A stretch of DNA of 64,000 bases from contig NZ_AMSG01000005.1 of NCBI RefSeq assembly GCF_000300875.1, positions 62,001-126,000 of the forward strand, read 5' to 3'. The notes under the pieces were generated by a model. It was not told the DNA's origin. It saw only the letters and a program-made list of their open reading frames with translations, and searched no databases. Shown here piece by piece: positions 1 to 64,000 of the stretch; the stretch's first letter is position 1; each line of letters starts with the position of its first letter. Source of the stretch: Galbibacter marinus (lineage in GTDB: Bacteria > Bacteroidota > Bacteroidia > Flavobacteriales > Flavobacteriaceae). The translations under genes and the position numbers were made by a program.

Positions 1-61
1 TATCCTCAAGCTCGCCTACATGTGTACAGATGGTGTTGAGTTTAAAATTTTCGGTTTTCAT
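1..61 (-). CDS. Trans-sulfuration PLP-dependent enzyme, N-terminus only
   Basis: Only the first 20 codons are inside the window; the gene runs off the left edge. The minus strand from the ATG at 59-61 reads MKTENFKLNTICTHVGELED. This resembles the start of flavobacterial cystathionine gamma-synthase/lyase-type enzymes, in which an 'NTxxxHxGE' stretch precedes the PLP fold. I infer a methionine/cysteine trans-sulfuration role from this short stretch alone. A TAnnTTTG element lies 25 bases upstream at 86-93. The family assignment is moderate; the exact enzyme cannot be told. Confidence 0.55.
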   Translation of the reverse strand, partial: MKTENFKLNTICTHVGELED

Positions 62-85
62 AAGTATTTTTTTGATCTTAAAGTC

Positions 86-93
86 CAAAGTTA
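86..93 (-). promoter_or_regulatory. Promoter -7 element of the partial trans-sulfuration gene
   Basis: The minus strand reads TAACTTTG, a full match to the Bacteroidota -7 consensus TAnnTTTG, 25 bases before the ATG of the partial gene. No TTG at the expected -33 spacing is present, so the call rests on the -7 box and its position. Confidence 0.4.
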
Positions 94-192
94 AAGCTTT
101 TGTCTTTAATTAAATATCCAACTTACAAGAACTATTCGCCGATTTTGTGATAATACTCTTAAGCAAAACTCAGGGTACAATAGCTGTACAAT

Positions 193-221
193 AAAAAAAG
201 TAGGAGATGCCACTCCTACTT
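193..221 (-). terminator. Rho-independent terminator after ccsBA
   Basis: Perfect 9-bp arms AAGTAGGAG (198-206) and CTCCTACTT (213-221) enclose a 6-base loop. On the minus strand the hairpin is followed by a run of seven T (193-199 on the plus strand is all A). It lies about 70 bases past the ccsBA stop codon and fits that transcript. Confidence 0.8.
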
Positions 222-293
222 CTATAAAATTTAAAACTAAAATTCGTCACTCACCCAAACTTAAGGACCAGATGAGTAACGATATATATATGA

Positions 294-3200
294 TTAATCT
301 ATACGCCGATTGGTTTTAGAATACATTTTCTTAAATCGCCAATAACTGATGGCACCAATTACAAATACAAATACCACGGAGTAATACACTGATACAGGTG
401 TTATAACCTTATCTCCACTAGCATATGAATGTAGACCAACTAGGTAGAAGTTCACCCCAAAATAGGTCATCATAATACTGGCAAATGCTACAACACTAGC
501 AAAACTAAATGCCCATCTACTTCTAAGTCCAGGTACAAGGCGCATATGGATAACAAAGGCATAAACCATAATACTGATAAGTGCCCAAGTTTCCTTTGGA
601 TCCCATCCCCAATAGCGTCCCCAGCTCTCATTAGCCCATTGTCCGCCAAGAAAGTTTCCAATGGTCAACATCACTAAACCAACAGTCAAGGCCATTTCAT
701 TAATAATGATAAGCTCTTGGATATTGATAGCCATGCGCTTTTTATTTTTCTCTGTAGTGAATATCATTAAGAATAGGGTGACCAATCCTAAAATCATTCC
801 AAGGGTAAATGGTCCATAACTTCCAACAATTACAGAAACGTGGATCATCAACCAGTAACTATCTAGTACAGGTTGTAAGTTGGCAATAGCTGGGTCAATC
901 CAGTTAAGGTGCGCTCCGAACAATATAATAGCCGTAACAAATGCCGTGGAAGCCACAGTTAGATCACTTTTTCTAGCAAATATCAAACCTATGGCAGCAG
1001 TACTCCAACCAACGAACAGTATACTCTCATATGCATCACTCCAAGGTGCATGTCCACTAATATACCATCGAGCAATCAATCCCGCTGTGTGTATAATAAA
1101 ACAGATCAGAAGTCCCACTTTCCCAATTGTAATAATGGCTCTATAGACCGAATTATCTTTAAACACCTGTAGGATGACCACTGTGAACATGATAATACCA
1201 ACAAGTAAATACCATACTAAAAGCTCCTCAAATATATTGTATTGATTATACATCAATTCCATTTCAATTTTACGATCAGATGGCATCACCTCCCCTCCGT
1301 AATTTTTCTGATTCTGCTTAAAGGCTTCAAGTAACTGATCTGCCTGATCGTAATTACCAGTGCGTTTAGCATTCTCAAGAGTCATTAAGTAGAACGATAA
1401 TGACTTATTGATGAAATTCGCATAAAGACTATCGGTAACATGAAAGTCACCTTTGTGATAGTCGGTCAAAGAAATCCATTTATTATTTTCATTATTAGGT
1501 AATGGGAATATCCTTAAAATATTTCCACCCAAAGCCTGGTTTAAAAGTCCAAGTTTTAAATCAAAGTTTTTAAAGTCTTTTTGAAACTGATTAGGCGTAT
1601 TGGTACTATAGGCCTCCTCTAAATAGGGACCTAACTTATATTCAAGACCTTCAAAAAAGTCGACTGCTTTTAGATATTTTTGATCCTCTGGTGCATTGAC
1701 AATTTTTCGAATACTATCATTTTTCTTGGTAATATAGACAAACTCTACATTGTACCATAGCGGAGGGTTTTGTAACATGGACAACAAAATTTGATTCTCG
1801 TCCATTCCATTAAAGGTCTCAGAACCATGTATTTTGCGCATAAGCTCAGAGGCAAATGTATTAACAGGCTTCATTCGTCCTTCACTATCTTGGATCACCA
1901 AGGCACCAAATTTAGCAGCGTGATCTTTACTTACAACAGTGGTTTTCAATATCGAATCGACCTCAGCTTTAGTAGGTGCTCTATGCAGGTGCGCCTGGTC
2001 AACAGCCTCTACTTCTTCCTCTTGAACATGTGCGTGCTCATGCTCCTGTTTATTGGGTTCATTCTCAAATACCTGAGCCCACGTATTAGTGATTAGAAAC
2101 AATGCAAGAACAGCCGTCATTGAGGCCTTCTTCGCTTTAACCTTTTTAAGCATCTTAGACAATTTTCTAAATCGTGTATTCCCCACAAACATTATAGCGA
2201 TAAGACCAATGTACAATAAAGTATAACCAAGATAGGTTACCCAAGTTCCCCACCAATCGTGATTCACTGAAAGAATGGTTCCTTTTTCATCTGGATTAAA
2301 ACTCGCTTGAAAGAAGCGATGTCCTCCGTGATCAAGCACGTGATTCATATAAATATCAAAGTCAAAAGATCTTTCATCATTCACCGTAATTCTACTCATA
2401 TAAGAAGAATACCCTTTTTCTGTCCCAGGGTACTTCTCGGCGATAAAATCATTAAGAGTAATACTAAAAGGAAGTTGAACCTTAATAGAACCAAAACTCA
2501 GATGAAAATCCAAACCACCTACTGAAATGGACTCGGGTTTACTAATAATCCCACTACCACCAAGGAGTCTAACCTGTTTAGTTTCTCCATTTGTTGTGAC
2601 ATCTAAAATCAAAGCATCCGCCTGGTTTGGCATTTTCTCTTCCGTTTCTACAATACCATAGTGGCCTTTTATTACAGGGTCTGGAAAAACAAACTGCATC
2701 CCAGCCATGGAATACAATGAGCGGTATTTAAGCCCTTGAACACTATCCTTAAATACCTCTCCCTGAAATTGGTCTGCCATACGTAAAAACGTACCTTCAA
2801 AAGGTGGGTCTATCGTACTTACAGAATCTGAGATAGTTAAATTGATTGCTCCTGGAGTATGCTTATTTAAAGCAAATAGAATATTGTGTATATTGGTAAC
2901 CTCCCCTTCTTTGATATAGTGATCATGTCGATCTCCTCCACCAGCTTCCACGATCTTTAAATAGGTATCACCGTTTTCAGCTTCAACTAGACCTTCTTCG
3001 GCCCCTTGAATAAAGCCTGCGTATGATATTTTAAAATCCTGTCCGTTAAAGTCAGATTTCCAAGGTAGAGAAGTTTTACGACCCATTTTAGAAATCATTA
3101 TCTCGTCTTGCAACGACTTTCTTTTTGGTTCACCGTTAATTTCCCCGTCCACTAGTACCGAAACATACTTTTTCTGGGTCAACATGTAATCGACAGTTTG

Positions 3201-3530
3201 CCCTTCTCTAATGGGCATAATTCCCTCGTAACCAATATAACGAGTAATACCAGCACCAACTAAAATTATAATAAATGATAGGTGAAGTAATAAAACTGGC
3301 CAATTTTCTTTTTTAGCTAAGTTATATCGTTTGATGTTCCCGCAGAAATTGATCACAAAAATGAGCATGATCAATTCAAACCACCAGGTGTTATATATCC
3401 AAATTTTTGAGGTTTCTGTATTGTACCAACTTTCGACAAAGGTACCCATGGCCAATGCGACTGCAAATACAACAAAAAGGATGGCCATTAAACGTGTAGA
3501 GAATAGAACTTTCTTAAGGGATTCTAACAT
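294..3530 (-). CDS. ccsBA: Cytochrome c biogenesis protein, ResB-CcsA (CcsBA) fusion
   Basis: This 1078-residue membrane protein should export haem and attach it to apocytochromes c on the outer face of the inner membrane (system II). The N-terminal half is ResB-like, with three hydrophobic segments in roughly the first 95 residues and a long periplasmic region. The C-terminal half is CcsA-like with many membrane spans and the haem-handling WWD motif WGRYWGWDPKETW near residue 970. Between the halves, around residues 475-515, lies a signal-peptide-like stretch (ALFLITNTWAQ) followed by a histidine-rich patch (HEHAHVQ ... HLH). Such fusions are usual in Bacteroidota. The gene stands alone, with a TATTTTTG box upstream and a strong terminator downstream. 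The start ATG at 3530 gives a plausible cytoplasmic N-terminus. Periplasmic haem-ligand histidines are inferred, not mapped. Confidence 0.93.
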   Translation of the reverse strand: MLESLKKVLFSTRLMAILFVVFAVALAMGTFVESWYNTETSKIWIYNTWWFELIMLIFVINFCGNIKRYNLAKKENWPVLLLHLSFIIILVGAGITRYIGYEGIMPIREGQTVDYMLTQKKYVSVLVDGEINGEPKRKSLQDEIMISKMGRKTSLPWKSDFNGQDFKISYAGFIQGAEEGLVEAENGDTYLKIVEAGGGDRHDHYIKEGEVTNIHNILFALNKHTPGAINLTISDSVSTIDPPFEGTFLRMADQFQGEVFKDSVQGLKYRSLYSMAGMQFVFPDPVIKGHYGIVETEEKMPNQADALILDVTTNGETKQVRLLGGSGIISKPESISVGGLDFHLSFGSIKVQLPFSITLNDFIAEKYPGTEKGYSSYMSRITVNDERSFDFDIYMNHVLDHGGHRFFQASFNPDEKGTILSVNHDWWGTWVTYLGYTLLYIGLIAIMFVGNTRFRKLSKMLKKVKAKKASMTAVLALFLITNTWAQVFENEPNKQEHEHAHVQEEEVEAVDQAHLHRAPTKAEVDSILKTTVVSKDHAAKFGALVIQDSEGRMKPVNTFASELMRKIHGSETFNGMDENQILLSMLQNPPLWYNVEFVYITKKNDSIRKIVNAPEDQKYLKAVDFFEGLEYKLGPYLEEAYSTNTPNQFQKDFKNFDLKLGLLNQALGGNILRIFPLPNNENNKWISLTDYHKGDFHVTDSLYANFINKSLSFYLMTLENAKRTGNYDQADQLLEAFKQNQKNYGGEVMPSDRKIEMELMYNQYNIFEELLVWYLLVGIIMFTVVILQVFKDNSVYRAIITIGKVGLLICFIIHTAGLIARWYISGHAPWSDAYESILFVGWSTAAIGLIFARKSDLTVASTAFVTAIILFGAHLNWIDPAIANLQPVLDSYWLMIHVSVIVGSYGPFTLGMILGLVTLFLMIFTTEKNKKRMAINIQELIIINEMALTVGLVMLTIGNFLGGQWANESWGRYWGWDPKETWALISIMVYAFVIHMRLVPGLRSRWAFSFASVVAFASIMMTYFGVNFYLVGLHSYASGDKVITPVSVYYSVVFVFVIGAISYWRFKKMYSKTNRRID

Positions 3531-3566
3531 GAGTTATGCTGATTTTACCAATTGATTTTCAGATGG

Positions 3567-3574
3567 CAAAAATA
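3567..3574 (-). promoter_or_regulatory. Promoter -7 element of ccsBA
   Basis: The minus strand reads TATTTTTG, matching TAnnTTTG, 36 bases before the ccsBA ATG. No clear -33 TTG was found at 19-21 bases spacing. Confidence 0.45.
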
Positions 3575-3725
3575 AGGTCTTTTTGGCAGTTTAAACGTTA
3601 AATGTTCATTTAATTAATGCTCTTTTAAGTTCTTTTAAACAAAAATATCCTAGTTTCATTTAAACCCTTGTTTTTCCCTTAAAAATTCAAGTTAAAATTA
3701 TGTTATAATGCTACAAAACCCACCT

Positions 3726-4193
3726 CTAAACAAATTTTAAAAGCAATATAATTTGACCAAGATGATATGCGTCATGTTGAAGAATTCCATGGATGTGTTT
3801 GTAGTAATCTTGGTTATTTGGCCCATACACTTTGTTGAGTTCTTCTTCTCTAACATTTTCCAGATAAGCTTTCCAATCTTGCTGACTTTTTTTCAACTCC
3901 TGCAACACTGCTTCCCAGGCCCCAGAGGAGGTATCCAACACCTTTTCAATGTAATTATCCTCTGGACTCATCAGTACTTTATCATGTAATCGTTCCAAGA
4001 CATTTTCCCTCCACAGTATCATGTGTTGAGTGATCTCCCATATAGTGTTACAGTTCTCCAAAGGCCGAGCAGCAGCTTGAGAAGCTGATATTTTACGTAA
4101 GTTAGACATCATATTCACCCCTAACCAAGGCTCACCATCATACAGGTCCTCAAACAGACCATACATTCGTTTTCCTTCTACTGATCCTCTCAT
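3726..4193 (-). CDS. DinB-fold family protein
   Basis: A 155-residue protein of the DinB/YfiT four-helix-bundle superfamily, whose members bind a divalent metal through three histidines; many act in thiol- or damage-related reactions of unknown substrate. The visible signature is a mid-protein histidine in 'ITQHMILWR' (about residue 57) and the C-terminal 'HDAYHLGQI' (about residues 140-148), where the two histidines complete the usual metal site. There is no signal peptide. The gene is monocistronic, between ccsBA and the dipeptidase. The substrate cannot be predicted. The next in-frame ATG, ten codons in, is also possible as a start. Confidence 0.75.
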   Translation of the reverse strand: MRGSVEGKRMYGLFEDLYDGEPWLGVNMMSNLRKISASQAAARPLENCNTIWEITQHMILWRENVLERLHDKVLMSPEDNYIEKVLDTSSGAWEAVLQELKKSQQDWKAYLENVREEELNKVYGPNNQDYYKHIHGILQHDAYHLGQIILLLKFV

Positions 4194-4337
4194 AAGATTT
4201 GATTTAATTGAATTTTAGTTTGTAACAGCAAATAGCAGGATCATTCTAATTCAATTTAGGTTAAAGTGAAATTTGGAATAGTGGCATTTCCAACCAAATA
4301 AACAAAAGTTCTTTTTACTGAAATTGTACGTTTCACC

Positions 4338-5063
4338 CTAATTACAATCCCAACGAAAGTTAGCCACCTTATATCCCAGGGTAGGTTTATAATTATAATG
4401 CCACCATTCTGAGGTAATCGCTCCAAAACCATAGGCCTCCATGCCAGACTTTAGCAGCTTTCTATTTTCCAAAACCTCCTTGGGTAAATCCTGATAGGCG
4501 TGTCTTGCCTTTCTACCAAAAAAATCAAAGGTCGTCCCCATGTTGAGTTGCTCCCCATCTAATGTTGTTAAGGTGATATCCACAGCTCCTCCCTTATTGT
4601 GAATAGACCCTTTTGCAGGATTCGCTACATAAGTAGGATTTGGAACAATGGCCCACATTTTCTTTTGCACATCATGAGGCCTGTAACAATCAAAGAATTT
4701 AATTCGGTACCCCTGCTTCATAAAGGCTTTATTGGCTTTAATCAAAGCTTTGGCAGTAATAGCACGAACATAACACTCCCCACAATCATACACCTGAGCT
4801 TCTAGAAAATTGTTTTCTGTTGCATAACGCATATCATATACAAAATCGTCACTGTAATCCTTAAGACGGACAAAGGTGGTATCAGCAAGTGAATTTAAAT
4901 CAGGGACTTGTTTTTTCTGAATTGTTTCAACCTTAGCGGTGGTGTCCACTACTGCAATGGTATCTATAGCATTAGGGGTTGTTTTTTCACTAGACTCTTT
5001 CTGCGTAGCCTCTTTACAACCAAACAAAAGACCAACGACACTGAGTACAAAAATTAATTTCAT
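4338..5063 (-). CDS. D-alanyl-D-alanine dipeptidase lipoprotein (M15D, VanX/DdpX type)
   Basis: A 241-residue zinc dipeptidase expected to cleave D-Ala-D-Ala released from peptidoglycan. The N-terminus MKLIFVLSVVGLLFGC is a lipoprotein signal with lipobox LFGC, so it should be anchored in an envelope membrane. The M15 metal motifs are present: SIHNKGGAVDITL supplies the first His and Asp, and EWWHYNY near the C-terminus supplies the catalytic Glu and last His. A linker rich in Thr/Val/Lys follows the lipobox. No van-type resistance genes are nearby, so a role in peptidoglycan recycling or nutrition is likelier than vancomycin resistance. It is divergent from nirB. Confidence 0.88.
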   Translation of the reverse strand: MKLIFVLSVVGLLFGCKEATQKESSEKTTPNAIDTIAVVDTTAKVETIQKKQVPDLNSLADTTFVRLKDYSDDFVYDMRYATENNFLEAQVYDCGECYVRAITAKALIKANKAFMKQGYRIKFFDCYRPHDVQKKMWAIVPNPTYVANPAKGSIHNKGGAVDITLTTLDGEQLNMGTTFDFFGRKARHAYQDLPKEVLENRKLLKSGMEAYGFGAITSEWWHYNYKPTLGYKVANFRWDCN

Positions 5064-5197
5064 GCGAAAAGGTGTTTTTCAAATGTAATTAAAAATTAAA
5101 GATCCTTAAAGAACCCATGTCATCAGATTGAAAATTCAACACTATTAATATTGCACATACTATAAAATAGCCACTCCATATTCCATTATCCTCAAAA

Positions 5198-5247
5198 ATA
5201 CGTGAAATACGTAGTTGATTTAGTTTTTCATATATTATATGTACGTA
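5198..5247 (+). promoter_or_regulatory. Cluster of TACGT motifs upstream of nirB
   Basis: Two direct copies of ATACGT lie nine bases apart (5198-5203 and 5207-5212), and a palindromic TACGTA follows at 5242-5247, just before the nirB -7 box. AATACGTATT also occurs upstream of the response-regulator gene (10635-10644). A shared operator for the nitrate genes is an inference; the binding protein is unknown. Confidence 0.3.
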
Positions 5248-5255
5248 TAATTACT

Positions 5256-5263
5256 TATATTTG
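5256..5263 (+). promoter_or_regulatory. Promoter -7 element of the nirBD operon
   Basis: TATATTTG matches TAnnTTTG exactly and lies 19 bases before the ATG at 5283. No TTG is present at the normal -33 spacing, which would be consistent with a promoter that needs an activator (inference). Confidence 0.5.
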
Positions 5264-5282
5264 AATTATAAAATTGTGGATT

Positions 5283-7796
5283 ATGAAAAAACTTATTGTT
5301 ATCGGAAATGGAATGGTCGGATATAAGTACTGTGAAAAACTAGTAAATTCTAATCGCAGTGACGAATTTGAAATCACGGTCTTTGGAGAAGAATCTAGAC
5401 CTGCATATGACAGGGTTCATTTAAGTGAATATATGAGTGAAAAGTCCGCTGAACAACTATTATTAGCTCCAACCAATTGGTATAAAGAAAATAATATTAC
5501 ACTACATACCTCATCATTAGTATCACAGGTTGATCCACAAAATAAACAAATAACCACCTATAAGAATGAGATCTTCCAATATGACTCTCTAGTATTTGCT
5601 ACGGGATCTTCAGCCTTTATCCCCCCTATTAATGGCCTAGAGAAAAAGGGTGTCTTTGTTTACAGAACACTCGAGGACTTGGATGCCATAAAGTCCTATG
5701 CGAATCAATTAAAAAAACAAGGAAGAAATGAGGCCGTAGTTCTAGGAGGTGGCTTACTTGGCCTAGAGGCTGCCAATGCAGCCAAGGCATTAGGATTAAA
5801 TACCCATGTTGTGGAATTTGCACCAAGGCTGATGCCCCGACAGTTAGACAAGGCAGGAAGTAATTTGCTTGTGAGCAAAATCCAAGAATTAGGTATTGAA
5901 GTTCTCTTAGAAAAATCTACCAAAACCATTTTAGGGGATTCCTCAATAAATGGGTTAGAGTTTAGCGATGAGTCCCAGTTAAAATCCGATATCTTGATTA
6001 TCTCAGCAGGGATACGTCCTAGGGATGAACTAGCCAAAGCGGCAGGCATTACAGTAGGAGAACGCGGAGGGATCCAAGTGGATGAAAAAATGCAGACATC
6101 TGAAAAGGATGTTTATGCCATTGGTGAGGTAGCTCTTTACAATCAATCCATTTATGGATTAGTAGCACCAGGATACGATATGGCCAAGGTAGCGGTTGCC
6201 CAATTATTACAGGAATATGAAACCACCATGGATGCTCACATAGACCTATCCACCCAATTAAAACTCATTGGGACTGAAGTAGGAAGTTTTGGCAATCCTT
6301 TTATAAGTGATCACAGTGTGTCTGTAATTACTTATGAAAACAAATTAAAGGGCATTTACAAACGGATCAATGTCAGCAAAGATGGTCATAAACTATATGG
6401 TGGGATCTTAGTTGGTGACACCTCCGATTACAACACGCTGTTCCAGCTATACAATAATTCCATGAAACTTCCGGAAAACCCAGAAGACCTCATTCTAGGA
6501 TCGCGAGGATCCAACACAGGGTCTGCAGGAAATATTCTAGAATTACCTGATACTGCACAGGTTTGTTCCTGTGAGAGCGTTAACAAAGGACAAATATGTG
6601 GATTAGTAGAAGATGGTAGTTGTAATAGTCTCTCAGAGGTCATCGACAAAACTAAGGCTACAACTGGATGCGAAGGATGTAAACCAATGGTAAGCGAATT
6701 AGTTGAAGTCACCTTAAAATCTCTTGGTAAACAGGTCAAAAAAGATATATGCGAACACTTTAGTTTTAATAGACAAGAACTCTATGATTTAATTAAAATC
6801 AACAAAGTCACAACCTTTGAACAGGCCATAGAACTCTTTGGTAGCGGGAGTGGTTGCGAAACTTGCAAACCGCTTCTTGCTTCCTTATTTTCAAGTATTT
6901 ATATGGAGACTGCTAACAAACAAGTTGAAATTCAGGATTCAAATGATCGCTTTCTAGCGAATATTCAAAGAAATGGCACCTATTCAGTTGTTCCTCGTGT
7001 AGCTGGTGGTGAAATTACCCCAGAGAAATTAATTTCTTTGGGAGAGGTCGCTCAAAAATTTAACCTCTACACCAAGATAACCGGGGGACAACGCATCGAT
7101 ATGTTCGGAGCTCAATTACATGAGTTACCATTAATCTGGGAAGAACTTATTGAGGCGGGATTTGAAAGTGGACACGCCTATGGCAAATCATTACGCACCG
7201 TTAAAAGTTGTGTAGGTTCTACCTGGTGCAGATTTGGTATGCACGAGAGCGTGTCCTTTGCCATTGAAATTGAAAACCGATACAGAGGCCTTAGGTCTCC
7301 ACATAAACTCAAAGGTGGTGTATCGGGATGCATACGAGAATGCGCTGAGGCTAGAGGAAAAGATTTTGGTCTTATAGCCGTAGAAGGAGGTTGGAATCTC
7401 TATGTATGCGGCAATGGAGGTGCTAACCCTAAACACGCCATATTACTTGCAGAACAACTCGATGAACAGACCTGCATTAAGTACCTAGATCGCTTTTTGA
7501 TGTATTACATTCGAACTGCCGCTCCACTTATGAGAACAGCAGCTTGGCTTGAAAAGCTCGACGGAGGAATCGACTACCTTAAAAAGGTTGTCATAGAAGA
7601 CTCCTTATCCTTAGCTACTGAATTAGAACAGGAAATGCAGAGTTTAGTTAATCGCTACCAATGTGAATGGAAACAGGCCATAGAAGATCCGCAAATGATC
7701 AAACGATTCAAGCACTTTGTCAACTCAGATCAAAGTGATGATAACTTATCCTTTGTGCCTCTTAGAGATCAAAAAATGCCTAGAGCATGGCGCTAA
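5283..7796 (+). CDS. nirB: Assimilatory nitrite reductase large subunit NirB
   Basis: NirB reduces nitrite to ammonium with NAD(P)H, using FAD, [2Fe-2S], [4Fe-4S] and sirohaem in the cytoplasm. Domains in order: FAD/NAD-binding reductase (residues about 1-300, start MKKLIVIGNGMVG; second nucleotide site VVLGGGLLGLEAA), two BFD-like [2Fe-2S] modules (CSCES...GCEGC and ICEHF...GCETC), a ferredoxin-like half-domain and the sirohaem/[4Fe-4S] domain. The cluster ligands are C643, C649, C683 and C687 (C-x5-C-x33-C-x3-C). The reading frame is open from a TTG at 5274, but the ATG at 5283 gives the canonical start and 837 residues. It is followed by nirD and DUF4202 at short spacing, forming one operon. 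Confidence 0.96.
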   Translation: MKKLIVIGNGMVGYKYCEKLVNSNRSDEFEITVFGEESRPAYDRVHLSEYMSEKSAEQLLLAPTNWYKENNITLHTSSLVSQVDPQNKQITTYKNEIFQYDSLVFATGSSAFIPPINGLEKKGVFVYRTLEDLDAIKSYANQLKKQGRNEAVVLGGGLLGLEAANAAKALGLNTHVVEFAPRLMPRQLDKAGSNLLVSKIQELGIEVLLEKSTKTILGDSSINGLEFSDESQLKSDILIISAGIRPRDELAKAAGITVGERGGIQVDEKMQTSEKDVYAIGEVALYNQSIYGLVAPGYDMAKVAVAQLLQEYETTMDAHIDLSTQLKLIGTEVGSFGNPFISDHSVSVITYENKLKGIYKRINVSKDGHKLYGGILVGDTSDYNTLFQLYNNSMKLPENPEDLILGSRGSNTGSAGNILELPDTAQVCSCESVNKGQICGLVEDGSCNSLSEVIDKTKATTGCEGCKPMVSELVEVTLKSLGKQVKKDICEHFSFNRQELYDLIKINKVTTFEQAIELFGSGSGCETCKPLLASLFSSIYMETANKQVEIQDSNDRFLANIQRNGTYSVVPRVAGGEITPEKLISLGEVAQKFNLYTKITGGQRIDMFGAQLHELPLIWEELIEAGFESGHAYGKSLRTVKSCVGSTWCRFGMHESVSFAIEIENRYRGLRSPHKLKGGVSGCIRECAEARGKDFGLIAVEGGWNLYVCGNGGANPKHAILLAEQLDEQTCIKYLDRFLMYYIRTAAPLMRTAAWLEKLDGGIDYLKKVVIEDSLSLATELEQEMQSLVNRYQCEWKQAIEDPQMIKRFKHFVNSDQSDDNLSFVPLRDQKMPRAWR

Positions 7797-7858
7797 AAGA
7801 AACTACAATAACAACTTACTAAGCTGTGAAACTATAAACCATAATAAAAAATAAAACG

Positions 7859-8236
7859 ATGGAACAACTACTTCAACAATATGACACTGTAGCTCAAAAC
7901 AAAGTTATTAATTGGTTTAAAGCGGGATTGACCTCAGATTTTCCAGCAAATTCCGGCGTGTGTATAAAATACAAATCAAAACAAATAGCGGTATACAATT
8001 TTAGAAGAGTTAATCAGTGGTATGCTTGTCAAAACCTCTGCCCTCATAAAATGGAAATGGTTCTCTCTAGAGGAATGATCGGAGATTTAAGTGGTATTCC
8101 AAAAGTAGCCTGCCCATTACACAAAAAAACTTTTTCACTCGAAAGCGGAGAAAGTCTATGTGGAGACCAGTTAAAATTAGCGACCTACCCTGTTAAAATT
8201 GAAAACGAAAATGTGTATATTGGCTTTGTAGATTAA
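7859..8236 (+). CDS. nirD: Nitrite reductase small subunit NirD (Rieske-like)
   Basis: A 125-residue partner of NirB with the Rieske-type fold. It keeps C-x-H-like positions, for example 'CQNLCPHKMEMVLSRG' and 'VACPLHKKTFSLESG': the paired Cys-Pro-His and Cys-Pro-Leu-His patterns are those of a true Rieske [2Fe-2S] site, although the first pair has a spacing variation (CPH). Many NirD proteins lack the cluster, so whether it binds one here is open. The gene starts 62 bases after nirB in the same direction, and DUF4202 follows 13 bases after its stop. Confidence 0.92.
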   Translation: MEQLLQQYDTVAQNKVINWFKAGLTSDFPANSGVCIKYKSKQIAVYNFRRVNQWYACQNLCPHKMEMVLSRGMIGDLSGIPKVACPLHKKTFSLESGESLCGDQLKLATYPVKIENENVYIGFVD

Positions 8237-8249
8237 CTTAAAAAGAAAA

Positions 8250-8837
8250 ATGGATCAAGATAGATTTAAGCAAGCCATCCAACAGATAGACCAAATCAAT
8301 GAGCAAGACCCAAATACTGAACTATACAAAGGCAAAGATGACCCCAAAGAATTAGTGTATTCCCAGCGCATGACTGACACCCTTGAGAAATTTGTTCCTC
8401 AGGCCAAAGAAAGTCTAAAAATCGCAGCAAGAGCACAACACATTGGACGTTGGAAAGTTGACAGACAAGCCTACTCTATGGATCGTGCAGGATATCTAAA
8501 GTGGCGAACAGATCTCAAAAAAATGCATGCAGATCTAACAGTTGCAATTTTGCAAAAAGTGGGTTATTCAGATGAATTTACAACTGAGGTCAGTGATTTA
8601 ATTCAAAAAAAATTACTCAAAAAAAACGACGATGCCCAAACACTCCAAGATGTAGTTTGCCTTGTGTTTTTAAAGCACTACTTTGTTGAGTTTTCGCAAA
8701 AACATACCGAAGAAAAACTCATTGGTATCCTTCAAAAAACGTGGGCCAAAATGTCTGAAAAAGGACGCAATGCAGCATTAGAATTGGATTTAGATATAAC
8801 TGCTCGCGCCTTAATTGAAAAAGCCTTACAACAATAA
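8250..8837 (+). CDS. DUF4202 family protein in the nitrite reductase operon
   Basis: A 195-residue soluble protein that I recognise as DUF4202, a family of unknown function. There is no signal peptide or membrane span. Several charged positions recall metal-dependent HD-type helical proteins: 'AARAQHIGRW' (about residues 61-70), 'WRTDLKKMHADL' and 'DVVCLVFL'; this resemblance is only my reading. It sits 13 bases after nirD and 9 bases before the sensor kinase gene, so it is almost certainly co-transcribed with both. A role in nitrite or ammonium metabolism, or in its sensing, is inferred from position only. Confidence 0.8.
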   Translation: MDQDRFKQAIQQIDQINEQDPNTELYKGKDDPKELVYSQRMTDTLEKFVPQAKESLKIAARAQHIGRWKVDRQAYSMDRAGYLKWRTDLKKMHADLTVAILQKVGYSDEFTTEVSDLIQKKLLKKNDDAQTLQDVVCLVFLKHYFVEFSQKHTEEKLIGILQKTWAKMSEKGRNAALELDLDITARALIEKALQQ

Positions 8838-8846
8838 TTAAAAGTA

Positions 8847-10634
8847 ATGAGTGCGGAAAAAACGCTAGATCGCATAATTTATAAAAGACTACAAAGACTT
8901 TTTATTATAACCCTTATATGCCTTAGTGTTTGTTATTTGGCGGGCTTTGTTTACCTCTTTGCTCAAGTCAAGAAAGTTGAAAGCAACTATTCCATTCAGG
9001 GTTTTAAAGATAGACCTACCTTCTTAAGCATTATCGATAGGCCTGAACCAACAGAGGTACCAGTAGAAGAAAGCCCAGATCAAAAGATTATTACTACACT
9101 AAACACTTCCATTGCCAATTGGCAAGTACGTTTGGATACCTTAAAACAAAACATCCAGAAAGTACAAGAAAAAAAACAGTCTCCTTCCGCTATAGAACCC
9201 TATTTTAAAGACTATATCAACGCAAGTAAAACCACAATAGATCAAATTAAAGCCTTAAATTTTCATCCCGATATACAACCTCAAATCAATGAAGTTTATA
9301 AAATTGAGAATAGCTATCTGCAACAAATAAAGAGCCTTTCTAGCAATTATGATAATCGTACAGATCAAATCTCAGAAAGTTTAAAAGCCCAATTAATTCT
9401 ATCGTGCTTTCTAGGCGTTTCACTTATTACAATTGCCTATTATCTTGCACTAAAACCCAGTACAAAATACATTAGCCGAATTATAAAACAGTTATTAACA
9501 TTAAATAAAAACGCACAAGAAAAAGTTCGCCGTGCTGATATTCTAACTCAAGAGAAACAAGAGACTGTTAAAGCATTGCAGACTCTTAATACCGTAATGG
9601 AACAAAGTCTTCTCTATACTAGGTTAGATCCACAAGGATATATCATCAGTGCAGGAAGCAAGTTTTCTAGATTTTTCAATTTCAATCCTAACGATCCTGA
9701 AGTTCAGTTTTCCACCTTAATAGCCAAAGAAGAAAGAGACCAAGAATACATTAACAACATCATACACACCCATAAAAATACTGGGTGGCAAGGCGAAATA
9801 AAAGGAAGCGATTCCCAAGGAGAGCCGCGATGGTTTGAGATTTCTATTAACCCCTATCACAACGAAAATAACAACGAAGCCTTACTTGTGATATGTTTTG
9901 ATATCACTGAGAGAAAAAAAGCCCAAAATCAAATAAGCAAACTCACCAAAGATCACTTTGAATCTGAGATGGACCGGCAGAAAGAACTCTCTTCAAAAAT
10001 TATAGAGAGTCAAGAAAAGGAGCAAAATAGAATTGCCAAAGATATTCATGACGGCATTGGGCAAATGCTAACGGGTTTAAAGTTCACCATTGAAAGCATT
10101 GACCCTAATAACATAGAGAGCACAAACAAAAAAATAGAACAGTTAAAAGAATTGAGCGCTGAAATCATCATTGGAGTTCGAACGGCTACTTTCAACCTTT
10201 CTCCTCCTGAACTTGTCGACTACGGTATAGCTGCTTCTCTTACCAATTTAAGTCAAGAACTATCTAAATTTACGGGTAAAGAAATCCTCACCATAAACAA
10301 AACAGATTTTAATTCAAGACTTGATCCCTTAGTTGAAATCAACATCTACAGAATCGTTCAAGAGGCCGTAAACAACGCAATTAAATATGCGGAGTCTTCT
10401 CATATCGTAATCACGATATCACATAGTGAGGATATGTTAAGTATCGTGGTAGATGACAACGGAAAAGGCTTTGACCTTGATGCCATAGCCACCCAAGAGG
10501 AACACGGTGGAATGGGACTTACCTTTATGAAAGAACGAATAGCATACATAAACGGCCGCCTGTATATTTCCTCTAGTGAAAAAGTAGGCACGCGTGTAAC
10601 GATAAATATTCCCCTTTTAGTGGATTTAAATTAA
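8847..10634 (+). CDS. NarX-like sensor histidine kinase (PAS, HisKA_3)
   Basis: A 595-residue membrane sensor kinase. Two hydrophobic segments (about residues 17-40 and 180-202) bracket an extracytoplasmic helical region of about 140 residues, as in CHASE3- or NarX-type sensors. A coiled-coil linker leads to a PAS domain (about residues 250-355, ending in the 'FDITERKKAQ' motif). Then come the HisKA_3 dimerisation helix with the phospho-accepting H401 (AKDIHDGIGQ) and a HATPase domain with DDNGKGFD and GGMGLTFMKER motifs. It lies in the nirBD operon and directly before a LuxR-type regulator, so the pair probably controls the nitrate genes. The actual ligand (nitrate, nitrite or redox state) is not shown. 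Confidence 0.92.
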   Translation: MSAEKTLDRIIYKRLQRLFIITLICLSVCYLAGFVYLFAQVKKVESNYSIQGFKDRPTFLSIIDRPEPTEVPVEESPDQKIITTLNTSIANWQVRLDTLKQNIQKVQEKKQSPSAIEPYFKDYINASKTTIDQIKALNFHPDIQPQINEVYKIENSYLQQIKSLSSNYDNRTDQISESLKAQLILSCFLGVSLITIAYYLALKPSTKYISRIIKQLLTLNKNAQEKVRRADILTQEKQETVKALQTLNTVMEQSLLYTRLDPQGYIISAGSKFSRFFNFNPNDPEVQFSTLIAKEERDQEYINNIIHTHKNTGWQGEIKGSDSQGEPRWFEISINPYHNENNNEALLVICFDITERKKAQNQISKLTKDHFESEMDRQKELSSKIIESQEKEQNRIAKDIHDGIGQMLTGLKFTIESIDPNNIESTNKKIEQLKELSAEIIIGVRTATFNLSPPELVDYGIAASLTNLSQELSKFTGKEILTINKTDFNSRLDPLVEINIYRIVQEAVNNAIKYAESSHIVITISHSEDMLSIVVDDNGKGFDLDAIATQEEHGGMGLTFMKERIAYINGRLYISSSEKVGTRVTINIPLLVDLN

Positions 10635-10650
10635 AATACGTATTTTTCTC

Positions 10651-10658
10651 TACTTTTG
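10651..10658 (+). promoter_or_regulatory. Promoter -7 element of the response regulator gene
   Basis: TACTTTTG fits TAnnTTTG and lies 16 bases before the ATG at 10674. This suggests that the regulator also has its own promoter, inside the gap after the kinase. The palindrome AATACGTATT lies just upstream (10635-10644). Confidence 0.45.
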
Positions 10659-10673
10659 TACTTAGAAACAACG

Positions 10674-11318
10674 ATGATGGAAAAAATCAAACTAATCCTT
10701 GTGGATGACCACCCACTGGTAATCACCGGAATAAAAGCTATGTTAGAGGATTCAACAGAATTTGAAATTATAGGCGATGCCTATGATGGGCAACAAGCCT
10801 TATCACTGGTTGAACATCTTATTCCCGATGTACTGGTTCTAGATATTAGAATGCCAAAACTCACTGGAATAGAAGTTGTAAAAGAATTAAAATCCAAAGG
10901 TTCTCCCATTAAGACTTTATTGCTTTCGATGCATGATTCTGAAGAGTATGTACTTCACTCTATTAAAGCGGGTGCAGATGGTTATCTTTTAAAAGGAGCG
11001 ACCAAAGAAGAAATAGTCAAAGCATTTCGCATCATTGCAAATGGGGGTAAATACTTCACAGGAGAGGTTTCTGCAAGTATTATCAAAAATTTCACCACCC
11101 AACGACCACAACAACCAAAGAACGACTTTAATCTAACCAAAAGGGAGCTGCAGATATTAAATTTAGTTCTAGAGGGCCTAAGCAATCAAGAAATAGCCGA
11201 TGCTTTAGAAATCAGTAAACGAACTGCCGAGGTACACCGTTTTAATCTCATGAAAAAAATGGGCGTTAAAAACCCTATGGAACTTGCCAATAAAGCCCGT
11301 GAATATCAATTAGGGTAA
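10674..11318 (+). CDS. NarL/FixJ-family response regulator
   Basis: A two-domain transcription factor of about 214 residues. The receiver domain has acidic residues near the start (LVDDHP), the phospho-acceptor D57 in 'VLDIRMPK' and a conserved Lys in 'YLLKGATKE'. The C-terminal LuxR-type helix-turn-helix reads 'LTKRELQILNLVLEGLSNQE' onwards, with recognition helix 'EISKRTAEVHRFNL'. The frame is open from a TTG at 10656, but that codon lies inside the predicted -7 box, so ATG at 10674 (or 10677) is the start. Paired with the preceding kinase; likely targets are the nirB and nasA promoters (inferred). Confidence 0.92.
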   Translation: MMEKIKLILVDDHPLVITGIKAMLEDSTEFEIIGDAYDGQQALSLVEHLIPDVLVLDIRMPKLTGIEVVKELKSKGSPIKTLLLSMHDSEEYVLHSIKAGADGYLLKGATKEEIVKAFRIIANGGKYFTGEVSASIIKNFTTQRPQQPKNDFNLTKRELQILNLVLEGLSNQEIADALEISKRTAEVHRFNLMKKMGVKNPMELANKAREYQLG

Positions 11319-11694
11319 AACTATATAGTACCCCATTCCGAAATTATGAATTTAAAGCACCTGATTTTCTTATTTATACATTTTTACTAGTCACTTTTTC
11401 TAATGTGACAATTCTTCTAAAATAATTAATTCTCATTTTCAAAATTTAAGTATTTGTACTTAATTTTAAACAAAGTAATGTAAAGTACACTCGCTCATCG
11501 ATTAATTTTATTAAGCGTCCTGGGGGACTATGTAGATTTTAAAAAACAAGCATTTACCACTCCCTTAATATCATCAAAATCAATGGGGTAAAACTAAGAA
11601 TATTTAAAAACAGTTGCCCGAAATTTTAGAGTTTGACAATTCTTATAGCTGCTGTTTTTAGTATAAAATTATTTAGTGAAATTAGTAAAAAATC
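11319..11694 (+). promoter_or_regulatory. 376-base gene-free region upstream of the nitrate reductase, with dyads
   Basis: No gene is visible. Three inverted repeats stand out: GTCAC...GTGAC (11390-11409), TTAAGTA-TTTG-TACTTAA (11446-11463, with the 4-base gap typical of Crp/Fnr-type half-sites), and GTCC-TGGG-GGAC (11517-11528). A TTTGACA at 11632-11638 is a possible -35/-33 element. These features fit a regulated promoter for nasA, but no precise promoter could be fixed and no riboswitch was recognised. Confidence 0.35.
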
Positions 11695-14600
11695 ATGCAC
11701 ATGAGAGGGAATGAAACAGTAAAAACAACATGTTCCTATTGTGGTGTTGGATGTGGAATTATCGTCACAAAAGACCCTCAAGGAAAAGTAGAAGTTAAAG
11801 GGGATCCTGATCATGAAGTAAACAAAGGAATGTTGTGTTCTAAAGGCATGAATCTACATTACGTAGCCAACGACCATTCGGATAGAATCCTCTATCCTGA
11901 AATGCGGTGGAGTAAAATGCATCCTACACAGCGTGTAAGTTGGGATGATGCGTTAAGGAGAGCCTCCGCGGTATTTTCTTCAATGATAAAAAAATATGGT
12001 CCAGATAGCGTTGGGTTTTACATCTCAGGCCAGTGTTTAACCGAGGAATATTACATTGCCAACAAACTTACAAAAGGGTTTTTAGCAACCAATAATATAG
12101 ATACCAATTCAAGACTTTGCATGAGCTCCACTGTGGTTGGTTACAAAAACACCTTTGGTGAAGATGCGGTGCCTTTATCCTATAAAGACATAGAGCTTGC
12201 TGATTGTTTTTTACTTGCAGGGGCCAACCCTGCTTGGTGCCACCCAATTCTCTTTAGAAGAATTGAAAAACATAAAGAGAAGCATCCCGAGGTTAAAATT
12301 ATTGTGGTGGATCCTAGAAAAACCGATACAGCAAATTTCGCAGACCTTCACCTTCAGTTAATTCCTGGAACCGACATCGTGTTGTATAACGCTATAGGGA
12401 GGAGGTTGTTAGAGCGTGGATTAATCGATTATGAGTTCATAAAAAACCATACAGATAACTATCAAAAATATAGAGAGCAAATACTATCCATAAGTTTAAA
12501 ACAAGCCGCTAAGATTTGTGGGGTTAGTGAAAAGGATATAAAGAAGGCCGCAGATATTATCGGATTATCTGAAAGGTATATTAGCATGTGGGCTATGGGT
12601 TTAAATCAAAGTGTTATTGGTACTGACAAAAATGTAGCTCTTATCAATCTTTCCTTAATTACAGGTCAGGTTGGCAAACCAGGGGCAGGCCCTTTTTCAC
12701 TTACAGGGCAGCCCAATGCCATGGGGGGTCGAGAAGTCGGTGGAATGGCGAGCTTATTAGCTGTCCACAAAGACTTAAATAACCCAGTACATCGAAAGGA
12801 AGTCGCCGACTTTTGGGGCGTTAATAAGATCTCATCCAAACCTGGATTCTCTGCCACAGAAATGTTTGATGCCTTAGAAAAAGGTACCTTAAAGGCCATT
12901 TGGATCATCGGAACCAACCCCTTGGTGAGCATGCCCAACTCAAGACGAGTTGAAAAGGCCTTATCCAATGCTAAATTCGTTGTAGTTCAAGACATTTCTC
13001 ATAAATCTGATACTACGAAATTTGCTGATTTACTTCTGCCCGCAGCCGCTTGGCTAGAAAAAGAAGGAACTATGACCAATTCAGAGAGAAGAATCAGTTA
13101 TTTACCAAAGGTACTCCAAGAGCCAGGTGAGGCAAGAGCTGATGTTGAAATTCTTTGCGATTTTGCCAATTATATGGGGTTTAGAGGATTTAATTATCAG
13201 TCAAGTGAAGAAATTTACAGGGAATATTGCCAGATGACAAAAAACACCAATATTGATATTTCGGGACTTAGTTACTTTAGGCTCAAAAACCAAGGTAGTA
13301 TGCAATGGCCCATCCCTACTCCAACACATCCTGGTACTGCACGCTTATTTGAGGATCGCAAGTTTTTCACCCCAAATCAAAAAGCGAAGTTCAATGTTCC
13401 ATATAGTGTAAATAACGCCTCTATTGGCACTAGTGTTCAATACCCTTTAATTCTGACCACAGGACGCATCAGAGACCAATGGCATACAATGACTAAAACG
13501 GGGAAAGTTGCACGATTAAAAACGCATTACCCCTACCCCAGAATTGAGATCAACCCAGTTGATGCATATATCCACCATATTTCACATGGAGACATCTGTG
13601 AGGTAAAGAGTAAAAATGGGACCATCCGCTTAAAAGCTAAAGTTACCGATGCCGTTAGAGAAGGGGTTATATTTGCGCCCATGCACTGGGGGAAAATTTT
13701 GCAAAGCGACCTTGGTAGAGCAAACAACTTAACCAATACTATTGTCGATCCACAATCCAAAGAACCTGATTTTAAATTTACTGCTGTTTCCATTTCCAGG
13801 TACGTAAAACCAGTAGAAAAGATTGTGATCATTGGAGCTGGTGCCGCGGCCTTTAGGTTTATTCAAAATTACAGAGACCAAAACACCACCGATTCAATTG
13901 AGGTGTTCTCCCAGGAGCCCCATCCATTTTACAATCGTGTATTACTTCCAGAATACATCAGCGAAGAATTATCATGGACACAGCTTGAGAAAATAAAAAA
14001 AGAACAACTCGACAAGCTCAAGATCAACCTGCATCACAATAGTCATATAACGGCCATAGACAGGGACCAGAAAACCATTATCGATAACCACCAAAGACAC
14101 TATCGCTATGACAAACTTATATTAGCAACAGGAAGTAGCCCGTTTGTGCCTTCCAACGTGCAACTCGAACTTCCTGGAAGGTTTACCATAAGGACCAAAA
14201 TCGATGCCGATCGTTTTAAAGAGCACCTTGGTCAACTCCAGCTTCCCACCTCTCAAAAGCATGTAGTTATAGTTGGAGGTGGTTTACTAGGCTTGGAAAT
14301 GGCCGCTGCCCTCAAACACCAAGGCCTTAGAGTTACTATCATACAGCGATCCTCCCGCCTTATGGAACGTCAATTAGACAAAACCTCCAGTACACTATTA
14401 TCCATGGATGTACAAGAAAAGGGAATCCAAATTTATTTTGACAATGAGGTCAGTACCGTATTTAATCATACAGAAAATCAAGAATTATCAATCACCCTTA
14501 AAAGTGGCAAAATCATTGGAGCACATGCGATAGTTTATGCTATAGGGACGATTCCAAATATAGCCCTAGCTAAAAAAGCAAAGTTAGATTGTGGTAGAGG

Positions 14601-15225
14601 GGTTAAAGTGAATGAGCATTTACAAAGCTCTGACCCCTCTATATTTGGAATTGGAGAAATTGCCCAATTTAACAACCAATTGTTCGGAATAACAGATGCC
14701 GCTGAGCAACAGGCCGATATATTGGCCAACTATATGGCTGGAGATATTAGCAGTGTGTATAACGGATCAGTACTGATGAACATCCTAAAATTCAACGATC
14801 TAGATTTGTGTAGTATTGGAGAACTCAAAGTCCCTGAAAATGATCCATCTTATGAAGAAATTATTTTTTCTGATTTTAATAAACGCTATTACAAAAAATG
14901 CATCGTCAAGGATGACCATTTAATTGGTGCCATCCTAATGGGAGATAAGAACGAATTTGCGCAGTTCAAGGAAATGATTTCAAATCGACTTGAATTAGCC
15001 GACAAGAGAAATCAATTACTACGTTCTACAGCTAACGATAAACAAGTCAAGGGCTCCCTTGTTTGTTCCTGTGGCCAAGTTGGACTTGGGAATCTTCAGG
15101 AAGCTATACAAGCCGGAGAGCAAGATTTTAACTCATTATGTAAAAAGACAGGCGCTGGTCTTGGATGTGGTAGTTGTAAAACAGAAATAAGAGAATTACT
15201 CAATAAACAAACCGCATTAATTTGA
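11695..15225 (+). CDS. nasA: Assimilatory nitrate reductase with fused NirB-like FAD/[2Fe-2S] reductase module
   Basis: An 1176-residue cytoplasmic enzyme expected to reduce nitrate to nitrite. Residues about 8-680 are a molybdopterin (bis-MGD) oxidoreductase: [4Fe-4S] ligands C13, C16, C20 and C48, and a candidate Mo-ligand C142 in 'SRLCMSS'. From about residue 705 a second enzyme begins: FAD/NAD-binding (IVIIGAGAAAFRF; VVIVGGGLLGLEMAAA), ending in a BFD-like [2Fe-2S] module with C1124, C1126, C1158 and C1161. This tail matches the N-terminal reductase half of NirB and NasB/NasC-type subunits, so electrons could pass from NAD(P)H within one chain. ATG at 11701 is an alternative start. The rubredoxin gene follows 4 bases after the stop. 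No nitrate transporter is nearby. Confidence 0.93.
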   Translation: MHMRGNETVKTTCSYCGVGCGIIVTKDPQGKVEVKGDPDHEVNKGMLCSKGMNLHYVANDHSDRILYPEMRWSKMHPTQRVSWDDALRRASAVFSSMIKKYGPDSVGFYISGQCLTEEYYIANKLTKGFLATNNIDTNSRLCMSSTVVGYKNTFGEDAVPLSYKDIELADCFLLAGANPAWCHPILFRRIEKHKEKHPEVKIIVVDPRKTDTANFADLHLQLIPGTDIVLYNAIGRRLLERGLIDYEFIKNHTDNYQKYREQILSISLKQAAKICGVSEKDIKKAADIIGLSERYISMWAMGLNQSVIGTDKNVALINLSLITGQVGKPGAGPFSLTGQPNAMGGREVGGMASLLAVHKDLNNPVHRKEVADFWGVNKISSKPGFSATEMFDALEKGTLKAIWIIGTNPLVSMPNSRRVEKALSNAKFVVVQDISHKSDTTKFADLLLPAAAWLEKEGTMTNSERRISYLPKVLQEPGEARADVEILCDFANYMGFRGFNYQSSEEIYREYCQMTKNTNIDISGLSYFRLKNQGSMQWPIPTPTHPGTARLFEDRKFFTPNQKAKFNVPYSVNNASIGTSVQYPLILTTGRIRDQWHTMTKTGKVARLKTHYPYPRIEINPVDAYIHHISHGDICEVKSKNGTIRLKAKVTDAVREGVIFAPMHWGKILQSDLGRANNLTNTIVDPQSKEPDFKFTAVSISRYVKPVEKIVIIGAGAAAFRFIQNYRDQNTTDSIEVFSQEPHPFYNRVLLPEYISEELSWTQLEKIKKEQLDKLKINLHHNSHITAIDRDQKTIIDNHQRHYRYDKLILATGSSPFVPSNVQLELPGRFTIRTKIDADRFKEHLGQLQLPTSQKHVVIVGGGLLGLEMAAALKHQGLRVTIIQRSSRLMERQLDKTSSTLLSMDVQEKGIQIYFDNEVSTVFNHTENQELSITLKSGKIIGAHAIVYAIGTIPNIALAKKAKLDCGRGVKVNEHLQSSDPSIFGIGEIAQFNNQLFGITDAAEQQADILANYMAGDISSVYNGSVLMNILKFNDLDLCSIGELKVPENDPSYEEIIFSDFNKRYYKKCIVKDDHLIGAILMGDKNEFAQFKEMISNRLELADKRNQLLRSTANDKQVKGSLVCSCGQVGLGNLQEAIQAGEQDFNSLCKKTGAGLGCGSCKTEIRELLNKQTALI

Positions 15226-15229
15226 TCGT

Positions 15230-16693
15230 ATGGAAAAGGACTATTACCGATTACTCATAAAAGGCGGAGTTCTCTCACCTGGGGAACTAAAAATGATCCT
15301 AACAACACTCATGGATCAAAAGGTAAAACATATCAGTTTTGGCTCAAGGCAAGACATTTTGTTTACAACAGACATACCTGTTAAGAATTTCAACTTTAAT
15401 GGGGATATAAGTTGTGTAGATCCTATGCATAAAGAAGAAGAGAACATAGTTTGCTCCTACCTTTCCACCGATATTTTAACCACAACACCCTGGCTCACAA
15501 GTGATCGCTATTTATATCTGTTGGAACAGTTTAAATTCCATCCTAAACTTAAAATAAACATTGTTGACCCCTTGCAGTGTTTAGTTCCTTTGTTTACTGG
15601 TCACCTTAATTTTATAGCCTCTAACCATGAAGATTATTGGTATCTCTACCTTCAAATGCCCGACTGGGAATCAGTACAGCTTTATCCCGCATTAATATAC
15701 AGTTGGGACATGGCAACTATTTCCAAAACCATTGAAGATCTGGTGTTGGAAGAATTGGAATCTGTAGACCTACTTTTTGAGCTTATAAATGATAGTACAG
15801 ATACTAACAACAGAACCATCAATAGTCCTTTAAATACTTCCTTTCATCCATTTCTCTATTATGAGGGCATGAACAAAATGGGAACCAATAAATACTGGTT
15901 AGGTTTATACTGGCGCAATAACAATTACGATCTCCCTTTTCTACTTGCATTATGTGAGCTTTGTGCAGAATCGAAGATCGGGAAAATATGCATCACCCCA
16001 TGGAAGTCTTTTATCATTAAAGGCATTCCAGCAGAGGCTAAACTAGAGTGGGAGAAATGTTTAGGAAAGCATGGTATTAATGTTCGGCATTCTCAATTAG
16101 AACTCAACTGGCATCTTCCCGTGGGGGATCAAAAGGCGCTTAAACTTAAAAACTATCTGGTGTCTAAATTAGACAGTTATGATATTAGCACCTATGGTCT
16201 GACCATTGGAATTACAAGGAAGCACGACAAAGTGTTTCATTTCACTTCCATTGTAATTCAGTGCAATCCACCGATCTATAGTCAGGCCAATCTAAAATTA
16301 AGAAACACTTACAGTGTACGCCATGCTAAAGATTTCAATCCCAATACCAGAACTTATAAAACCTATGCGCTACATGTCGATAAGATAGAATTACCTGGAT
16401 TATTAATGGAGCTGAGTAAGGCGTATTTTCAACAGCTCGGTCAAACCACAGAAGAAACCGATAAATCATTAAAAGATAAAAGTAACAAGCAAACCAAACC
16501 ACTTAAAGAAAAACAGGTAAATCAGTGCAGTAACTGCCTAACTATATACGATCAAATGTACGGAGATATACAACAAGACATCCCTCAAAACACACCATTT
16601 GAACAATTACCTGAGCATTATCACTGCTCCCTATGTGAGGCTCCAAAATCAGATTTTAACCCCATAAATCAGGCAGTAACACCTATAAACTAA
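15230..16693 (+). CDS. Sulfite/nitrite-reductase-like domain protein with C-terminal rubredoxin
   Basis: A 487-residue protein encoded 4 bases after nasA, surely in the same transcript. The start (YYRLLIKGGVLSPGELK ... ISFGSRQDILF) resembles the ferredoxin-like half-domain that opens nitrite/sulfite reductases, but I find no sirohaem Cys set. A second similar half may lie around residues 300-400. The last 50 residues are rubredoxin-like, with CSNC (about 440) and CSLC (about 470), a four-cysteine iron site. The protein is probably an electron-transfer partner of the nitrate reductase. This role is inferred from position and domains; the enzymatic status of the large N-terminal part is unknown. 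Confidence 0.75.
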   Translation: MEKDYYRLLIKGGVLSPGELKMILTTLMDQKVKHISFGSRQDILFTTDIPVKNFNFNGDISCVDPMHKEEENIVCSYLSTDILTTTPWLTSDRYLYLLEQFKFHPKLKINIVDPLQCLVPLFTGHLNFIASNHEDYWYLYLQMPDWESVQLYPALIYSWDMATISKTIEDLVLEELESVDLLFELINDSTDTNNRTINSPLNTSFHPFLYYEGMNKMGTNKYWLGLYWRNNNYDLPFLLALCELCAESKIGKICITPWKSFIIKGIPAEAKLEWEKCLGKHGINVRHSQLELNWHLPVGDQKALKLKNYLVSKLDSYDISTYGLTIGITRKHDKVFHFTSIVIQCNPPIYSQANLKLRNTYSVRHAKDFNPNTRTYKTYALHVDKIELPGLLMELSKAYFQQLGQTTEETDKSLKDKSNKQTKPLKEKQVNQCSNCLTIYDQMYGDIQQDIPQNTPFEQLPEHYHCSLCEAPKSDFNPINQAVTPIN

Positions 16694-16715
16694 TCATAAA
16701 AATGAGTTCGATGGT

Positions 16716-17639
16716 CTAATGCTGTGTTTGCCCTCTTAGAATTTTAAAGACATGTAATAAATGTGGAAATACTGCTTTCATTGATTCACTAGCCCCCTTG
16801 GTAGAGCCTGGAATTGCCATTACCAAACAATTCCCAATAGTACCCACTAAGCTTCTAGAGAGCATTGCAAAAGGCACTCGCTGTTGACCATATGCTCTTA
16901 TCGCTTCTTCAATCCCCGGAATTCTTCTGTGAATAAGCGGCTCTAGAGCCTCAGGTGTGACATCTCTTAATGACAATCCTGTTCCCCCAGTATAGATTAA
17001 AAGGTGATGCTCCTTAGAAAGGCTAGTGGCGCATTGAGAAATGATTTCCTTTTCATCAGGAATCACTTGGTAATGATTTACCTTTATCTGATACTTTTCA
17101 AGTTCTGCAATTATAGCCTTCCCTGCAGCATCTGTTTTGGAACCATCAGAAATACTATCGGAACAAACTACCACAGCAGCGGTGAGTCCACTTGGAAACA
17201 TTCGTTTATCGGTTGAGTAAGGGCTATTACTTTTTATAATTTGAGGAGCACCGATTCTGACCTTCCCCTTTGAACCGATGAATTCTTTAAGACTTAAGCC
17301 CGCAACGGAAATACCATAAAGGGCTTGAGTTTCAATACCTGTTTTGTGTATAGCTTTTAGCTGAAGTTGATATATCAGTCGATCATCTTGTTGTTCTTGT
17401 GAGAGTGAAATAAAGTCAAATGCCACTACGTGTACCCCAGGAATTACCGTGGATGAATTTTTAACAGCCAGTTCTGCAGCTACTTGAATTTTGGAAAAAG
17501 CAGTATCATTATAGACTTGCCGTGCCATTTCATCCATTTCGATTACAATCTGAGCTATGGCCAAACAATTTGCTGTAATATGATCTCCTATATCTTCCAT
17601 AATAATTCTAGAATTTTCGATTAGCTGTTCACCTTCCAC
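16716..17639 (-). CDS. moaCB: Fused molybdenum cofactor protein MoaC/MoaB (divergent MoaC half)
   Basis: A 307-residue fusion. The C-terminal half (about 150-307) is MoaB/MogA-like, the molybdopterin adenylyltransferase fold, with TGGTGLSLRDVTPEAL and the 'IPGSTKGASES' loop. The N-terminal half aligns to MoaC (cyclic pyranopterin monophosphate synthase), but with altered signatures: VIPGVHVV replaces the usual IPLCHPL, TGIETQAL replaces TGVEMEAL, and the D..K pair after it is not kept (SLKEFIGSKG). The His and first Glu remain. Either a divergent active MoaC or a non-catalytic domain is possible. The start overlaps moaE by 19 bases. It converges with the rubredoxin gene, with a 22-base gap. 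Confidence 0.85.
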   Translation of the reverse strand: MEGEQLIENSRIIMEDIGDHITANCLAIAQIVIEMDEMARQVYNDTAFSKIQVAAELAVKNSSTVIPGVHVVAFDFISLSQEQQDDRLIYQLQLKAIHKTGIETQALYGISVAGLSLKEFIGSKGKVRIGAPQIIKSNSPYSTDKRMFPSGLTAAVVVCSDSISDGSKTDAAGKAIIAELEKYQIKVNHYQVIPDEKEIISQCATSLSKEHHLLIYTGGTGLSLRDVTPEALEPLIHRRIPGIEEAIRAYGQQRVPFAMLSRSLVGTIGNCLVMAIPGSTKGASESMKAVFPHLLHVFKILRGQTQH

Positions 17640-18061
17640 TGATGGGTCTGATCTTCGAATATTTCCTTACCAAAAATTGGAACTTCAGCCTTGATGCGGT
17701 TTACAATATGCTCAGTTGCTTGATAAACTCCTTTGCGGTGAGGTGAAGAAACAAAAACAAAAAAGCAGATTTCTCCCACACCTACCCTTCCCAAACTATG
17801 GTAAATGTGCATACAGCTAAGGTCAAATTTTTCAAAAGCCTCCTCTCGAATTTCATACAGCTTTTGATCGGCCATCCCTTGATAGGTCGTGTATTCAATA
17901 GCCGAAACAACTTTACCCTCTTTATTATCAGCTCTAATTTGCCCTAAAAATATATTGTGTGCTCCAATGCTGTGTTTGGATTGGTGTTTTGCAATAGATT
18001 CTGCAATAAATTCAGGTGGTATTGCCCCTTGTATAAATACATTTTTCTTCTTCCGCTCCAT
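17621..18061 (-). CDS. moaE: Molybdopterin synthase catalytic subunit MoaE
   Basis: A 146-residue protein that, with the small MoaD subunit, puts the dithiolene sulfurs into the pterin. Typical features are 'GAHNIFLGQIRADN', 'IEYTTYQGMA', 'HSLGRVGVGE', the 'VSSPHR' segment and the catalytic lysine in 'VPIFGKEIFED'. It lies between moeA (25-base gap) and moaCB (19-base overlap) in one operon, opposite the nitrate reductase that needs the cofactor. No moaD or moaA is in the window; both must be elsewhere. Confidence 0.93.
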   Translation of the reverse strand: MERKKKNVFIQGAIPPEFIAESIAKHQSKHSIGAHNIFLGQIRADNKEGKVVSAIEYTTYQGMADQKLYEIREEAFEKFDLSCMHIYHSLGRVGVGEICFFVFVSSPHRKGVYQATEHIVNRIKAEVPIFGKEIFEDQTHQWKVNS

Positions 18062-18086
18062 AATATTATTTTTCCTTTTGGTAAAA

Positions 18087-19253
18087 TTACTGAACTATAT
18101 CCACATATTGAACCTCATCTCCAATTTCAACAGCTTCCATATCCTCCGGCACATAGATCAAAGCATTGGCCTGAATTAAACTCTGTAGTAAGGACGAACT
18201 TTGATTGGAAAAAACATTTAGATGTCCATTTAAACACTCTCCTCTTAGAAACAACGCCTTACCGGAGTTGTTTACAATCTTTTGGTCAGTTACACCTTTT
18301 TTAAAACTCGAGATGCTTTTTCCCAAAAACCGCCTAAGTGCTGGTAATACGTATATTTGGAAATTTATAAAACATGCTGCTGGGTTTCCTGGAAGTCCAA
18401 AAACTACCTTATCGTTTTTTAAACCAAAGTAGATTGGTTTGCCTGGTTTCTGATTGATTTTGTAAAACTGTTCCTCTACATCATTAGCCTGAAATGCTAC
18501 CCGCATTAAATCGTAATCTCCTACAGAAATACCGCCGGTGGCTACTATAAAGTCATGATCATCAAGTAGGTCACCTACCATTGCAACACTGGATTTAGTG
18601 TCATCCTCAACATAATAGAATGAGATGTCATCAACTCCTACCTTTTGAAGTAACAATTTCAAAATATAAGAGTTGCTATCGTAGGTTTTGGCCTGCTGCC
18701 ATGGATCCCCAGGTTGTAGAAGTTCATTACCGCTAATTAAAACAGCTACGCTAGGTTTTTTATAAACCATAAGCTTTGCCACCCCTAAACCAGCCAAAAA
18801 AGAAATTGCAGCAGTATTGAGTTCATCTCCCTTTGAAAGCACACGTTCTCCTCTCTTTATCTGCTCGCCTTGGGTCTTAATATTAGTTTTCTCCTGAAAT
18901 TTAACTACCTTAATCGATGAATTAAAAACCTCAACATGCTCTTTCATAACGACCTTATTGGCCTCTTCAGGTACTCGGGCTCCAGTGTAAATTCGGACGG
19001 CTTCTCCTTGTCGTAATGAAACTTCCATATTGGAACCGGCTTGAATTTCTCCTTTTACAACAAATTCCTCATGACCCCATAGACGAACTGCGTATCCATC
19101 CATAGCTGATTGTCTAAAAGGTGGTAAATCGATATCAGAAACTACATCCTGAGCTAAAACATAACCATGAGCTTCTGTAATACTTGTCTCAATAATAGTA
19201 TTGGACATAATAGATTTTTCGATATGAGATAATGCCTGAGCGACAGCAATCAT
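18087..19253 (-). CDS. moeA: Molybdopterin molybdenumtransferase MoeA
   Basis: A 388-residue enzyme that inserts molybdate into adenylated molybdopterin. It contains the MoeA N-terminal region with 'DIDLPPFRQSAMDGYAV', the central MoCF-binding domain with 'VATGGISVGDYD' and 'FGLPGNPAA', and a C-terminal beta-barrel domain. It is the first gene of the minus-strand moeA-moaE-moaCB operon that faces nasA. Length and motifs are normal for the family. Confidence 0.95.
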   Translation of the reverse strand: MIAVAQALSHIEKSIMSNTIIETSITEAHGYVLAQDVVSDIDLPPFRQSAMDGYAVRLWGHEEFVVKGEIQAGSNMEVSLRQGEAVRIYTGARVPEEANKVVMKEHVEVFNSSIKVVKFQEKTNIKTQGEQIKRGERVLSKGDELNTAAISFLAGLGVAKLMVYKKPSVAVLISGNELLQPGDPWQQAKTYDSNSYILKLLLQKVGVDDISFYYVEDDTKSSVAMVGDLLDDHDFIVATGGISVGDYDLMRVAFQANDVEEQFYKINQKPGKPIYFGLKNDKVVFGLPGNPAACFINFQIYVLPALRRFLGKSISSFKKGVTDQKIVNNSGKALFLRGECLNGHLNVFSNQSSSLLQSLIQANALIYVPEDMEAVEIGDEVQYVDIVQ

Positions 19254-19332
19254 GCCAGTTTGTTTAATAAAGTAAATTTAAAGAATTATTGATACCAACT
19301 TAGTGTTTGGCATCAGGAAGTTGGAGACAAAT

Positions 19333-19887
19333 TTACTGTTCTATCCAATCAATCACACTCTTATCCGTAGGTAAGGTTTTAGGAGATATCACCTTGGCAA
19401 GCTGTCCATTTTCATCAATTAAATATTTTTGAAAGTTCCACGCCACTTCTGAATCCTCAAGACCACTTTTATCCTTTTGGGTGAGAAACTTATACAACGG
19501 GTGTATGTCATCCCCTTTTACTGAAATCTTGCTCATCATTGGAAAGCTAACCCCATAATTGGCTTGACAGAATTCAGCAATTTCTTGGTTAGATCCAGGT
19601 TCTTGGTTGGCAAAATTGTTTGCTGGGAATCCAATAATTACGAAGTTCTGAAATTTATAGGTATTGTATATACTTTCTAATAATTCATATTGCGGAGTTA
19701 ACCCGCATTTACTTGCAGTATTGACAATCATTACCTTTTTCCCTTTTAATTCACTTAATGGAAAATCATCACCGTTGATATCCTGAACGGTAAACTGATA
19801 GATAGAAGTGTCCTTCATTTCGTTTACATTTTGAGCATTTACAATCGCGCAGCACCAAATTAAGCTTAAAACTAGTATATTTTTCAC
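19333..19887 (-). CDS. Glutathione peroxidase-family thiol peroxidase, exported
   Basis: This protein reduces hydroperoxides, in bacteria usually with thioredoxin as donor. Core motifs are 'NTASKCGLTPQY' with Cys replacing selenocysteine, 'FPANNFANQEPGS' with the catalytic Gln region, and 'VAWNFQKYL' with the catalytic Trp. The open frame begins at a TTG (19908), but the GTG at 19887 gives a clean signal peptide (KNILVLSLIWCCAIVNAQ), so I place the start there, giving 184 residues and an envelope location. It is a single gene downstream of moeA on the same strand (79-base gap). Confidence 0.9.
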   Translation of the reverse strand: MKNILVLSLIWCCAIVNAQNVNEMKDTSIYQFTVQDINGDDFPLSELKGKKVMIVNTASKCGLTPQYELLESIYNTYKFQNFVIIGFPANNFANQEPGSNQEIAEFCQANYGVSFPMMSKISVKGDDIHPLYKFLTQKDKSGLEDSEVAWNFQKYLIDENGQLAKVISPKTLPTDKSVIDWIEQ

Positions 19888-19960
19888 AGTTAATTTATTT
19901 AAAAACAAGGTACAAAACTTTGTAGAAAAACAACACTTAAATATTCCTAAAATTTACAAT

Positions 19961-20980
19961 TCACAAGCGTGAACTGGCAACAGAAAGTATTTCACGAACT
20001 CTAATTTTCAATGAATTAGGCGACTTGATGGTAGCATAATCTGCAAACATTAAGTACCATCTAGCAAAATCATTTTCAATATTAGAACTTAAAAAAGTCA
20101 TCTCAACTTCTTCTCCTTTAGGAACCTCAGCAACCAAACGGTGATAGTTCGTCGCACTGCGCATATAACGAGCTACTCTTTTATCTACCAAAAGAACAAT
20201 CTTGGTTTGTTCACGTTCCACGTGATTTGGTCTGTAGTCATCCAATTCACCATGTTCAAGAACATTAGGTATTTGAGTGCGCTTAATTTGAAGCATCCGA
20301 TCTGTTCTAAACTGCCGATAATCCTGGCGTAAATGACAATACGCCATTAAGTACCAATAATTATGTTCATGAAATAAACCCACGGGTTCAATATGTCGCT
20401 CACTAGGGTAATCAGCCTCTAAGGCCTGGTAGGTTAAAAATAATTGTTTTTTCTCTGCAATGCTCTCAAAGATAATTTCTAGAGCATCTGGGATATCCTT
20501 ATTAAATAACCCCTGTCGTCCATCAATACACACATTAGATTCTATAGCATCGATCCAGTCTTTTTCTCTACCACGTAAAACTGATTTAATCTTATACATG
20601 GCAGATTTATAATAAGCTCCCAAAGTATCATCAGTAAACTGTTCCATTAGTTTCTCCGCTGCAACAAAACTTCCAGCTTCCTCTTTGGTAAACATCACTG
20701 GAGGTAACCTATATCCTTCCATAATACTATAACCGACCCCTGCTTCACTCACAATAGGAACACCAGAGGATTCTAAAGTTCTAATATCCCGATAAATCGT
20801 TCTCAAGCTCACCTGGAAGCGATCTGCTAGATCCTGGGCTCGAACGATTTTTTTAGACTGCAATTGAATGTGTATGGAAACGATTCTATCGAAACGTTTA
20901 ACGCTTTCATCACTCATAACTGATCGACATATACTCCAAAGATAAAACATCCATTGGAAGTACAATTCTTTAAAGGACAT
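19961..20980 (-). CDS. HTH-WYL transcriptional regulator (YafY/DeoR-like)
   Basis: A regulator with an N-terminal winged helix ('VRAQDLADRFQVSLRTIYRD') and a WYL domain in the second half ('YWYLMAYCHLRQDYRQFR', about residues 215-235). WYL domains bind nucleic-acid or small ligands and switch the HTH. The start is uncertain: ATG at 20980 overlaps the stop of the preceding DinB-like gene (TAATG), which favours coupling, but it adds about 21 unusual residues; ATG at 20917 (MSDESVKRF) gives the standard N-terminus. It is co-transcribed with the upstream DinB-like gene and may regulate it and the divergent DinB-like gene. Confidence 0.88.
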   Translation of the reverse strand: MSFKELYFQWMFYLWSICRSVMSDESVKRFDRIVSIHIQLQSKKIVRAQDLADRFQVSLRTIYRDIRTLESSGVPIVSEAGVGYSIMEGYRLPPVMFTKEEAGSFVAAEKLMEQFTDDTLGAYYKSAMYKIKSVLRGREKDWIDAIESNVCIDGRQGLFNKDIPDALEIIFESIAEKKQLFLTYQALEADYPSERHIEPVGLFHEHNYWYLMAYCHLRQDYRQFRTDRMLQIKRTQIPNVLEHGELDDYRPNHVEREQTKIVLLVDKRVARYMRSATNYHRLVAEVPKGEEVEMTFLSSNIENDFARWYLMFADYATIKSPNSLKIRVREILSVASSRL

Positions 20981-21531
20981 TAGTTTACATTTAGCATAAA
21001 GTAATTATAGTCCATCATAGGAACATTATTATACCCTAAACTCCTTCCCATACTGCTAATTTGCCCACGGTGAAACGCGGCATGATTAACTACATGTAAA
21101 ATCAATTCAAATCGTCTCTGGAACGACTCAAACCATGGACTCTTAAGGTGAAGCTTTCTTTCGAGATCGTTCTGATTTAATGCAGACACATAGTTCGAAA
21201 ATTGCAATGAAATAGATACAACACCATCCATGAGTTCATAAAATGGCAACTCATCATAAGCTTCTATAATTGAGTTTTCAGGTGGGTCAACCCTATTACA
21301 TTGTTCATTTTTGATGATCCTTAACCAAAACTCTTGGGAATGCAAAACGGTTCTGAGCGCTAAATCAACTTCTGAAAAACTAACAGAATGTAATTGTTGA
21401 GACTCACAAACTGATTCTTCCCGTATCCAATCAATCAAAATTTTGTTTGCCCAATAATGATATCTAGAATAGGATTTTATTAAATTCTCTATGGACGGTT
21501 GATTTAAACTTACTTTAGGCATGGTCTTCAT
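20980..21531 (-). CDS. DinB-like metal-binding protein
   Basis: A 183-residue member of the DinB/YfiT-like superfamily, identified by the four-helix pattern and histidines in 'TVLHSQEFWLRI' and near the C-terminus 'VNHAAFHRGQISSMGRSLG', the usual metal-binding triad. It overlaps the WYL regulator by one base and is divergent from a second DinB-like gene at 21731, suggesting a small module controlled by the regulator. The substrate is unknown. Confidence 0.82.
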   Translation of the reverse strand: MKTMPKVSLNQPSIENLIKSYSRYHYWANKILIDWIREESVCESQQLHSVSFSEVDLALRTVLHSQEFWLRIIKNEQCNRVDPPENSIIEAYDELPFYELMDGVVSISLQFSNYVSALNQNDLERKLHLKSPWFESFQRRFELILHVVNHAAFHRGQISSMGRSLGYNNVPMMDYNYFMLNVN

Positions 21532-21730
21532 AACGTTTTGATTTTAATTCATCACAAAGAAAAAACCAGCTAGTGACAACCCCTTGTCAACATAGTAAAG
21601 AAGGTTAAAAATGAGCTAATACTAGAAAAATTTACAAACTGTAATTACTACTGACACACCCTTGTCATATACCAATCTTAATTTTGAATTGAAATTAAAA
21701 ACCAATAATAAAAATACCAATTCATTTATC

Positions 21731-22222
21731 ATGGAAAATTCAAAAACACAAACAGTACAAGCAACAGTAATGACACCAGAAGAACTATTAAACCACTGGC
21801 AAGGACATCGTGGACTTACCCGTAGAACCATTGAAGCGTTTCCTGAAGAAGAATTCTTCACACATAGCATTGGAGGCATGAGAACCTACGCTAAACTTAT
21901 TCAAGAATTGTTAGCCATTGCAGGTCCTGGAATCAAAGAGATTGTAGAAAAAAACACCGGAACATTTACCGAGCCAGAATATCCCAATAAAAAAGAATAT
22001 TATTTAAAAGCTTGGGATGAAACCACAGATATCATCAATGAAAACTTCGCTAAAATAAAACCAGAAGATTTTCAAAAACAGATCAAACTCTTTGGCCAAT
22101 ATGATGGGACGATCACCTCTTCTATTATGTATTTTATAGATAATGAAATACATCACAGGGGTCAAGGCTATGTATATTTGAGAAGCTTAAATATCGAGCC
22201 TCCATTTTTTTATGAACGATAA
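21731..22222 (+). CDS. DinB family protein
   Basis: A 163-residue protein beginning MENSKTQTVQATVMTPEELL. The open frame extends upstream to 21662, but that part is AT-rich and lacks coding character, so ATG at 21731 is chosen. DinB-type features: 'LNHWQGHRGLTRRTIEAFPE' (early His), 'RTYAKLIQELLA', and the C-terminal 'DNEIHHRGQGYVYLRSL' with the paired histidines. A 12-bp hairpin follows at 22263. It is divergent from the other DinB-like gene and may share its WYL regulator. Confidence 0.85.
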   Translation: MENSKTQTVQATVMTPEELLNHWQGHRGLTRRTIEAFPEEEFFTHSIGGMRTYAKLIQELLAIAGPGIKEIVEKNTGTFTEPEYPNKKEYYLKAWDETTDIINENFAKIKPEDFQKQIKLFGQYDGTITSSIMYFIDNEIHHRGQGYVYLRSLNIEPPFFYER

Positions 22223-22262
22223 ATCAAAAAAAGACACTATCTCAAAAACGAACAGTGAACCT

Positions 22263-22295
22263 AATCCGGAGGATGATCTTATTATCCTCTGGATT
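22263..22295 (+). terminator. Probable terminator hairpin after the DinB gene
   Basis: Arms AATCCGGAGGAT (22263-22274) and ATCCTCTGGATT (22284-22295) pair over 12 bp with one G-U, closing a 9-base loop. The following AAACTTTTAAAA is only weakly T-rich, so termination efficiency is uncertain. Confidence 0.5.
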
Positions 22296-22568
22296 AAACT
22301 TTTAAAAGGGGGATTTTATGAGTAAAATACGTTATGATAACAAAAAATACTAAGCTATTTATTACTTGAATAAATCTGAATGGGAACCTATTTTTATCAA
22401 CTTGATTATCAGTGATCTTTGTAATTACCCTTCAATCGATGAGGCATTATTGACTTTGGTAATAACGCCACTCCTCCATTTTTCAAGCTTTTTTGGCACA
22501 CAGCTGTTGCCTTGTACTTTTTTTGGAAGTTTTGATTTTATTAAGGCCTTTTTTAAAATTGGCGGTAG

Positions 22569-22733
22569 GTTCTAGTACCCACATCTAATCACAAGTATCA
22601 TTGGGCACATCTCCAATATCTTGATGAAGCAAGTTTTCTATATAAATATTTAAGCTCCAATGAATTGGGTTTAGCCATGATTCAAGTGGTTATTAACGAA
22701 ATATTAAATAGCTTACGTATAGAAAAAATTTAA
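22569..22733 (+). pseudogene. Coding remnant of unknown family
   Basis: The frame has no stop for 54 codons and reads, in part, HWAHLQYLDEASFLYKYL then MIQVVINEILNSLRIEKI before TAA at 22731. This has the amphipathic composition of a real helical protein, but no start codon or ribosome site sits at its head and a TAG immediately precedes it. I read it as the tail of a decayed gene just upstream of the broken antitoxin-like gene. No family was recognised. The rest of the 22296-22779 gap shows nothing else I can support. Confidence 0.3.
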
Positions 22734-22779
22734 AAATTATTTCATTTAATTCGTTTATTTTTATTTAAAAATTAATGTC

Positions 22780-23238
22780 ATGAGAAATTATAACGAAATA
22801 ACTACAAATACTTATTAAGAGATTGCAAAGAACTGTTTGCAAGATTTTCAGGTGGTGTTTCAAAGCATAAAATTTTCTGGGAAAAATGATGTCAAAATAA
22901 AGATTCAAGAAACAGATGAATTCATAACAACAACCAAAAAGGCAATGGCAATACTTTCTACTATAATTGAAAATATGGCTGAAGGCAAATCGATCTCAAT
23001 AGTCTCTTCCAAATCGGAGTTAAGCACACAACAAGTAGCTGAAACACTCAATGTATCAAGGCCTCATGTAGTAAAACTATTAGAGACTACAAAAATTCCA
23101 TTTAGAAAGGTAGGGAGTCATAGAAGGGTGTTGTTAAAAGATGTTATCGAGTATAAGCGACAGCTTGCTAAGGAACGAGATGCACAGCTGGAGTTTTTAT
23201 CCAATCAAGCACAGAAGTTAAACTTGGGATACGAATGA
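22780..23238 (+). pseudogene. Excisionase-type HTH (antitoxin-like) gene broken by an early stop codon
   Basis: From ATG 22780 the frame encodes MRNYNEITTNTY, then TAA at 22816-22818, and continues in the same frame as EIAKNCLQDFQVVFQSIKF and onwards to TGA at 23236-23238. The body carries an excisionase-type HTH ('LSTQQVAETLNVSRPHVVKL') and the 'IPFRKVGSHRRVLLKDVIEY' wing, typical of antitoxins that pair with PIN-domain toxins. The part after the stop (from a TTG at 22837, 133 residues) could still be made by re-initiation. The toxin normally follows at once: an ATG overlaps the stop (ATGA, 23235), but that frame ends after 25 codons at 23312, and the CRISPR array begins two bases later. No PIN domain is present. 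Confidence 0.7.
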
Positions 23239-23313
23239 TAAACTCTGGTCACACAAATAGAGGGGAGGGCAGTTTTGTACCCAGATCCATTGCAAAACAT
23301 CCGGTGTCTTAAT

Positions 23314-24345
23314 ATTGTGAATTGTTTTCAGAATACTATCTTAGTATGGAATTCACAGGACCTTCGCTAGAGTCAGAGAAAAACAGCCGTTGTGAATTGC
23401 TTTCAGAATACTATCTTAGTATGGAATTCACAGGAACAATAAAACAAGACAGAGATGGAAACTAGTTGTGAATTGCTTTCAGAATACTATCTTAGTATGG
23501 AATTCACAGGAATGACCTAATCCACCCACAACTAAGGCTAGTTGTGAATTGCTTTCAGAATACTATCTTAGTATGGAATTCACAGGCAAAAGGGAACACA
23601 TACTCAATCACTATGTGTTGTGAATTGCTTTCAGAATACTATCTTAGTATGGAATTCACAGGACGAAATTTACGACCATGAAATTAACAATTGTTGTGAA
23701 TTGCTTTCAGAATACTATCTTAGTATGGAATTCACAGGTTGGTCGAATTTAGATACCTTGTCATAATGTTGTGAATTGCTTTCAGAATACTATCTTAGTA
23801 TGGAATTCACAGGAAGAGCAGGGACAGGATATGATAGATATGAGTTGTGAATTGCTTTCAGAATACTATCTTAGTATGGAATTCACAGGACCATCAGAAC
23901 CATAAACATAACAACCATTGTTGTGAATTGCTTTCAGAATACTATCTTAGTATGGAATTCACAGGAGATCTATCTCTATAGGTTGAATATTTTGCGTTGT
24001 GAATTGCTTTCAGAATACTATCTTAGTATGGAATTCACAGGGGCATCGTTAACGGCGAGATATTGCCTACCGTTGTGAATTGCTTTCAGAATACTATCTT
24101 AGTATGGAATTCACAGGCTTTGTCAATATGTCAGTATCAGTATATGTGTTGTGAATTGCTTTCAGAATACTATCTTAGTATGGAATTCACAGGATGTCAG
24201 TATATGTCAGTATGTCAGTATGTGTTGTGAATTGCTTTCAGAATACTATCTTAGTATGGAATTCACAGGCAGTATCTTTGTCAATATGTCAGTATATGTG
24301 TTGTGAATTGCTTTCAGAATACTATCTTAGTATGGAATTCACAGG
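23314..24345 (+). CRISPR. Type II-C CRISPR array, 14 repeats and 13 spacers
   Basis: There are fourteen 46-base repeats starting at 23314, 23389, 23465, 23541, 23617, 23693, 23768, 23844, 23920, 23996, 24072, 24148, 24224 and 24300. Spacers are 30 bases, except two of 29 (23360-23388 and 23739-23767). Repeats are identical except the first, which differs at positions 1 (A for G) and 12 (T for C); such decay marks the old end, so new spacers are probably added next to cas2. Repeat ends form an 8-bp inverted repeat (positions 3-10 TGTGAATT with 37-44 AATTCACA). Complementarity to the tracrRNA shows that crRNA is made from the plus strand. Repeat positions 2-4 (TTG) and 24-31 (TATCTTAG) form a promoter-like pair. 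Confidence 0.98.
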
Positions 24346-24516
24346 ATACCAGCCGTAAAAAACTGGCATCCTGTGTTTTAAATCCAAATTCAGGATTTAA
24401 AATCAGAATGAAAAATTATGATTCGGCACAAGGATGTTTGCACATTTTTGATCCTATTTGGTATAAAACAAAATGCACAAAAACAGAAAAATTAGAGTAA
24501 TTCTTCAACGATTATA
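24346..24516 (-). promoter_or_regulatory. Leader-like region between the array and cas2
   Basis: This is 171 AT-rich bases without a credible gene. It carries a perfect palindrome with arms TTTTAAATCC (24376-24385) and GGATTTAAAA (24393-24402) and a 7-base loop, with no T-run on either side, so it does not look like a terminator. Its position beside the intact, presumably newest, repeat suggests a role in spacer integration; this is inference. Confidence 0.45.
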
Positions 24517-24873
<357 letters not shown>

Positions 24874-24904
24874 TCAATAGTTCTATAGATGCTCTTTATA
24901 AACT

Positions 24905-25807
24905 TTAGAAATCAGGATACAGTACCTTTCTACTCGAGCCTGCAAAACACTCTTGAACACTATTCGTTGTACGACTCATGGCGATCATTAAGGGGCTAAG
25001 CTTACCCTCTATTTGCACATCGATGGTCGGTATCTTTAAAAGTTCTGATTTTATATTTTTAGACAATTCTTCAATATTACAGCCCGTATTAACTATATCA
25101 AACACCAAAGAATCAACAAAGGGCCTGTATGGCTCCATGAGGTCGTCAGCCAGACAAAAAGCATTATATTTATTACTATGGAAAATCCCTACTGATGGTA
25201 GTAATCCACTACTTACAAGAGCTCGTGCTGCAATCGCTCTTAATATGGCATATCCATAATTTAATAGATTATTAGGAGGTATCCCTTTTTGATTACGACT
25301 AAAACCCTCAACCACATCATCATCAAACAAGTTTTGAAAATAATATGCTGCGGCAATTGCTTCTATATTTCCAAGATCTCCACTTTTGACTTCTGTTGCC
25401 CATCGTTTAAGTTTTAAGGCATTTTTGGACCGCAACAGCAAATGATTCGCTTGATTGCTGACCTTAGCTGAAATAGTTTGTTGCCATAACTGTTTTTTAA
25501 GCGGCACACTTGCATTAAGTTGATATCGAATCCGCTCGGTCTGCTCGGTGTGCCCCACTAGTGGCTGTAAAAAACTACAAGGCAAATGCTGCTTGTCACA
25601 TGTAATTACGGCGGTCTTATTTTGAACCAATTTCATTAATAGTCCATTGGTAATTGTTATTTGAGGGTCTTCTAATACAACGTATCCTAAATCTTCAATA
25701 GGAAGACTTTTCTCAGCATTTTCATCTCCTGGGAATTTAACGATCAGCTGGTCGTTTTTGGTGCTGAGATAAGCAGGATTACCAAAGAAGAGAGTACGTT
25801 TTACCAT
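24905..25807 (-). CDS. cas1: CRISPR-associated endonuclease/integrase Cas1 (type II)
   Basis: A 300-residue type II Cas1, which inserts new spacers together with Cas2. The N-terminal beta domain starts 'MVKRTLFFGNPAYLS'. The helical catalytic domain keeps the metal ligands: Glu in 'GNIEAIAAAYYF', His in 'VGIFHSNKYNAF' and Asp/Glu in 'LADDLMEPYRPFVD'. The gene begins 19 bases after the cas9 stop. All active-site residues are present, so adaptation should be functional. No csn2 or cas4 is nearby, in line with subtype II-C. Confidence 0.96.
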   Translation of the reverse strand: MVKRTLFFGNPAYLSTKNDQLIVKFPGDENAEKSLPIEDLGYVVLEDPQITITNGLLMKLVQNKTAVITCDKQHLPCSFLQPLVGHTEQTERIRYQLNASVPLKKQLWQQTISAKVSNQANHLLLRSKNALKLKRWATEVKSGDLGNIEAIAAAYYFQNLFDDDVVEGFSRNQKGIPPNNLLNYGYAILRAIAARALVSSGLLPSVGIFHSNKYNAFCLADDLMEPYRPFVDSLVFDIVNTGCNIEELSKNIKSELLKIPTIDVQIEGKLSPLMIAMSRTTNSVQECFAGSSRKVLYPDF

Positions 25808-25826
25808 TTCGTTTTAAATTAGTATA

Positions 25827-28800
25827 TTAATACTCACCTACATAAACGATTTCGCCCAGGTGATTAATTCTGACTTTAACGAGATTCCTAAGCCATCCAG
25901 TAGATCTGATACTCTTATAGGTAAACTCTAAATCGTTTGTCACAACAGTTTCGAGATGATGGCGAAACATATAATTTTTAGTAGCTATTTTCTGAACTCT
26001 ATATAAATTAGGCGATATTTTAGCAGCATTCTTTCCATCTGTTAAATCAAATTCATTTGGATCAAAATCATCTGATGGGAACACAAACATTTCATTCTGT
26101 TTCATCGTAAATTTGAACTTCCAACCTATATCAGAATTATAAGTTTTATCAATTATTGGCAGCCCCTCATTAACTCTTGTTACGGCCTCAAAAAACGAAA
26201 CTACCCTTTCTTGCAGATTACCATCTTTGTCTTCATATATACCCACATGATGGTTATTCCCAGTACTCACAAAGTCAACTGGAATTTGCTTTTTATTTTT
26301 ATCCAATATTTGATCTCCAAAATGATCCTTTCCTTCATGGAGAGACTCAGCATTATTCACGCCTTTAATTGCCACACTTTTCACAGCAATTCCTTTGCTT
26401 TTGTTTAACCATATTGGATTTTCTTCTAAATTAGAAAAGGCCTCTTTAAAATTACCTTGAAATTTAATCACACGATCTTTCAATATTTGTTTTACCTTTT
26501 CGTCAATGACCTTTTCTAAATGTTTCTCATTTTTAAAATTATCCCCAGATATCTTTTTTCGAATTTTGAATACGTCTTCATAACACACCACCTCTTTAAG
26601 CCCTATTCCTTCAATTAGAATTGGATCTATCTTGATTGTTTTTGAATCAAATGCAACTTCAGAGTTATTATCGTATTTAGAAAGATGTTGTAACACAATC
26701 TCTCTATGGACTTTGTCCACAATCATTGACGCTCTAACTAAAGTAAATTTATTATTAAGTTTTAAGGGTTTTGGATCAATAAGTTTTATTTTCCCGTACA
26801 CCGTCTCCTTATGTAGCTGTCCCCTCGGCGTAAGTTGTCTCCTTTTATTATAGTTGTCTTTACCCTTTAGCTTGGTTTTATTCACACTCCATGTGACTAC
26901 TTTATTCTTATTTTTAAATGAAATTAAGATTGATTCTATCTGGAGTTTGGCTTTCATTCTTAAATCCGATATAGGCGGAATAAATCGCCTTTTACCCATT
27001 ACATCTTTCCCTATAATCTGATTTTCAATAGACTTAATGGTGCCATGCATTTCATGATGAATATCTTTTCTGGCATTAAGATAATTTAAGTACTGGATAT
27101 GATTATGAGTCGTAAATGCAACAGCTAAAGCATCCATGGCATGGTGCCTATGGTCATTTCTTTTACTCCATCCCTCTATAACATTAATTGACTTAATTTT
27201 CTCTGAACCTACATCAAACCTTTCTATTTTTTTTGTTAAACCAAGTGCTTTGTATTTAGGAAAATTAAGCTCCTTCATTACGTTAATTAAATCCCAATCC
27301 TCTCTTAATTTATCGGTTATTTTACCTGTAGTTGGCACTACAGTTTTAAACACCTCTAAAAGCATTTTCCTTGCCTGTTTGGCTATATACTGTGTGTTAC
27401 GTAGATCACGCTCAATAAATCCATCCACTAATTTGCTCTTTGGAATCATTAGTTTTTTATATTTAGAGGATGAGATTTTTCCATCTTTATGTAATGTTTC
27501 AATACGGCCAATATAGCTATCAACATCCTTGGAAAAATCCGTAGACATAAAATCAAAAGCTGTTCTATCCGCTTTTTTCAAATTATCTACCTTGAAAGCC
27601 AATGTTTTATTCGAAAAAGAATCATCGAACAACAGAGCTTTTGGAATAATATGCTCTATATCAATCTCATTAGAAAACAATTTTTCTTTTGGGATATATT
27701 TATCCCTGAACAAATCCTTATAACCATTAGATGCCAATTCTTCCCAAAGTCGATAACGTATAACATCACCCTTTGTAGGATTCGGGATACCGAACTCTTT
27801 GCTTAAGTATTTTTTTATTTCAGCGTTTCTTCGAGTAGCATCTGAAATGTTTTTTGTCATTTGACTTCGCTCTTTAGCCGACTTCTTTAATTCTCTAGCC
27901 AGTTCAATCCGAACTTCGTCAGGTTTCCCGTAATTATCAATAACCTGATTAACCACATTGACCATCTGATTAAGAATTTTCTCAACAACCGGATTACGTA
28001 GGCTGTTTTTCTTAAGCAACTCAAGCTTTGGCTTTAATTCTCGGTTATCCAACTCATCTGCACTTAGACTATTCGAGTGGTTATATCCTGCATATTGACA
28101 TGCCTTTGAGTAATCACTCCCATCCCGAAGAAAAGGAAGGATCTTACTAATGGCTTTCGATGATAAATTACCGTAATCAGAAGTAAACCTTAAATTTGAA
28201 ATTAGAGTACTATATTCTGGTTTAAAACCAAATTTAAGATGGAGCTTCTTTTTTAAAGCAACTCCAGTATTACCATAAGTAAACTTATCCTCTTCTGTTA
28301 TTTTACTGTTACCTTCCTCTGCGGAGTACAACAAATGCCATAATTGGTAGCTCAGTTGCTGATCCAATTTTTTGCTGAAATCAAAATCCAAAATAGAATC
28401 ATTGATTCCAATTGAAGAAAATATAGCCTTTAACTCGGATTTAATTTCCAAAGCGCTTTTCTTTCCCCAATTAAACCCATAACCTTCTTCCTCCGCAATC
28501 ATTTGAAACACATTATACAGAGCTGAATTGGTTCTGTTACCTTCAATTTCTTCCAAATTACACTTCCATTGGGTTAACTTCCCAATTTTCATATATTTCG
28601 ATAAAATTTTTAGCACTTGATTCGGCTTTAAATCCCCTCTGAGGTTTAATTCATCAAAAACAACCTTTTTCACATCATCCTCCAACTCTATGAACTGAAT
28701 TATTTGATTACTCTCTGAATTTACAAACTTCAGATTATTGAGAGATTGCCATATTTTAAATTCTTGAAACAATGGAGAAGAACGGGGAATTACCCTTCGT

Positions 28801-30002
28801 CCAATGGTTCTTATTTTGGTCTTACCTGTCTCCTTTTCCACATAGTTTTGCTGGGTACTTTCAAACTGACAAAAGCTAATTAGATTCTTTTGGGATTTTA
28901 ACTTACGCTGATAAAATATAACGACATCCCTTATTTCTTGCTTAAGTTCATTTGTTAGTTGAGGATAAAATTTGGCTTGATTTCTCCAAATGACTTCAAA
29001 TTCATCCAGATAATCTTGCCTGTAAAAAACTTGATTCTTGAGTGAAGTATTTGGATCTTTCTGCAATTGTTTATATTGATATTGTCCTACAGTTTCCTTG
29101 TTAAAGAAAAGCTCTTTACTACGATCTGAAATTGCACCTAAATATCCACTAGATTTATTACTATCATTGTTTATATCCTGCAATACGATAGCAAGATGTT
29201 CAAGTTCTATTTGTTGAGTCAACGCTTCTTTCCTTAATCGATATCGGGCAAATTTCTGCTCTTTGGCGGACCCTTTAAGTTTAACACCAACAATTCCTAA
29301 AGGTTCTTTACAGATCGCCCAAGTTTGACTTTTATTCTTCCCATGGAGTTCAAAAAAAAGTTCCTTAGTAAGTATAAGCGGGTAAAATTCACTTTGTTTT
29401 TTCCAAACTAGATTAAATTCTTCCTGTAGATCGGAACGATAGAAATCCGGCAGATGCTTTTTTCCTGACTCCAATAGCCTTAAAACATACTCCCCTGGAG
29501 TCATATTTTCATCATACAATAATTTAGCAACCTCCATTCCATCTATGGCTACACCATCATCTTCAGCGTTCACTTTACGACTACTTTTGTACCCTCGTTT
29601 CTTATTTATTGATAATAAAATTTTTGCCAGATCCTCCAATGAAACTTTCTCATTAGCCGACTTGGACCTTAGTTTTAATGTTTGATGAGTAGTCTCTTTC
29701 CCTACTTCTGTGAGTGCCGTATCCTTGTTTATCAATCCATTTTTCAAGAGGATCTCAATGAGATTTTCTCTACGTAATTTATAACGTTGAAGGTTTCTCC
29801 TAGCCCCCCTTTTCAGCGTTCTTTCTGCATTATTTGAGTATGCTTTCCCTCCTTCAAAATTCGTCAATTCATCTACAGTCAGAGGATTTACCCTTACACC
29901 CAATTTGATAATATCCGAAACTTCATTTTCATTTTCTGCCTCCTTAACCAAAGCCCAACCGATGCTGTTTGTTCCTAAATCAAGACCTAATATAGTTTTC
30001 AT
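25827..30002 (-). CDS. cas9: CRISPR-associated endonuclease Cas9 (subtype II-C)
   Basis: A 1391-residue RNA-guided nuclease that cuts both target strands using tracrRNA:crRNA. The catalytic residues are all visible: RuvC-I D8 (ILGLDLGTNSIGWAL), the arginine-rich bridge helix (about 60-80), RuvC-II E700 (VRIELARELKKS), HNH H784 (DIEHIIPKALLFDD) with N798 and N807 downstream, and RuvC-III H953 and D957 (HHAMDALAVAF). The size is usual for Bacteroidota II-C Cas9. It starts ATG at 30002 with a promoter-like pair upstream and is divergent from the tracrRNA gene. No frameshift or stop interrupts it. The PAM cannot be read from this window. Confidence 0.98.
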   Translation of the reverse strand: MKTILGLDLGTNSIGWALVKEAENENEVSDIIKLGVRVNPLTVDELTNFEGGKAYSNNAERTLKRGARRNLQRYKLRRENLIEILLKNGLINKDTALTEVGKETTHQTLKLRSKSANEKVSLEDLAKILLSINKKRGYKSSRKVNAEDDGVAIDGMEVAKLLYDENMTPGEYVLRLLESGKKHLPDFYRSDLQEEFNLVWKKQSEFYPLILTKELFFELHGKNKSQTWAICKEPLGIVGVKLKGSAKEQKFARYRLRKEALTQQIELEHLAIVLQDINNDSNKSSGYLGAISDRSKELFFNKETVGQYQYKQLQKDPNTSLKNQVFYRQDYLDEFEVIWRNQAKFYPQLTNELKQEIRDVVIFYQRKLKSQKNLISFCQFESTQQNYVEKETGKTKIRTIGRRVIPRSSPLFQEFKIWQSLNNLKFVNSESNQIIQFIELEDDVKKVVFDELNLRGDLKPNQVLKILSKYMKIGKLTQWKCNLEEIEGNRTNSALYNVFQMIAEEEGYGFNWGKKSALEIKSELKAIFSSIGINDSILDFDFSKKLDQQLSYQLWHLLYSAEEGNSKITEEDKFTYGNTGVALKKKLHLKFGFKPEYSTLISNLRFTSDYGNLSSKAISKILPFLRDGSDYSKACQYAGYNHSNSLSADELDNRELKPKLELLKKNSLRNPVVEKILNQMVNVVNQVIDNYGKPDEVRIELARELKKSAKERSQMTKNISDATRRNAEIKKYLSKEFGIPNPTKGDVIRYRLWEELASNGYKDLFRDKYIPKEKLFSNEIDIEHIIPKALLFDDSFSNKTLAFKVDNLKKADRTAFDFMSTDFSKDVDSYIGRIETLHKDGKISSSKYKKLMIPKSKLVDGFIERDLRNTQYIAKQARKMLLEVFKTVVPTTGKITDKLREDWDLINVMKELNFPKYKALGLTKKIERFDVGSEKIKSINVIEGWSKRNDHRHHAMDALAVAFTTHNHIQYLNYLNARKDIHHEMHGTIKSIENQIIGKDVMGKRRFIPPISDLRMKAKLQIESILISFKNKNKVVTWSVNKTKLKGKDNYNKRRQLTPRGQLHKETVYGKIKLIDPKPLKLNNKFTLVRASMIVDKVHREIVLQHLSKYDNNSEVAFDSKTIKIDPILIEGIGLKEVVCYEDVFKIRKKISGDNFKNEKHLEKVIDEKVKQILKDRVIKFQGNFKEAFSNLEENPIWLNKSKGIAVKSVAIKGVNNAESLHEGKDHFGDQILDKNKKQIPVDFVSTGNNHHVGIYEDKDGNLQERVVSFFEAVTRVNEGLPIIDKTYNSDIGWKFKFTMKQNEMFVFPSDDFDPNEFDLTDGKNAAKISPNLYRVQKIATKNYMFRHHLETVVTNDLEFTYKSIRSTGWLRNLVKVRINHLGEIVYVGEY

Positions 30003-30028
30003 TGTAATAGTAGAATTAGTTTTGCTCC

Positions 30029-30057
30029 TAAATATACAATGAAAAAAAATATCGCAA
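30029..30057 (-). promoter_or_regulatory. Promoter of the cas9-cas1-cas2 operon
   Basis: The minus strand has TTG (30055-30057), an 18-base gap, and TATATTTA (30029-30036), one mismatch from TAnnTTTG, 26 bases before the cas9 ATG. A GGAG at 30025-30028 (minus strand) immediately follows the -7 box. Confidence 0.5.
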
Positions 30058-30094
30058 TTACGGAAACCCTCAAACCAAGATTAAAATAAATTTA

Positions 30095-30102
30095 TATCTT
30101 TG
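30095..30102 (+). promoter_or_regulatory. Promoter -7 element of the tracrRNA
   Basis: TATCTTTG matches TAnnTTTG exactly and ends four bases before the anti-repeat. Initiation would therefore be expected right at the start of the anti-repeat. No TTG lies at the -33 position. Confidence 0.6.
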
Positions 30103-30106
30103 AAAT

Positions 30107-30184
30107 CTGAAAGCAATTCACAATAAGGATTATTCCGTTGTGAAAACATTCAAATCGGCATTCTTCGGAATGTCGATTTTTTTT
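30107..30184 (+). ncRNA. tracrRNA of the type II-C system
   Basis: Bases 30107-30123 (CTGAAAGCAATTCACAA) are a perfect 17-base complement of CRISPR repeat positions 2-18. The next bases, AATAAGGATTATTCC, resemble the AAUAAGG core that follows the anti-repeat in Neisseria-type II-C tracrRNAs. A terminal hairpin (30154-30163 with 30168-30177, one G-U pair) is followed by eight T (30177-30184), a standard intrinsic terminator. The RNA would be about 78 bases and is transcribed away from cas9. This also fixes the crRNA strand as plus. Confidence 0.9.
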
Positions 30185-30515
30185 ATCCAAAAACTTTGGC
30201 ATTGATCCCTATCTAATTAAATAGACGACAAACATCACTCATAAACCTGGGATTTATCCAAAAAAGACTGCCTTCAGCAGTATTAGAATTGGCTAAGAAG
30301 GGAGGTATTAAATGAAATCACGGGAACACCCTCTTGATTTTAGAGTGTAATGAATAAGAAATTCAAATGAAAATAGAAATGGACTATTAGATAGACAGGT
30401 TTTAATGCCATTAATTTTAGTACAAAAATTTCGATAATCAATTAATTAATCCCTACGCTATGGATTCATAATCCGCCATCAGAAATCACCTTGTGTGTGA
30501 ACCAAAAAAGGAAGT
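30185..30515. other. Gene-free stretch between tracrRNA and hisS
   Basis: No complete gene is visible in these 331 bases. A short stop-free stretch around 30216-30311 could encode RLPSAVLELAKKGGIK before a TGA and then continues in frame (NHGNTLLILECNE), which looks like a fragment of a decayed small protein. This is weak and no family was recognised. Confidence 0.25.
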
Positions 30516-31889
30516 CTAAGCTCTTAAACTCTCAATTAAGGCAGTTATATCGACCTCGTCTTGAGTACCCGAGTTCATATTTTTTAAAGTAAAGGTATTT
30601 TTATCCATCTCAGATTCCCCAGCTAAAACCACAAATGGAATACCCCTTTTGTTGGCATAATTCATTTGTTTTTTCATCTTAGTGTCATCGGGGTACAACT
30701 CAGCTTTTATACCACTTTCTCTTAACGCTTTAACTGCCTTTAGACCATATAAAGCTTCATTCTGGCCAAAATTTAAAAACAGGACCTCAGTTGTAGTAGT
30801 AACAGATGGTGGGAATAAACCAAGTTCATCCAACACCAAATAAATTCTGTCAAGTCCAAAAGAAATACCTACACCACTGACATTTTTAAGACCAAAAATA
30901 CCAGTCAAATCATCATAACGACCACCTCCTCCGATCGAGCCAATCTTAACTCTTTCAGGCGCAGCAACCTCAATGATTGCTCCAGTATAATAATTAAGCC
31001 CTCTGGCTAGAGTTACATCCAACTCCAGGTTCGAAGTCTTAAGACCTAAGGCATCAATAGCTGTTAGTATAAAACTCAATTCTTCCACTCCTTTAAGTCC
31101 TTCATCGGAAGTAGATAACATGGTTTTCAAACTTTCTAATTTTGAACCATTACTACCAGTAAAACTAAATAAAGGCTGAACTTTCTCAATAGCCATTTCA
31201 GTTATACCTTTTTCCAGCATTTCCTTCTTCACGCCATCTTCACCAATTTTATCTAATTTATCCAGAGCAACAGTAAAATCGATGAGTTTATCTTTGGCAC
31301 CAATAACCTCTGCAATTCCAGAGAGTATTTTTCGGTTATTGAGTTTAATGGTCACACCCTCTACCCCAAGACTACTAAATACCGTATCATAAAGCTGTAT
31401 AAACTCTACCTCCTGCCAAAGTGAAGTTGAACCTACTACATCGGCATCACACTGGTAAAACTCTCTGAAACGCCCTTTTTGAGGGCGATCCGCTCTCCAA
31501 ACAGGCTGCACTTGATAACGCTTAAAAGGGAGATCAATTTCATTTTGGTGCATTACAACATACCGCGCAAATGGAACCGTTAAATCATAACGTAATGCTT
31601 TTTCTGAAATCCTTGATGTTAGGGCACTGGCATCTTTTTTAGTATAAAGTGCATCATCGACTTTGGAAAGATAATCTCCAGAATTTAAAATTTTAAAAAT
31701 CAAGCGATCACCTTCATCCCCATATTTTCCCATAAGGGTCTCAGAATTCTCAAAACTTGGGGTTTCGATAGGCATAAAACCAAAAGTTTCAAAATGAGAT
31801 TTTATGGTACTGATAATATAGTTACGTTTATTGACTTCCTCTGGTCCAAAGTCTCTTGTTCCTTTTGCGATGCTTGGTTTTTGTGCCAT
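30516..31889 (-). CDS. hisS: Histidine--tRNA ligase
   Basis: A 457-residue class II aminoacyl-tRNA synthetase that charges tRNA-His. The start '[16 protein letters not shown]' holds motif 1. Motif 2 is '[20 protein letters not shown]', and the histidine-specific loop '[15 protein letters not shown]' and the motif 3 segment 'GGGGRYDDL ... [10 protein letters not shown]' are present. A C-terminal anticodon-binding domain starts near residue 365. Length and residues are normal. It is monocistronic and flanks the CRISPR island, marking the return to core genome. Confidence 0.97.
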
Positions 31890-32001
31890 TGTTACTATGT
31901 GTTTAGAGATTTACACTAAATTATACCTCAACTATATAGAGTTACTAAAAAATAGGAGTATTACCTTAAAGCTAGCCGTACTTAAATTTTAAATACTTAG
32001 A

Positions 32002-32472
32002 TTATTCAATGATGTCGTCAAAGTAACGGAATAACTCCCCTTTGGTGATTATGGCTCCCTTCTCAATGAGTTCAAATTTATCCAGTAACTTATCCTCTGA
32101 ATAGGCTTTGACAGCAGTCATAATTTCAACATTCTCACCCATAAAGTTTTGTTTGAACCACCCAAATCCATGTTGAGTCCTTAGGTCTATCCCTGGCTGA
32201 CTTACACGAACTGCAATAAGGTTCATTTGCTTTTCTGTCAAATGAAAAAGATGCATCTGTGTAGCAGAGATATTTTCAAGAAACTCGATTTTGGCAAGCA
32301 CACCCTCCCAAACCAAATCACTGAAGACATCAATTTCTTCTTCAGCAACCTCTGGTTTATTTTCTTTGATACTTTTCCATTCCTGAGCTGTTATGGATTG
32401 TGTAGCCAAAAAGTTTATAAACTCTTGGTGCATTTCCTCTAACTGCTCTTTTGTTAATCTTCTGTACTTCAC
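32002..32472 (-). CDS. DUF6495 family protein
   Basis: A 156-residue soluble acidic protein that I recognise as the flavobacterial family DUF6495, of unknown function. It starts MKYRRLTKEQLEEMHQEFIN and is largely helical, without signal peptide, membrane span or obvious catalytic motif. It lies between hisS and the rpsF operon on the same strand but is separated from rplI by a hairpin at 32510-32544. No function can be given from the sequence. Confidence 0.75.
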   Translation of the reverse strand: MKYRRLTKEQLEEMHQEFINFLATQSITAQEWKSIKENKPEVAEEEIDVFSDLVWEGVLAKIEFLENISATQMHLFHLTEKQMNLIAVRVSQPGIDLRTQHGFGWFKQNFMGENVEIMTAVKAYSEDKLLDKFELIEKGAIITKGELFRYFDDIIE

Positions 32473-32509
32473 TTAAATCTTATATTTATCTATGTACAAA
32501 AATCGAAAA

Positions 32510-32544
32510 GAGGTTGCAAAAAAAATAAATTTTTATACAACCTC
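32510..32544 (-). terminator. Probable terminator of the rpsF-rpsR-rplI operon
   Basis: The minus strand has GAGGTTG (32538-32544) and CAACCTC (32510-32516) separated by a 21-base AT-rich loop, followed by TTTTCGATTTTTG. It sits just past the rplI stop. The long loop makes it a weaker candidate than a classic terminator. Confidence 0.5.
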
Positions 32545-32571
32545 CTCGTATGATGAAATAATTTCTACTAA

Positions 32572-33024
32572 TTAAGCCTCAGCTACTACTTCAAATGGGA
32601 AGTTAACAATTACCTCTCTATGAAGTCTAATAGTAGCCTCATAAGGACCAGCAACTTTAACGTTACCTCCTAAGATGCTTATAAATTTCTTCTCAATAGC
32701 TATTTTAGACTCTTTTTGAATTGCTTCAGAAAGATCCGCGTTTGTTACAGAACCAAAAAGTTTGTTTCCAACACCTGCTTTAGCTGTAATTTTGATCTCT
32801 AAACCTTTAAGTTGATCAGCGATAACTTGAGCATCATCAACAATTTTCTTCTCTTTAAAGGCTCTTTGCTTTAGATTCTCAGCCAATACTTTTTTAGCAG
32901 AAGTGGTAGCTAGAATAGCGTATCCTTTAGGGATCAAATAATTTCTACCGTAACCATTTTTAACGGTTACCACATCATCTTTAAAACCTAAGTTTTCGAC
33001 GTCGTTCTTTAATATTAATTCCAT
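32572..33024 (-). CDS. rplI: 50S ribosomal protein L9
   Basis: A 150-residue large-subunit protein with the L9 signature near its start: 'MELILKNDVENLGFKDDVVTVKNGYGRNYLIPKGYA'-type sequence (residues about 1-36; key pieces are GFKDDVV and GYGRNYLIPKG). A charged helix links it to the C-terminal rRNA-binding domain. It is the last gene of the rpsF-rpsR-rplI operon, 13 bases after rpsR. Confidence 0.97.
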   Translation of the reverse strand: MELILKNDVENLGFKDDVVTVKNGYGRNYLIPKGYAILATTSAKKVLAENLKQRAFKEKKIVDDAQVIADQLKGLEIKITAKAGVGNKLFGSVTNADLSEAIQKESKIAIEKKFISILGGNVKVAGPYEATIRLHREVIVNFPFEVVAEA

Positions 33025-33037
33025 GGTTACCTTCCTT

Positions 33038-33337
33038 TTATTTTAATAAATCTGCTACGTATGGCATAAGTGCTAAGTGACGCGATCTTTTGATAGCTAC
33101 AGACACTTTTCTTTGATATTTCAATGAAGTTCCAGTCAATCTTCTTGGAAGAATCTTACCTTGCTCATTTACTAATTTCAATAAGAAATCTGGATCTTTA
33201 TAATCGATATATTTAATACCAGATTTTTTGAAACGACAGTATTTCTTTGTTTTGTTAGTCTCAATGTTAAGTGGAGTTAGATATCTGATCTCTCCATCTT
33301 TTTTACCTTTTGCTTGTTGCTCTATAGATGTTGCCAT
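33038..33337 (-). CDS. rpsR: 30S ribosomal protein S18
   Basis: A 99-residue protein with the S18 core '[20 protein letters not shown]' and '[20 protein letters not shown]'. S18 binds S6 on the small-subunit platform, matching its place 5 bases after rpsF. The basic N-terminal extension of about 15 residues is common in Bacteroidota. Confidence 0.97.
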
Positions 33338-33342
33338 GATAA

Positions 33343-33681
33343 TTAAGCTTTTTCGTTAAGTTTTTTTCTTCTTTTCTCCGCCCAAGCAATTGCATGTTTA
33401 TCCAACTTAACAGTTAAATAACGCATTACACGCTCATCACGTCTAAATTCCAATTCGAATGGCTCAATTGCTTCACCAGCAACTTTGAATTCAAAAAGGT
33501 GATAAAAACCACTTTTTTTGTTTTGAATAGGATACGCCAATTTTTTAAGGCCCCAATCTTCTTTAGCTACAAACTCAGCCCCTTTTGAGGTTAAGAAATT
33601 CTCAAACTTCTTAACTGTTTCCTTTATCTGAGTATCAGATAAAACGGGATTTAGAATGAAAACAGTTTCATATTGATTCAT
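33343..33681 (-). CDS. rpsF: 30S ribosomal protein S6
   Basis: A 112-residue S6 with '[16 protein letters not shown]' at the start and '[20 protein letters not shown]' in the middle, the usual S6 fold. It heads the operon rpsF-rpsR-rplI and is preceded by a textbook Bacteroidota promoter at 33716-33745. Confidence 0.97.
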
Positions 33682-33715
33682 AATCTTGAATAAATTATTA
33701 TTATTTTTAAGGCTG

Positions 33716-33745
33716 CAAAAGTAGAATTAATTATTATATTTACAA
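33716..33745 (-). promoter_or_regulatory. Promoter of the rpsF operon (complete Bacteroidota consensus)
   Basis: The minus strand has TTG (33743-33745), exactly 19 bases, then TACTTTTG (33716-33723), a full match to TTG-N19-TAnnTTTG. The start ATG lies about 35 bases further. This is the best promoter in the window and the reference for the other calls. Confidence 0.85.
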
Positions 33746-33892
33746 AGTGAAGCTTAAAGATTTCGATAAACTAAGGTGAAAAACACCCTTTTCGCCAACA
33801 TATTTCCCCATTTTACAACAATTGTTTGCTTCAGTGAGGTATTTTGATTAAAATTGTACACGTTAAAAACCAATCGATCACCTTTATAGAAT

Positions 33893-34585
33893 ATGAAAAT
33901 GAATTGTATCATAGTAGATGACTCAAGTATCCAGCGGATGTCTGTGGCTAGGTTGATCAAAAATCATCCGATGCTGAATTTGGTTGCTGAATACAGTAAT
34001 GCCATTGAGGCAAAGAATGGCCTAAAGAAACAGGCTATTGATTTAATTTTCCTTGATATTGAAATGCCAGTGGTAAATGGCTTTGACCTATTAGAAGCCC
34101 TAAGTGAACCACCACAAGTCATACTTATCACCGGAAGCGCTCAATATGCATTAAAAGCATTCGACTACGATGTTACAGATTATCTGCATAAACCCATCAC
34201 TCAAGAACGCTTCGAGGCTTCTATTAAGAGAGCACAAGAGAATTTCAAACTCAAGGTTGCTTCCAAAGAGGATGATGATCATATTTTCGTAAAAAGTAAC
34301 TTAAAAAAACGAAAAGTCTTTTTAAATGAAATTAATTGGGTAGAGGCTCTTGGTGATTACATCAAACTAGTTACTGAGGATGCAAATATTGTCATTCTCT
34401 CTACCATGAAAGCATTTGAAAACGAACTCCCACCAGAGCGTTTTTTAAGAATCCACAAATCCTATATCGTAAATTTGGATAAGGTACAGAAGTTCAATAG
34501 TAAAAACGTTGAAGTTAACGGTAAGCTAATTCCACTTAGCCGTAACAAAAAACAAGACCTTTCCGAGGCCCTTAGTAACTCATAG
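33893..34585 (+). CDS. LytTR-family response regulator
   Basis: A 230-residue regulator with a receiver domain (phospho-acceptor D55 in 'LIFLDIEMPV', Lys in 'YLHKPITQE') and a C-terminal LytTR DNA-binding domain (about 125-230; 'WVEALGDYIKLVT', 'RFLRIHKSYIVNLDKV'). Such proteins usually pair with a LytS/histidine kinase of the His_kinase family, but none is adjacent, so this is an orphan in the window. It is divergent from rpsF and convergent with priA (12-base gap). Confidence 0.93.
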   Translation: MKMNCIIVDDSSIQRMSVARLIKNHPMLNLVAEYSNAIEAKNGLKKQAIDLIFLDIEMPVVNGFDLLEALSEPPQVILITGSAQYALKAFDYDVTDYLHKPITQERFEASIKRAQENFKLKVASKEDDDHIFVKSNLKKRKVFLNEINWVEALGDYIKLVTEDANIVILSTMKAFENELPPERFLRIHKSYIVNLDKVQKFNSKNVEVNGKLIPLSRNKKQDLSEALSNS

Positions 34586-34597
34586 GATGATACAACA

Positions 34598-37060
34598 CTA
34601 TTGTGCGTCCACATTGTAAACAATCCTTACACTTCTATATGCCGGTATAGCCTGAAAGCTTTTATCTATTTTTAAAATAGCTCGCTTACTTTTGGGCAAA
34701 GATTGATGCGCAGGAATTTTAATTATAATATGCTTATGATACTCATTTCTTATCCTAGCAACAGCTGGAAAAACGGGCCCTAAAATCTCGGTTCCACTAC
34801 CTTTAAAAACTGTTTTTAAAGATTGCACATACCAATCGCTTGCTTCATTGACTTTACTAAAATCCCTGTGACGGAACACAAGCTTTATAAGTCTTATAAA
34901 AGGAGGGTATTTAAACTGATAACGCTCATTAATTTGATCCGTATACATTGCTTGAAAATCATTCATTGATGCCTGTTGAAGGATCTGATGATACGGGTTA
35001 TAGGTCTGAACAATCACCTTTCCCCTCTTCTGAGTACGACCTGCTCTTCCAGAGACCTGCTGTATTAATTGAAAACTACGCTCATGAGCTCTAAAGTCAG
35101 GAAAGTTCAACAAATTATCAGCATTCATTACCCCCACTAAACTCACCTTCCTAAAATCCAAACCTTTAGTAAGCATCTGCGTACCTACCAAAATATCAAT
35201 TTCTAATCTTTCAAAAGAGCTCAAAAGCTTTTCATAACTATACTTCCCACGAGTTGTATCGGAGTCCATCCGACCCACCTTAGCCTCGGGAAAGAGGTCT
35301 GCCAACTCGTGGGCTATCTGTTCTGTACCAAAACCCTTCGTACTTAACTCACTACTCCCACAGGCAATACAACTCTGCTGCATAGCCATAGCATGACCAC
35401 AGTAATGACAACGCAATTGATCACGATAATGGTGATAGGTCAAACTCACATCACAATTTGGACATTGTGGTGAGTTTCCACATTCTTGACATTCTAAAAT
35501 AGGCGCATAGCCTCTTCGATTCTGAAATAGTATCACCTGCTCTCCAAGTTCTAAAGCATCAGCAATGGCTTCGATTAATCGATCCGAAAAATGGCCTTTC
35601 ATGCGCTTTTTGCGATGCTTTTCTTTAATGTCAGTCAATTCAATATCGGGCATTAATACCCCGGCGAATCGCCTATTAATTTCAACCAACCCATATTTTT
35701 TATTTTGTGTATTAAAATAGGATTCAATACTTGGGGTGGCAGTTCCCATAAGAACTTTAGCCTGATGTAATTTCCCGAGAACCACTGCTGCATCTCTAGC
35801 GTGATAACGTGGAGCAGGATCAAATTGCTTAAAGGATTGCTCATGCTCTTCATCCACTACGATCAAACCTAAATTACTAAAGGGCAACAAAACAGCAGAG
35901 CGGGCCCCAAGAACAATCTGAGCTTTATCATCAGACTTTAATATATTGTTCCACACCTCTACGCGTTCATTATTGGAATACTTTGAATGATACACACTAA
36001 CCTTTTCCCCAAAATATTGCTGTAGTCGTTTAATAAGTTGAGTAGTAAGAGCAATCTCAGGGAGTAAATAAAGAACTTGCTGACCTTTCTGTATGACTTG
36101 TTCAATTAATTTAACATATACCTCAGTTTTTCCAGAGGAAGTCACCCCGTGCAAGAGAACAACATCCTTTTCCTGGAACTGACCCTTAATCTGAGTAAGA
36201 GCCGTGGATTGGTATTCATTTAAGGTTTTACTCTCAACGGTCTCTTGACCATCATATTGAACCCGATCGGTCTGCAAATGATACACCTCCAAAACTCCTT
36301 TATCGATAAGTGACTTTACCACAGCAGAAGATACCTTACTTTCGGTCTCCAACTCTTTGACTTGAATTGGTTTTTGCGTTACAGCTTCCATGGAAAAGAG
36401 CTTTAGGACAACTTCTCGTTGCTTTTTTGCCCTAGAGAGGGTATCCAACAAAGAGCTTAAAGCCTGGTCCGAATTATAATCCTGATGCATTTTCACATAC
36501 TTAACAAGCTTTGGCTTATAGGTCTCATAGACTTCTTCTTTAAGCTGAATTACCTGTTTTTCTATTAAAGCCTTGAGGATCGGAAGTACGTTTTTTCGAT
36601 CAATGATATCACTGACTTCCTGTATCTTTAAAGAGGATTGATGCTGCAGAGCTTCATACACTAAGGACTCCTGATCGCTAAAAAACTCCTCCCCTTGCCA
36701 CTGAAAGTTTTTATTTGGAAGAATAATAGTCTCACTCTCTAAAAGTAAAGCGGAAGGTATAGCAGCTTTAAATACCTCCCCTAAACTACACATATAATAA
36801 GAAGCTATCCACTCCCAAAACTCAAGTTGACGTGCAGAAACTACCGCCGAACGATCTAAGATCTGATCAATCTCTTTTGCCTTATATGTAGTAGGCGCAT
36901 TTTGATGAATCGCATACACCAAAGCTGTATAAATCTTAGATTTTCCAAATGGCACCGCCACTCGCATCCCTTTTTCCAAAAAGTCTGCCTCCCGCTCACT
37001 GACTTGATACACAAAAGTCTTGGTCAGGGGAATCGGTAATATGACATCTATAAAATGCAT
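34598..37060 (-). CDS. priA: Primosomal protein N' (replication restart helicase PriA)
   Basis: An 820-residue 3'-5' DNA helicase that reloads the replisome at stalled forks. The N-terminal 3'-DNA-binding domain begins 'FIDVILPIPLTKTFVYQVS'. Helicase motif I is 'LHGVTSSGKTEVY' (about residue 305) and motif II 'VVDEEHEQSFK' (about 400). The zinc-binding insert has cysteine pairs between about 520 and 575 (CQECGNSPQCPNC; CHYCGHAM; CIACGSS). Motif 'QVSGRAGRTQKRG' follows. All expected parts are present. Confidence 0.96.
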   Translation of the reverse strand: MHFIDVILPIPLTKTFVYQVSEREADFLEKGMRVAVPFGKSKIYTALVYAIHQNAPTTYKAKEIDQILDRSAVVSARQLEFWEWIASYYMCSLGEVFKAAIPSALLLESETIILPNKNFQWQGEEFFSDQESLVYEALQHQSSLKIQEVSDIIDRKNVLPILKALIEKQVIQLKEEVYETYKPKLVKYVKMHQDYNSDQALSSLLDTLSRAKKQREVVLKLFSMEAVTQKPIQVKELETESKVSSAVVKSLIDKGVLEVYHLQTDRVQYDGQETVESKTLNEYQSTALTQIKGQFQEKDVVLLHGVTSSGKTEVYVKLIEQVIQKGQQVLYLLPEIALTTQLIKRLQQYFGEKVSVYHSKYSNNERVEVWNNILKSDDKAQIVLGARSAVLLPFSNLGLIVVDEEHEQSFKQFDPAPRYHARDAAVVLGKLHQAKVLMGTATPSIESYFNTQNKKYGLVEINRRFAGVLMPDIELTDIKEKHRKKRMKGHFSDRLIEAIADALELGEQVILFQNRRGYAPILECQECGNSPQCPNCDVSLTYHHYRDQLRCHYCGHAMAMQQSCIACGSSELSTKGFGTEQIAHELADLFPEAKVGRMDSDTTRGKYSYEKLLSSFERLEIDILVGTQMLTKGLDFRKVSLVGVMNADNLLNFPDFRAHERSFQLIQQVSGRAGRTQKRGKVIVQTYNPYHQILQQASMNDFQAMYTDQINERYQFKYPPFIRLIKLVFRHRDFSKVNEASDWYVQSLKTVFKGSGTEILGPVFPAVARIRNEYHKHIIIKIPAHQSLPKSKRAILKIDKSFQAIPAYRSVRIVYNVDAQ

Positions 37061-37126
37061 TTAATTATAAGGTGATTATAAAGGAAGTTGATAACAGTTT
37101 TTCTGGTGGTTTATAATAGCTAATGA

Positions 37127-37549
37127 TCACTCAACCCTTTTCCAATATTGCGTACGGTATAAAAATGCAATATAACCTCGAACATTTAAAATATTAGGAT
37201 TATCCTCATCCACCCAAAGCTTACACTTGTATTGCTTGCCTTTCTCAGGATCTAATATAGTTCCTCCACTGTACTGATTCCCATCTTTTTCCATACCCTC
37301 AATGATAACCATTCCTTGAACAGGTTGATTTCTCTTATCTCCATCACAGCGATCACATACAACATCAGCCCTATCTTTATTTAAAATCTCTTTGACCTTC
37401 CCATAAATTTTCCCATCCTGCTGGTATATTTCAACGATCGATTTTTCCACCCCTGTGTCATCATCAATAGTCTTCCATAGGCCGGTGACTGTTTGCCCTT
37501 GAACTGCGCCAATAAACAGAACTAGAAAAAAACTCAATAGTGCTTTCAT
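37127..37549 (-). CDS. DUF2147 family secreted protein
   Basis: A 140-residue protein with a signal peptide (MKALLSFFLVLFIGAVQG-Q). Its body, with 'VTGLWKTIDDDTGVEKSIVE' at the start and a beta-rich fold ending 'NVRGYIAFLYRTQYWKRV', is typical of DUF2147, a lipocalin-like envelope family of unknown function. Four cysteine/aspartate residues in 'VVCDRCDGDKRNQ' could bind metal or form a disulfide. It follows the BrkB gene on the same strand (41-base gap). Confidence 0.85.
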   Translation of the reverse strand: MKALLSFFLVLFIGAVQGQTVTGLWKTIDDDTGVEKSIVEIYQQDGKIYGKVKEILNKDRADVVCDRCDGDKRNQPVQGMVIIEGMEKDGNQYSGGTILDPEKGKQYKCKLWVDEDNPNILNVRGYIAFLYRTQYWKRVE

Positions 37550-37590
37550 AATTTTAGGATTTTAGTATATCGAATACCTTAATAGTAAAG

Positions 37591-38532
37591 TTAAAAATTT
37601 CTTCGTAAACTCCTTAAAGATGCATTGAGCTCAAAACCAAGCAATACTATATTTGAATTCAACCAGATATACAGCATAAGAATCAGTAAAGCACCAATGG
37701 AACCATACAACTCATTATACTTAGAGAAATTCTCAATGTAAATTCCGAAAAAATAAGTGGTCAAAATTATAAGAACTGTCGACATTACAGCCCCTGGAGA
37801 AAAGAACTTGGTCTGCTTCCCTTCTGAGGTTCCAAAATAATACAACATGGCTGTGGTAAGAAATGTAATAACCACAAAGAAGAAGAAACGTCCGAGTTTC
37901 ACCCCAAGAGTCTCACCAGATCCAACAGCGCCATTTGCAGCACTCGCAGCAAGATCATTCACAACATGTCCAATGTAAATTTCATAGACAATAAAACCAA
38001 CCACAGATCCTAGAAGAACCAAAGCCATTAACATTGCTACTCCAACGGCCACCAAATATTGTCGAATCATGCTTCGGGTATTGACCGAGTGATAAGAGTT
38101 TTCAAATCCTCCAAAAATCGCATTAATTCCGTTGGCCATGGTGAAAATGGAAAGCAAAAAAGCAGAAGACAACAGCCCTCCTCGTTGATTTTTCCCAATA
38201 TCCTCAATAATTGTATCGAAGAACCCTACTGTTCTCGGTGGAAGTAAACTCTCAATAAATACGATGAAATTCTCCTGAAACCCTTCCATAGGCACGTAGG
38301 GAATCAAGTTTAATATAAAAAGTAGAAATGGAAAAAGCGCCAGAAAAAAACTATATGCGATAGCACTAGCCCTATCGGTCAGTGCTCCCTTGATAACTCC
38401 TATAAAATACATTTCTGTCAAGTCGTATATAGACAAGCCTTCAAACCCAGGAAGACGAATATTTTTCAGCAAACGTACAAAATAGTTTACAACAGGGATT
38501 TTATCTAAGCGTTCTTCAATTTCTATAGACAT
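37591..38532 (-). CDS. YihY/BrkB-family inner membrane protein
   Basis: A 313-residue membrane protein with about six hydrophobic segments and the family pattern 'RASAIAYSFFLALFPFLLFI'. The family is widespread and its members are sometimes annotated, wrongly, as ribonuclease BN; their function is unsettled. The start ATG lies one base after the nadC stop, so the two are translated from one message. Confidence 0.88.
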   Translation of the reverse strand: MSIEIEERLDKIPVVNYFVRLLKNIRLPGFEGLSIYDLTEMYFIGVIKGALTDRASAIAYSFFLALFPFLLFILNLIPYVPMEGFQENFIVFIESLLPPRTVGFFDTIIEDIGKNQRGGLLSSAFLLSIFTMANGINAIFGGFENSYHSVNTRSMIRQYLVAVGVAMLMALVLLGSVVGFIVYEIYIGHVVNDLAASAANGAVGSGETLGVKLGRFFFFVVITFLTTAMLYYFGTSEGKQTKFFSPGAVMSTVLIILTTYFFGIYIENFSKYNELYGSIGALLILMLYIWLNSNIVLLGFELNASLRSLRRNF

Positions 38533-38533
38533 A

Positions 38534-39391
38534 TTAAAGGGCTTTTAAACTTAGATCCAAATTCGATACTGAGTGCGTTAGGGCTCCAGATGAAATATAA
38601 TCAACCCCGCAATCAGCATAAAGGCGAATGGTTGATTCATCTATCCCACCTGAAGATTCCGTTTGACACTGATCTCCAATAAGGGCCACAGCTCTTTTAC
38701 TATCCTGATAATTAAAATTATCCAATAAAATTCTATACACCCCACCTGAATCTAGGATTGTTTGGACCTCATTTAAATCTCTAGCCTCCACAATGATTTT
38801 TAAATCTTTATTACTTGTTTTTAAATAATCTTTTGTCTTTTGAATGGCCTGGGGAATTCCACCCGCAAAATCAATATGGTTGTCTTTCAACATAATCATA
38901 TCGTAGAGTGCAAAACGATGATTCTCCCCTCCACCAATCTTAACAGCCCATTTTTCCAATGCCCGAATTCCTGGAGTAGTTTTACGGGTATCCAAAATCT
39001 TTGTTTTTGTACCCTCCAAAAGTTTTACATATTTGGCAGTTTTTGTGGCAATAGCACTCATACGCTGCATCGCATTAAGCACCAATCGCTCTGCCTTTAA
39101 AATAGATTGGGAAGTACCTTCAACATAAAAAGCAACGTCACCGTGTTTGACCAGTGCCCCATCCTCTATAAGAATCTCAATTTTTAAATCGGGATCCACA
39201 TAAGCAAAAACCCTTTTAGCAAAGGCAACTCCAGCAAGAACACCAGTGTCCTTTACAAGTAATTTTGCCTTCCCTTGTGCACTAGGCGGAATACACGCCA
39301 AAGAACTATGATCCCCATCCCCTACATCCTCACGTACGGCATTGGCTATAATTAAATCCAATTCATTCTCAAATTGAAGTTTTGATATCAT
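38534..39391 (-). CDS. nadC: Nicotinate-nucleotide pyrophosphorylase (carboxylating)
   Basis: A 285-residue enzyme of de novo NAD synthesis that turns quinolinate and PRPP into nicotinate mononucleotide. Signature pieces include 'REDVGDGDHSS', 'LNAMQRMSAIATKTAKYV', 'ILDTRKTTPGIRALEKWAV', 'GGGENHRFALYDMIMLKDNH' and 'VDYISSGALTHS'. Length is typical. It is translationally linked to the BrkB-type gene. Confidence 0.96.
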   Translation of the reverse strand: MISKLQFENELDLIIANAVREDVGDGDHSSLACIPPSAQGKAKLLVKDTGVLAGVAFAKRVFAYVDPDLKIEILIEDGALVKHGDVAFYVEGTSQSILKAERLVLNAMQRMSAIATKTAKYVKLLEGTKTKILDTRKTTPGIRALEKWAVKIGGGENHRFALYDMIMLKDNHIDFAGGIPQAIQKTKDYLKTSNKDLKIIVEARDLNEVQTILDSGGVYRILLDNFNYQDSKRAVALIGDQCQTESSGGIDESTIRLYADCGVDYISSGALTHSVSNLDLSLKAL

Positions 39392-39604
39392 TGTAATTAT
39401 TTTTTCGCTAAGTTAAAAAAATATTAGGGGCTTCAATTGCGCATATCACACACTTTAACCTTAATTTTAAAAAGCAGAAAACTTATTTCTGCCATAAAAT
39501 GACCACACTTACCCACAGTCTTTAAATATACTACCAAGTTAAAGCACGGCAATTTTAAACCAAGTCATTACAATATTATTCTAGGAGTTTCCTACTTTTA
39601 CCCC

Positions 39605-40078
39605 ATGAACATTAAACTCATTGTAGTAGGGAAAACAGATGATTCAAACCTTATTGAACTCATTGCACAATATACCAAACGTTTGTCGCATTATGTGAAT
39701 TTCAGTATAGAAATCATTCCAGATATTAAACAAGCAAAGAATCTATCGGAGTCTGAGCAAAAGACAAAGGAAGGTGCGCAGATATTATCCAAAGTCTCAC
39801 CAGCAGATTGCGTAATCCTATTAGATGAAAAAGGAAAACAATTTTCATCAGTTGACTTTGCTGCCCAGCTTCAAAAACGCATGAATAGCGGCGTCAAGCA
39901 ATTGGTATATGTCATAGGCGGCCCATACGGATTTTCTGAAGAGGTGTATCAAAAATCACAAGGAAAGATCTCCCTTTCACACATGACTTTTTCCCATCAA
40001 ATGATTCGATTGTTTTTTATAGAGCAGCTATACAGAGGATTTACCATATTAAGAAACGAACCCTATCACCATCGCTAA
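39605..40078 (+). CDS. rlmH: 23S rRNA (pseudouridine1915-N3)-methyltransferase
   Basis: A 157-residue SPOUT methyltransferase acting on helix 69 of 23S rRNA. Visible motifs: 'MNIKLIVVGKTDDSNLIEL', 'ILLDEKGKQFSSVDFA', the SAM-knot 'VYVIGGPYGFSEEV', and 'LSHMTFSHQMIRLFFIEQLY' to the C-terminal 'NEPYHHR'. The family normally ends just so. It is followed by the HAM1-type gene 25 bases on. Confidence 0.96.
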   Translation: MNIKLIVVGKTDDSNLIELIAQYTKRLSHYVNFSIEIIPDIKQAKNLSESEQKTKEGAQILSKVSPADCVILLDEKGKQFSSVDFAAQLQKRMNSGVKQLVYVIGGPYGFSEEVYQKSQGKISLSHMTFSHQMIRLFFIEQLYRGFTILRNEPYHHR

Positions 40079-40103
40079 AGGTTAAAAAAAATAAAATTAA
40101 AGT

Positions 40104-40673
40104 ATGAAGTTAGTTTTTGCCACACATAATCATAACAAGTTAGCTGAAATAAAATCGATACTTCCTCCACATATTGAGATTGTAAGTCTATCAGAAATAG
40201 GCTGTGATGAGCCCATAGAAGAATGGGGAGAAACCATAGAGCAAAATGCAGTTATAAAAGCAAAATACATTTGGGATCACTATAATTTAAATTGTTTTTC
40301 AGACGACACGGGATTAGAAGTTCTAGCACTTGACAATGCACCAGGGGTCTATTCGGCACGTTATGTAGGCCCAGAGAATAATGCCCATAAAAATATGGCA
40401 AAATTATTAGAGAACCTTCAAGGCAAGACGGACAGAAAAGCACGTTTTAAAACTGTGATTGCCCTAATAATTGATGGGACGTTACAACAATTTGAAGGAA
40501 TTGTAAATGGTGAAATCTCTGAAAAGCAATCAGGGGAAGGCGGCTTTGGGTACGATCCCATTTTTGTTGCCGATGGCTTTAATCGCACTTTTGCAGAGCT
40601 TAGTAAAGAAGAAAAAAACAACATCAGTCACAGGGGTCGGGCTTTTGAAAAACTGGCAAACTTTTTAAAGTAA
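40104..40673 (+). CDS. rdgB: Non-canonical purine NTP pyrophosphatase (RdgB/HAM1)
   Basis: A 189-residue house-cleaning enzyme that hydrolyses dITP/XTP. The start 'MKLVFATHNHNKLAEIKSIL' is the substrate-binding motif. 'CFSDDTGLEVLALDNAPGVY' contains the catalytic acidic residues, and 'GGFGYDPIFVADGFNRTFAE' and 'NISHRGRAFEKL' complete the family pattern. Same direction as rlmH. Confidence 0.96.
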   Translation: MKLVFATHNHNKLAEIKSILPPHIEIVSLSEIGCDEPIEEWGETIEQNAVIKAKYIWDHYNLNCFSDDTGLEVLALDNAPGVYSARYVGPENNAHKNMAKLLENLQGKTDRKARFKTVIALIIDGTLQQFEGIVNGEISEKQSGEGGFGYDPIFVADGFNRTFAELSKEEKNNISHRGRAFEKLANFLK

Positions 40674-40841
40674 TTGACCTAAAATCGACCTTTATTCAAG
40701 GGCTCATCATACAACATTTCTACTAGGCGAACAGCGTCAAGAACGCAATCAATTAACTTTCAAATAGTTACATCTAAGCTCCCAAGGTGTTTTATTCAAA
40801 TATTTATAACTATAAATACCTAACAATCCAATAATTAAGAT

Positions 40842-40849
40842 TACCTTTG
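40842..40849 (+). promoter_or_regulatory. Promoter -7 element of the DEAD-box helicase gene
   Basis: TACCTTTG fits TAnnTTTG 22 bases before the ATG at 40872. No -33 TTG was seen at the proper spacing. Confidence 0.45.
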
Positions 40850-40871
40850 CCCCCTTATTTTAAATACATAT

Positions 40872-42599
40872 ATGAATAAATTTGAACAATTAGGACTGAA
40901 CGAACAGCTATTAAAAGCCATTCACGATATGGGCTTTGAGTCGCCGTCTGAGGTACAGGAGAAAGCTATTCCGGTCCTACTAAGCCAAGAAACAGACATC
41001 GTGGCCTTGGCACAAACAGGAACGGGAAAAACGGCTGCTTTCGGCTTTCCTATGATTCAAAAGATCGACACTAAAAGCAAAACTACACAAGGGCTTATTC
41101 TTTCGCCTACTCGTGAGCTTTGTTTACAAATCGCTCATGAATTAAAACAATATTCAAAATACTACCCTTCTTTAAATGTCACTGCCATATATGGTGGTGC
41201 TAGCATTATAGAGCAAGCAAATCAGGTCAAAAGAGGATCGCAAATTGTTGTGGCCACTCCTGGACGTATGAAGGATATGATCAGCAGAAAAATGGTAAAC
41301 ATTTCTAAAATACAGTATTGTGTTTTAGACGAGGCTGACGAAATGCTGAACATGGGATTCTATGAAGACATCAAAGATATTTTGTCTCATACACCCAAAG
41401 AAAAAAGTACTTGGTTGTTTTCAGCTACTATGCCAAAAGAGGTTTCGAACATCGCTAAGAAGTTCATGAATCAACCACATGAAATAACTGTGGGTACAAA
41501 GAATTCAGCTTCTGAAAATGTACAACATGAATACTATGTTGTAGGTGGTAGAGATCGATACCTAGCATTAAAAAGGTTAGCAGACACAAACCCAGATATC
41601 TTTTCGGTCATTTTCTGTAGAACCAAAAGAGATACCCAAAAAGTAGCCGAAAAACTTATAGAAGACGGATACAATGCTGGAGCATTACACGGAGATTTAA
41701 GTCAAAATCAACGTGATATGGTCATGAAATCATTCCGTAACAAACAAATACAAATGTTAGTGGCTACGGACGTTGCTGCTCGAGGAATCGACGTAGATGA
41801 CATCACCCATGTGATCAACTATCAATTACCAGACGAAATTGAAACCTACACCCACAGAAGTGGTCGTACGGGACGTGCTGGTAAATCTGGAATTTCCATG
41901 GTGATTATCACCAAGAGTGAACTGCGAAAAATCAGTGCTATAGAGCGTATTATCAAACAAAAGTTTGATGCTAAAAAGATTCCATCAGCAGATGAGATAT
42001 GTGAGATACAATTGTATCACTTGGCCAGCAAGATCAAAAACACTGAGGTAAACAAGGAGGTAGAGACCTATCTTCCTGCTATTGAAGATGTTTTAGAAGG
42101 AATTGACCGTGAGGAACTAATCAAAAAAATGGTTTCTGTTGAATTCGGACGTTTTGCGGAATACTACAAAAAAGCTGGAGATATCAATGTTTCTAATAAT
42201 GGACGCAGTGAAGACTTCTCTTCAGAAGGCAAGGTAAGGTACTTTATAAATGTTGGTTCAAGAGACGGATACGATTGGATGGTATTAAAGGACTTCCTTA
42301 AAGAACAATTAGGTTTAGGAAAGGATGACGTCTTTAAGGTAGATGTTAAAGAGAGTTTCTCTTTCTTTAACACTGATGCTACCCACACAGAAAATGTATT
42401 AGCGACATTCTCAGAATTCAAACTTGACGATCGCTTTATTAATGTCGAGGTATCTAAAAACGCTCATGAGAACAGAAATCGTGGCGATCGCTCTGGCAAA
42501 AGGTCTAGAAAAGGTGGTAGAGACTTTAACAAGGGGAAAGATCGAAACTTCAAACCTAAAAGTCATAGGGGAAAAGGAAAGCCTAAAAAAAGGTTTTAG
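40872..42599 (+). CDS. DEAD-box RNA helicase with DbpA-type RNA-binding tail
   Basis: A 575-residue RNA helicase, probably for ribosome assembly or cold adaptation. Motifs in order: Q motif 'MGFESPSEVQEKAIP', Walker A 'AQTGTGKTAAF' (about residue 47), 'PTRELCLQIA', 'VLDEADEML' (about 153), 'LFSATMP', 'RGIDVDDITHVINYQLP', and 'HRSGRTGRAGKSG'. Residues about 455-530 form a DbpA-type RNA-recognition fold, followed by a basic Arg/Gly/Lys tail (GKRSRKGGRDF...). CsdA/DeaD-like. A good terminator follows. Confidence 0.94.
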   Translation: MNKFEQLGLNEQLLKAIHDMGFESPSEVQEKAIPVLLSQETDIVALAQTGTGKTAAFGFPMIQKIDTKSKTTQGLILSPTRELCLQIAHELKQYSKYYPSLNVTAIYGGASIIEQANQVKRGSQIVVATPGRMKDMISRKMVNISKIQYCVLDEADEMLNMGFYEDIKDILSHTPKEKSTWLFSATMPKEVSNIAKKFMNQPHEITVGTKNSASENVQHEYYVVGGRDRYLALKRLADTNPDIFSVIFCRTKRDTQKVAEKLIEDGYNAGALHGDLSQNQRDMVMKSFRNKQIQMLVATDVAARGIDVDDITHVINYQLPDEIETYTHRSGRTGRAGKSGISMVIITKSELRKISAIERIIKQKFDAKKIPSADEICEIQLYHLASKIKNTEVNKEVETYLPAIEDVLEGIDREELIKKMVSVEFGRFAEYYKKAGDINVSNNGRSEDFSSEGKVRYFINVGSRDGYDWMVLKDFLKEQLGLGKDDVFKVDVKESFSFFNTDATHTENVLATFSEFKLDDRFINVEVSKNAHENRNRGDRSGKRSRKGGRDFNKGKDRNFKPKSHRGKGKPKKRF

Positions 42600-42613
42600 T
42601 TAATAATAAATTA

Positions 42614-42640
42614 AAAATGCGTCTAATAGGCGCATTTTTT
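42614..42640 (+). terminator. Rho-independent terminator of the DEAD-box gene
   Basis: Arms AAATGCG (42615-42621) and CGCATTT (42631-42637) with a 9-base loop run into a six-T tract (42635-42640), 15 bases after the stop. Confidence 0.8.
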
Positions 42641-42770
42641 GCTTTAGTTTGCTATTTTTAGCCCCGCTATATATTGCTAATTTTGCCTAAACTTTAAAAA
42701 CGAAGTTGCTAACTATTTAATACCACACTATGTTTAGGCTCAGGAATACTTTTTTAGTATGTTTGAATTA

Positions 42771-43541
42771 ATGAAAAAAATTATATGTTTACTGATTCTC
42801 TTAACTGCTGGTATAGGATTTTCACAAAATGATGATACTACAGGTGAACTCCAAGGAGTCGTGTTTAACACCTCAGATGAATCAGTTATGGGGAATGTAC
42901 ACGTATTAAACCTGAATCAGGTCATTGGTACCATTACTGATGACAAGGGACAATTCAACATCACTGCCCGAGTAAATGACACCTTATACTTGTCATATAT
43001 CGGCTTTAAAGCCGTCAAGGTAAGAGTCACTAATGACATGATAAAGTATCAAAACACCAAGATCGGTCTGACAGAATTAGCCTTTGCACTTGAAGAGGTG
43101 GTTGTACGCCCTTATCAACTCACAGGTTACCTGGATATCGATTCTAAAAACATTCCCATCAACCAATCAGCACGTTATAGCATATCAGGGTTAAACATGG
43201 GCTACGAGGCTGGAAGTAGAAACCCCAATGCCTTTTCCAATATATTGGGATCCATTTTCAACCCCGCGGATTTTCTACACAATCTCTTTGGCAAAAAGCC
43301 ACAGCAGATGCGCAAATTGCGTAAGATGCAAGAAGATGATAAAATCCGTAGTTTACTATCTTCAAAATTTGATCGGGAAACCCTTATGGCACTACTACAA
43401 GTAGACAAATTAGACATTGAAGAAATTTTGAGAAACTGCAACTATTCAGATGGCTTTATCGAAACGGCCAATGACTTGCAGATTCTCGATGCCATCAGCA
43501 ACTGTTACGAAGAATACAAGGTGTTAAACAGAAATAAGTGA
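42771..43541 (+). CDS. Secreted protein with carboxypeptidase-regulatory-like domain
   Basis: A protein of about 256 residues with signal peptide MKKIICLLILLTAGIGFSQ (ATG 42771 chosen over 42759 because it gives the clean signal). Residues about 25-110 form the CarboxypepD_reg-like beta-sandwich (ELQGVVFNTSDESVMGNVHV ... DTLYLSYIGFKAVKVRV), which often heads TonB-dependent receptors. Here no barrel follows; the rest is helical and charged. It is probably a periplasmic or surface-associated protein. Function unknown. It converges with trmH (5-base gap). Confidence 0.8.
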   Translation: MKKIICLLILLTAGIGFSQNDDTTGELQGVVFNTSDESVMGNVHVLNLNQVIGTITDDKGQFNITARVNDTLYLSYIGFKAVKVRVTNDMIKYQNTKIGLTELAFALEEVVVRPYQLTGYLDIDSKNIPINQSARYSISGLNMGYEAGSRNPNAFSNILGSIFNPADFLHNLFGKKPQQMRKLRKMQEDDKIRSLLSSKFDRETLMALLQVDKLDIEEILRNCNYSDGFIETANDLQILDAISNCYEEYKVLNRNK

Positions 43542-43546
43542 CCCCT

Positions 43547-44203
43547 CTATAAAGCCTGATTCTCCTGGGTATATCGGCTTAAAACATCATCGATACTCCT
43601 TATAGATTTCATGGTCCAATCAAGACGTTTTTCAGTATACTGCTCCATGTTTAATTGCCAAGGAATTTCAGATTCATTTAAGCGTGATCGCAACTGGTGA
43701 AGAATGATTGCTGCAGAAACGGATATATTTAAACTCTCCGAAAAACCCTCCATTGGAATATGGATATAGCCATCGGCTTGGTCCATAATAGCAGAAGATA
43801 GTCCAGATTTCTCCGTTCCAAAACATATCACTGACTTCTCACTAATATCAAAGTCTTCCAAAGGAGCGCTTGTCTTTAGTGGTGTAGTGGCAATAATTTT
43901 GTAACCGTCTGATCTTAGACGATCAATACATTGCTTTGCGGTATCAAAACGATGAACATCCACCCACTTCTCGGATCCCATAGCAATATTTTTATCCAAT
44001 CTTTTTCCGAATTGTTCTTCGATTACATAAAGTTGTTGAATACCAAAAACATCACAACTACGAAGTACAGCGCTTGTATTGTGCAATTGGTATACATCCT
44101 CAATACAGACGGCAATATGATTGGTACGCCTTTCAAGCACATGCTCAATGCGCTCTCTTCGTTCAGGGGTAACAAATCCATTTAAATAATCAATTAATGA
44201 CAT
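43547..44203 (-). CDS. trmH: tRNA (guanosine-18-2'-O)-methyltransferase TrmH-like
   Basis: A 218-residue SPOUT RNA 2'-O-methyltransferase. Motif 1 is 'HNTSAVLRSCDVFGIQ' (Asn, Arg), motif 2 'SVICFGTEKSGLS' and motif 3 'IPMEGFSESLNISVSAAI'. N- and C-terminal helical extensions match TrmH (Gm18 in tRNA) more than RlmB, but the target RNA is inferred from family similarity. Confidence 0.9.
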   Translation of the reverse strand: MSLIDYLNGFVTPERRERIEHVLERRTNHIAVCIEDVYQLHNTSAVLRSCDVFGIQQLYVIEEQFGKRLDKNIAMGSEKWVDVHRFDTAKQCIDRLRSDGYKIIATTPLKTSAPLEDFDISEKSVICFGTEKSGLSSAIMDQADGYIHIPMEGFSESLNISVSAAIILHQLRSRLNESEIPWQLNMEQYTEKRLDWTMKSIRSIDDVLSRYTQENQAL

Positions 44204-44444
44204 TTGGAAAACAAAAATTTAATAAGAATTTTTCGCGGCAACACTTTTTTGTTAAAGGGTCACCCACTGGTTTAAAAACTAAAATACAACTTTTTAAATC
44301 ATTTTAAAAAGTAACCTTTCTATACAAAAATAAAATCTTAGGGCTTAAAGGCTCCTCAATATTGAATTTGGTCTGAATATTGTGGCAAATTAAACATCAT
44401 CAATAACTTTTAGTTAAAACGTATTAACAAAAAACTATTCTTTC

Positions 44445-44452
44445 TATATTTG
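44445..44452 (+). promoter_or_regulatory. Promoter -7 element of the PIG-L operon
   Basis: TATATTTG matches TAnnTTTG and lies 24 bases before the ATG at 44477. The TTG at 44450, where the open frame formally begins, is inside this box, which supports the downstream ATG as the real start. Confidence 0.5.
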
Positions 44453-44476
44453 AAAGGTCACGGAAAATACAAAAGC

Positions 44477-47002
44477 ATGCTAACAAGAGTATCCATTTTT
44501 ACCATTGGATTTTTATTTACACTTCTCTCATACGGCCAAGGACCTAAAACCTACACCTCCTCTGAAATTTATCAGGCAGTCCAGAAACTTAACTTTTTAG
44601 GAACAGCACTCTATATAGCTGCTCATCCTGATGATGAAAACACCCAATTAATCTCATATTTATCCAATGGTGTTAAAGCACGCACAGCCTATTTATCCAT
44701 TACCAGAGGTGATGGTGGTCAAAATCTCATTGGACCCGAACTTAGAGAACTTCTAGGGGTGCTTCGAACCGAAGAGCTATTAGCTGCTCGAGCCATCGAT
44801 GGTGGTAAGCAGTTTTTCACACGTGCCAATGATTTTGGCTATTCCAAACATCCCGATGAAACCCTTAAAATTTGGAACAAAGAAGATGTCTTATCCGATA
44901 TAGTATGGGTGATCAGAAACTTCAAACCCGATGTAATCATAAATCGATTCGACCACAGAAGTCCTGGGTCTACCCATGGACATCACACCTCATCCGCAAT
45001 GTTAAGCATGGAGGCTTTTGATAAAGCCAATGATAAAAATGCCTTCCCTGGGCAGCTTAAACATACCGATCCTTGGCAAACGAAAAAATTATTTTTCAAC
45101 ACCTCATGGTGGTTCTATGGTAGTGAGGAAAAATTTCATAAAGCTGATAAATCCAATTTAATCTCGGTGGATGTTGGCACCTATTATCCGAACCTTGGAA
45201 AAAGTAACAATGAAATTGCATCTGTAGCAAGAAGCCAGCATTTAAGTCAAGGATTTGGCACCCTAACCTCCAGAGGCTCCCATCATCACTATTTAGAACT
45301 TCTAAAAGGTGAGTTAGGTGGAAGTCAAATTTTCGATGGTATCAATACCAGTTGGACCAGGGTCGAAAAAGGGGAAGAAATCGAAAAAATTCTTTTACCA
45401 ATAGAAGAAGATTTTAATTTCACCAATCCCTCTGCACATATCCCTGATCTTCTAAAGGCTTATAAATTAATTGATGCTCTAGAAGATCAACACTGGCGAT
45501 CGGTCAAACTAGAACAAATCAAAAACATCATAGGGGCATGCAGTGGTTTATTCATTGAAACCACAACCGATATTGCAGCAGCAGTTCCTGGATCTGAAAT
45601 TGAGATTCAAGCAAACCTTCTCAATAGATCACCAATACAAATGGAGTTAGAGAAAATTGAAATCCTACCCAGCAATACAGAATTTCCATTAAAAAGAACA
45701 TTAGAGAACAATCAGATAGAGAATATCCCTTTGCGCTTTAAAATCCCACAAGACAGTGATTACTCTAATCCTTATTGGCTCAATAACCCAAGTACCTTAG
45801 GAATGTATCAGGCCCCCTTGGAGCTACGTGGTAAGGCGCAAACACCTGCGGCCATACCAATTAAAGTCACCATAACAATACAAGGTGTACCAATTGAATT
45901 TAAAACCTCTGTTGTTTATAAATTTGCCAAACCTGACAAGGGCGAACGCTACCAACCTTTTGAAATTCTACCTAAAGTAACGGTAAATGCTGCAAGTAAA
46001 GTAATGGTTTTTGCCGATCAGAGGCCAAAACCATTATCCCTTTCTATCACTTCGGCTACTAATAAGATAAACGGTGTAGTGAGCTTAGAGACTCCAAACG
46101 GCTGGAAGGTGTCTCCCAGTGAGCATAAGATTGTAATTCCCAATAAAGGAGAAGTAAGAACAGTGACATTTATAGTTGAACCCCCAAAGCAAGAAAGCCA
46201 TGGAAATATCACCCCTGTGGTGACCGTTGAGGGTCAGCGGTTCTCTAAGGAATTAAACACCATCAACTACCAACATGTTCCGAGGCAGAGCGTCCTATTA
46301 GACCCTAGTGTTAAGGTGGTACGTTCCAATATCGATATTAATGGCAATCGCATAGCCTATATCAACGGCGCTGGGGACGCCATTGCTGAAAGCTTGGAAC
46401 AAATCGGCTATAAGGTCGATTTAATAGATCCCAATGAAATCTCCGCTAATTTGCTTAAAAATTACCATGCGGTGGTTGTAGGCATTAGAGCCTATAATAT
46501 CAGTAAGACACTAAAATTTAAACAACATCTCTTATTTGATTTTGTGAAAAATGGAGGAAATCTTATAGTACAATACAATACCGTTAACCGGGAAGGTAAA
46601 GGACCGTCCAACTTAGCCCCCTTCTCATTGGAGCTTTCTAGAAAGCGTGTAACCGATGAAAATGCCCAAGTGACTTTCCTAGCTCCAAATCATCCGATTT
46701 TAAATAGTCCTAATAAAATTACCCAAGCGGATTTTCAAGGTTGGGTTCAAGAAAGAGGATTGTACTTTGCACAAAATTGGGCCAGAGAGTTTGAACCCAT
46801 ACTAGCTATGAATGATGCGGGAGAAAGTCCAAAAGAAGGAAGTCTTTTGGTAGCTCCATATGGAAAAGGTTACTATATTTATACAGGCTTGAGCTTTTTT
46901 AGAGAACTACCTGCAGGTGTTAGTGGCGCATACAAGCTTTTGGCCAACATGATCTCCTTGGGAGAGCAAGATAAAACGAACAACAACGCATTAAACAACT
47001 AA
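44477..47002 (+). CDS. PIG-L/LmbE family deacetylase, secreted
   Basis: About 841 residues with a signal peptide (MLTRVSIFTIGFLFTLLSYG-Q). Residues about 35-300 are a PIG-L domain, a zinc-dependent N-acetylsugar deacetylase fold, with 'AAHPDDENTQ' (metal ligands), 'RGDGGQNL' and 'HGHHTSSAML'. The remainder is beta-rich, and its C-terminal part (about residues 620-840) resembles a glutamine-amidotransferase-like fold. This architecture is common in Bacteroidota; its substrate is unknown. The ATG at 44477 is preferred over the TTG at 44450. It is followed by a 33-residue membrane protein and a symporter, suggesting uptake of a deacetylated sugar. Confidence 0.88.
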   Translation: MLTRVSIFTIGFLFTLLSYGQGPKTYTSSEIYQAVQKLNFLGTALYIAAHPDDENTQLISYLSNGVKARTAYLSITRGDGGQNLIGPELRELLGVLRTEELLAARAIDGGKQFFTRANDFGYSKHPDETLKIWNKEDVLSDIVWVIRNFKPDVIINRFDHRSPGSTHGHHTSSAMLSMEAFDKANDKNAFPGQLKHTDPWQTKKLFFNTSWWFYGSEEKFHKADKSNLISVDVGTYYPNLGKSNNEIASVARSQHLSQGFGTLTSRGSHHHYLELLKGELGGSQIFDGINTSWTRVEKGEEIEKILLPIEEDFNFTNPSAHIPDLLKAYKLIDALEDQHWRSVKLEQIKNIIGACSGLFIETTTDIAAAVPGSEIEIQANLLNRSPIQMELEKIEILPSNTEFPLKRTLENNQIENIPLRFKIPQDSDYSNPYWLNNPSTLGMYQAPLELRGKAQTPAAIPIKVTITIQGVPIEFKTSVVYKFAKPDKGERYQPFEILPKVTVNAASKVMVFADQRPKPLSLSITSATNKINGVVSLETPNGWKVSPSEHKIVIPNKGEVRTVTFIVEPPKQESHGNITPVVTVEGQRFSKELNTINYQHVPRQSVLLDPSVKVVRSNIDINGNRIAYINGAGDAIAESLEQIGYKVDLIDPNEISANLLKNYHAVVVGIRAYNISKTLKFKQHLLFDFVKNGGNLIVQYNTVNREGKGPSNLAPFSLELSRKRVTDENAQVTFLAPNHPILNSPNKITQADFQGWVQERGLYFAQNWAREFEPILAMNDAGESPKEGSLLVAPYGKGYYIYTGLSFFRELPAGVSGAYKLLANMISLGEQDKTNNNALNN

Positions 47003-47004
47003 TC

Positions 47005-47106
47005 ATGCTAAACAAATTTGAATGGAAACGCGCTTATACCCTTGTGCTGTTATTAAATGCGATCTATATTTTTATATTTTATTTAATAATGTTCTCTAAC
47101 AAGTAG
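47005..47106 (+). CDS. 33-residue single-span membrane protein
   Basis: A short open frame begins two bases after the PIG-L stop codon and ends seven bases before the symporter start. It encodes MLNKFEWKRAYTLVLLLNA and then a hydrophobic run (IYIFIFYLIMF) ending SNK. One membrane helix with a basic N-terminus fits a real micro-protein wedged between two co-transcribed genes. It may be an accessory subunit of the symporter; that is inference. Confidence 0.6.
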   Translation: MLNKFEWKRAYTLVLLLNAIYIFIFYLIMFSNK

Positions 47107-47113
47107 CCCTACT

Positions 47114-48841
47114 ATGGAATTAATCGATTGGATTGTTTTAGTAGGTACGTTACTTTTTATCGTAGTCTACGGGTATTGGAAAACAAAAGGAAGCCAAGAT
47201 GTAAATGACTACATACTAGGCGGAAAGGAGGCTAAATGGTGGACAGTCGGGCTATCCGTAATGGCCACCCAAGCTAGTGCCATTACCTTTCTATCCACAC
47301 CTGGACAAGCCTTCCACGATGGAATGGGATTTGTCCAGTTCTATTTTGGACTCCCCCTGGCCATGATTATTATTTGTATGGTATTTATCCCTATATACCA
47401 TAAATTAAAAGTGTATACTGCCTATGAATTTTTAGAATCACGGTTTGATCTAAAAACTCGATCCTTAGGAGCAATCCTGTTTTTAATTCAACGAGGATTA
47501 GCCGCAGGGATCACCATATATGCCCCCTCTATCATACTCTCTGCAGTACTTGGTTGGAAAATTGAAACCCTTAATATAATCATCGGAATACTGGTGATCA
47601 TTTATACAGTTTCTGGAGGTACCAAAGCAGTAAGTGTGACTCAGAAACAGCAAATGTTTGTTATAATGGTCGGAATGTTCACCGCTTTTTATCTAGTGAT
47701 GAGCTACCTACCAGATGACATTAACTTTGGAAAAGCACTAAAAATAGCAGGAGCCAATGACAAACTAAATATCTTAGATTTCTCATTAGACTTTACTAGT
47801 CGATATACATTTTGGAGTGGTATTACTGGAGGACTTTTTCTTGCGCTAGCCTATTTTGGAACCGATCAAAGTCAAGTACAGCGCTATTTAAGTGGTAAAT
47901 CAGTAAGGGAAAGTCAGCTAGGATTGATCTTTAACGGTCTTTTAAAAGTCCCCATGCAGTTCTTTATTCTACTTGTTGGGGTAATGGTATTTGTATTTTA
48001 TCAATACAATCACTCTCCACTGAACTTCAATCCTGCTGCAGTACAAGCAGTTCAAAACTCAGAATACGCCCAAAAGTACCAGTTAATGGAAAAAGAGCAC
48101 CTGGTCTTAGAAAAAGAAAAAAAGATTGCACAAGAGCGATTCTCTGCCATGTTAGACATGAAAGACTATTCCCTTATCATGTCAGCAAAAAACAAAATTC
48201 ACGATATCAATGTGGAGGAACGACAAAACCGCGAACAGGCTAGGGCACTGATCCAACAAGTTGATAAAGATCTAGAGACGAACGATAAGGATTATGTATT
48301 TATACACTTTATATTAAATAATATTCCAACGGGTCTTGTTGGTCTACTACTAGCTGTGATATTCTCAGCGGCCATGTCCTCCACCTCATCCGAGCTCAAC
48401 GCTTTAGGGACCATTACAACCATGGATTTATTTAAAAGACAACAAAACAAACAACACAGCGAGCGCTATTATTTAAATGCCACTAGATGGTTTACCCTTG
48501 CTTGGGGAATAATTGCCATCTGCTTTGCCAATTTCGCCACCCTGCTAGATAATCTCATTCAACTAGTCAATATTATTGGATCCATCTTTTACGGAAATGT
48601 ACTTGGAATATTTCTGATAGCTTTTTTTATCAAATTTATCCGTGGGAATGCCGTGTTTATCGCCGCCATTATAACACAAATATTGGTGATCCTACTCTAT
48701 TATTTTGCGATATACCAGTACGACACTGGAGAGGAGAAACTAGGCTATATGTGGCTCAATTTTATAGGCTGCGCCCTAGTGATTATATTAGCCCTATTAT
48801 TTGAAATCATAAACAGATCTACCCATGTCATCAAAAAGTAA
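47114..48841 (+). CDS. Sodium:solute symporter (SSS family)
   Basis: A 575-residue transporter with about 13 membrane spans, expected to take up a sugar or organic acid with Na+. SSS features include 'NDYILGGKEAKWWTVGLSVM' near the start, 'YTVSGGTKAVSVTQKQQMFV' and 'TDQSQVQRYLSGKS'. A hydrophilic, coiled-coil-like insertion of about 80-100 residues (about 310-400, rich in Lys/Glu) separates two late helices and is longer than in simple SSS members. It lies in one operon between the PIG-L and Gfo/Idh/MocA genes. Substrate unknown. Confidence 0.9.
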   Translation: MELIDWIVLVGTLLFIVVYGYWKTKGSQDVNDYILGGKEAKWWTVGLSVMATQASAITFLSTPGQAFHDGMGFVQFYFGLPLAMIIICMVFIPIYHKLKVYTAYEFLESRFDLKTRSLGAILFLIQRGLAAGITIYAPSIILSAVLGWKIETLNIIIGILVIIYTVSGGTKAVSVTQKQQMFVIMVGMFTAFYLVMSYLPDDINFGKALKIAGANDKLNILDFSLDFTSRYTFWSGITGGLFLALAYFGTDQSQVQRYLSGKSVRESQLGLIFNGLLKVPMQFFILLVGVMVFVFYQYNHSPLNFNPAAVQAVQNSEYAQKYQLMEKEHLVLEKEKKIAQERFSAMLDMKDYSLIMSAKNKIHDINVEERQNREQARALIQQVDKDLETNDKDYVFIHFILNNIPTGLVGLLLAVIFSAAMSSTSSELNALGTITTMDLFKRQQNKQHSERYYLNATRWFTLAWGIIAICFANFATLLDNLIQLVNIIGSIFYGNVLGIFLIAFFIKFIRGNAVFIAAIITQILVILLYYFAIYQYDTGEEKLGYMWLNFIGCALVIILALLFEIINRSTHVIKK

Positions 48842-49814
48842 ACAAATAAAATGGGGCATACTTGCCCCAGGCCGCATCGCCACAAAATTCGCGAGCGATC
48901 TCGCTACACTTAAAGATGCACAATTATATGCTGTTGCCTCAAGAAATATGGATAACGCGATCGCATTTAAAAATACATACAAGGCAAAGGTAGCCTATGG
49001 GAACTACATGGATTTAATGAATGATCCCAAAGTCGATGCCATCTATATTGCTACACCCCATGCATTTCATAAGATTTACACCATTGATTGCTTGAGAAGA
49101 AAAAAAGCAGTACTATGCGAAAAACCATTAGCCCTAAATAGTGCAGATGTGGAGCAAATGATTCAAGTAGCTCAACAAGAAGACATTCTTCTTATGGAGG
49201 CCTTATGGACCTGCTTTTTACCACACTTTAAGCAGGTGCTTACTTTTATAGAATCAGGCGCCTTTGGAGAAGTACTATCTATAGAAGCTGATTTTGGATT
49301 TTTACCAGAATTTATCCAAGGTGGAAGATTGTTTGACAAGCAGCTAGGAGGGGGAAGTCTTTTGGACATTGGCATATACCCTATCATACTAGCTCTTAGC
49401 ATACTAGGAATCCCTGATTCGATAGAAGCCCACGCCCAATTCTTTGAAACAGGAGTTGATTCCGAATGCAAAATGAAATTTCACTACCCACAAGGCAAAA
49501 CAGCGCTGTTGCACTCCACCCTATTAGAACAAACCCCTACCCAAGGGGTCATACAATGTGAAAAAGGGAAAATCGTTATTCATCCATCTTTCCATAAGCC
49601 AAGCAAAGTGAGCTTTATCGATCATACAGGTAAAGAGACATTAAAAGACTTTGGAGTTGGAACATTTGGATATGATTATGAAATTTCACACTTTAATGAC
49701 TTACTTCGAAGAGGAAAAACACAAAGCCCTATTGCTTCCTTTGAATTTAGTAAGAATCTAATGCAGACTATGGACAAGGTAAAAGAAATCATAGGACTTA
49801 GTTATTTTGAGTAA
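48825..49814 (+). CDS. Gfo/Idh/MocA family oxidoreductase
   Basis: A 329-residue NAD(P)-dependent sugar dehydrogenase-type enzyme. The Rossmann start is 'KWGILAPGRIATKFASDL'. The conserved 'CEKPLALNSADVEQMI' carries the EKP motif, and a predicted beta-sheet domain with 'GGSLLDIGIYPIILALSI' follows. The start overlaps the symporter stop by 17 bases, so translation is coupled. The product probably works on the sugar taken up by the symporter. Confidence 0.92.
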   Translation: MSSKSKQIKWGILAPGRIATKFASDLATLKDAQLYAVASRNMDNAIAFKNTYKAKVAYGNYMDLMNDPKVDAIYIATPHAFHKIYTIDCLRRKKAVLCEKPLALNSADVEQMIQVAQQEDILLMEALWTCFLPHFKQVLTFIESGAFGEVLSIEADFGFLPEFIQGGRLFDKQLGGGSLLDIGIYPIILALSILGIPDSIEAHAQFFETGVDSECKMKFHYPQGKTALLHSTLLEQTPTQGVIQCEKGKIVIHPSFHKPSKVSFIDHTGKETLKDFGVGTFGYDYEISHFNDLLRRGKTQSPIASFEFSKNLMQTMDKVKEIIGLSYFE

Positions 49815-49978
49815 GCCTACTCGATTAAATACTTACAATTGACTTAAAACCTATAGGAAAACACCGCAGCACCATAAATTTCCTCAATTAGAAATATGCA
49901 TTTGGTAACCAAGCTCCCAGATTTCTTTTACCATATTTAATTTGTTGAACATTAAGAACTCATAAAACAAATAAACAG

Positions 49979-49986
49979 TATATTTG
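49979..49986 (+). promoter_or_regulatory. Promoter -7 element directly before the 49991 gene
   Basis: TATATTTG ends only four bases before the ATG at 49991. If used, the transcript would start at or within a few bases of the start codon (leaderless or nearly so). Confidence 0.4.
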
Positions 49987-49990
49987 CTCC

Positions 49991-50365
49991 ATGCTTTTAA
50001 GAAAAGGAAATAGCCTATTGGTATCAATACTGTTAATATTGGTACTCTCGAATTTATCTCGTGAAGCCCCTTCTCTGGATAAATTTAACCAGGGTGCTAT
50101 TTCCCATCAAACCACGCAGGAAAGCAATTTAAGTTCTCGGATTCAAATCCAATTTCAATTTCAAGCCTTCACGAATATCTACAAGCAGTTTGATGTCAAA
50201 ACCGAGACACTTAACATTATTAGACCATTTGAGGGCTTAGTAAGATTTACCAGCCCACTCTTAATCACCACATTCTTCACCCTTAACAAGGATTTGGAAC
50301 TGCATAGTTTATCGGCTAAAAATAGAATAATTCAACATTTACTTCCCTTTCATGGCTTCTCCTAA
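49991..50365 (+). CDS. Small exported protein ending in LLPFHGFS
   Basis: A 124-residue protein of no family I know. It starts with an uncleaved or cleavable export signal (MLLRKGNSLLVSILLILVL) followed by a polar middle and ends in LLPFHGFS. The neighbour at 50541 has a similar size and ends LLFPFHGFT, so the two are probably related or processed by the same machinery. No cysteines or catalytic motifs stand out. It is read from the gap after the Gfo/Idh gene; a -7 box sits right at its start. Confidence 0.55.
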   Translation: MLLRKGNSLLVSILLILVLSNLSREAPSLDKFNQGAISHQTTQESNLSSRIQIQFQFQAFTNIYKQFDVKTETLNIIRPFEGLVRFTSPLLITTFFTLNKDLELHSLSAKNRIIQHLLPFHGFS

Positions 50366-50540
50366 GCCAACAATCTTTTCTAAAATAAATCGATAGTTAC
50401 CACATTGCGCCATTTGGCTATTAAGAAGCCTTAAAGGTGGTGCTCCGCTATTTAATCGCAATTTAGGCATAAAACGAGCCAGTATAGACCCTATGTCTAT
50501 ATAGCTCAAAATGCAACCAAGGGTAAAAAAGTAGACAATC

Positions 50541-50909
50541 ATGTATTGGCTTAAAAGTATAAATTTCAATTATTTCACCAGTTTATTATTCTTCTTGGTA
50601 CTACAATCCTTAAGTACTTCCAAGAGCTATAAAACGGTGGAATGCCTCAGAGCCTTGGATGCTGTTTCTTCTGTGGTATTAACCTCCACAAACCCCATAC
50701 AACAATATGGATTAGAACCACTAACGGTACATTATAACACCTTCCATCAGCTTAACAATAATCCAGGCACTTCTTTAAAGTCCGCAATTGACTGTGATGC
50801 CATGCAAGAAGCACTAACAGACAAAAAGATAAGGAGAATGTATTTTAATGGACACCATGGCACTAGAGGTGTAATCGCACTACTGTTTCCTTTTCATGGA
50901 TTTACATAA
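50541..50909 (+). CDS. Small exported protein ending in FPFHGFT
   Basis: A 122-residue protein without recognised family. The first 25 residues hold a hydrophobic segment (FTSLLFFLVLQSL) like a signal or anchor; the body has two cysteines (about residues 35 and 85). It ends FPFHGFT, the same motif as the product of 49991. A palindrome (TATAGAC-CCTAT-GTCTATA, 50483-50501) lies upstream. The preceding 175 bases are otherwise gene-free. Confidence 0.55.
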   Translation: MYWLKSINFNYFTSLLFFLVLQSLSTSKSYKTVECLRALDAVSSVVLTSTNPIQQYGLEPLTVHYNTFHQLNNNPGTSLKSAIDCDAMQEALTDKKIRRMYFNGHHGTRGVIALLFPFHGFT

Positions 50910-50971
50910 TATGATTGTTACAACAAGAGAATCATTAAGACATTTTAAAAAATCTATTATATACTAAAACT

Positions 50972-51451
50972 ATGAGTTCAAATACTGCTATTATTGGAAT
51001 CCTATTATTACTAATCTTTATTGTTCCAATTTTTTATGCCATCATTAAATCAAAAGCTAAAAAACGTAAAATTGAAGGACTAACACAAAAGCTAATAAAT
51101 CAGCATGAGCTAAGTCCTACTGACACTTTCAATGACCTAGGAAAACAACAATTTATTCTAGATGCGCACTCCAAAAAATTATTGCATTTCGAAATTGAAA
51201 AGTCAGGGGAATCAAAAGGAAATATATGGGCCATCAATGACCTTAAAAGCATAAAACCTGATTATAGCTATTATACCTCCCCTTCGAACCAACAAATTAT
51301 TGATAAAATGCACCTTGAGATAGTAGAAAAAGATGGAGATAAAACATCCATATTAATCTACGATGAGAATACAAACAACATACATGAGGTGGATCAATTT
51401 AGAGCTACTTTAGAAAAATTAGTAAGCAAAGTCAATACTTTGCAACGCTAG
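50972..51451 (+). CDS. Single-span membrane protein of unknown function
   Basis: A 159-residue protein with one N-terminal membrane helix (TAIIGILLLLIFIVPIFYAI), a basic stop-transfer 'KSKAKKRK' and a soluble C-terminal domain of about 125 residues, presumably cytoplasmic. No family was recognised. It starts 62 bases after the small exported protein gene and ends at a convergent hairpin (51485-51512). Confidence 0.65.
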   Translation: MSSNTAIIGILLLLIFIVPIFYAIIKSKAKKRKIEGLTQKLINQHELSPTDTFNDLGKQQFILDAHSKKLLHFEIEKSGESKGNIWAINDLKSIKPDYSYYTSPSNQQIIDKMHLEIVEKDGDKTSILIYDENTNNIHEVDQFRATLEKLVSKVNTLQR

Positions 51452-51484
51452 AGAAATGTTTTGTTCATGGTTGGAGAGCATCCA

Positions 51485-51512
51485 GATCAAAGGAAATTAA
51501 ATTTCTTTGATC
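51485..51512. terminator. Bidirectional hairpin between convergent genes
   Basis: GATCAAAGGAAATT (51485-51498) faces AATTTCTTTGATC (51500-51512), a 13-bp pairing with one bulged base. It lies between the plus-strand gene ending at 51451 and the minus-strand doxX-like gene ending at 51530, so it may stop both. Confidence 0.5.
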
Positions 51513-51529
51513 ATGGGTGCTTTTCTTTG

Positions 51530-51907
51530 TCATCTAAACAAGGGTTTAAACTTAGCTTTCTCGCTTACCAATATCCATATTAGAATTGCTAAAAGAACCA
51601 AAACAAGTGGTAATCCCGAGGTCTCAACAACCGTGTTGGTAAGTAAAACACCTACAAAAACAGGAAGAATAACAAGGGATCCAAGAGCACGCGTCTTTGG
51701 AAATATAATTAATAATCCACCTAGGATTTCTGCCACAGCCACAAGTGGAGTAAGCCATATAATCTCAGACATTGCCATCATATCATTGACGAGTTCTGTA
51801 GGCAAATCCTCTGGAACGGGCATATAATTATAAAATTTGTTTAACCCAGCATTTATAAACATGAGTCCGAACAAAGCAGATACTACAAATAAAACTTTTT
51901 TAGCCAT
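51530..51907 (-). CDS. DoxX family membrane protein
   Basis: A 125-residue protein with four hydrophobic helices and the DoxX pattern 'VVSALFGLMFINAGLNKFYN' at the start, then 'TPLVAVAEILGGLLIIFPKT'. The family is linked to oxidative-stress or thiol complexes in other bacteria, but the role here is unknown. Not obviously part of the fucose operon: 210 gene-free bases separate it from lldD. Confidence 0.85.
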   Translation of the reverse strand: MAKKVLFVVSALFGLMFINAGLNKFYNYMPVPEDLPTELVNDMMAMSEIIWLTPLVAVAEILGGLLIIFPKTRALGSLVILPVFVGVLLTNTVVETSGLPLVLVLLAILIWILVSEKAKFKPLFR

Positions 51908-52117
51908 AATTCCATAAATTTAAAATAAACATTCAAAGTGTTATTCAAAGCAAAGCAGACCTCTTAAAAAGCTATAAGCCAGACTATACAGTGAAAAAGT
52001 AAGTGAATTTAATTTTTTTATCCTAATAAAACAGGGTAAAAAACGACAATCTAAAGTGTCAATACCGTCACCTAGCTCACCTTAAAAGAATACTTTTATA
52101 GTTTATAAAACATCAAA

Positions 52118-53269
52118 TTACAGCTTGAGGTGATTCTTAAGATCGGCTGTTTTAGCACAGCCGCATTGATCCATGATCTGTTGAAGTTGAACCTTTAAAA
52201 GTGAAATGGTATGATCGCCACCCTTTTCTCCTAGTGCTGCAACTCCATACATAAAACTACGTCCTAAAAAAGTAAATTGTGATCCACTAGCCATGCATCT
52301 TGCGATATCTGGTCCTTCACGAAGTCCACTATCCATCATCACTTTAATTTGATCTCCGTAAAGTTGTGCAATCCGTTTCATGGGCATTAAAGTAGACTCA
52401 CCAGCATCTAATTGCCGCCCTCCATGGTTAGAGACTATAAGACCATCCAAACCTAATGCAATAGCACTCTTGGCATCTTTTTCATTGGCAACCCCCTTTA
52501 GCACCAACTTTCCTTTCCACTTTTCGCGTATAGGTTTAATTCGCTCTTGAGTTAATCGACCAGAGAAGGTATCATCCATGAATTTACCTAGTTGCGCTAA
52601 ATCTAAATTCTTAGGCATATAAGGCTTTAAGGTCTGAAAATTCGGTTGACCATACTTTAAGGTCTTTATCGCCCACTCGGGGCGCTTTAAAATTTGAATA
52701 ATATTACTTAAGGACATCTTAGGGGGCATCGCTAAACCGTTTCGGATATCCCGAGGACGAAATCCAAAGGTAGGAACATCACACAGGATCACCAGTACAC
52801 GATAACCAGCAGCCCAAGCACGGTCCAAAATATCCTGACGAACTTCTTCTTTGGCTGGATAGTACAGCTGAAACCAGGCTTTACCCTGGGTTATTTCTCC
52901 AATTTTTTCAATACTACTAGTGGTCACAGTACTGAGTATAAAAGGAATATTATGTTCAAAAGCTGACTTTGCTAAAATCTCCGGTGCATTAGGCCACATG
53001 AGTCCTTGCAACCCCACTGGAGCTATTCCAAAAGGCGCATCGTAGGTATGTCCAAATAGTTCGGTTTTCATATCCGAACCAAGGTGTTGGTCCAAATAAG
53101 ATGGAATTAGCTCAACATCCCTAATTTCTTTGGTGTTTTTAATTAAATTGACATCATTATTACAACCACCATCCAAGTATTCAAATGCAAATTTGGGAAT
53201 TTTTTTTATCGCGTGATTTCTAAGATCATCAACACTCGGATATCGTCCATCAAATTTTATTTCTTTCAT
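52118..53269 (-). CDS. lldD: L-lactate dehydrogenase-like FMN oxidoreductase (LldD family)
   Basis: A 383-residue FMN-dependent alpha-hydroxy-acid oxidising enzyme. Family marks are 'FAFEYLDGGCNNDVNLIKN', 'PFGIAPVGLQGLMWP', the active-site H282 in 'VSNHGGRQLD', and 'MDSGLREGPDIARC'. It is the last gene of the fucose operon, 14 bases after the mutarotase gene. The fucose pathway ends in pyruvate and L-lactate, so oxidation of that lactate to pyruvate is the natural role (inference from context). Confidence 0.9.
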   Translation of the reverse strand: MKEIKFDGRYPSVDDLRNHAIKKIPKFAFEYLDGGCNNDVNLIKNTKEIRDVELIPSYLDQHLGSDMKTELFGHTYDAPFGIAPVGLQGLMWPNAPEILAKSAFEHNIPFILSTVTTSSIEKIGEITQGKAWFQLYYPAKEEVRQDILDRAWAAGYRVLVILCDVPTFGFRPRDIRNGLAMPPKMSLSNIIQILKRPEWAIKTLKYGQPNFQTLKPYMPKNLDLAQLGKFMDDTFSGRLTQERIKPIREKWKGKLVLKGVANEKDAKSAIALGLDGLIVSNHGGRQLDAGESTLMPMKRIAQLYGDQIKVMMDSGLREGPDIARCMASGSQFTFLGRSFMYGVAALGEKGGDHTISLLKVQLQQIMDQCGCAKTADLKNHLKL

Positions 53270-53283
53270 TTTTATTATAATGC

Positions 53284-53616
53284 CTAGGGCAATTGAAATA
53301 TGTTATTCATCAGTAGCCATTTCTCTCCTTTATGCGCAAAAGGCAGGGCTTGTTGATATTCCCACATGAGATTTTCCCATCGTTGGACCTCAGGGTGAGT
53401 TGGATCACCAATAGGATCAGTTTCAATTGAAAAATCATCTTCTACCTTCACTATCATAAACAATCTGTTGGCTAATTGGTAAATTTTCATATCCCTGACC
53501 CCTGATTCCTTTATCTTTTCAATAACGATCGGCCAAACATTCTTATGATGAACAATGTAAGAAACGATCTTCTCTGGATTATTTTGCAGGTCTAAAGCAA
53601 ATGCATATTCTTTCAT
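53284..53616 (-). CDS. Sugar mutarotase, RhaM family (probable L-fucose mutarotase)
   Basis: A 110-residue protein of the RhaM/DUF718 family that interconverts alpha and beta anomers of 6-deoxy sugars. Typical are 'MKEYAFALDLQNNPEKIVSY', 'HKNVWPIVIEKIKESGVRDM' (family His), 'MIVKVEDDFS' and 'HPEVQRWENLMWEYQQAL'. The family is named for rhamnose, but the whole locus is for fucose, so L-fucose is the likely substrate. It lies between fucP (12-base gap) and lldD. Confidence 0.88.
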   Translation of the reverse strand: MKEYAFALDLQNNPEKIVSYIVHHKNVWPIVIEKIKESGVRDMKIYQLANRLFMIVKVEDDFSIETDPIGDPTHPEVQRWENLMWEYQQALPFAHKGEKWLLMNNIFQLP

Positions 53617-53628
53617 TTTTTAGCGATT

Positions 53629-54936
53629 TTATATGTTTTGATAATTCTTATGTACCCAAGAACCGTAATATACGATAAAGACAAAACAAAATAAAGGAAG
53701 TGCAAAAGAGAAATTGGCCTCAGATACCCCTAAAATATTTAAATCATTCACTGCCACACCGCCAAGATCGATCACCATTCCTTGAAGTTTAGGCATTAAG
53801 GCACCACCAACTATAGCCATAACCAAGCCAGCTGCTCCTATTTTGGACTCTTCTTCCGATAGCCGATCTAAAGCAATTCCATAAATGGTTGGAAACATTA
53901 TGGACATACAAAAAGAGACCAGTACTAAGGCGTACAGCCCTGGAACACCTACTAAGAATATGGTAGCCAAAGCACATATAGCAGCAGTAGTTCCGAAGTA
54001 CATCAACATTTTTGAGGCTGTGATGTATTTTAAAATCCATGTTCCAATGGCTCTACCAATTAAAAATAATACAAATGCTCCAAATTGATAGTTTGCCGCA
54101 TCTTCACTTGACATACCAAAGGCTTCGGCATATTGGTAAATATACGTCCAGCACATGATTTGTGCTCCTACATATAAGATTTGAGCTATCACACCATAAC
54201 TATACTTCTTATTACTAAAGAGTTTTTTAAAGGTGTTGCCAAGGCTAGGAGTTCCTCCTTGATCGCGAGCTTGAGGCATTTTACTAAGTAGAATTATAAA
54301 AAAGACTGCTAAGATAACTAGACCCAAAACCACATAAGGATCCCTTATAGCCATTAAGTCCGTTGTTCGAACGAGTGCTTTTTTAGCTTCAGTTAGCACC
54401 GAAAAATCTGTAATATCATCTGATTGCAATTCTTCTAACACAAATTGCTGGGCTACTAAAAGACCGAGCAATAAACCAACAGGATTAAAAGCTTGCGCCA
54501 AATTAAGCCTACGTGTGGCTGTGGAAGGATGACCCATAGCTAGAATGTAAGGATTTGCAGTAGTTTCCAAAAATGCCAACCCAAAGGTCAGAATATAAAG
54601 TCCCAAACAAAAAAACCAAAATTCTTCCGATATAGCTGCTGGATAGAAAAGTAAGGCCCCAAAGGCATAAAGCACAAGTCCGATAAGAACACCTGTTTTA
54701 TAAGAATATTTACGTACAAATAAAGCAGCAGGAAGTGCCATGCAGAAATATCCGCCATAAAAGGCCATCTGCACCCATGCAGCCTCGGAATTCGACAATT
54801 CCAATACCTTTTTAAAGGCTTGAACCATAGGGTCGGTCACTGAGTTAGCAAAGCCCCAAAGTGCAAATAATGAGGTAATTAAAATAAAAGGCTTTAAGTT
54901 TTTTTTGTTTACAATTTTGATTTTTTCAGTTTTCAT
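53629..54936 (-). CDS. fucP: L-fucose:H+ symporter
   Basis: A 435-residue major-facilitator permease with 12 hydrophobic segments. The FucP-type features are the N-terminal 'FALWGFANSVTDPMVQAFKK' and 'LFFLGLYILTFGLAF'-like helix 4 with 'LETTANPYI'. The first gene position of translation follows the dehydrogenase stop directly (no gap). It brings L-fucose released by the GH29/GH95 enzymes into the cytoplasm. Confidence 0.92.
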   Translation of the reverse strand: MKTEKIKIVNKKNLKPFILITSLFALWGFANSVTDPMVQAFKKVLELSNSEAAWVQMAFYGGYFCMALPAALFVRKYSYKTGVLIGLVLYAFGALLFYPAAISEEFWFFCLGLYILTFGLAFLETTANPYILAMGHPSTATRRLNLAQAFNPVGLLLGLLVAQQFVLEELQSDDITDFSVLTEAKKALVRTTDLMAIRDPYVVLGLVILAVFFIILLSKMPQARDQGGTPSLGNTFKKLFSNKKYSYGVIAQILYVGAQIMCWTYIYQYAEAFGMSSEDAANYQFGAFVLFLIGRAIGTWILKYITASKMLMYFGTTAAICALATIFLVGVPGLYALVLVSFCMSIMFPTIYGIALDRLSEEESKIGAAGLVMAIVGGALMPKLQGMVIDLGGVAVNDLNILGVSEANFSFALPLFCFVFIVYYGSWVHKNYQNI

Positions 54937-55728
54937 TTAGTTGATTGGTTTAATGGCGCGATCTAGGTGGGTATACCCCCCATCCACGTAAAGCAATTGT
55001 CCTGTGGTATGACTAGATTTTGAAGATAATAAAAATGCCGTGGTATTTGCTATTTCTTCTGCTGTGGTCATTCTATTTTCTAGTGGTATATTCTCGATGA
55101 TTCCTTTGAGTTTCTCCTGAGGATTCTCAAACCCTTGAATCCACCTTTTGTATAAAGGAGTATAACTCTCAGCTACAATAATGGCATTGACCCTAATTTT
55201 ATAAGGCAATAACTCTACAGCCCATTCCCGGGTAAGTGCATTTCGCCCCCCGTTTGCAGCGGCATATCCTGAGGTTCCACCTTGCCCGGTAGAAGCTGTT
55301 TTAGAGCTAATATTGACAATAGAACCTTGATTTTTTTTAAGCTCATCCAAACACAGGTGAGCCATCATGTAATAATGTGTTAAATTCTTATTTATCGAAT
55401 GAATAAACTTCTCATAGCTCCCTCCAGAGAGTGACACGCCATCATTTACCCCAGCGTTGTTCACCAGACCATCTATGCGCTTATGCTTTGTAATTATCGA
55501 AGAAACCACCCGCTGACAAGCCTTGGGATCGGTCAGTTCAGCAATTTCATAATCCACCGATCCTCCCTGATTCTTAATATCCCTTACGGCTTTTATTACA
55601 TCTTTCTCTGTTCGACCGATAATAATAACTTTGGCTCCTTCCTGAGCCAGGACCTGGCTAATACCAAACCCTATACCCTTATCACCACCGGTTACTAAAA
55701 TTACTTTGTTATTTAATTCTAAATCCAT
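54937..55728 (-). CDS. SDR oxidoreductase, probable L-fucose dehydrogenase
   Basis: A 263-residue short-chain dehydrogenase with nucleotide motif 'TGGDKGIGFG' and 'NNAGVNDG'. Ser-Ser-Lys and Tyr155 of the active site are present (VNISSKTAS; SGYAAANGG). The lysine of the usual YxxxK is Asn (N159, codon at 55252-55254), which is worth checking. By context it oxidises L-fucose to fuconolactone, the first step of the non-phosphorylated route. It sits between the GH29 and fucP genes without gaps. Confidence 0.82.
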   Translation of the reverse strand: MDLELNNKVILVTGGDKGIGFGISQVLAQEGAKVIIIGRTEKDVIKAVRDIKNQGGSVDYEIAELTDPKACQRVVSSIITKHKRIDGLVNNAGVNDGVSLSGGSYEKFIHSINKNLTHYYMMAHLCLDELKKNQGSIVNISSKTASTGQGGTSGYAAANGGRNALTREWAVELLPYKIRVNAIIVAESYTPLYKRWIQGFENPQEKLKGIIENIPLENRMTTAEEIANTTAFLLSSKSSHTTGQLLYVDGGYTHLDRAIKPIN

Positions 55729-55732
55729 TCTT

Positions 55733-57796
55733 TTAGTTTTGTAAAATTCCTATTTCTCCATAAGTGGCATTTGGTTTTTCCCCTGCTACTTTTAGTGCTT
55801 TTAATTTTATAAATCTCGCTTTGGAAGACTCAAAATAAATTTCCTGTCTAATTCTGTTATTGACAATATTTCCAAATTCTCCCTTGGATATCACGGTCCA
55901 ATTTCCCCCATCCATAGACACTGAAAACTCATAATCTGTAATAATTCCGTGAGGGAATCGAGCCTGCATTGGTGTGTATGAAAAACCTTTGAGGCCCATC
56001 GAACTTCCAAGGTCCACAATCACCTGATTTTGATCCTTAATCGAAGTGGTGTAGAAACTATCACTATTAGCATCGATTACATGAGATGATTTTTCTCCCC
56101 CTTTAACAATACTCCAATCCTTTTTGGAAACTTCTAATTTTTGCTCCGTAATTCCAGTTTTTTGCTCGGTTTCTGGGTTATAAGCAAACATTTTGAGCAT
56201 CGATTCATTCTCTACAATAAAAGGATCTGTATACCTTGTAGAACTCAAATCAGGCATTGAGCCATCAAGCGTATAATAAACCTGAACCTTTGTATCTGGC
56301 ACCTTAAGGGTAAGTGTTCCATCCTTATCTCTTTTTATCTCTGGCGCCACTAACAGGGTAGGTGCATTGTAAATACTGATATTAGAAAGCAGGATCTCCC
56401 CTTTCGAAGCTTTGATACGAATTCTAATTTTAGAAGATCGTACAGTATCGAATCGAAGAATCCTTTTATTCCCTATAGTTGTTTGACTATCGATCAATTG
56501 CCATTTTCCATCTACTTCAGCCTCTAGGGTAAATTCAGAGACTCGTTGACCTAGACTTATAAACTCTTGCAGCAGAATTCTATTAAAAGTAGTAGGTTCA
56601 TTAAATTTTAATACTACACTGGCAGTATCTATTGCTTGTCCACTTGCCCAATAACTTCCATCGTCTGAATCATTTAGATTATCAGCCTTATATCCTCTAC
56701 CTCTACTACTTGAAGCCTGTACATGAGCTTTCAAAGCGAGGTCTTCTGCAAAATCTTTATCGATCTGTTCTTTTAATCGCATCAACTGAATGGAATCCTT
56801 AGGATGTATTAATCCCCTATCATCCACAGGGATATTGAGTAGTAAATTAGAATTGCGTCCAATGGATTGATAATAGATATCCAAAAGATGCGTCAGAGTT
56901 TTCACCTGATGATCTTCCGAGGCATGATAATACCATCCTGGACGAATAGATACATCACATTCCGCAGGTAACCAATGTGTCCCGTCGTAATGACCTCCTC
57001 TGAGTTCTTTATAGCGAGGCCATCCTGGGTAAATTTCATCTCTTCGCATTATACTCCAGTTAGTCTCATTGGCCCAACCCTCTTCGTTTCCAACCCATCG
57101 AATATCTGGCCCATTGTCCCCAAAAATAACCGCCTCTGGTTGTAGCTCCCGCACTATAGCTATTGTTTTATCCCACTGGTAATATGTTTTATTATCAATT
57201 TCACGCCTTTCGTTGGCTCCTCCATAGTAACCCGTTCCACCGTTAGCGCCATCAAACCATACTTCGAATATAGGACCATAGTTAGTTAGTAATTCCCGTA
57301 GCTGTTCATGAAATATATCCACATACCTATCGGTTCCATAAAACTCACTATTTCGATCCCAAGGAGAAAGATATACACCAAACTTAAGTCCATGCTTCTT
57401 ACTGGCTTCGGCCAACTCCTTTACCAGGTCACCTTCTCCATTTTTATAAGGTGAGTTTTTAATGGAATGTTCTGTTGTTTTTGTAGGCCACAAGCAAAAC
57501 CCGTCGTGATGCTTTGCCGTTAATATCACCCCTTTCATCCCGGCATTCTTCACCGTTTCAACCCATTGCTCAACGTCTAATTCTGTAGGGTTAAAAAGAG
57601 AAGGATCTTCACCACCAAGTCCCCACTCCATATCGGTAAAGGTGTTCATATTAAAGTGAAAAAACGCATAATACTCTAACTCCTGCCATTTAAGCTGTCT
57701 CTGTGATGGAACTGGCCCTAAGGCTTGAGGAGGATCTTCCATGCAGCTTATCATTGACATTGCAATGGAGACAAAAAAAAGATAATGCTTGATCAT
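55733..57796 (-). CDS. Alpha-L-fucosidase GH29 lipoprotein with C-terminal carbohydrate-binding-type domains
   Basis: A 687-residue exo-fucosidase. The N-terminus MIKHYLFFVSIAMSMISC is a lipoprotein signal, so it should be anchored in an envelope membrane. The TIM barrel (about 30-340) has 'AKHHDGFCLWPT', 'SPWDRN' and the candidate nucleophile D182 in 'FEVWFDGANGG'. Two beta-sandwich regions resembling F5/8-type C domains (about 360-470 and 570-685) flank a chitobiase/FN3-like linker domain ('VYYTLDGSMPDLSS'). It lies 12 bases after the GH95 gene in the same operon. Confidence 0.92.
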   Translation of the reverse strand: MIKHYLFFVSIAMSMISCMEDPPQALGPVPSQRQLKWQELEYYAFFHFNMNTFTDMEWGLGGEDPSLFNPTELDVEQWVETVKNAGMKGVILTAKHHDGFCLWPTKTTEHSIKNSPYKNGEGDLVKELAEASKKHGLKFGVYLSPWDRNSEFYGTDRYVDIFHEQLRELLTNYGPIFEVWFDGANGGTGYYGGANERREIDNKTYYQWDKTIAIVRELQPEAVIFGDNGPDIRWVGNEEGWANETNWSIMRRDEIYPGWPRYKELRGGHYDGTHWLPAECDVSIRPGWYYHASEDHQVKTLTHLLDIYYQSIGRNSNLLLNIPVDDRGLIHPKDSIQLMRLKEQIDKDFAEDLALKAHVQASSSRGRGYKADNLNDSDDGSYWASGQAIDTASVVLKFNEPTTFNRILLQEFISLGQRVSEFTLEAEVDGKWQLIDSQTTIGNKRILRFDTVRSSKIRIRIKASKGEILLSNISIYNAPTLLVAPEIKRDKDGTLTLKVPDTKVQVYYTLDGSMPDLSSTRYTDPFIVENESMLKMFAYNPETEQKTGITEQKLEVSKKDWSIVKGGEKSSHVIDANSDSFYTTSIKDQNQVIVDLGSSMGLKGFSYTPMQARFPHGIITDYEFSVSMDGGNWTVISKGEFGNIVNNRIRQEIYFESSKARFIKLKALKVAGEKPNATYGEIGILQN

Positions 57797-57808
57797 ATAC
57801 GGTTGCGT

Positions 57809-60187
57809 TTAATTGTTAGTTTTAGAGTTTAAGGAAACATCCAATATCAGTGGCTGATCTGCCTTTAAAGAAAGTTTCTTTTTAATATCACCATATTTGA
57901 CCTCAACACTTTTTGTCTCAGGTGATACTAAGCTAAGTTGTGTTAATTTATTTTGATCCCAGGTAATACCGACCTCAATATTACCCCGTGCTTTAATCCC
58001 ACTAATGGATCCCTCACTCCAATTCTCTGGTAAACTAGGTAATATCCTAAGAAAATCCTCATGAGATTGAAGTAGCAATTCGATCACACCAGCAGTATAT
58101 CCGAAATTACCATCAATTTGAAATGGAGGGTGTTCATCAAATAAGTTATCAGCTATCGAAATTTGAAAAAATTTATTAATATTTTCCTCAGCAGAAGCCT
58201 TATCAAACAAACGAGCATTAAAGCTAATCATCCATGCGCGACTCCAGCCAGTTCCTGCTCCTCCATGTTCTAATCGGTAATCAATAGTTTTTTTAGCCGC
58301 CTTGAACTGCTCTGGTGTTGCCTCCGTGATAGCATCTCCTGGATGTAGGGCATAGAGATGCGAAAGATGTCTATGTCCTTTTTCAGGCTCCTTGTAAGGT
58401 TTGTCCCATTCCAGTATTCTTCCATCTTCACCCAGAACAATTCCTGGAGTAAGGTCTGCGCGTTTAGCTTTCAGTTCTTGGGTAAATTCATCGTTTATAT
58501 TTAGAACTTTTGCCGCCGAAAGAGCATTATCAAAAACCTCTGCAATAATTTGATGACCCATAGCCGCTCCTTTAGATACCGCAGCTGGTTTTCCATCTGC
58601 CGCTAAATATGAATTTTCTGGAGAGGTTTCTGGATACGAAACCCATTTACCGGTTGTAGCATCTTTTTGCAACCAATCCATATAAAACAAGGCAATTTCT
58701 TTCATAAATGGATACGCTCTGTTTTCTAAGAAGTCAGCATCTTGAGTAAATCGATAATGATCCCAGTAATGCTGAGCGAGCCACCCACCACCGTGGATCC
58801 AAGATCCCCAATAGGGTTGAGAAGAAAACATAAATGCCGGTGCCCACAGATCAGTTGTATGATGCATCACCGCACCCCTTTGTATCCCATATTGCTCTTT
58901 AGCAGTCTTTTTTCCACGTTGCAGCAACCGATCTGAAAAATCAAATAAGGGCTGCTGTAATTCGCTAAGATTCGCCACCATTGATGGCCAATAGTTCATT
59001 TGTAAGTTAATATTTAAATGGTAATCGGCATTCCAAGGTGCTGAAATATGATTGTTCCAAATTCCTTGTAAATTGGCTGGATTAGTTCCTTCTCTTGAAC
59101 TGGAAATTAAAAGATATCGTCCATAGTCAAACAACTTGGTTTGTAAATCCAAATCCACCTGTCCGTCTTTGTAACGTTGTAACCTTTTATCAGTAGGTAA
59201 AGAATCTAGATCGGAACTACCAAGACTAAAATTCACTCGGTCGTAGAACTCTCCAAAATCCTGGCTGTGTCTACGAAGTAGCTCGTCAAAAGATTTTGAG
59301 GCCACCTCATTTAAATTCTCCTGAGCCTTAGCCTTAAAATCCTGATGATAAAAAGAGGTTTTAGTCACCAGATAAATGACCGCTTTTCTAACGCCTCTTA
59401 ATTCTAAAATCCCATCAGAAGGTTCAATAGTCCCTCCCTCTGTGGTAGCCCTTAGTCGGGTTTGAAATTCGACGCCTTCCTGCATTGGATAGGGTTTATT
59501 TTCAACCACTCCACCGCGTTGGGTGACCATACCATCCATAATGAGTTCATCACTATTATGAGTTGTAACTAATACTGTAGGAGCGCTTTTATCCATAGGT
59601 CTGGAGAGCTGTATATCAAAATCAAGACCTTTCTCAGCTGTTGTTTCAAGAGAAATAATCAAGGCATCATCCACATTAGAAGCGATAATTTTTTCAGTAA
59701 ATTGATCCCCGTCAACCTTATAAGATACAGTAGCCACGGCCTTATCCAAATCGAGTCCACGGTAATAATCCGTTACTTCACCTTTGCGTTTAAAATCTAA
59801 GAAAAGATCCCCAGCGGTTTGATGGGATCTTGTGACCTCCAAATGTGAAAACTTATCGACTATAAACTTATCAGCCTGATGAACCTTACCCTGATCAATC
59901 AAAGCTCGTAAAGCTACTAAGTCTTCCACCGTTCCTTTACTATCCCCTAATGTAGGACCGCCTGGCCACATAGAATCTTCATTGAGTTGCAGGTGTTCTA
60001 TATCAGGGTTTCCAAAAATCATGGCACCTAATCGTCCATTACCTACAGGAAGGGCTTGCATCCAATCTTCGGCCGCTTGCTCATACCACAATTCATCCAC
60101 TTCCACGCCCTTATTTTGGGCATCCCGCTGGTTACATCCAACACTTATTAAGGTAATTAAAGCCAGGGTTAAAGATTGTATTCTCAC
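57809..60187 (-). CDS. Alpha-L-fucosidase GH95 lipoprotein
   Basis: A 792-residue inverting fucosidase, in other organisms active on alpha-1,2-linked fucose. Lipoprotein signal 'LITLISVGC' at the start. The family opening 'WMQALPVGNGRLGAMIFG' and 'LNEDSMWPGGP' is clear. The catalytic (alpha/alpha)6 barrel has 'LQGIWNNHISAPWNADYHLN' and 'NLQMNYWPSMVANL', and the C-terminal domain has 'FQIDGNFGYTAGVIELLLQS'. It joins two GH29 genes in one operon, implying release of fucose from several linkages. Confidence 0.95.
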   Translation of the reverse strand: MRIQSLTLALITLISVGCNQRDAQNKGVEVDELWYEQAAEDWMQALPVGNGRLGAMIFGNPDIEHLQLNEDSMWPGGPTLGDSKGTVEDLVALRALIDQGKVHQADKFIVDKFSHLEVTRSHQTAGDLFLDFKRKGEVTDYYRGLDLDKAVATVSYKVDGDQFTEKIIASNVDDALIISLETTAEKGLDFDIQLSRPMDKSAPTVLVTTHNSDELIMDGMVTQRGGVVENKPYPMQEGVEFQTRLRATTEGGTIEPSDGILELRGVRKAVIYLVTKTSFYHQDFKAKAQENLNEVASKSFDELLRRHSQDFGEFYDRVNFSLGSSDLDSLPTDKRLQRYKDGQVDLDLQTKLFDYGRYLLISSSREGTNPANLQGIWNNHISAPWNADYHLNINLQMNYWPSMVANLSELQQPLFDFSDRLLQRGKKTAKEQYGIQRGAVMHHTTDLWAPAFMFSSQPYWGSWIHGGGWLAQHYWDHYRFTQDADFLENRAYPFMKEIALFYMDWLQKDATTGKWVSYPETSPENSYLAADGKPAAVSKGAAMGHQIIAEVFDNALSAAKVLNINDEFTQELKAKRADLTPGIVLGEDGRILEWDKPYKEPEKGHRHLSHLYALHPGDAITEATPEQFKAAKKTIDYRLEHGGAGTGWSRAWMISFNARLFDKASAEENINKFFQISIADNLFDEHPPFQIDGNFGYTAGVIELLLQSHEDFLRILPSLPENWSEGSISGIKARGNIEVGITWDQNKLTQLSLVSPETKSVEVKYGDIKKKLSLKADQPLILDVSLNSKTNN

Positions 60188-60205
60188 TTTTATTTCTTTT
60201 TTTAT

Positions 60206-61021
60206 TTATAAATTATAAAATCGCACCGCATTTTCACCCATGACCTTATCTAGATCTAAAGGAGAATAAAAATCGGAGATAATGGAATGCACCTGCTGAT
60301 AACTTGCCGCTAGTAAACACACCGGCCAGTCCGAGCCAAACATGATTCGATCGGTCCCAAAGGCTTCAGTTACTAGTTCTAAAAACACTGTAAAATCATC
60401 AGAGGTCCATTTAAAATTATCGGTTTCTGTCACCATACCCGAGACTTTACAATACAGGTTTTCACGGTTAGCCAACTCCTTTATTTCACTGGCCCACTTG
60501 TAATCTAGCCCCTTGGATATCCTAGGTTTGGCAATGTGATCAAGCACAAATTTTTGTTTAGGAAATTTATCAACCAACCTGATGGCTTCCGCTAGCTGTG
60601 GTGGTTTAATTAAAATATCATAGGTCATATTAAATGCGCCCAAACAACCAATACCATTTTCAAATCCTTGGTTACCCATAAAACCTAAAGGTTCATCCTG
60701 TACAATATGTCGTATCCCTTTAAATTTATCGAAGGTGGAGAAATAGGACAATCGCTCCTCTAGATTTTCTTTCAAAAGATCCACCCAACCGACCACACCT
60801 TTGATAAAATCGTATTGATCTGCTAATGATAACAAAAAATGAGTTTCATCTTCCGATTGGTCTGATTGCACAGCAACGCAACCATCCAAATTACACTGCT
60901 TTAGTAACACCTCAAGATCTTTGGGTGTAAAATCACGTTGTATAGCACTCATTTGATCTGTAATCCAAGCATCACGCTTGGGGTCATAATTCCAAAAATG
61001 TTGGTGGCTATCAATATACAT
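60206..61021 (-). CDS. Amidohydrolase-type L-fucono-1,5-lactonase
   Basis: A 271-residue member of the amidohydrolase superfamily (COG3618 type) with 'MYIDSHQHFWNYDPKRDAWI' at the start (metal-binding HxH), 'FVLDHIAKPRI' and 'RIMFGSDWPVCLLA' (Asp). In fucose operons this type opens the lactone made by L-fucose dehydrogenase. It starts 3 bases after the fumarylacetoacetase-like gene, in one operon with its pathway partners. Confidence 0.9.
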   Translation of the reverse strand: MYIDSHQHFWNYDPKRDAWITDQMSAIQRDFTPKDLEVLLKQCNLDGCVAVQSDQSEDETHFLLSLADQYDFIKGVVGWVDLLKENLEERLSYFSTFDKFKGIRHIVQDEPLGFMGNQGFENGIGCLGAFNMTYDILIKPPQLAEAIRLVDKFPKQKFVLDHIAKPRISKGLDYKWASEIKELANRENLYCKVSGMVTETDNFKWTSDDFTVFLELVTEAFGTDRIMFGSDWPVCLLAASYQQVHSIISDFYSPLDLDKVMGENAVRFYNL

Positions 61022-61024
61022 AGC

Positions 61025-61885
61025 TTAACTTTGTTGGTAGGCTTTCGCTGTTTGTTTTGATACTCCTAACCCTTCAATTCCTAACTCTACCACATCCCCA
61101 GCTTTAAGGTAACGTTGTGGACTTAGGCCCATTCCTACCCCTGCCGGCGTTCCCGTGGAAATCACATCTCCTGGTAATAAAGTCATAAATTCACTAATAT
61201 AACTCACTAGAGTCTGTACATCAAAGACAAAATCTTCAGTGTTGCTATTTTGCATCAGTTCTCCGTTTAGTTTTAACCAAAGTTGTAAATTATTTGGATC
61301 CTTGATCTGGTCTGAAGTAGCAATAAATGGTCCTAAAGGCGCAAAGGTGTCACATGATTTTCCTTTGACCCATTGTCCACCGCGTTCTATTTGATATTCA
61401 CGCTCACTGTAATCATTGTGGAGCACATATCCAGCCACATGATCCAATGCATCCTCTTTAGACACATAAGAAGCTTTTTTTCCTATAACCACTGCTAGTT
61501 CCACTTCCCAATCAGTTTTTACGCTATTCTTAGGAATAACCACATCATCAAAAGGACCTACTATAGCTGAAGTTGCCTTAAAAAATAATACTGGTTCCTT
61601 TGGAGTATCCATACCGCTTTCTGCAGCATGTTTAGCGTAGTTTAACCCTACACAAATCAGTTTAGATGGACGAACAAGCGGAGATCCTAATCTGATTTGA
61701 TCAGAAACCTCAGGACAAGAGTCCAAATGATCCTTTAACCATTCACGCAAACGATTGACTCCTGAATCGCCAAAAAAGTTTTCATTGTAATCTTCTCCAA
61801 AAGCGCTCACATCGATGCGCTTACCATTTTCAAGTTGCAGTCCTGGTTTTTCCTGTCCTACTGCTCCAAATCGAATTAATTTCAT
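61025..61885 (-). CDS. Fumarylacetoacetate hydrolase family protein (probable 2,4-diketo-3-deoxy-L-fuconate hydrolase)
   Basis: A 286-residue FAH-fold enzyme. Metal-site region 'SVKTDWEVELAVVIGKKA', substrate loop 'NDYSEREYQIERGGQWVKGK' and the 'LPGDVISTGTPAGVGMGLSP' end match the family. By pathway it splits 2,4-diketo-3-deoxy-L-fuconate to pyruvate and L-lactate. The assignment of substrate is from the neighbours: fuconolactonase 3 bases downstream and the ketodeoxyfuconate dehydrogenase upstream. Confidence 0.9.
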   Translation of the reverse strand: MKLIRFGAVGQEKPGLQLENGKRIDVSAFGEDYNENFFGDSGVNRLREWLKDHLDSCPEVSDQIRLGSPLVRPSKLICVGLNYAKHAAESGMDTPKEPVLFFKATSAIVGPFDDVVIPKNSVKTDWEVELAVVIGKKASYVSKEDALDHVAGYVLHNDYSEREYQIERGGQWVKGKSCDTFAPLGPFIATSDQIKDPNNLQLWLKLNGELMQNSNTEDFVFDVQTLVSYISEFMTLLPGDVISTGTPAGVGMGLSPQRYLKAGDVVELGIEGLGVSKQTAKAYQQS

Positions 61886-61938
61886 TTTTATTATTTTTTA
61901 CTCTATGTACGTTTTTTTACTTTTTCTTTTTCTATCCT

Positions 61939-62718
61939 TTATCCGTTTAATTTAATAAATCCACCATCGATTGGGAAATTAGTCCCTGTGATAAACGAGG
62001 CCGAATCACTGCATAAATAAAGGGCTAAGTTAGCAACTTCCTCTGGAGTTCCCATGCGACCAATAGGCTGTGTTTTGGATAGCTTCTCGAACATTTCCTC
62101 TTCCTTACCCGGGTAATTCTTTGCAATAAATCCATCCACAAATGGAGTGTGTACTCTAGCGGGTGATATACAATTACACCGTACATTATCCGAAAGATAA
62201 TCTTTGGCAACTGAGTAGGTCATCGTAAGGACAGCTCCTTTAGACATTGAATACGCAAAGCGATCTGAAATCCCCACAACTGAAGCAATTGAGGCCATAT
62301 TTATAATCACTCCGCCTCCATTACCTTTAAAGTGTGGAAGAATCCCATAGATACAATTGTACACTCCCTTTACATTCACCTCGTAAATGCGATCAAGATC
62401 CTCTTCGGGTGTTTGTTCTATAGTTCCTACATGAGCAATTCCAGCATTGTTTATTAAGATATCCACTTTTCTTTCTCGGCCAATTTCATCCAAAATAGAA
62501 ACCACTTCTTTATGATTGGAAACATCACATTTTCTCCAATCCCCCTGCCCTCCACTAGAGGTGATCTCATATAAAGTCTCAGCTGCATTGTCTTTGTTAT
62601 ATTCCAATATATACACAAATGCGCCACTTTTAGCAAAAGTAGTTGCAATCGCCTTTCCTATTCCACTTCCACCGCCTGTTACTATGGCGGTTTTATTTTT
62701 TAAACTAAATCCTGACAT
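61939..62718 (-). CDS. SDR oxidoreductase, probable 2-keto-3-deoxy-L-fuconate dehydrogenase
   Basis: A 259-residue short-chain dehydrogenase with 'TGGGSGIGKAIA', 'NNAGIAHVG', and the full active site (Ser in 'NMASIASVV', Y156 and K160 in 'FAYSMSKGAVL'). By context it oxidises 2-keto-3-deoxy-L-fuconate at C4 before the FAH-type hydrolase acts. It differs from the other SDR of the operon (54937) in keeping the catalytic Lys. Confidence 0.9.
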   Translation of the reverse strand: MSGFSLKNKTAIVTGGGSGIGKAIATTFAKSGAFVYILEYNKDNAAETLYEITSSGGQGDWRKCDVSNHKEVVSILDEIGRERKVDILINNAGIAHVGTIEQTPEEDLDRIYEVNVKGVYNCIYGILPHFKGNGGGVIINMASIASVVGISDRFAYSMSKGAVLTMTYSVAKDYLSDNVRCNCISPARVHTPFVDGFIAKNYPGKEEEMFEKLSKTQPIGRMGTPEEVANLALYLCSDSASFITGTNFPIDGGFIKLNG

Positions 62719-62758
62719 CTTTCCGGTATCTATTTATTAGATTTAAAATACTTTTTTT

Positions 62759-64000
62759 TTATTTTAAAACAACTTCCACAACAGTAACTATCGAGTCCTG
62801 TTTATTCTCTGGAATCTCAATAGTAACACCCTGTTTATTCTTTTTATACTTAATCTTTGATTGATCCTTATAAAGAAGTACCTCCTTTATTTTTCCATCC
62901 AATCCATGGAGGGAAATATCAGATTCATAAGATCCATAAAAATGCAAGTACACCCGCTTGTCTTTTTGAGTGGATGTCATAACGCCCTCTATACTAACAG
63001 GGCCTTTTTGAGTTTGGTAAATGGTCTGTCCATATTGATCCATCCATTGCCCTATGAATTTTAAGTTTTCAACATGCTGCGGTTGAATCTTCCCGTTTGG
63101 CATTGGCCCAACATTAAGTAGTAGGTTGGCTCCATTTCCAAAGGTCTGCACCATAAACTGAATCAACTCTTTTTTACTCTTTTCCTTGGTATCCTGAAGA
63201 TTAAAACCCCAAGAAGTATTCATCGTCTGACAACTTTCTAAGGGTAATTGACTAATCCCTGCTCCACCAAAACCAGTGGTGTTTGCTCCAGGTAAATCCT
63301 TCTCAAACATCTGAAAATCCTCTCCTTCAAAAGGCATCTCGTGATGATTATTACCAATTAATAAGGCTGAATTTATCTGGTGAATCATTTGGTAGGTATT
63401 GCTGAGCTTCCAATCATTTCCGCTAATTCTGTAATCAACCTCACGATGCCAATCCTCCTTGTGAGGAGCCTGATCCCACCATCCGTCAAACCAAAATCCA
63501 GCGATATCGTAATTCTCCGCCAACTCTCTAATTTGTGCATCCTGATAGTCTAGATACGCATCCCAATCTCCGGTCTCAGGTCTACCTGTTTTTCTTCCAG
63601 TCCAACCTCTTGGATAAAAATCAGGATGATCCCAATCCAATTGCGAATAATAAACAAAGAGTTTAAGGCCCTGTTCTTTACAAGCCTCTTCCAACAACCT
63701 AAGCACATCCTTCTTATAAGGAGTAGATTTAACAACCGTATAATCTGAAACCCTAGAATCATACATCGCTAAACCATCATGATGTTTCGAGGTAAAAGTG
63801 ATGTATTTCATCCCAGCCTCTTTGGCTAAGGAAACTATCGCCTGAGCATCAAATTCTGTAGGATTAAAAAATGAAGGCAATAATCGGTAACGCTGCGCAG
63901 GTATATCTTGATTATTCATCACCCATTCACCATCGCCAAGTATACTGTATACTCCCCAGTGAATAAACATTCCAAATCGGGCATCTTCAAACCATTCCCT
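62759..64000 (-). CDS. Alpha-L-fucosidase GH29, 5' end beyond the window
   Basis: The gene continues past base 64000: upstream of the internal Met at 63970 the frame still reads REWFEDARFG-MFIHWG, the classic GH29 N-terminus. The barrel shows 'FTSKHHDGLAMYDSRV', 'YYSQLDWDHPDFYP' and the candidate nucleophile Asp (codon 63485-63487) in 'AGFWFDGWWDQ'. A short beta domain forms the C-terminus. About 413 codons are visible. It is the first visible gene of the fucose operon, 41 bases before the SDR gene. Any signal peptide is outside the window. Confidence 0.92.
   Translation of the reverse strand, partial: REWFEDARFGMFIHWGVYSILGDGEWVMNNQDIPAQRYRLLPSFFNPTEFDAQAIVSLAKEAGMKYITFTSKHHDGLAMYDSRVSDYTVVKSTPYKKDVLRLLEEACKEQGLKLFVYYSQLDWDHPDFYPRGWTGRKTGRPETGDWDAYLDYQDAQIRELAENYDIAGFWFDGWWDQAPHKEDWHREVDYRISGNDWKLSNTYQMIHQINSALLIGNNHHEMPFEGEDFQMFEKDLPGANTTGFGGAGISQLPLESCQTMNTSWGFNLQDTKEKSKKELIQFMVQTFGNGANLLLNVGPMPNGKIQPQHVENLKFIGQWMDQYGQTIYQTQKGPVSIEGVMTSTQKDKRVYLHFYGSYESDISLHGLDGKIKEVLLYKDQSKIKYKKNKQGVTIEIPENKQDSIVTVVEVVLK

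Follow-up and report, generated by a model that had tools for sequence, protein, structure and literature searches.

The window, by which we mean the whole 64,000-nucleotide stretch of Galbibacter marinus DNA analysed here, contains a complete type II-C CRISPR-Cas locus (Table 1), in which cas9, a type II cas1 and cas2 lie side by side and are accompanied by a tracrRNA with anti-repeat and terminator, predicted from sequence only. On the operon strand there is no additional ORF of at least 80 aa between the array and hisS, and the PADLOC models of csn2 and cas4 had no match in the two antisense ORFs (inside cas1 and cas9), hisS, the DinB gene or the HTH gene. No Rfam family matched the window at gathering thresholds.

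Table 1. Features of the II-C locus, in positions of the window
Feature	Position	Strand	Details
II-C CRISPR array	23314..24345	+ (crRNA strand)	14 repeats of 46 nt; orientation from anti-repeat and relatives
Oldest, crRNA-upstream terminal repeat	23314..23359	+	altered only at positions 1 and 12; box intact
TTG, repeat positions 2-4 (first copy)	23315..23317	+	-33 element of the original prediction
-7 box TATCTTAG of the oldest repeat	23337..23344	+	same box at repeat 24-31 in 14/14; last copy 24323-24330
Leader, newest repeat to cas2	24346..24516	.	inverted repeat TTTTAAATCC/GGATTTAAAA at 24376-24402
cas2	24517..24864	-	PF09827 69 bits, TIGR01573 76 bits, PADLOC Cas2_II 162 bits
cas1, type II family	24905..25807	-	TIGR03639 299 bits, PADLOC Cas1_II 376 bits
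cas9, 1391 aa	25827..30002	-	TIGR01865 494 bits; RuvC_III and HNH_4
Perfect -7 box TATCTTTG of the predicted tracrRNA gene	30095..30102	+	just 5' of the anti-repeat
Predicted tracrRNA	30106..30184	+	anti-repeat 30106-30123, hairpins, terminator hairpin, T-run ending 30184

The repeat copies start at positions from 23314 to 24300 and are separated by 13 spacers of 29-30 nt. On the plus strand the repeat unit reads GTTGTGAATTGCTTTCAGAATACTATCTTAGTATGGAATTCACAGG, and 13 copies are identical, the exception being the copy at 23314. The three newest spacers (24118-24299) have low-complexity sequence in common, consisting of GTCAGTAT units, and two of them have CTTTGTCAATATGTCAGTAT. Exact matches of the spacer core CAATATGTCAGTAT in the own genome are confined to the array, and the viral collection contains no exact copy of the 19-mer common to two of the newest spacers; possibly a single source was sampled more than once. 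The ORF at 22837-23238, which directly precedes the old end of the array, has an excisionase-type helix-turn-helix domain (HTH_17, TIGR01764) and no obvious partner gene.

The anti-repeat is the exact complement of repeat positions 2-19, and the fold of 30106-30190 is predicted to be stable (z -5.35). Because TATCTTTG stands directly before the anti-repeat, the tracrRNA would start at about the base pairing with repeat position 19, and since pairing stops there, the crRNA box at 24-31 lies outside the paired region. No TTG was found at N18-21 upstream of the tracrRNA box.

The original prediction was that each repeat is a promoter composed of TTG at positions 2-4, exactly 19 bases and a -7 box at 24-31 that differs from TAnnTTTG at one base, with the same spacing as the rpsF promoter. 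For the window itself this description is accurate: TTG-N19-TATCTTAG is present in 14/14 repeats, the rpsF site (33716-33745) reads TTG-N19-TACTTTTG, and TATCTTAG fits 5 of the 6 fixed letters in 14/14 copies. A TTG-N19-box with at most one mismatch occurs anywhere in 0.65% of mononucleotide shuffles of the repeat, or in 4.1% when N17-23 is permitted, and the 64 kb window has 12 such N19 sites on the plus strand outside the array and 29 on the minus strand. Since these modest chance figures concern a single repeat sequence, the window alone is no more than suggestive. A sigma-70 promoter scan of 22700-24600 stayed at background (10 sites against 8.8 expected).

The mid-repeat box across Bacteroidota

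To compare repeats, we collected 180 Bacteroidota Cas9 loci (80 + 100, with some genomes in both sets), of which 141 had an array. These 141 arrays together with three plasmid loci and the window, minus five unsuitable consensuses, gave 123 distinct repeats (144 loci). A box was called when at least 5 of the 6 fixed letters of TAnnTTTG matched, and expectations were obtained by shuffling repeat positions from 18 to the end. It turned out that a box starts at 23-26 in 88 of the 123 distinct II-C repeats (7.5 expected) and is perfect there in 28 (0.5 expected), so the repeat box is far beyond chance in this comparison. In the subset whose tails are more than 34% different, 19 of 30 repeats have the box (2.1 expected) and eight have it in perfect form (0.14 expected). 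When patterns of the form XXnnXXXX in the repeat tails were ranked by their excess over shuffles, with no hint of the motif, TAnnTTTG came first (weighted 10.6 of 34.3 against 0.9).

The same first 17 bases are shared by 56 repeats whose tails are all different, and 53 of these repeats keep the box (3.2 expected); among such repeats the mean pairwise identity at 23-33 is 0.49 for the 27 of 46 nt and 0.63 for the 26 of 47 nt. Positions 24-31 are thus not free to vary in relatives that keep the pairing region; free variation there is what the original prediction had named as speaking against it. The conservation beyond the pairing region that it had asked about for the whole arrangement is borne out for the -7 box in most of the II-C repeats compared. 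The TTG at 2-4 lies inside the tracrRNA-pairing half, and pairing alone is enough to account for the conservation of this TTG.

Counted at 22-27, the box is present in 93 of the 123 repeats, namely in 83 of the 97 repeats of 44-50 nt and in 10 of the 26 repeats of 36 nt. The distance after the box is about 3-6 nt in these ten 36-nt repeats versus about 14-17 nt in the 46-47-nt repeats. The 30 repeats without a box at 22-27 include 16 of the 26 repeats of 36 nt; by post hoc fits, which are not counted as support, nine of the 30 have a box at 28-33, 12 (36 nt) end with [TG]AnnTT and nine fit neither. A 36-nt repeat family ending with CGATATT (L145, L151, L153, L160, L163, L168-L171) is among those without a mid-repeat box. 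It is possible that the first bases of the spacer complete a box in this family (TTTG at 8-11, N19, GAnnTT at 31-36); no bias for T or G was seen in the first spacer bases after 36-nt repeats.

Two sets of other repeats served as controls. For 33 non-type-II repeats from 40 Bacteroidota loci without a Cas9 match, which are shorter than II-C repeats and often GC-rich, a box on either strand was found in 6 versus 8.4 expected, while the II-C set gave 111 of 123 versus 77 expected under the same lax either-strand test. Outside the phylum, twelve plasmid type II loci provided six distinct repeats (cas9, cas1 and cas2 are annotated for 4 of the 6). Read in the orientation starting with G, all six end with TAnnnT, and none of them has a box at 23-26; the Ilyobacter repeat matches 5 of 6 letters at 17 and at 22.

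The sigma factor with its consensus TAnnTTTG / TTTG is reviewed in the accessible part of PMC7366714, as is the lack of success in finding the -33 motif in F. johnsoniae. In 1086 gene-upstream regions of the same loci we counted TAnnTTTG 313 times, versus 147 in one dinucleotide-preserving shuffle, and a TTG before it peaks at N19 (22) and N20 (16), the other spacings from 14 to 26 giving 3-12 and the shuffle mean being 3.3. In a hint-free ranking of gene-upstream patterns TAnnTTTG was seventh, not first (281 versus 112). TAnnTTTA is mildly enriched in these regions (366 versus 289), and TAnnTTAG, the form of the window, barely (110 versus 100). Likewise, the genome of the window has 143 TTG-N19-TAnnTTTG sites versus 103 in the reversed control, and 86 TTG-N19-TAnnTTAG sites, of which 14 are the array and the 72 outside it show no enrichment over the control (67). 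As the window form is not enriched in its own genome, the promoter of the window is possibly weak, an off-consensus member of a conserved set.

The same box accompanies the predicted tracrRNAs. A perfect TAnnTTTG is present before the anti-repeat in 59 of 111 distinct tracrRNA candidates (2.4 expected), and at least 5 of its 6 letters in 92 of 111 (34 expected). Among the 59 perfect boxes, 53 end 0-7 nt before the anti-repeat, mostly 4-5, and these distances suggest a start about 4-6 nt past the box. A published repeat of Prevotella intermedia (PMC5608340, in the accessible part) also has TATCTTTG at 24-31 on the crRNA strand; as far as that part goes, its authors describe the tracrRNA promoters as not strongly predictable.

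It could be argued that the middle of the repeat is kept by tracrRNA pairing or by RNA structure and that the match to a promoter is incidental. In 58 of 111 tracrRNA candidates the pairing extends at least to repeat position 23 and so comes close to the box or enters it; box and pairing are cleanly separated in the window and less cleanly in other loci. The window repeat is also palindromic around the box (ATACTA TCT TAGTAT). We consider this explanation quite improbable: pairing ends at 19 in the window, the gapped box is retained although the tails after the same first 17 bases differ widely, and pairing predicts neither this motif nor its match to gene promoters.

Another explanation is that the box serves as an anchor or ruler motif for spacer integration by Cas1-Cas2 and is no promoter. 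Type I systems, with their known anchor motifs inside the repeat, are a precedent, and the newest, integration-side repeat is exactly the consensus in all 146 arrays scored (not made distinct; newest end within the locus). This is unlikely in our view, since the distance from the box to both repeat ends shifts by several bases, the box has the sequence of the gene promoter box of the phylum and of the tracrRNA box, and it is absent at 23-26 in the six type II repeats of other phyla.

Oldest repeats and the TTG element

The oldest repeat has no 5' spacer and is not the site of integration, so its remaining function would be that of a promoter for the first spacer, and it can be regarded as a natural deletion test. 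We scored it at 80% identity, with either half sufficient for recognition, since our first test could miss heavily decayed copies. Of the 82 distinct arrays that have a mid-repeat box, 34 combine a decayed guide half (1-17) with a preserved 3' half and 0 show the reverse, while both halves are kept in 44 and both decayed in 4. For the 48 arrays with an altered guide half, the rate of change is about 0.6 at the outer edge and drops to 0.10 directly ahead of the box and to 0.00-0.08 inside it. Besides, a 3'-anchored remnant was searched in 85 arrays, and its boundary falls at 5-17 in 30, from 18 to the box in 11, inside the box in 5 and 3' of the box in 2; the remnant starts at position 4 or before in 11 arrays, and no remnant was seen in 26, remnants shorter than about 9 nt being invisible to this test.

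The fall-off of the remnants runs in the expected direction, but a neutral reading is possible too, in which recombination between repeats could refresh the inner half, never the outer one, without selection. The whole 3' half is kept in the oldest repeats, as changes 3' of the box amount to 17 in 795 and those in the six box letters to 6 in 324. The same tendency (7 versus 1) is seen in the 31 arrays that have no mid-repeat box; hence the oldest-repeat test does not single out the box. For II-C arrays, mutations of the oldest repeat are reported to lie mostly in its first 15 nt, and retention of a promoter has been suggested as the constraint (Feussner 2025, PMC12080349, in the accessible part).

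For the TTG the result is different from that for the box. TTG at 2-4 is lost in 44 of the 48 oldest repeats with a changed guide half, and a replacement TTG at N17-22 shows no excess in them (7 versus 6.6 expected). If the decayed oldest copies are promoters, the TTG is not needed; it is probably not required in the repeat and belongs rather to the tracrRNA-pairing half. The promoter reading of the repeat holds up in its -7 box and is doubtful as to the TTG as a needed -33 element. Neither is the spacing of exactly 19 general, as boxes at 22-27 correspond to N17-22. TTG-N19 as a fixed unit was dropped, because the box start varies from 22 to 27 and the TTG is lost in oldest repeats.

Strand, leader and direction of transcription

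The crRNA strand is opposite to cas9 in 53 of 54 arrays scored (L031-L110), among them each of the 50 that have a mid-repeat box, which means that transcripts would head toward cas2. On the leader side, 51% of 142 arrays have a perfect inverted repeat with arms of at least 8 (3.3% shuffled), compared with 8.5% of 117 arrays on the old side (3.7% shuffled). These leader inverted repeats are often within 20 nt of the newest repeat and have lineage-specific arms, for instance AACCCACTG/CAGTGGGTT and AATCCACTG/CAGTGGATT. Such a repeat is present in the leader of 57 of 103 arrays with a mid-repeat box, and the 8 bases that follow the hairpin include 5 or more T in the crRNA direction in 30 of the 57 and in the cas direction in 4 of the 57, kinship being ignored in these counts and many leaders looking related. 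No T-run follows the leader hairpin of the window (24376-24402). The polarity of the T-runs is that of terminators of transcripts that exit the array, and the leader inverted repeat is probably a terminator facing the cas operon. Transcription toward cas2, as originally predicted, is thus probable from the strand and the leader T-runs.

In Riemerella, new spacers enter between cas2 and the array, according to the accessible part of PMC6008519. A different view of the start of transcription comes from the same genus, as a study using the BDGP predictor, in its accessible part, places several promoters in the leader and none in the repeats (PMC5006608), in line with a start outside the array, in its flank or leader, and repeats that are merely processed. 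The R. anatipestifer repeat recovered here (L043) holds a perfect TATCTTTG. When 22600-24600 was scanned for a box of at least 5 of 6 letters with TTG at N18-21, the plus strand gave the 14 repeats and one spacer site, with no site before the array, and the minus strand gave a single site (TTG at 24508, box TGTTTTTG). The leader T-runs, too, are oriented like terminators of transcripts that come out of the array, and we give a start outside it very little credence.

Proposed reading and known systems

Drawing on the sequence facts, the conservation, the controls and the terminator asymmetry, we consider it likely that each II-C repeat combines a guide half with a 3' half bearing a Bacteroidota -7 box promoter, from which a pre-crRNA per spacer is read toward cas2. 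The guide half would be repeat positions 1-17/19, which would pair with the tracrRNA, and the 3' half would offer a -7 box of the TAnnTTTG type to the primary sigma factor, with TATCTTAG at 24-31 in the window. Polymerase, if it uses the box, would start about 4-6 nt past it, near repeat position 35-37, and every spacer would be given a short pre-crRNA of its own that runs toward the leader and cas2. The guide half of the next repeat in this transcript would pair with the tracrRNA, started from its own TATCTTTG box upstream of cas9, and the transcript would be processed. New spacers would enter at the 3' (cas2) end and be expressible at once, because they arrive behind a promoter-bearing repeat.

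More tentatively, and with considerable doubt, the promoter half may work on the -7 box alone with no -33 element, the oldest repeat may be pruned by selection to a promoter-only half, and the primary crRNA may pair with itself and perhaps be masked until trimmed. A promoter-only oldest half-repeat would still serve the first spacer and could not make a useless guide. If transcription starts within the repeat, every primary crRNA opens with about ten bases of the repeat 3' end, and these bases could form a duplex, of 8 bp in the window, with the tracrRNA-binding half of the same crRNA. In the window (23349-23406), a primary crRNA from repeat position 36 would begin with GAATTCACA, complementary to TGTGAATT in the tracrRNA-binding half; the predicted fold of this primary crRNA loops the spacer and is no more stable than shuffles.

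If the reading is true, an entire phylum that has a promoter code of its own would be added to the bacteria with leader-free crRNA transcription, and II-C repeats would be seen to adopt the promoter language of the host. It would also explain the immediate expression of spacers added at the 3' end, provide the array orientation for annotation and PAM work, correct the published claim of promoter-free repeats in a relative and tell which bases to mutate.

A repeat-borne promoter as a device is already known from other bacteria. Repeat-embedded crRNA promoters are reportedly found in the II-C system of Neisseria meningitidis, in work by Zhang in 2013, and the -10 box in the repeats of Campylobacter and Neisseria is of the sigma-70 type. 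In Campylobacter jejuni II-C, the -10 box of the repeat-embedded crRNA promoters is situated in the repeat's 3' part (Dugar 2013, PMC3656092, in the accessible part). Within the phylum, the proposal for F. columnare II-C was that a TTG located 33 bp ahead of every spacer acts as -33 element, with eight reads on the array (Hoikkala 2021, PMC8092290), and the F. psychrophilum II-C study names TAnnTTTG for the promoter of cas9 and, for the repeats, TTG (2023, PMC10309648); the direction data in the accessible parts of these two papers are bulk RNA-seq or eight reads. The originally predicted leader-free promoter of this lineage is less novel than was thought, since a repeat-encoded II-C promoter had been proposed for two Flavobacterium species from the TTG alone. 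Among papers containing both TAnnTTTG and CRISPR, the accessible parts of those consulted describe no -7 box in a repeat, and no further repeat-embedded promoters were recognised in the Bacteroidetes literature from titles and the starts of abstracts, preprints and most subscription papers being outside this search. Within these searches, three points appear to be new: that the -7 box is found across the phylum, that it is independent of the pairing half, and that the TTG seems dispensable.

The present system resembles those of F. columnare and F. psychrophilum, as described in the accessible text, in its phylum, in the proposal of a repeat-encoded promoter and in transcription toward the variable end. 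It is unlike them in that the accessible text cites the TTG and mentions no -7 box in the repeat, whereas here the -7 box is conserved and the TTG looks dispensable. Compared with the accessible part of Feussner 2025 (PMC12080349), the decay of the oldest repeat is aligned here to the Bacteroidota box and the loss of the TTG is counted. As in Campylobacter and Neisseria II-C, there is a box inside each repeat, transcripts would have a single spacer, and a predicted tracrRNA is present together with cas9-cas1-cas2. In those systems it is a -10 box, placed in the 3' part of the repeat, while here a Bacteroidota -7 box lies in the middle of a 46-47-nt repeat, and the transcript would start within the repeat, before the spacer.
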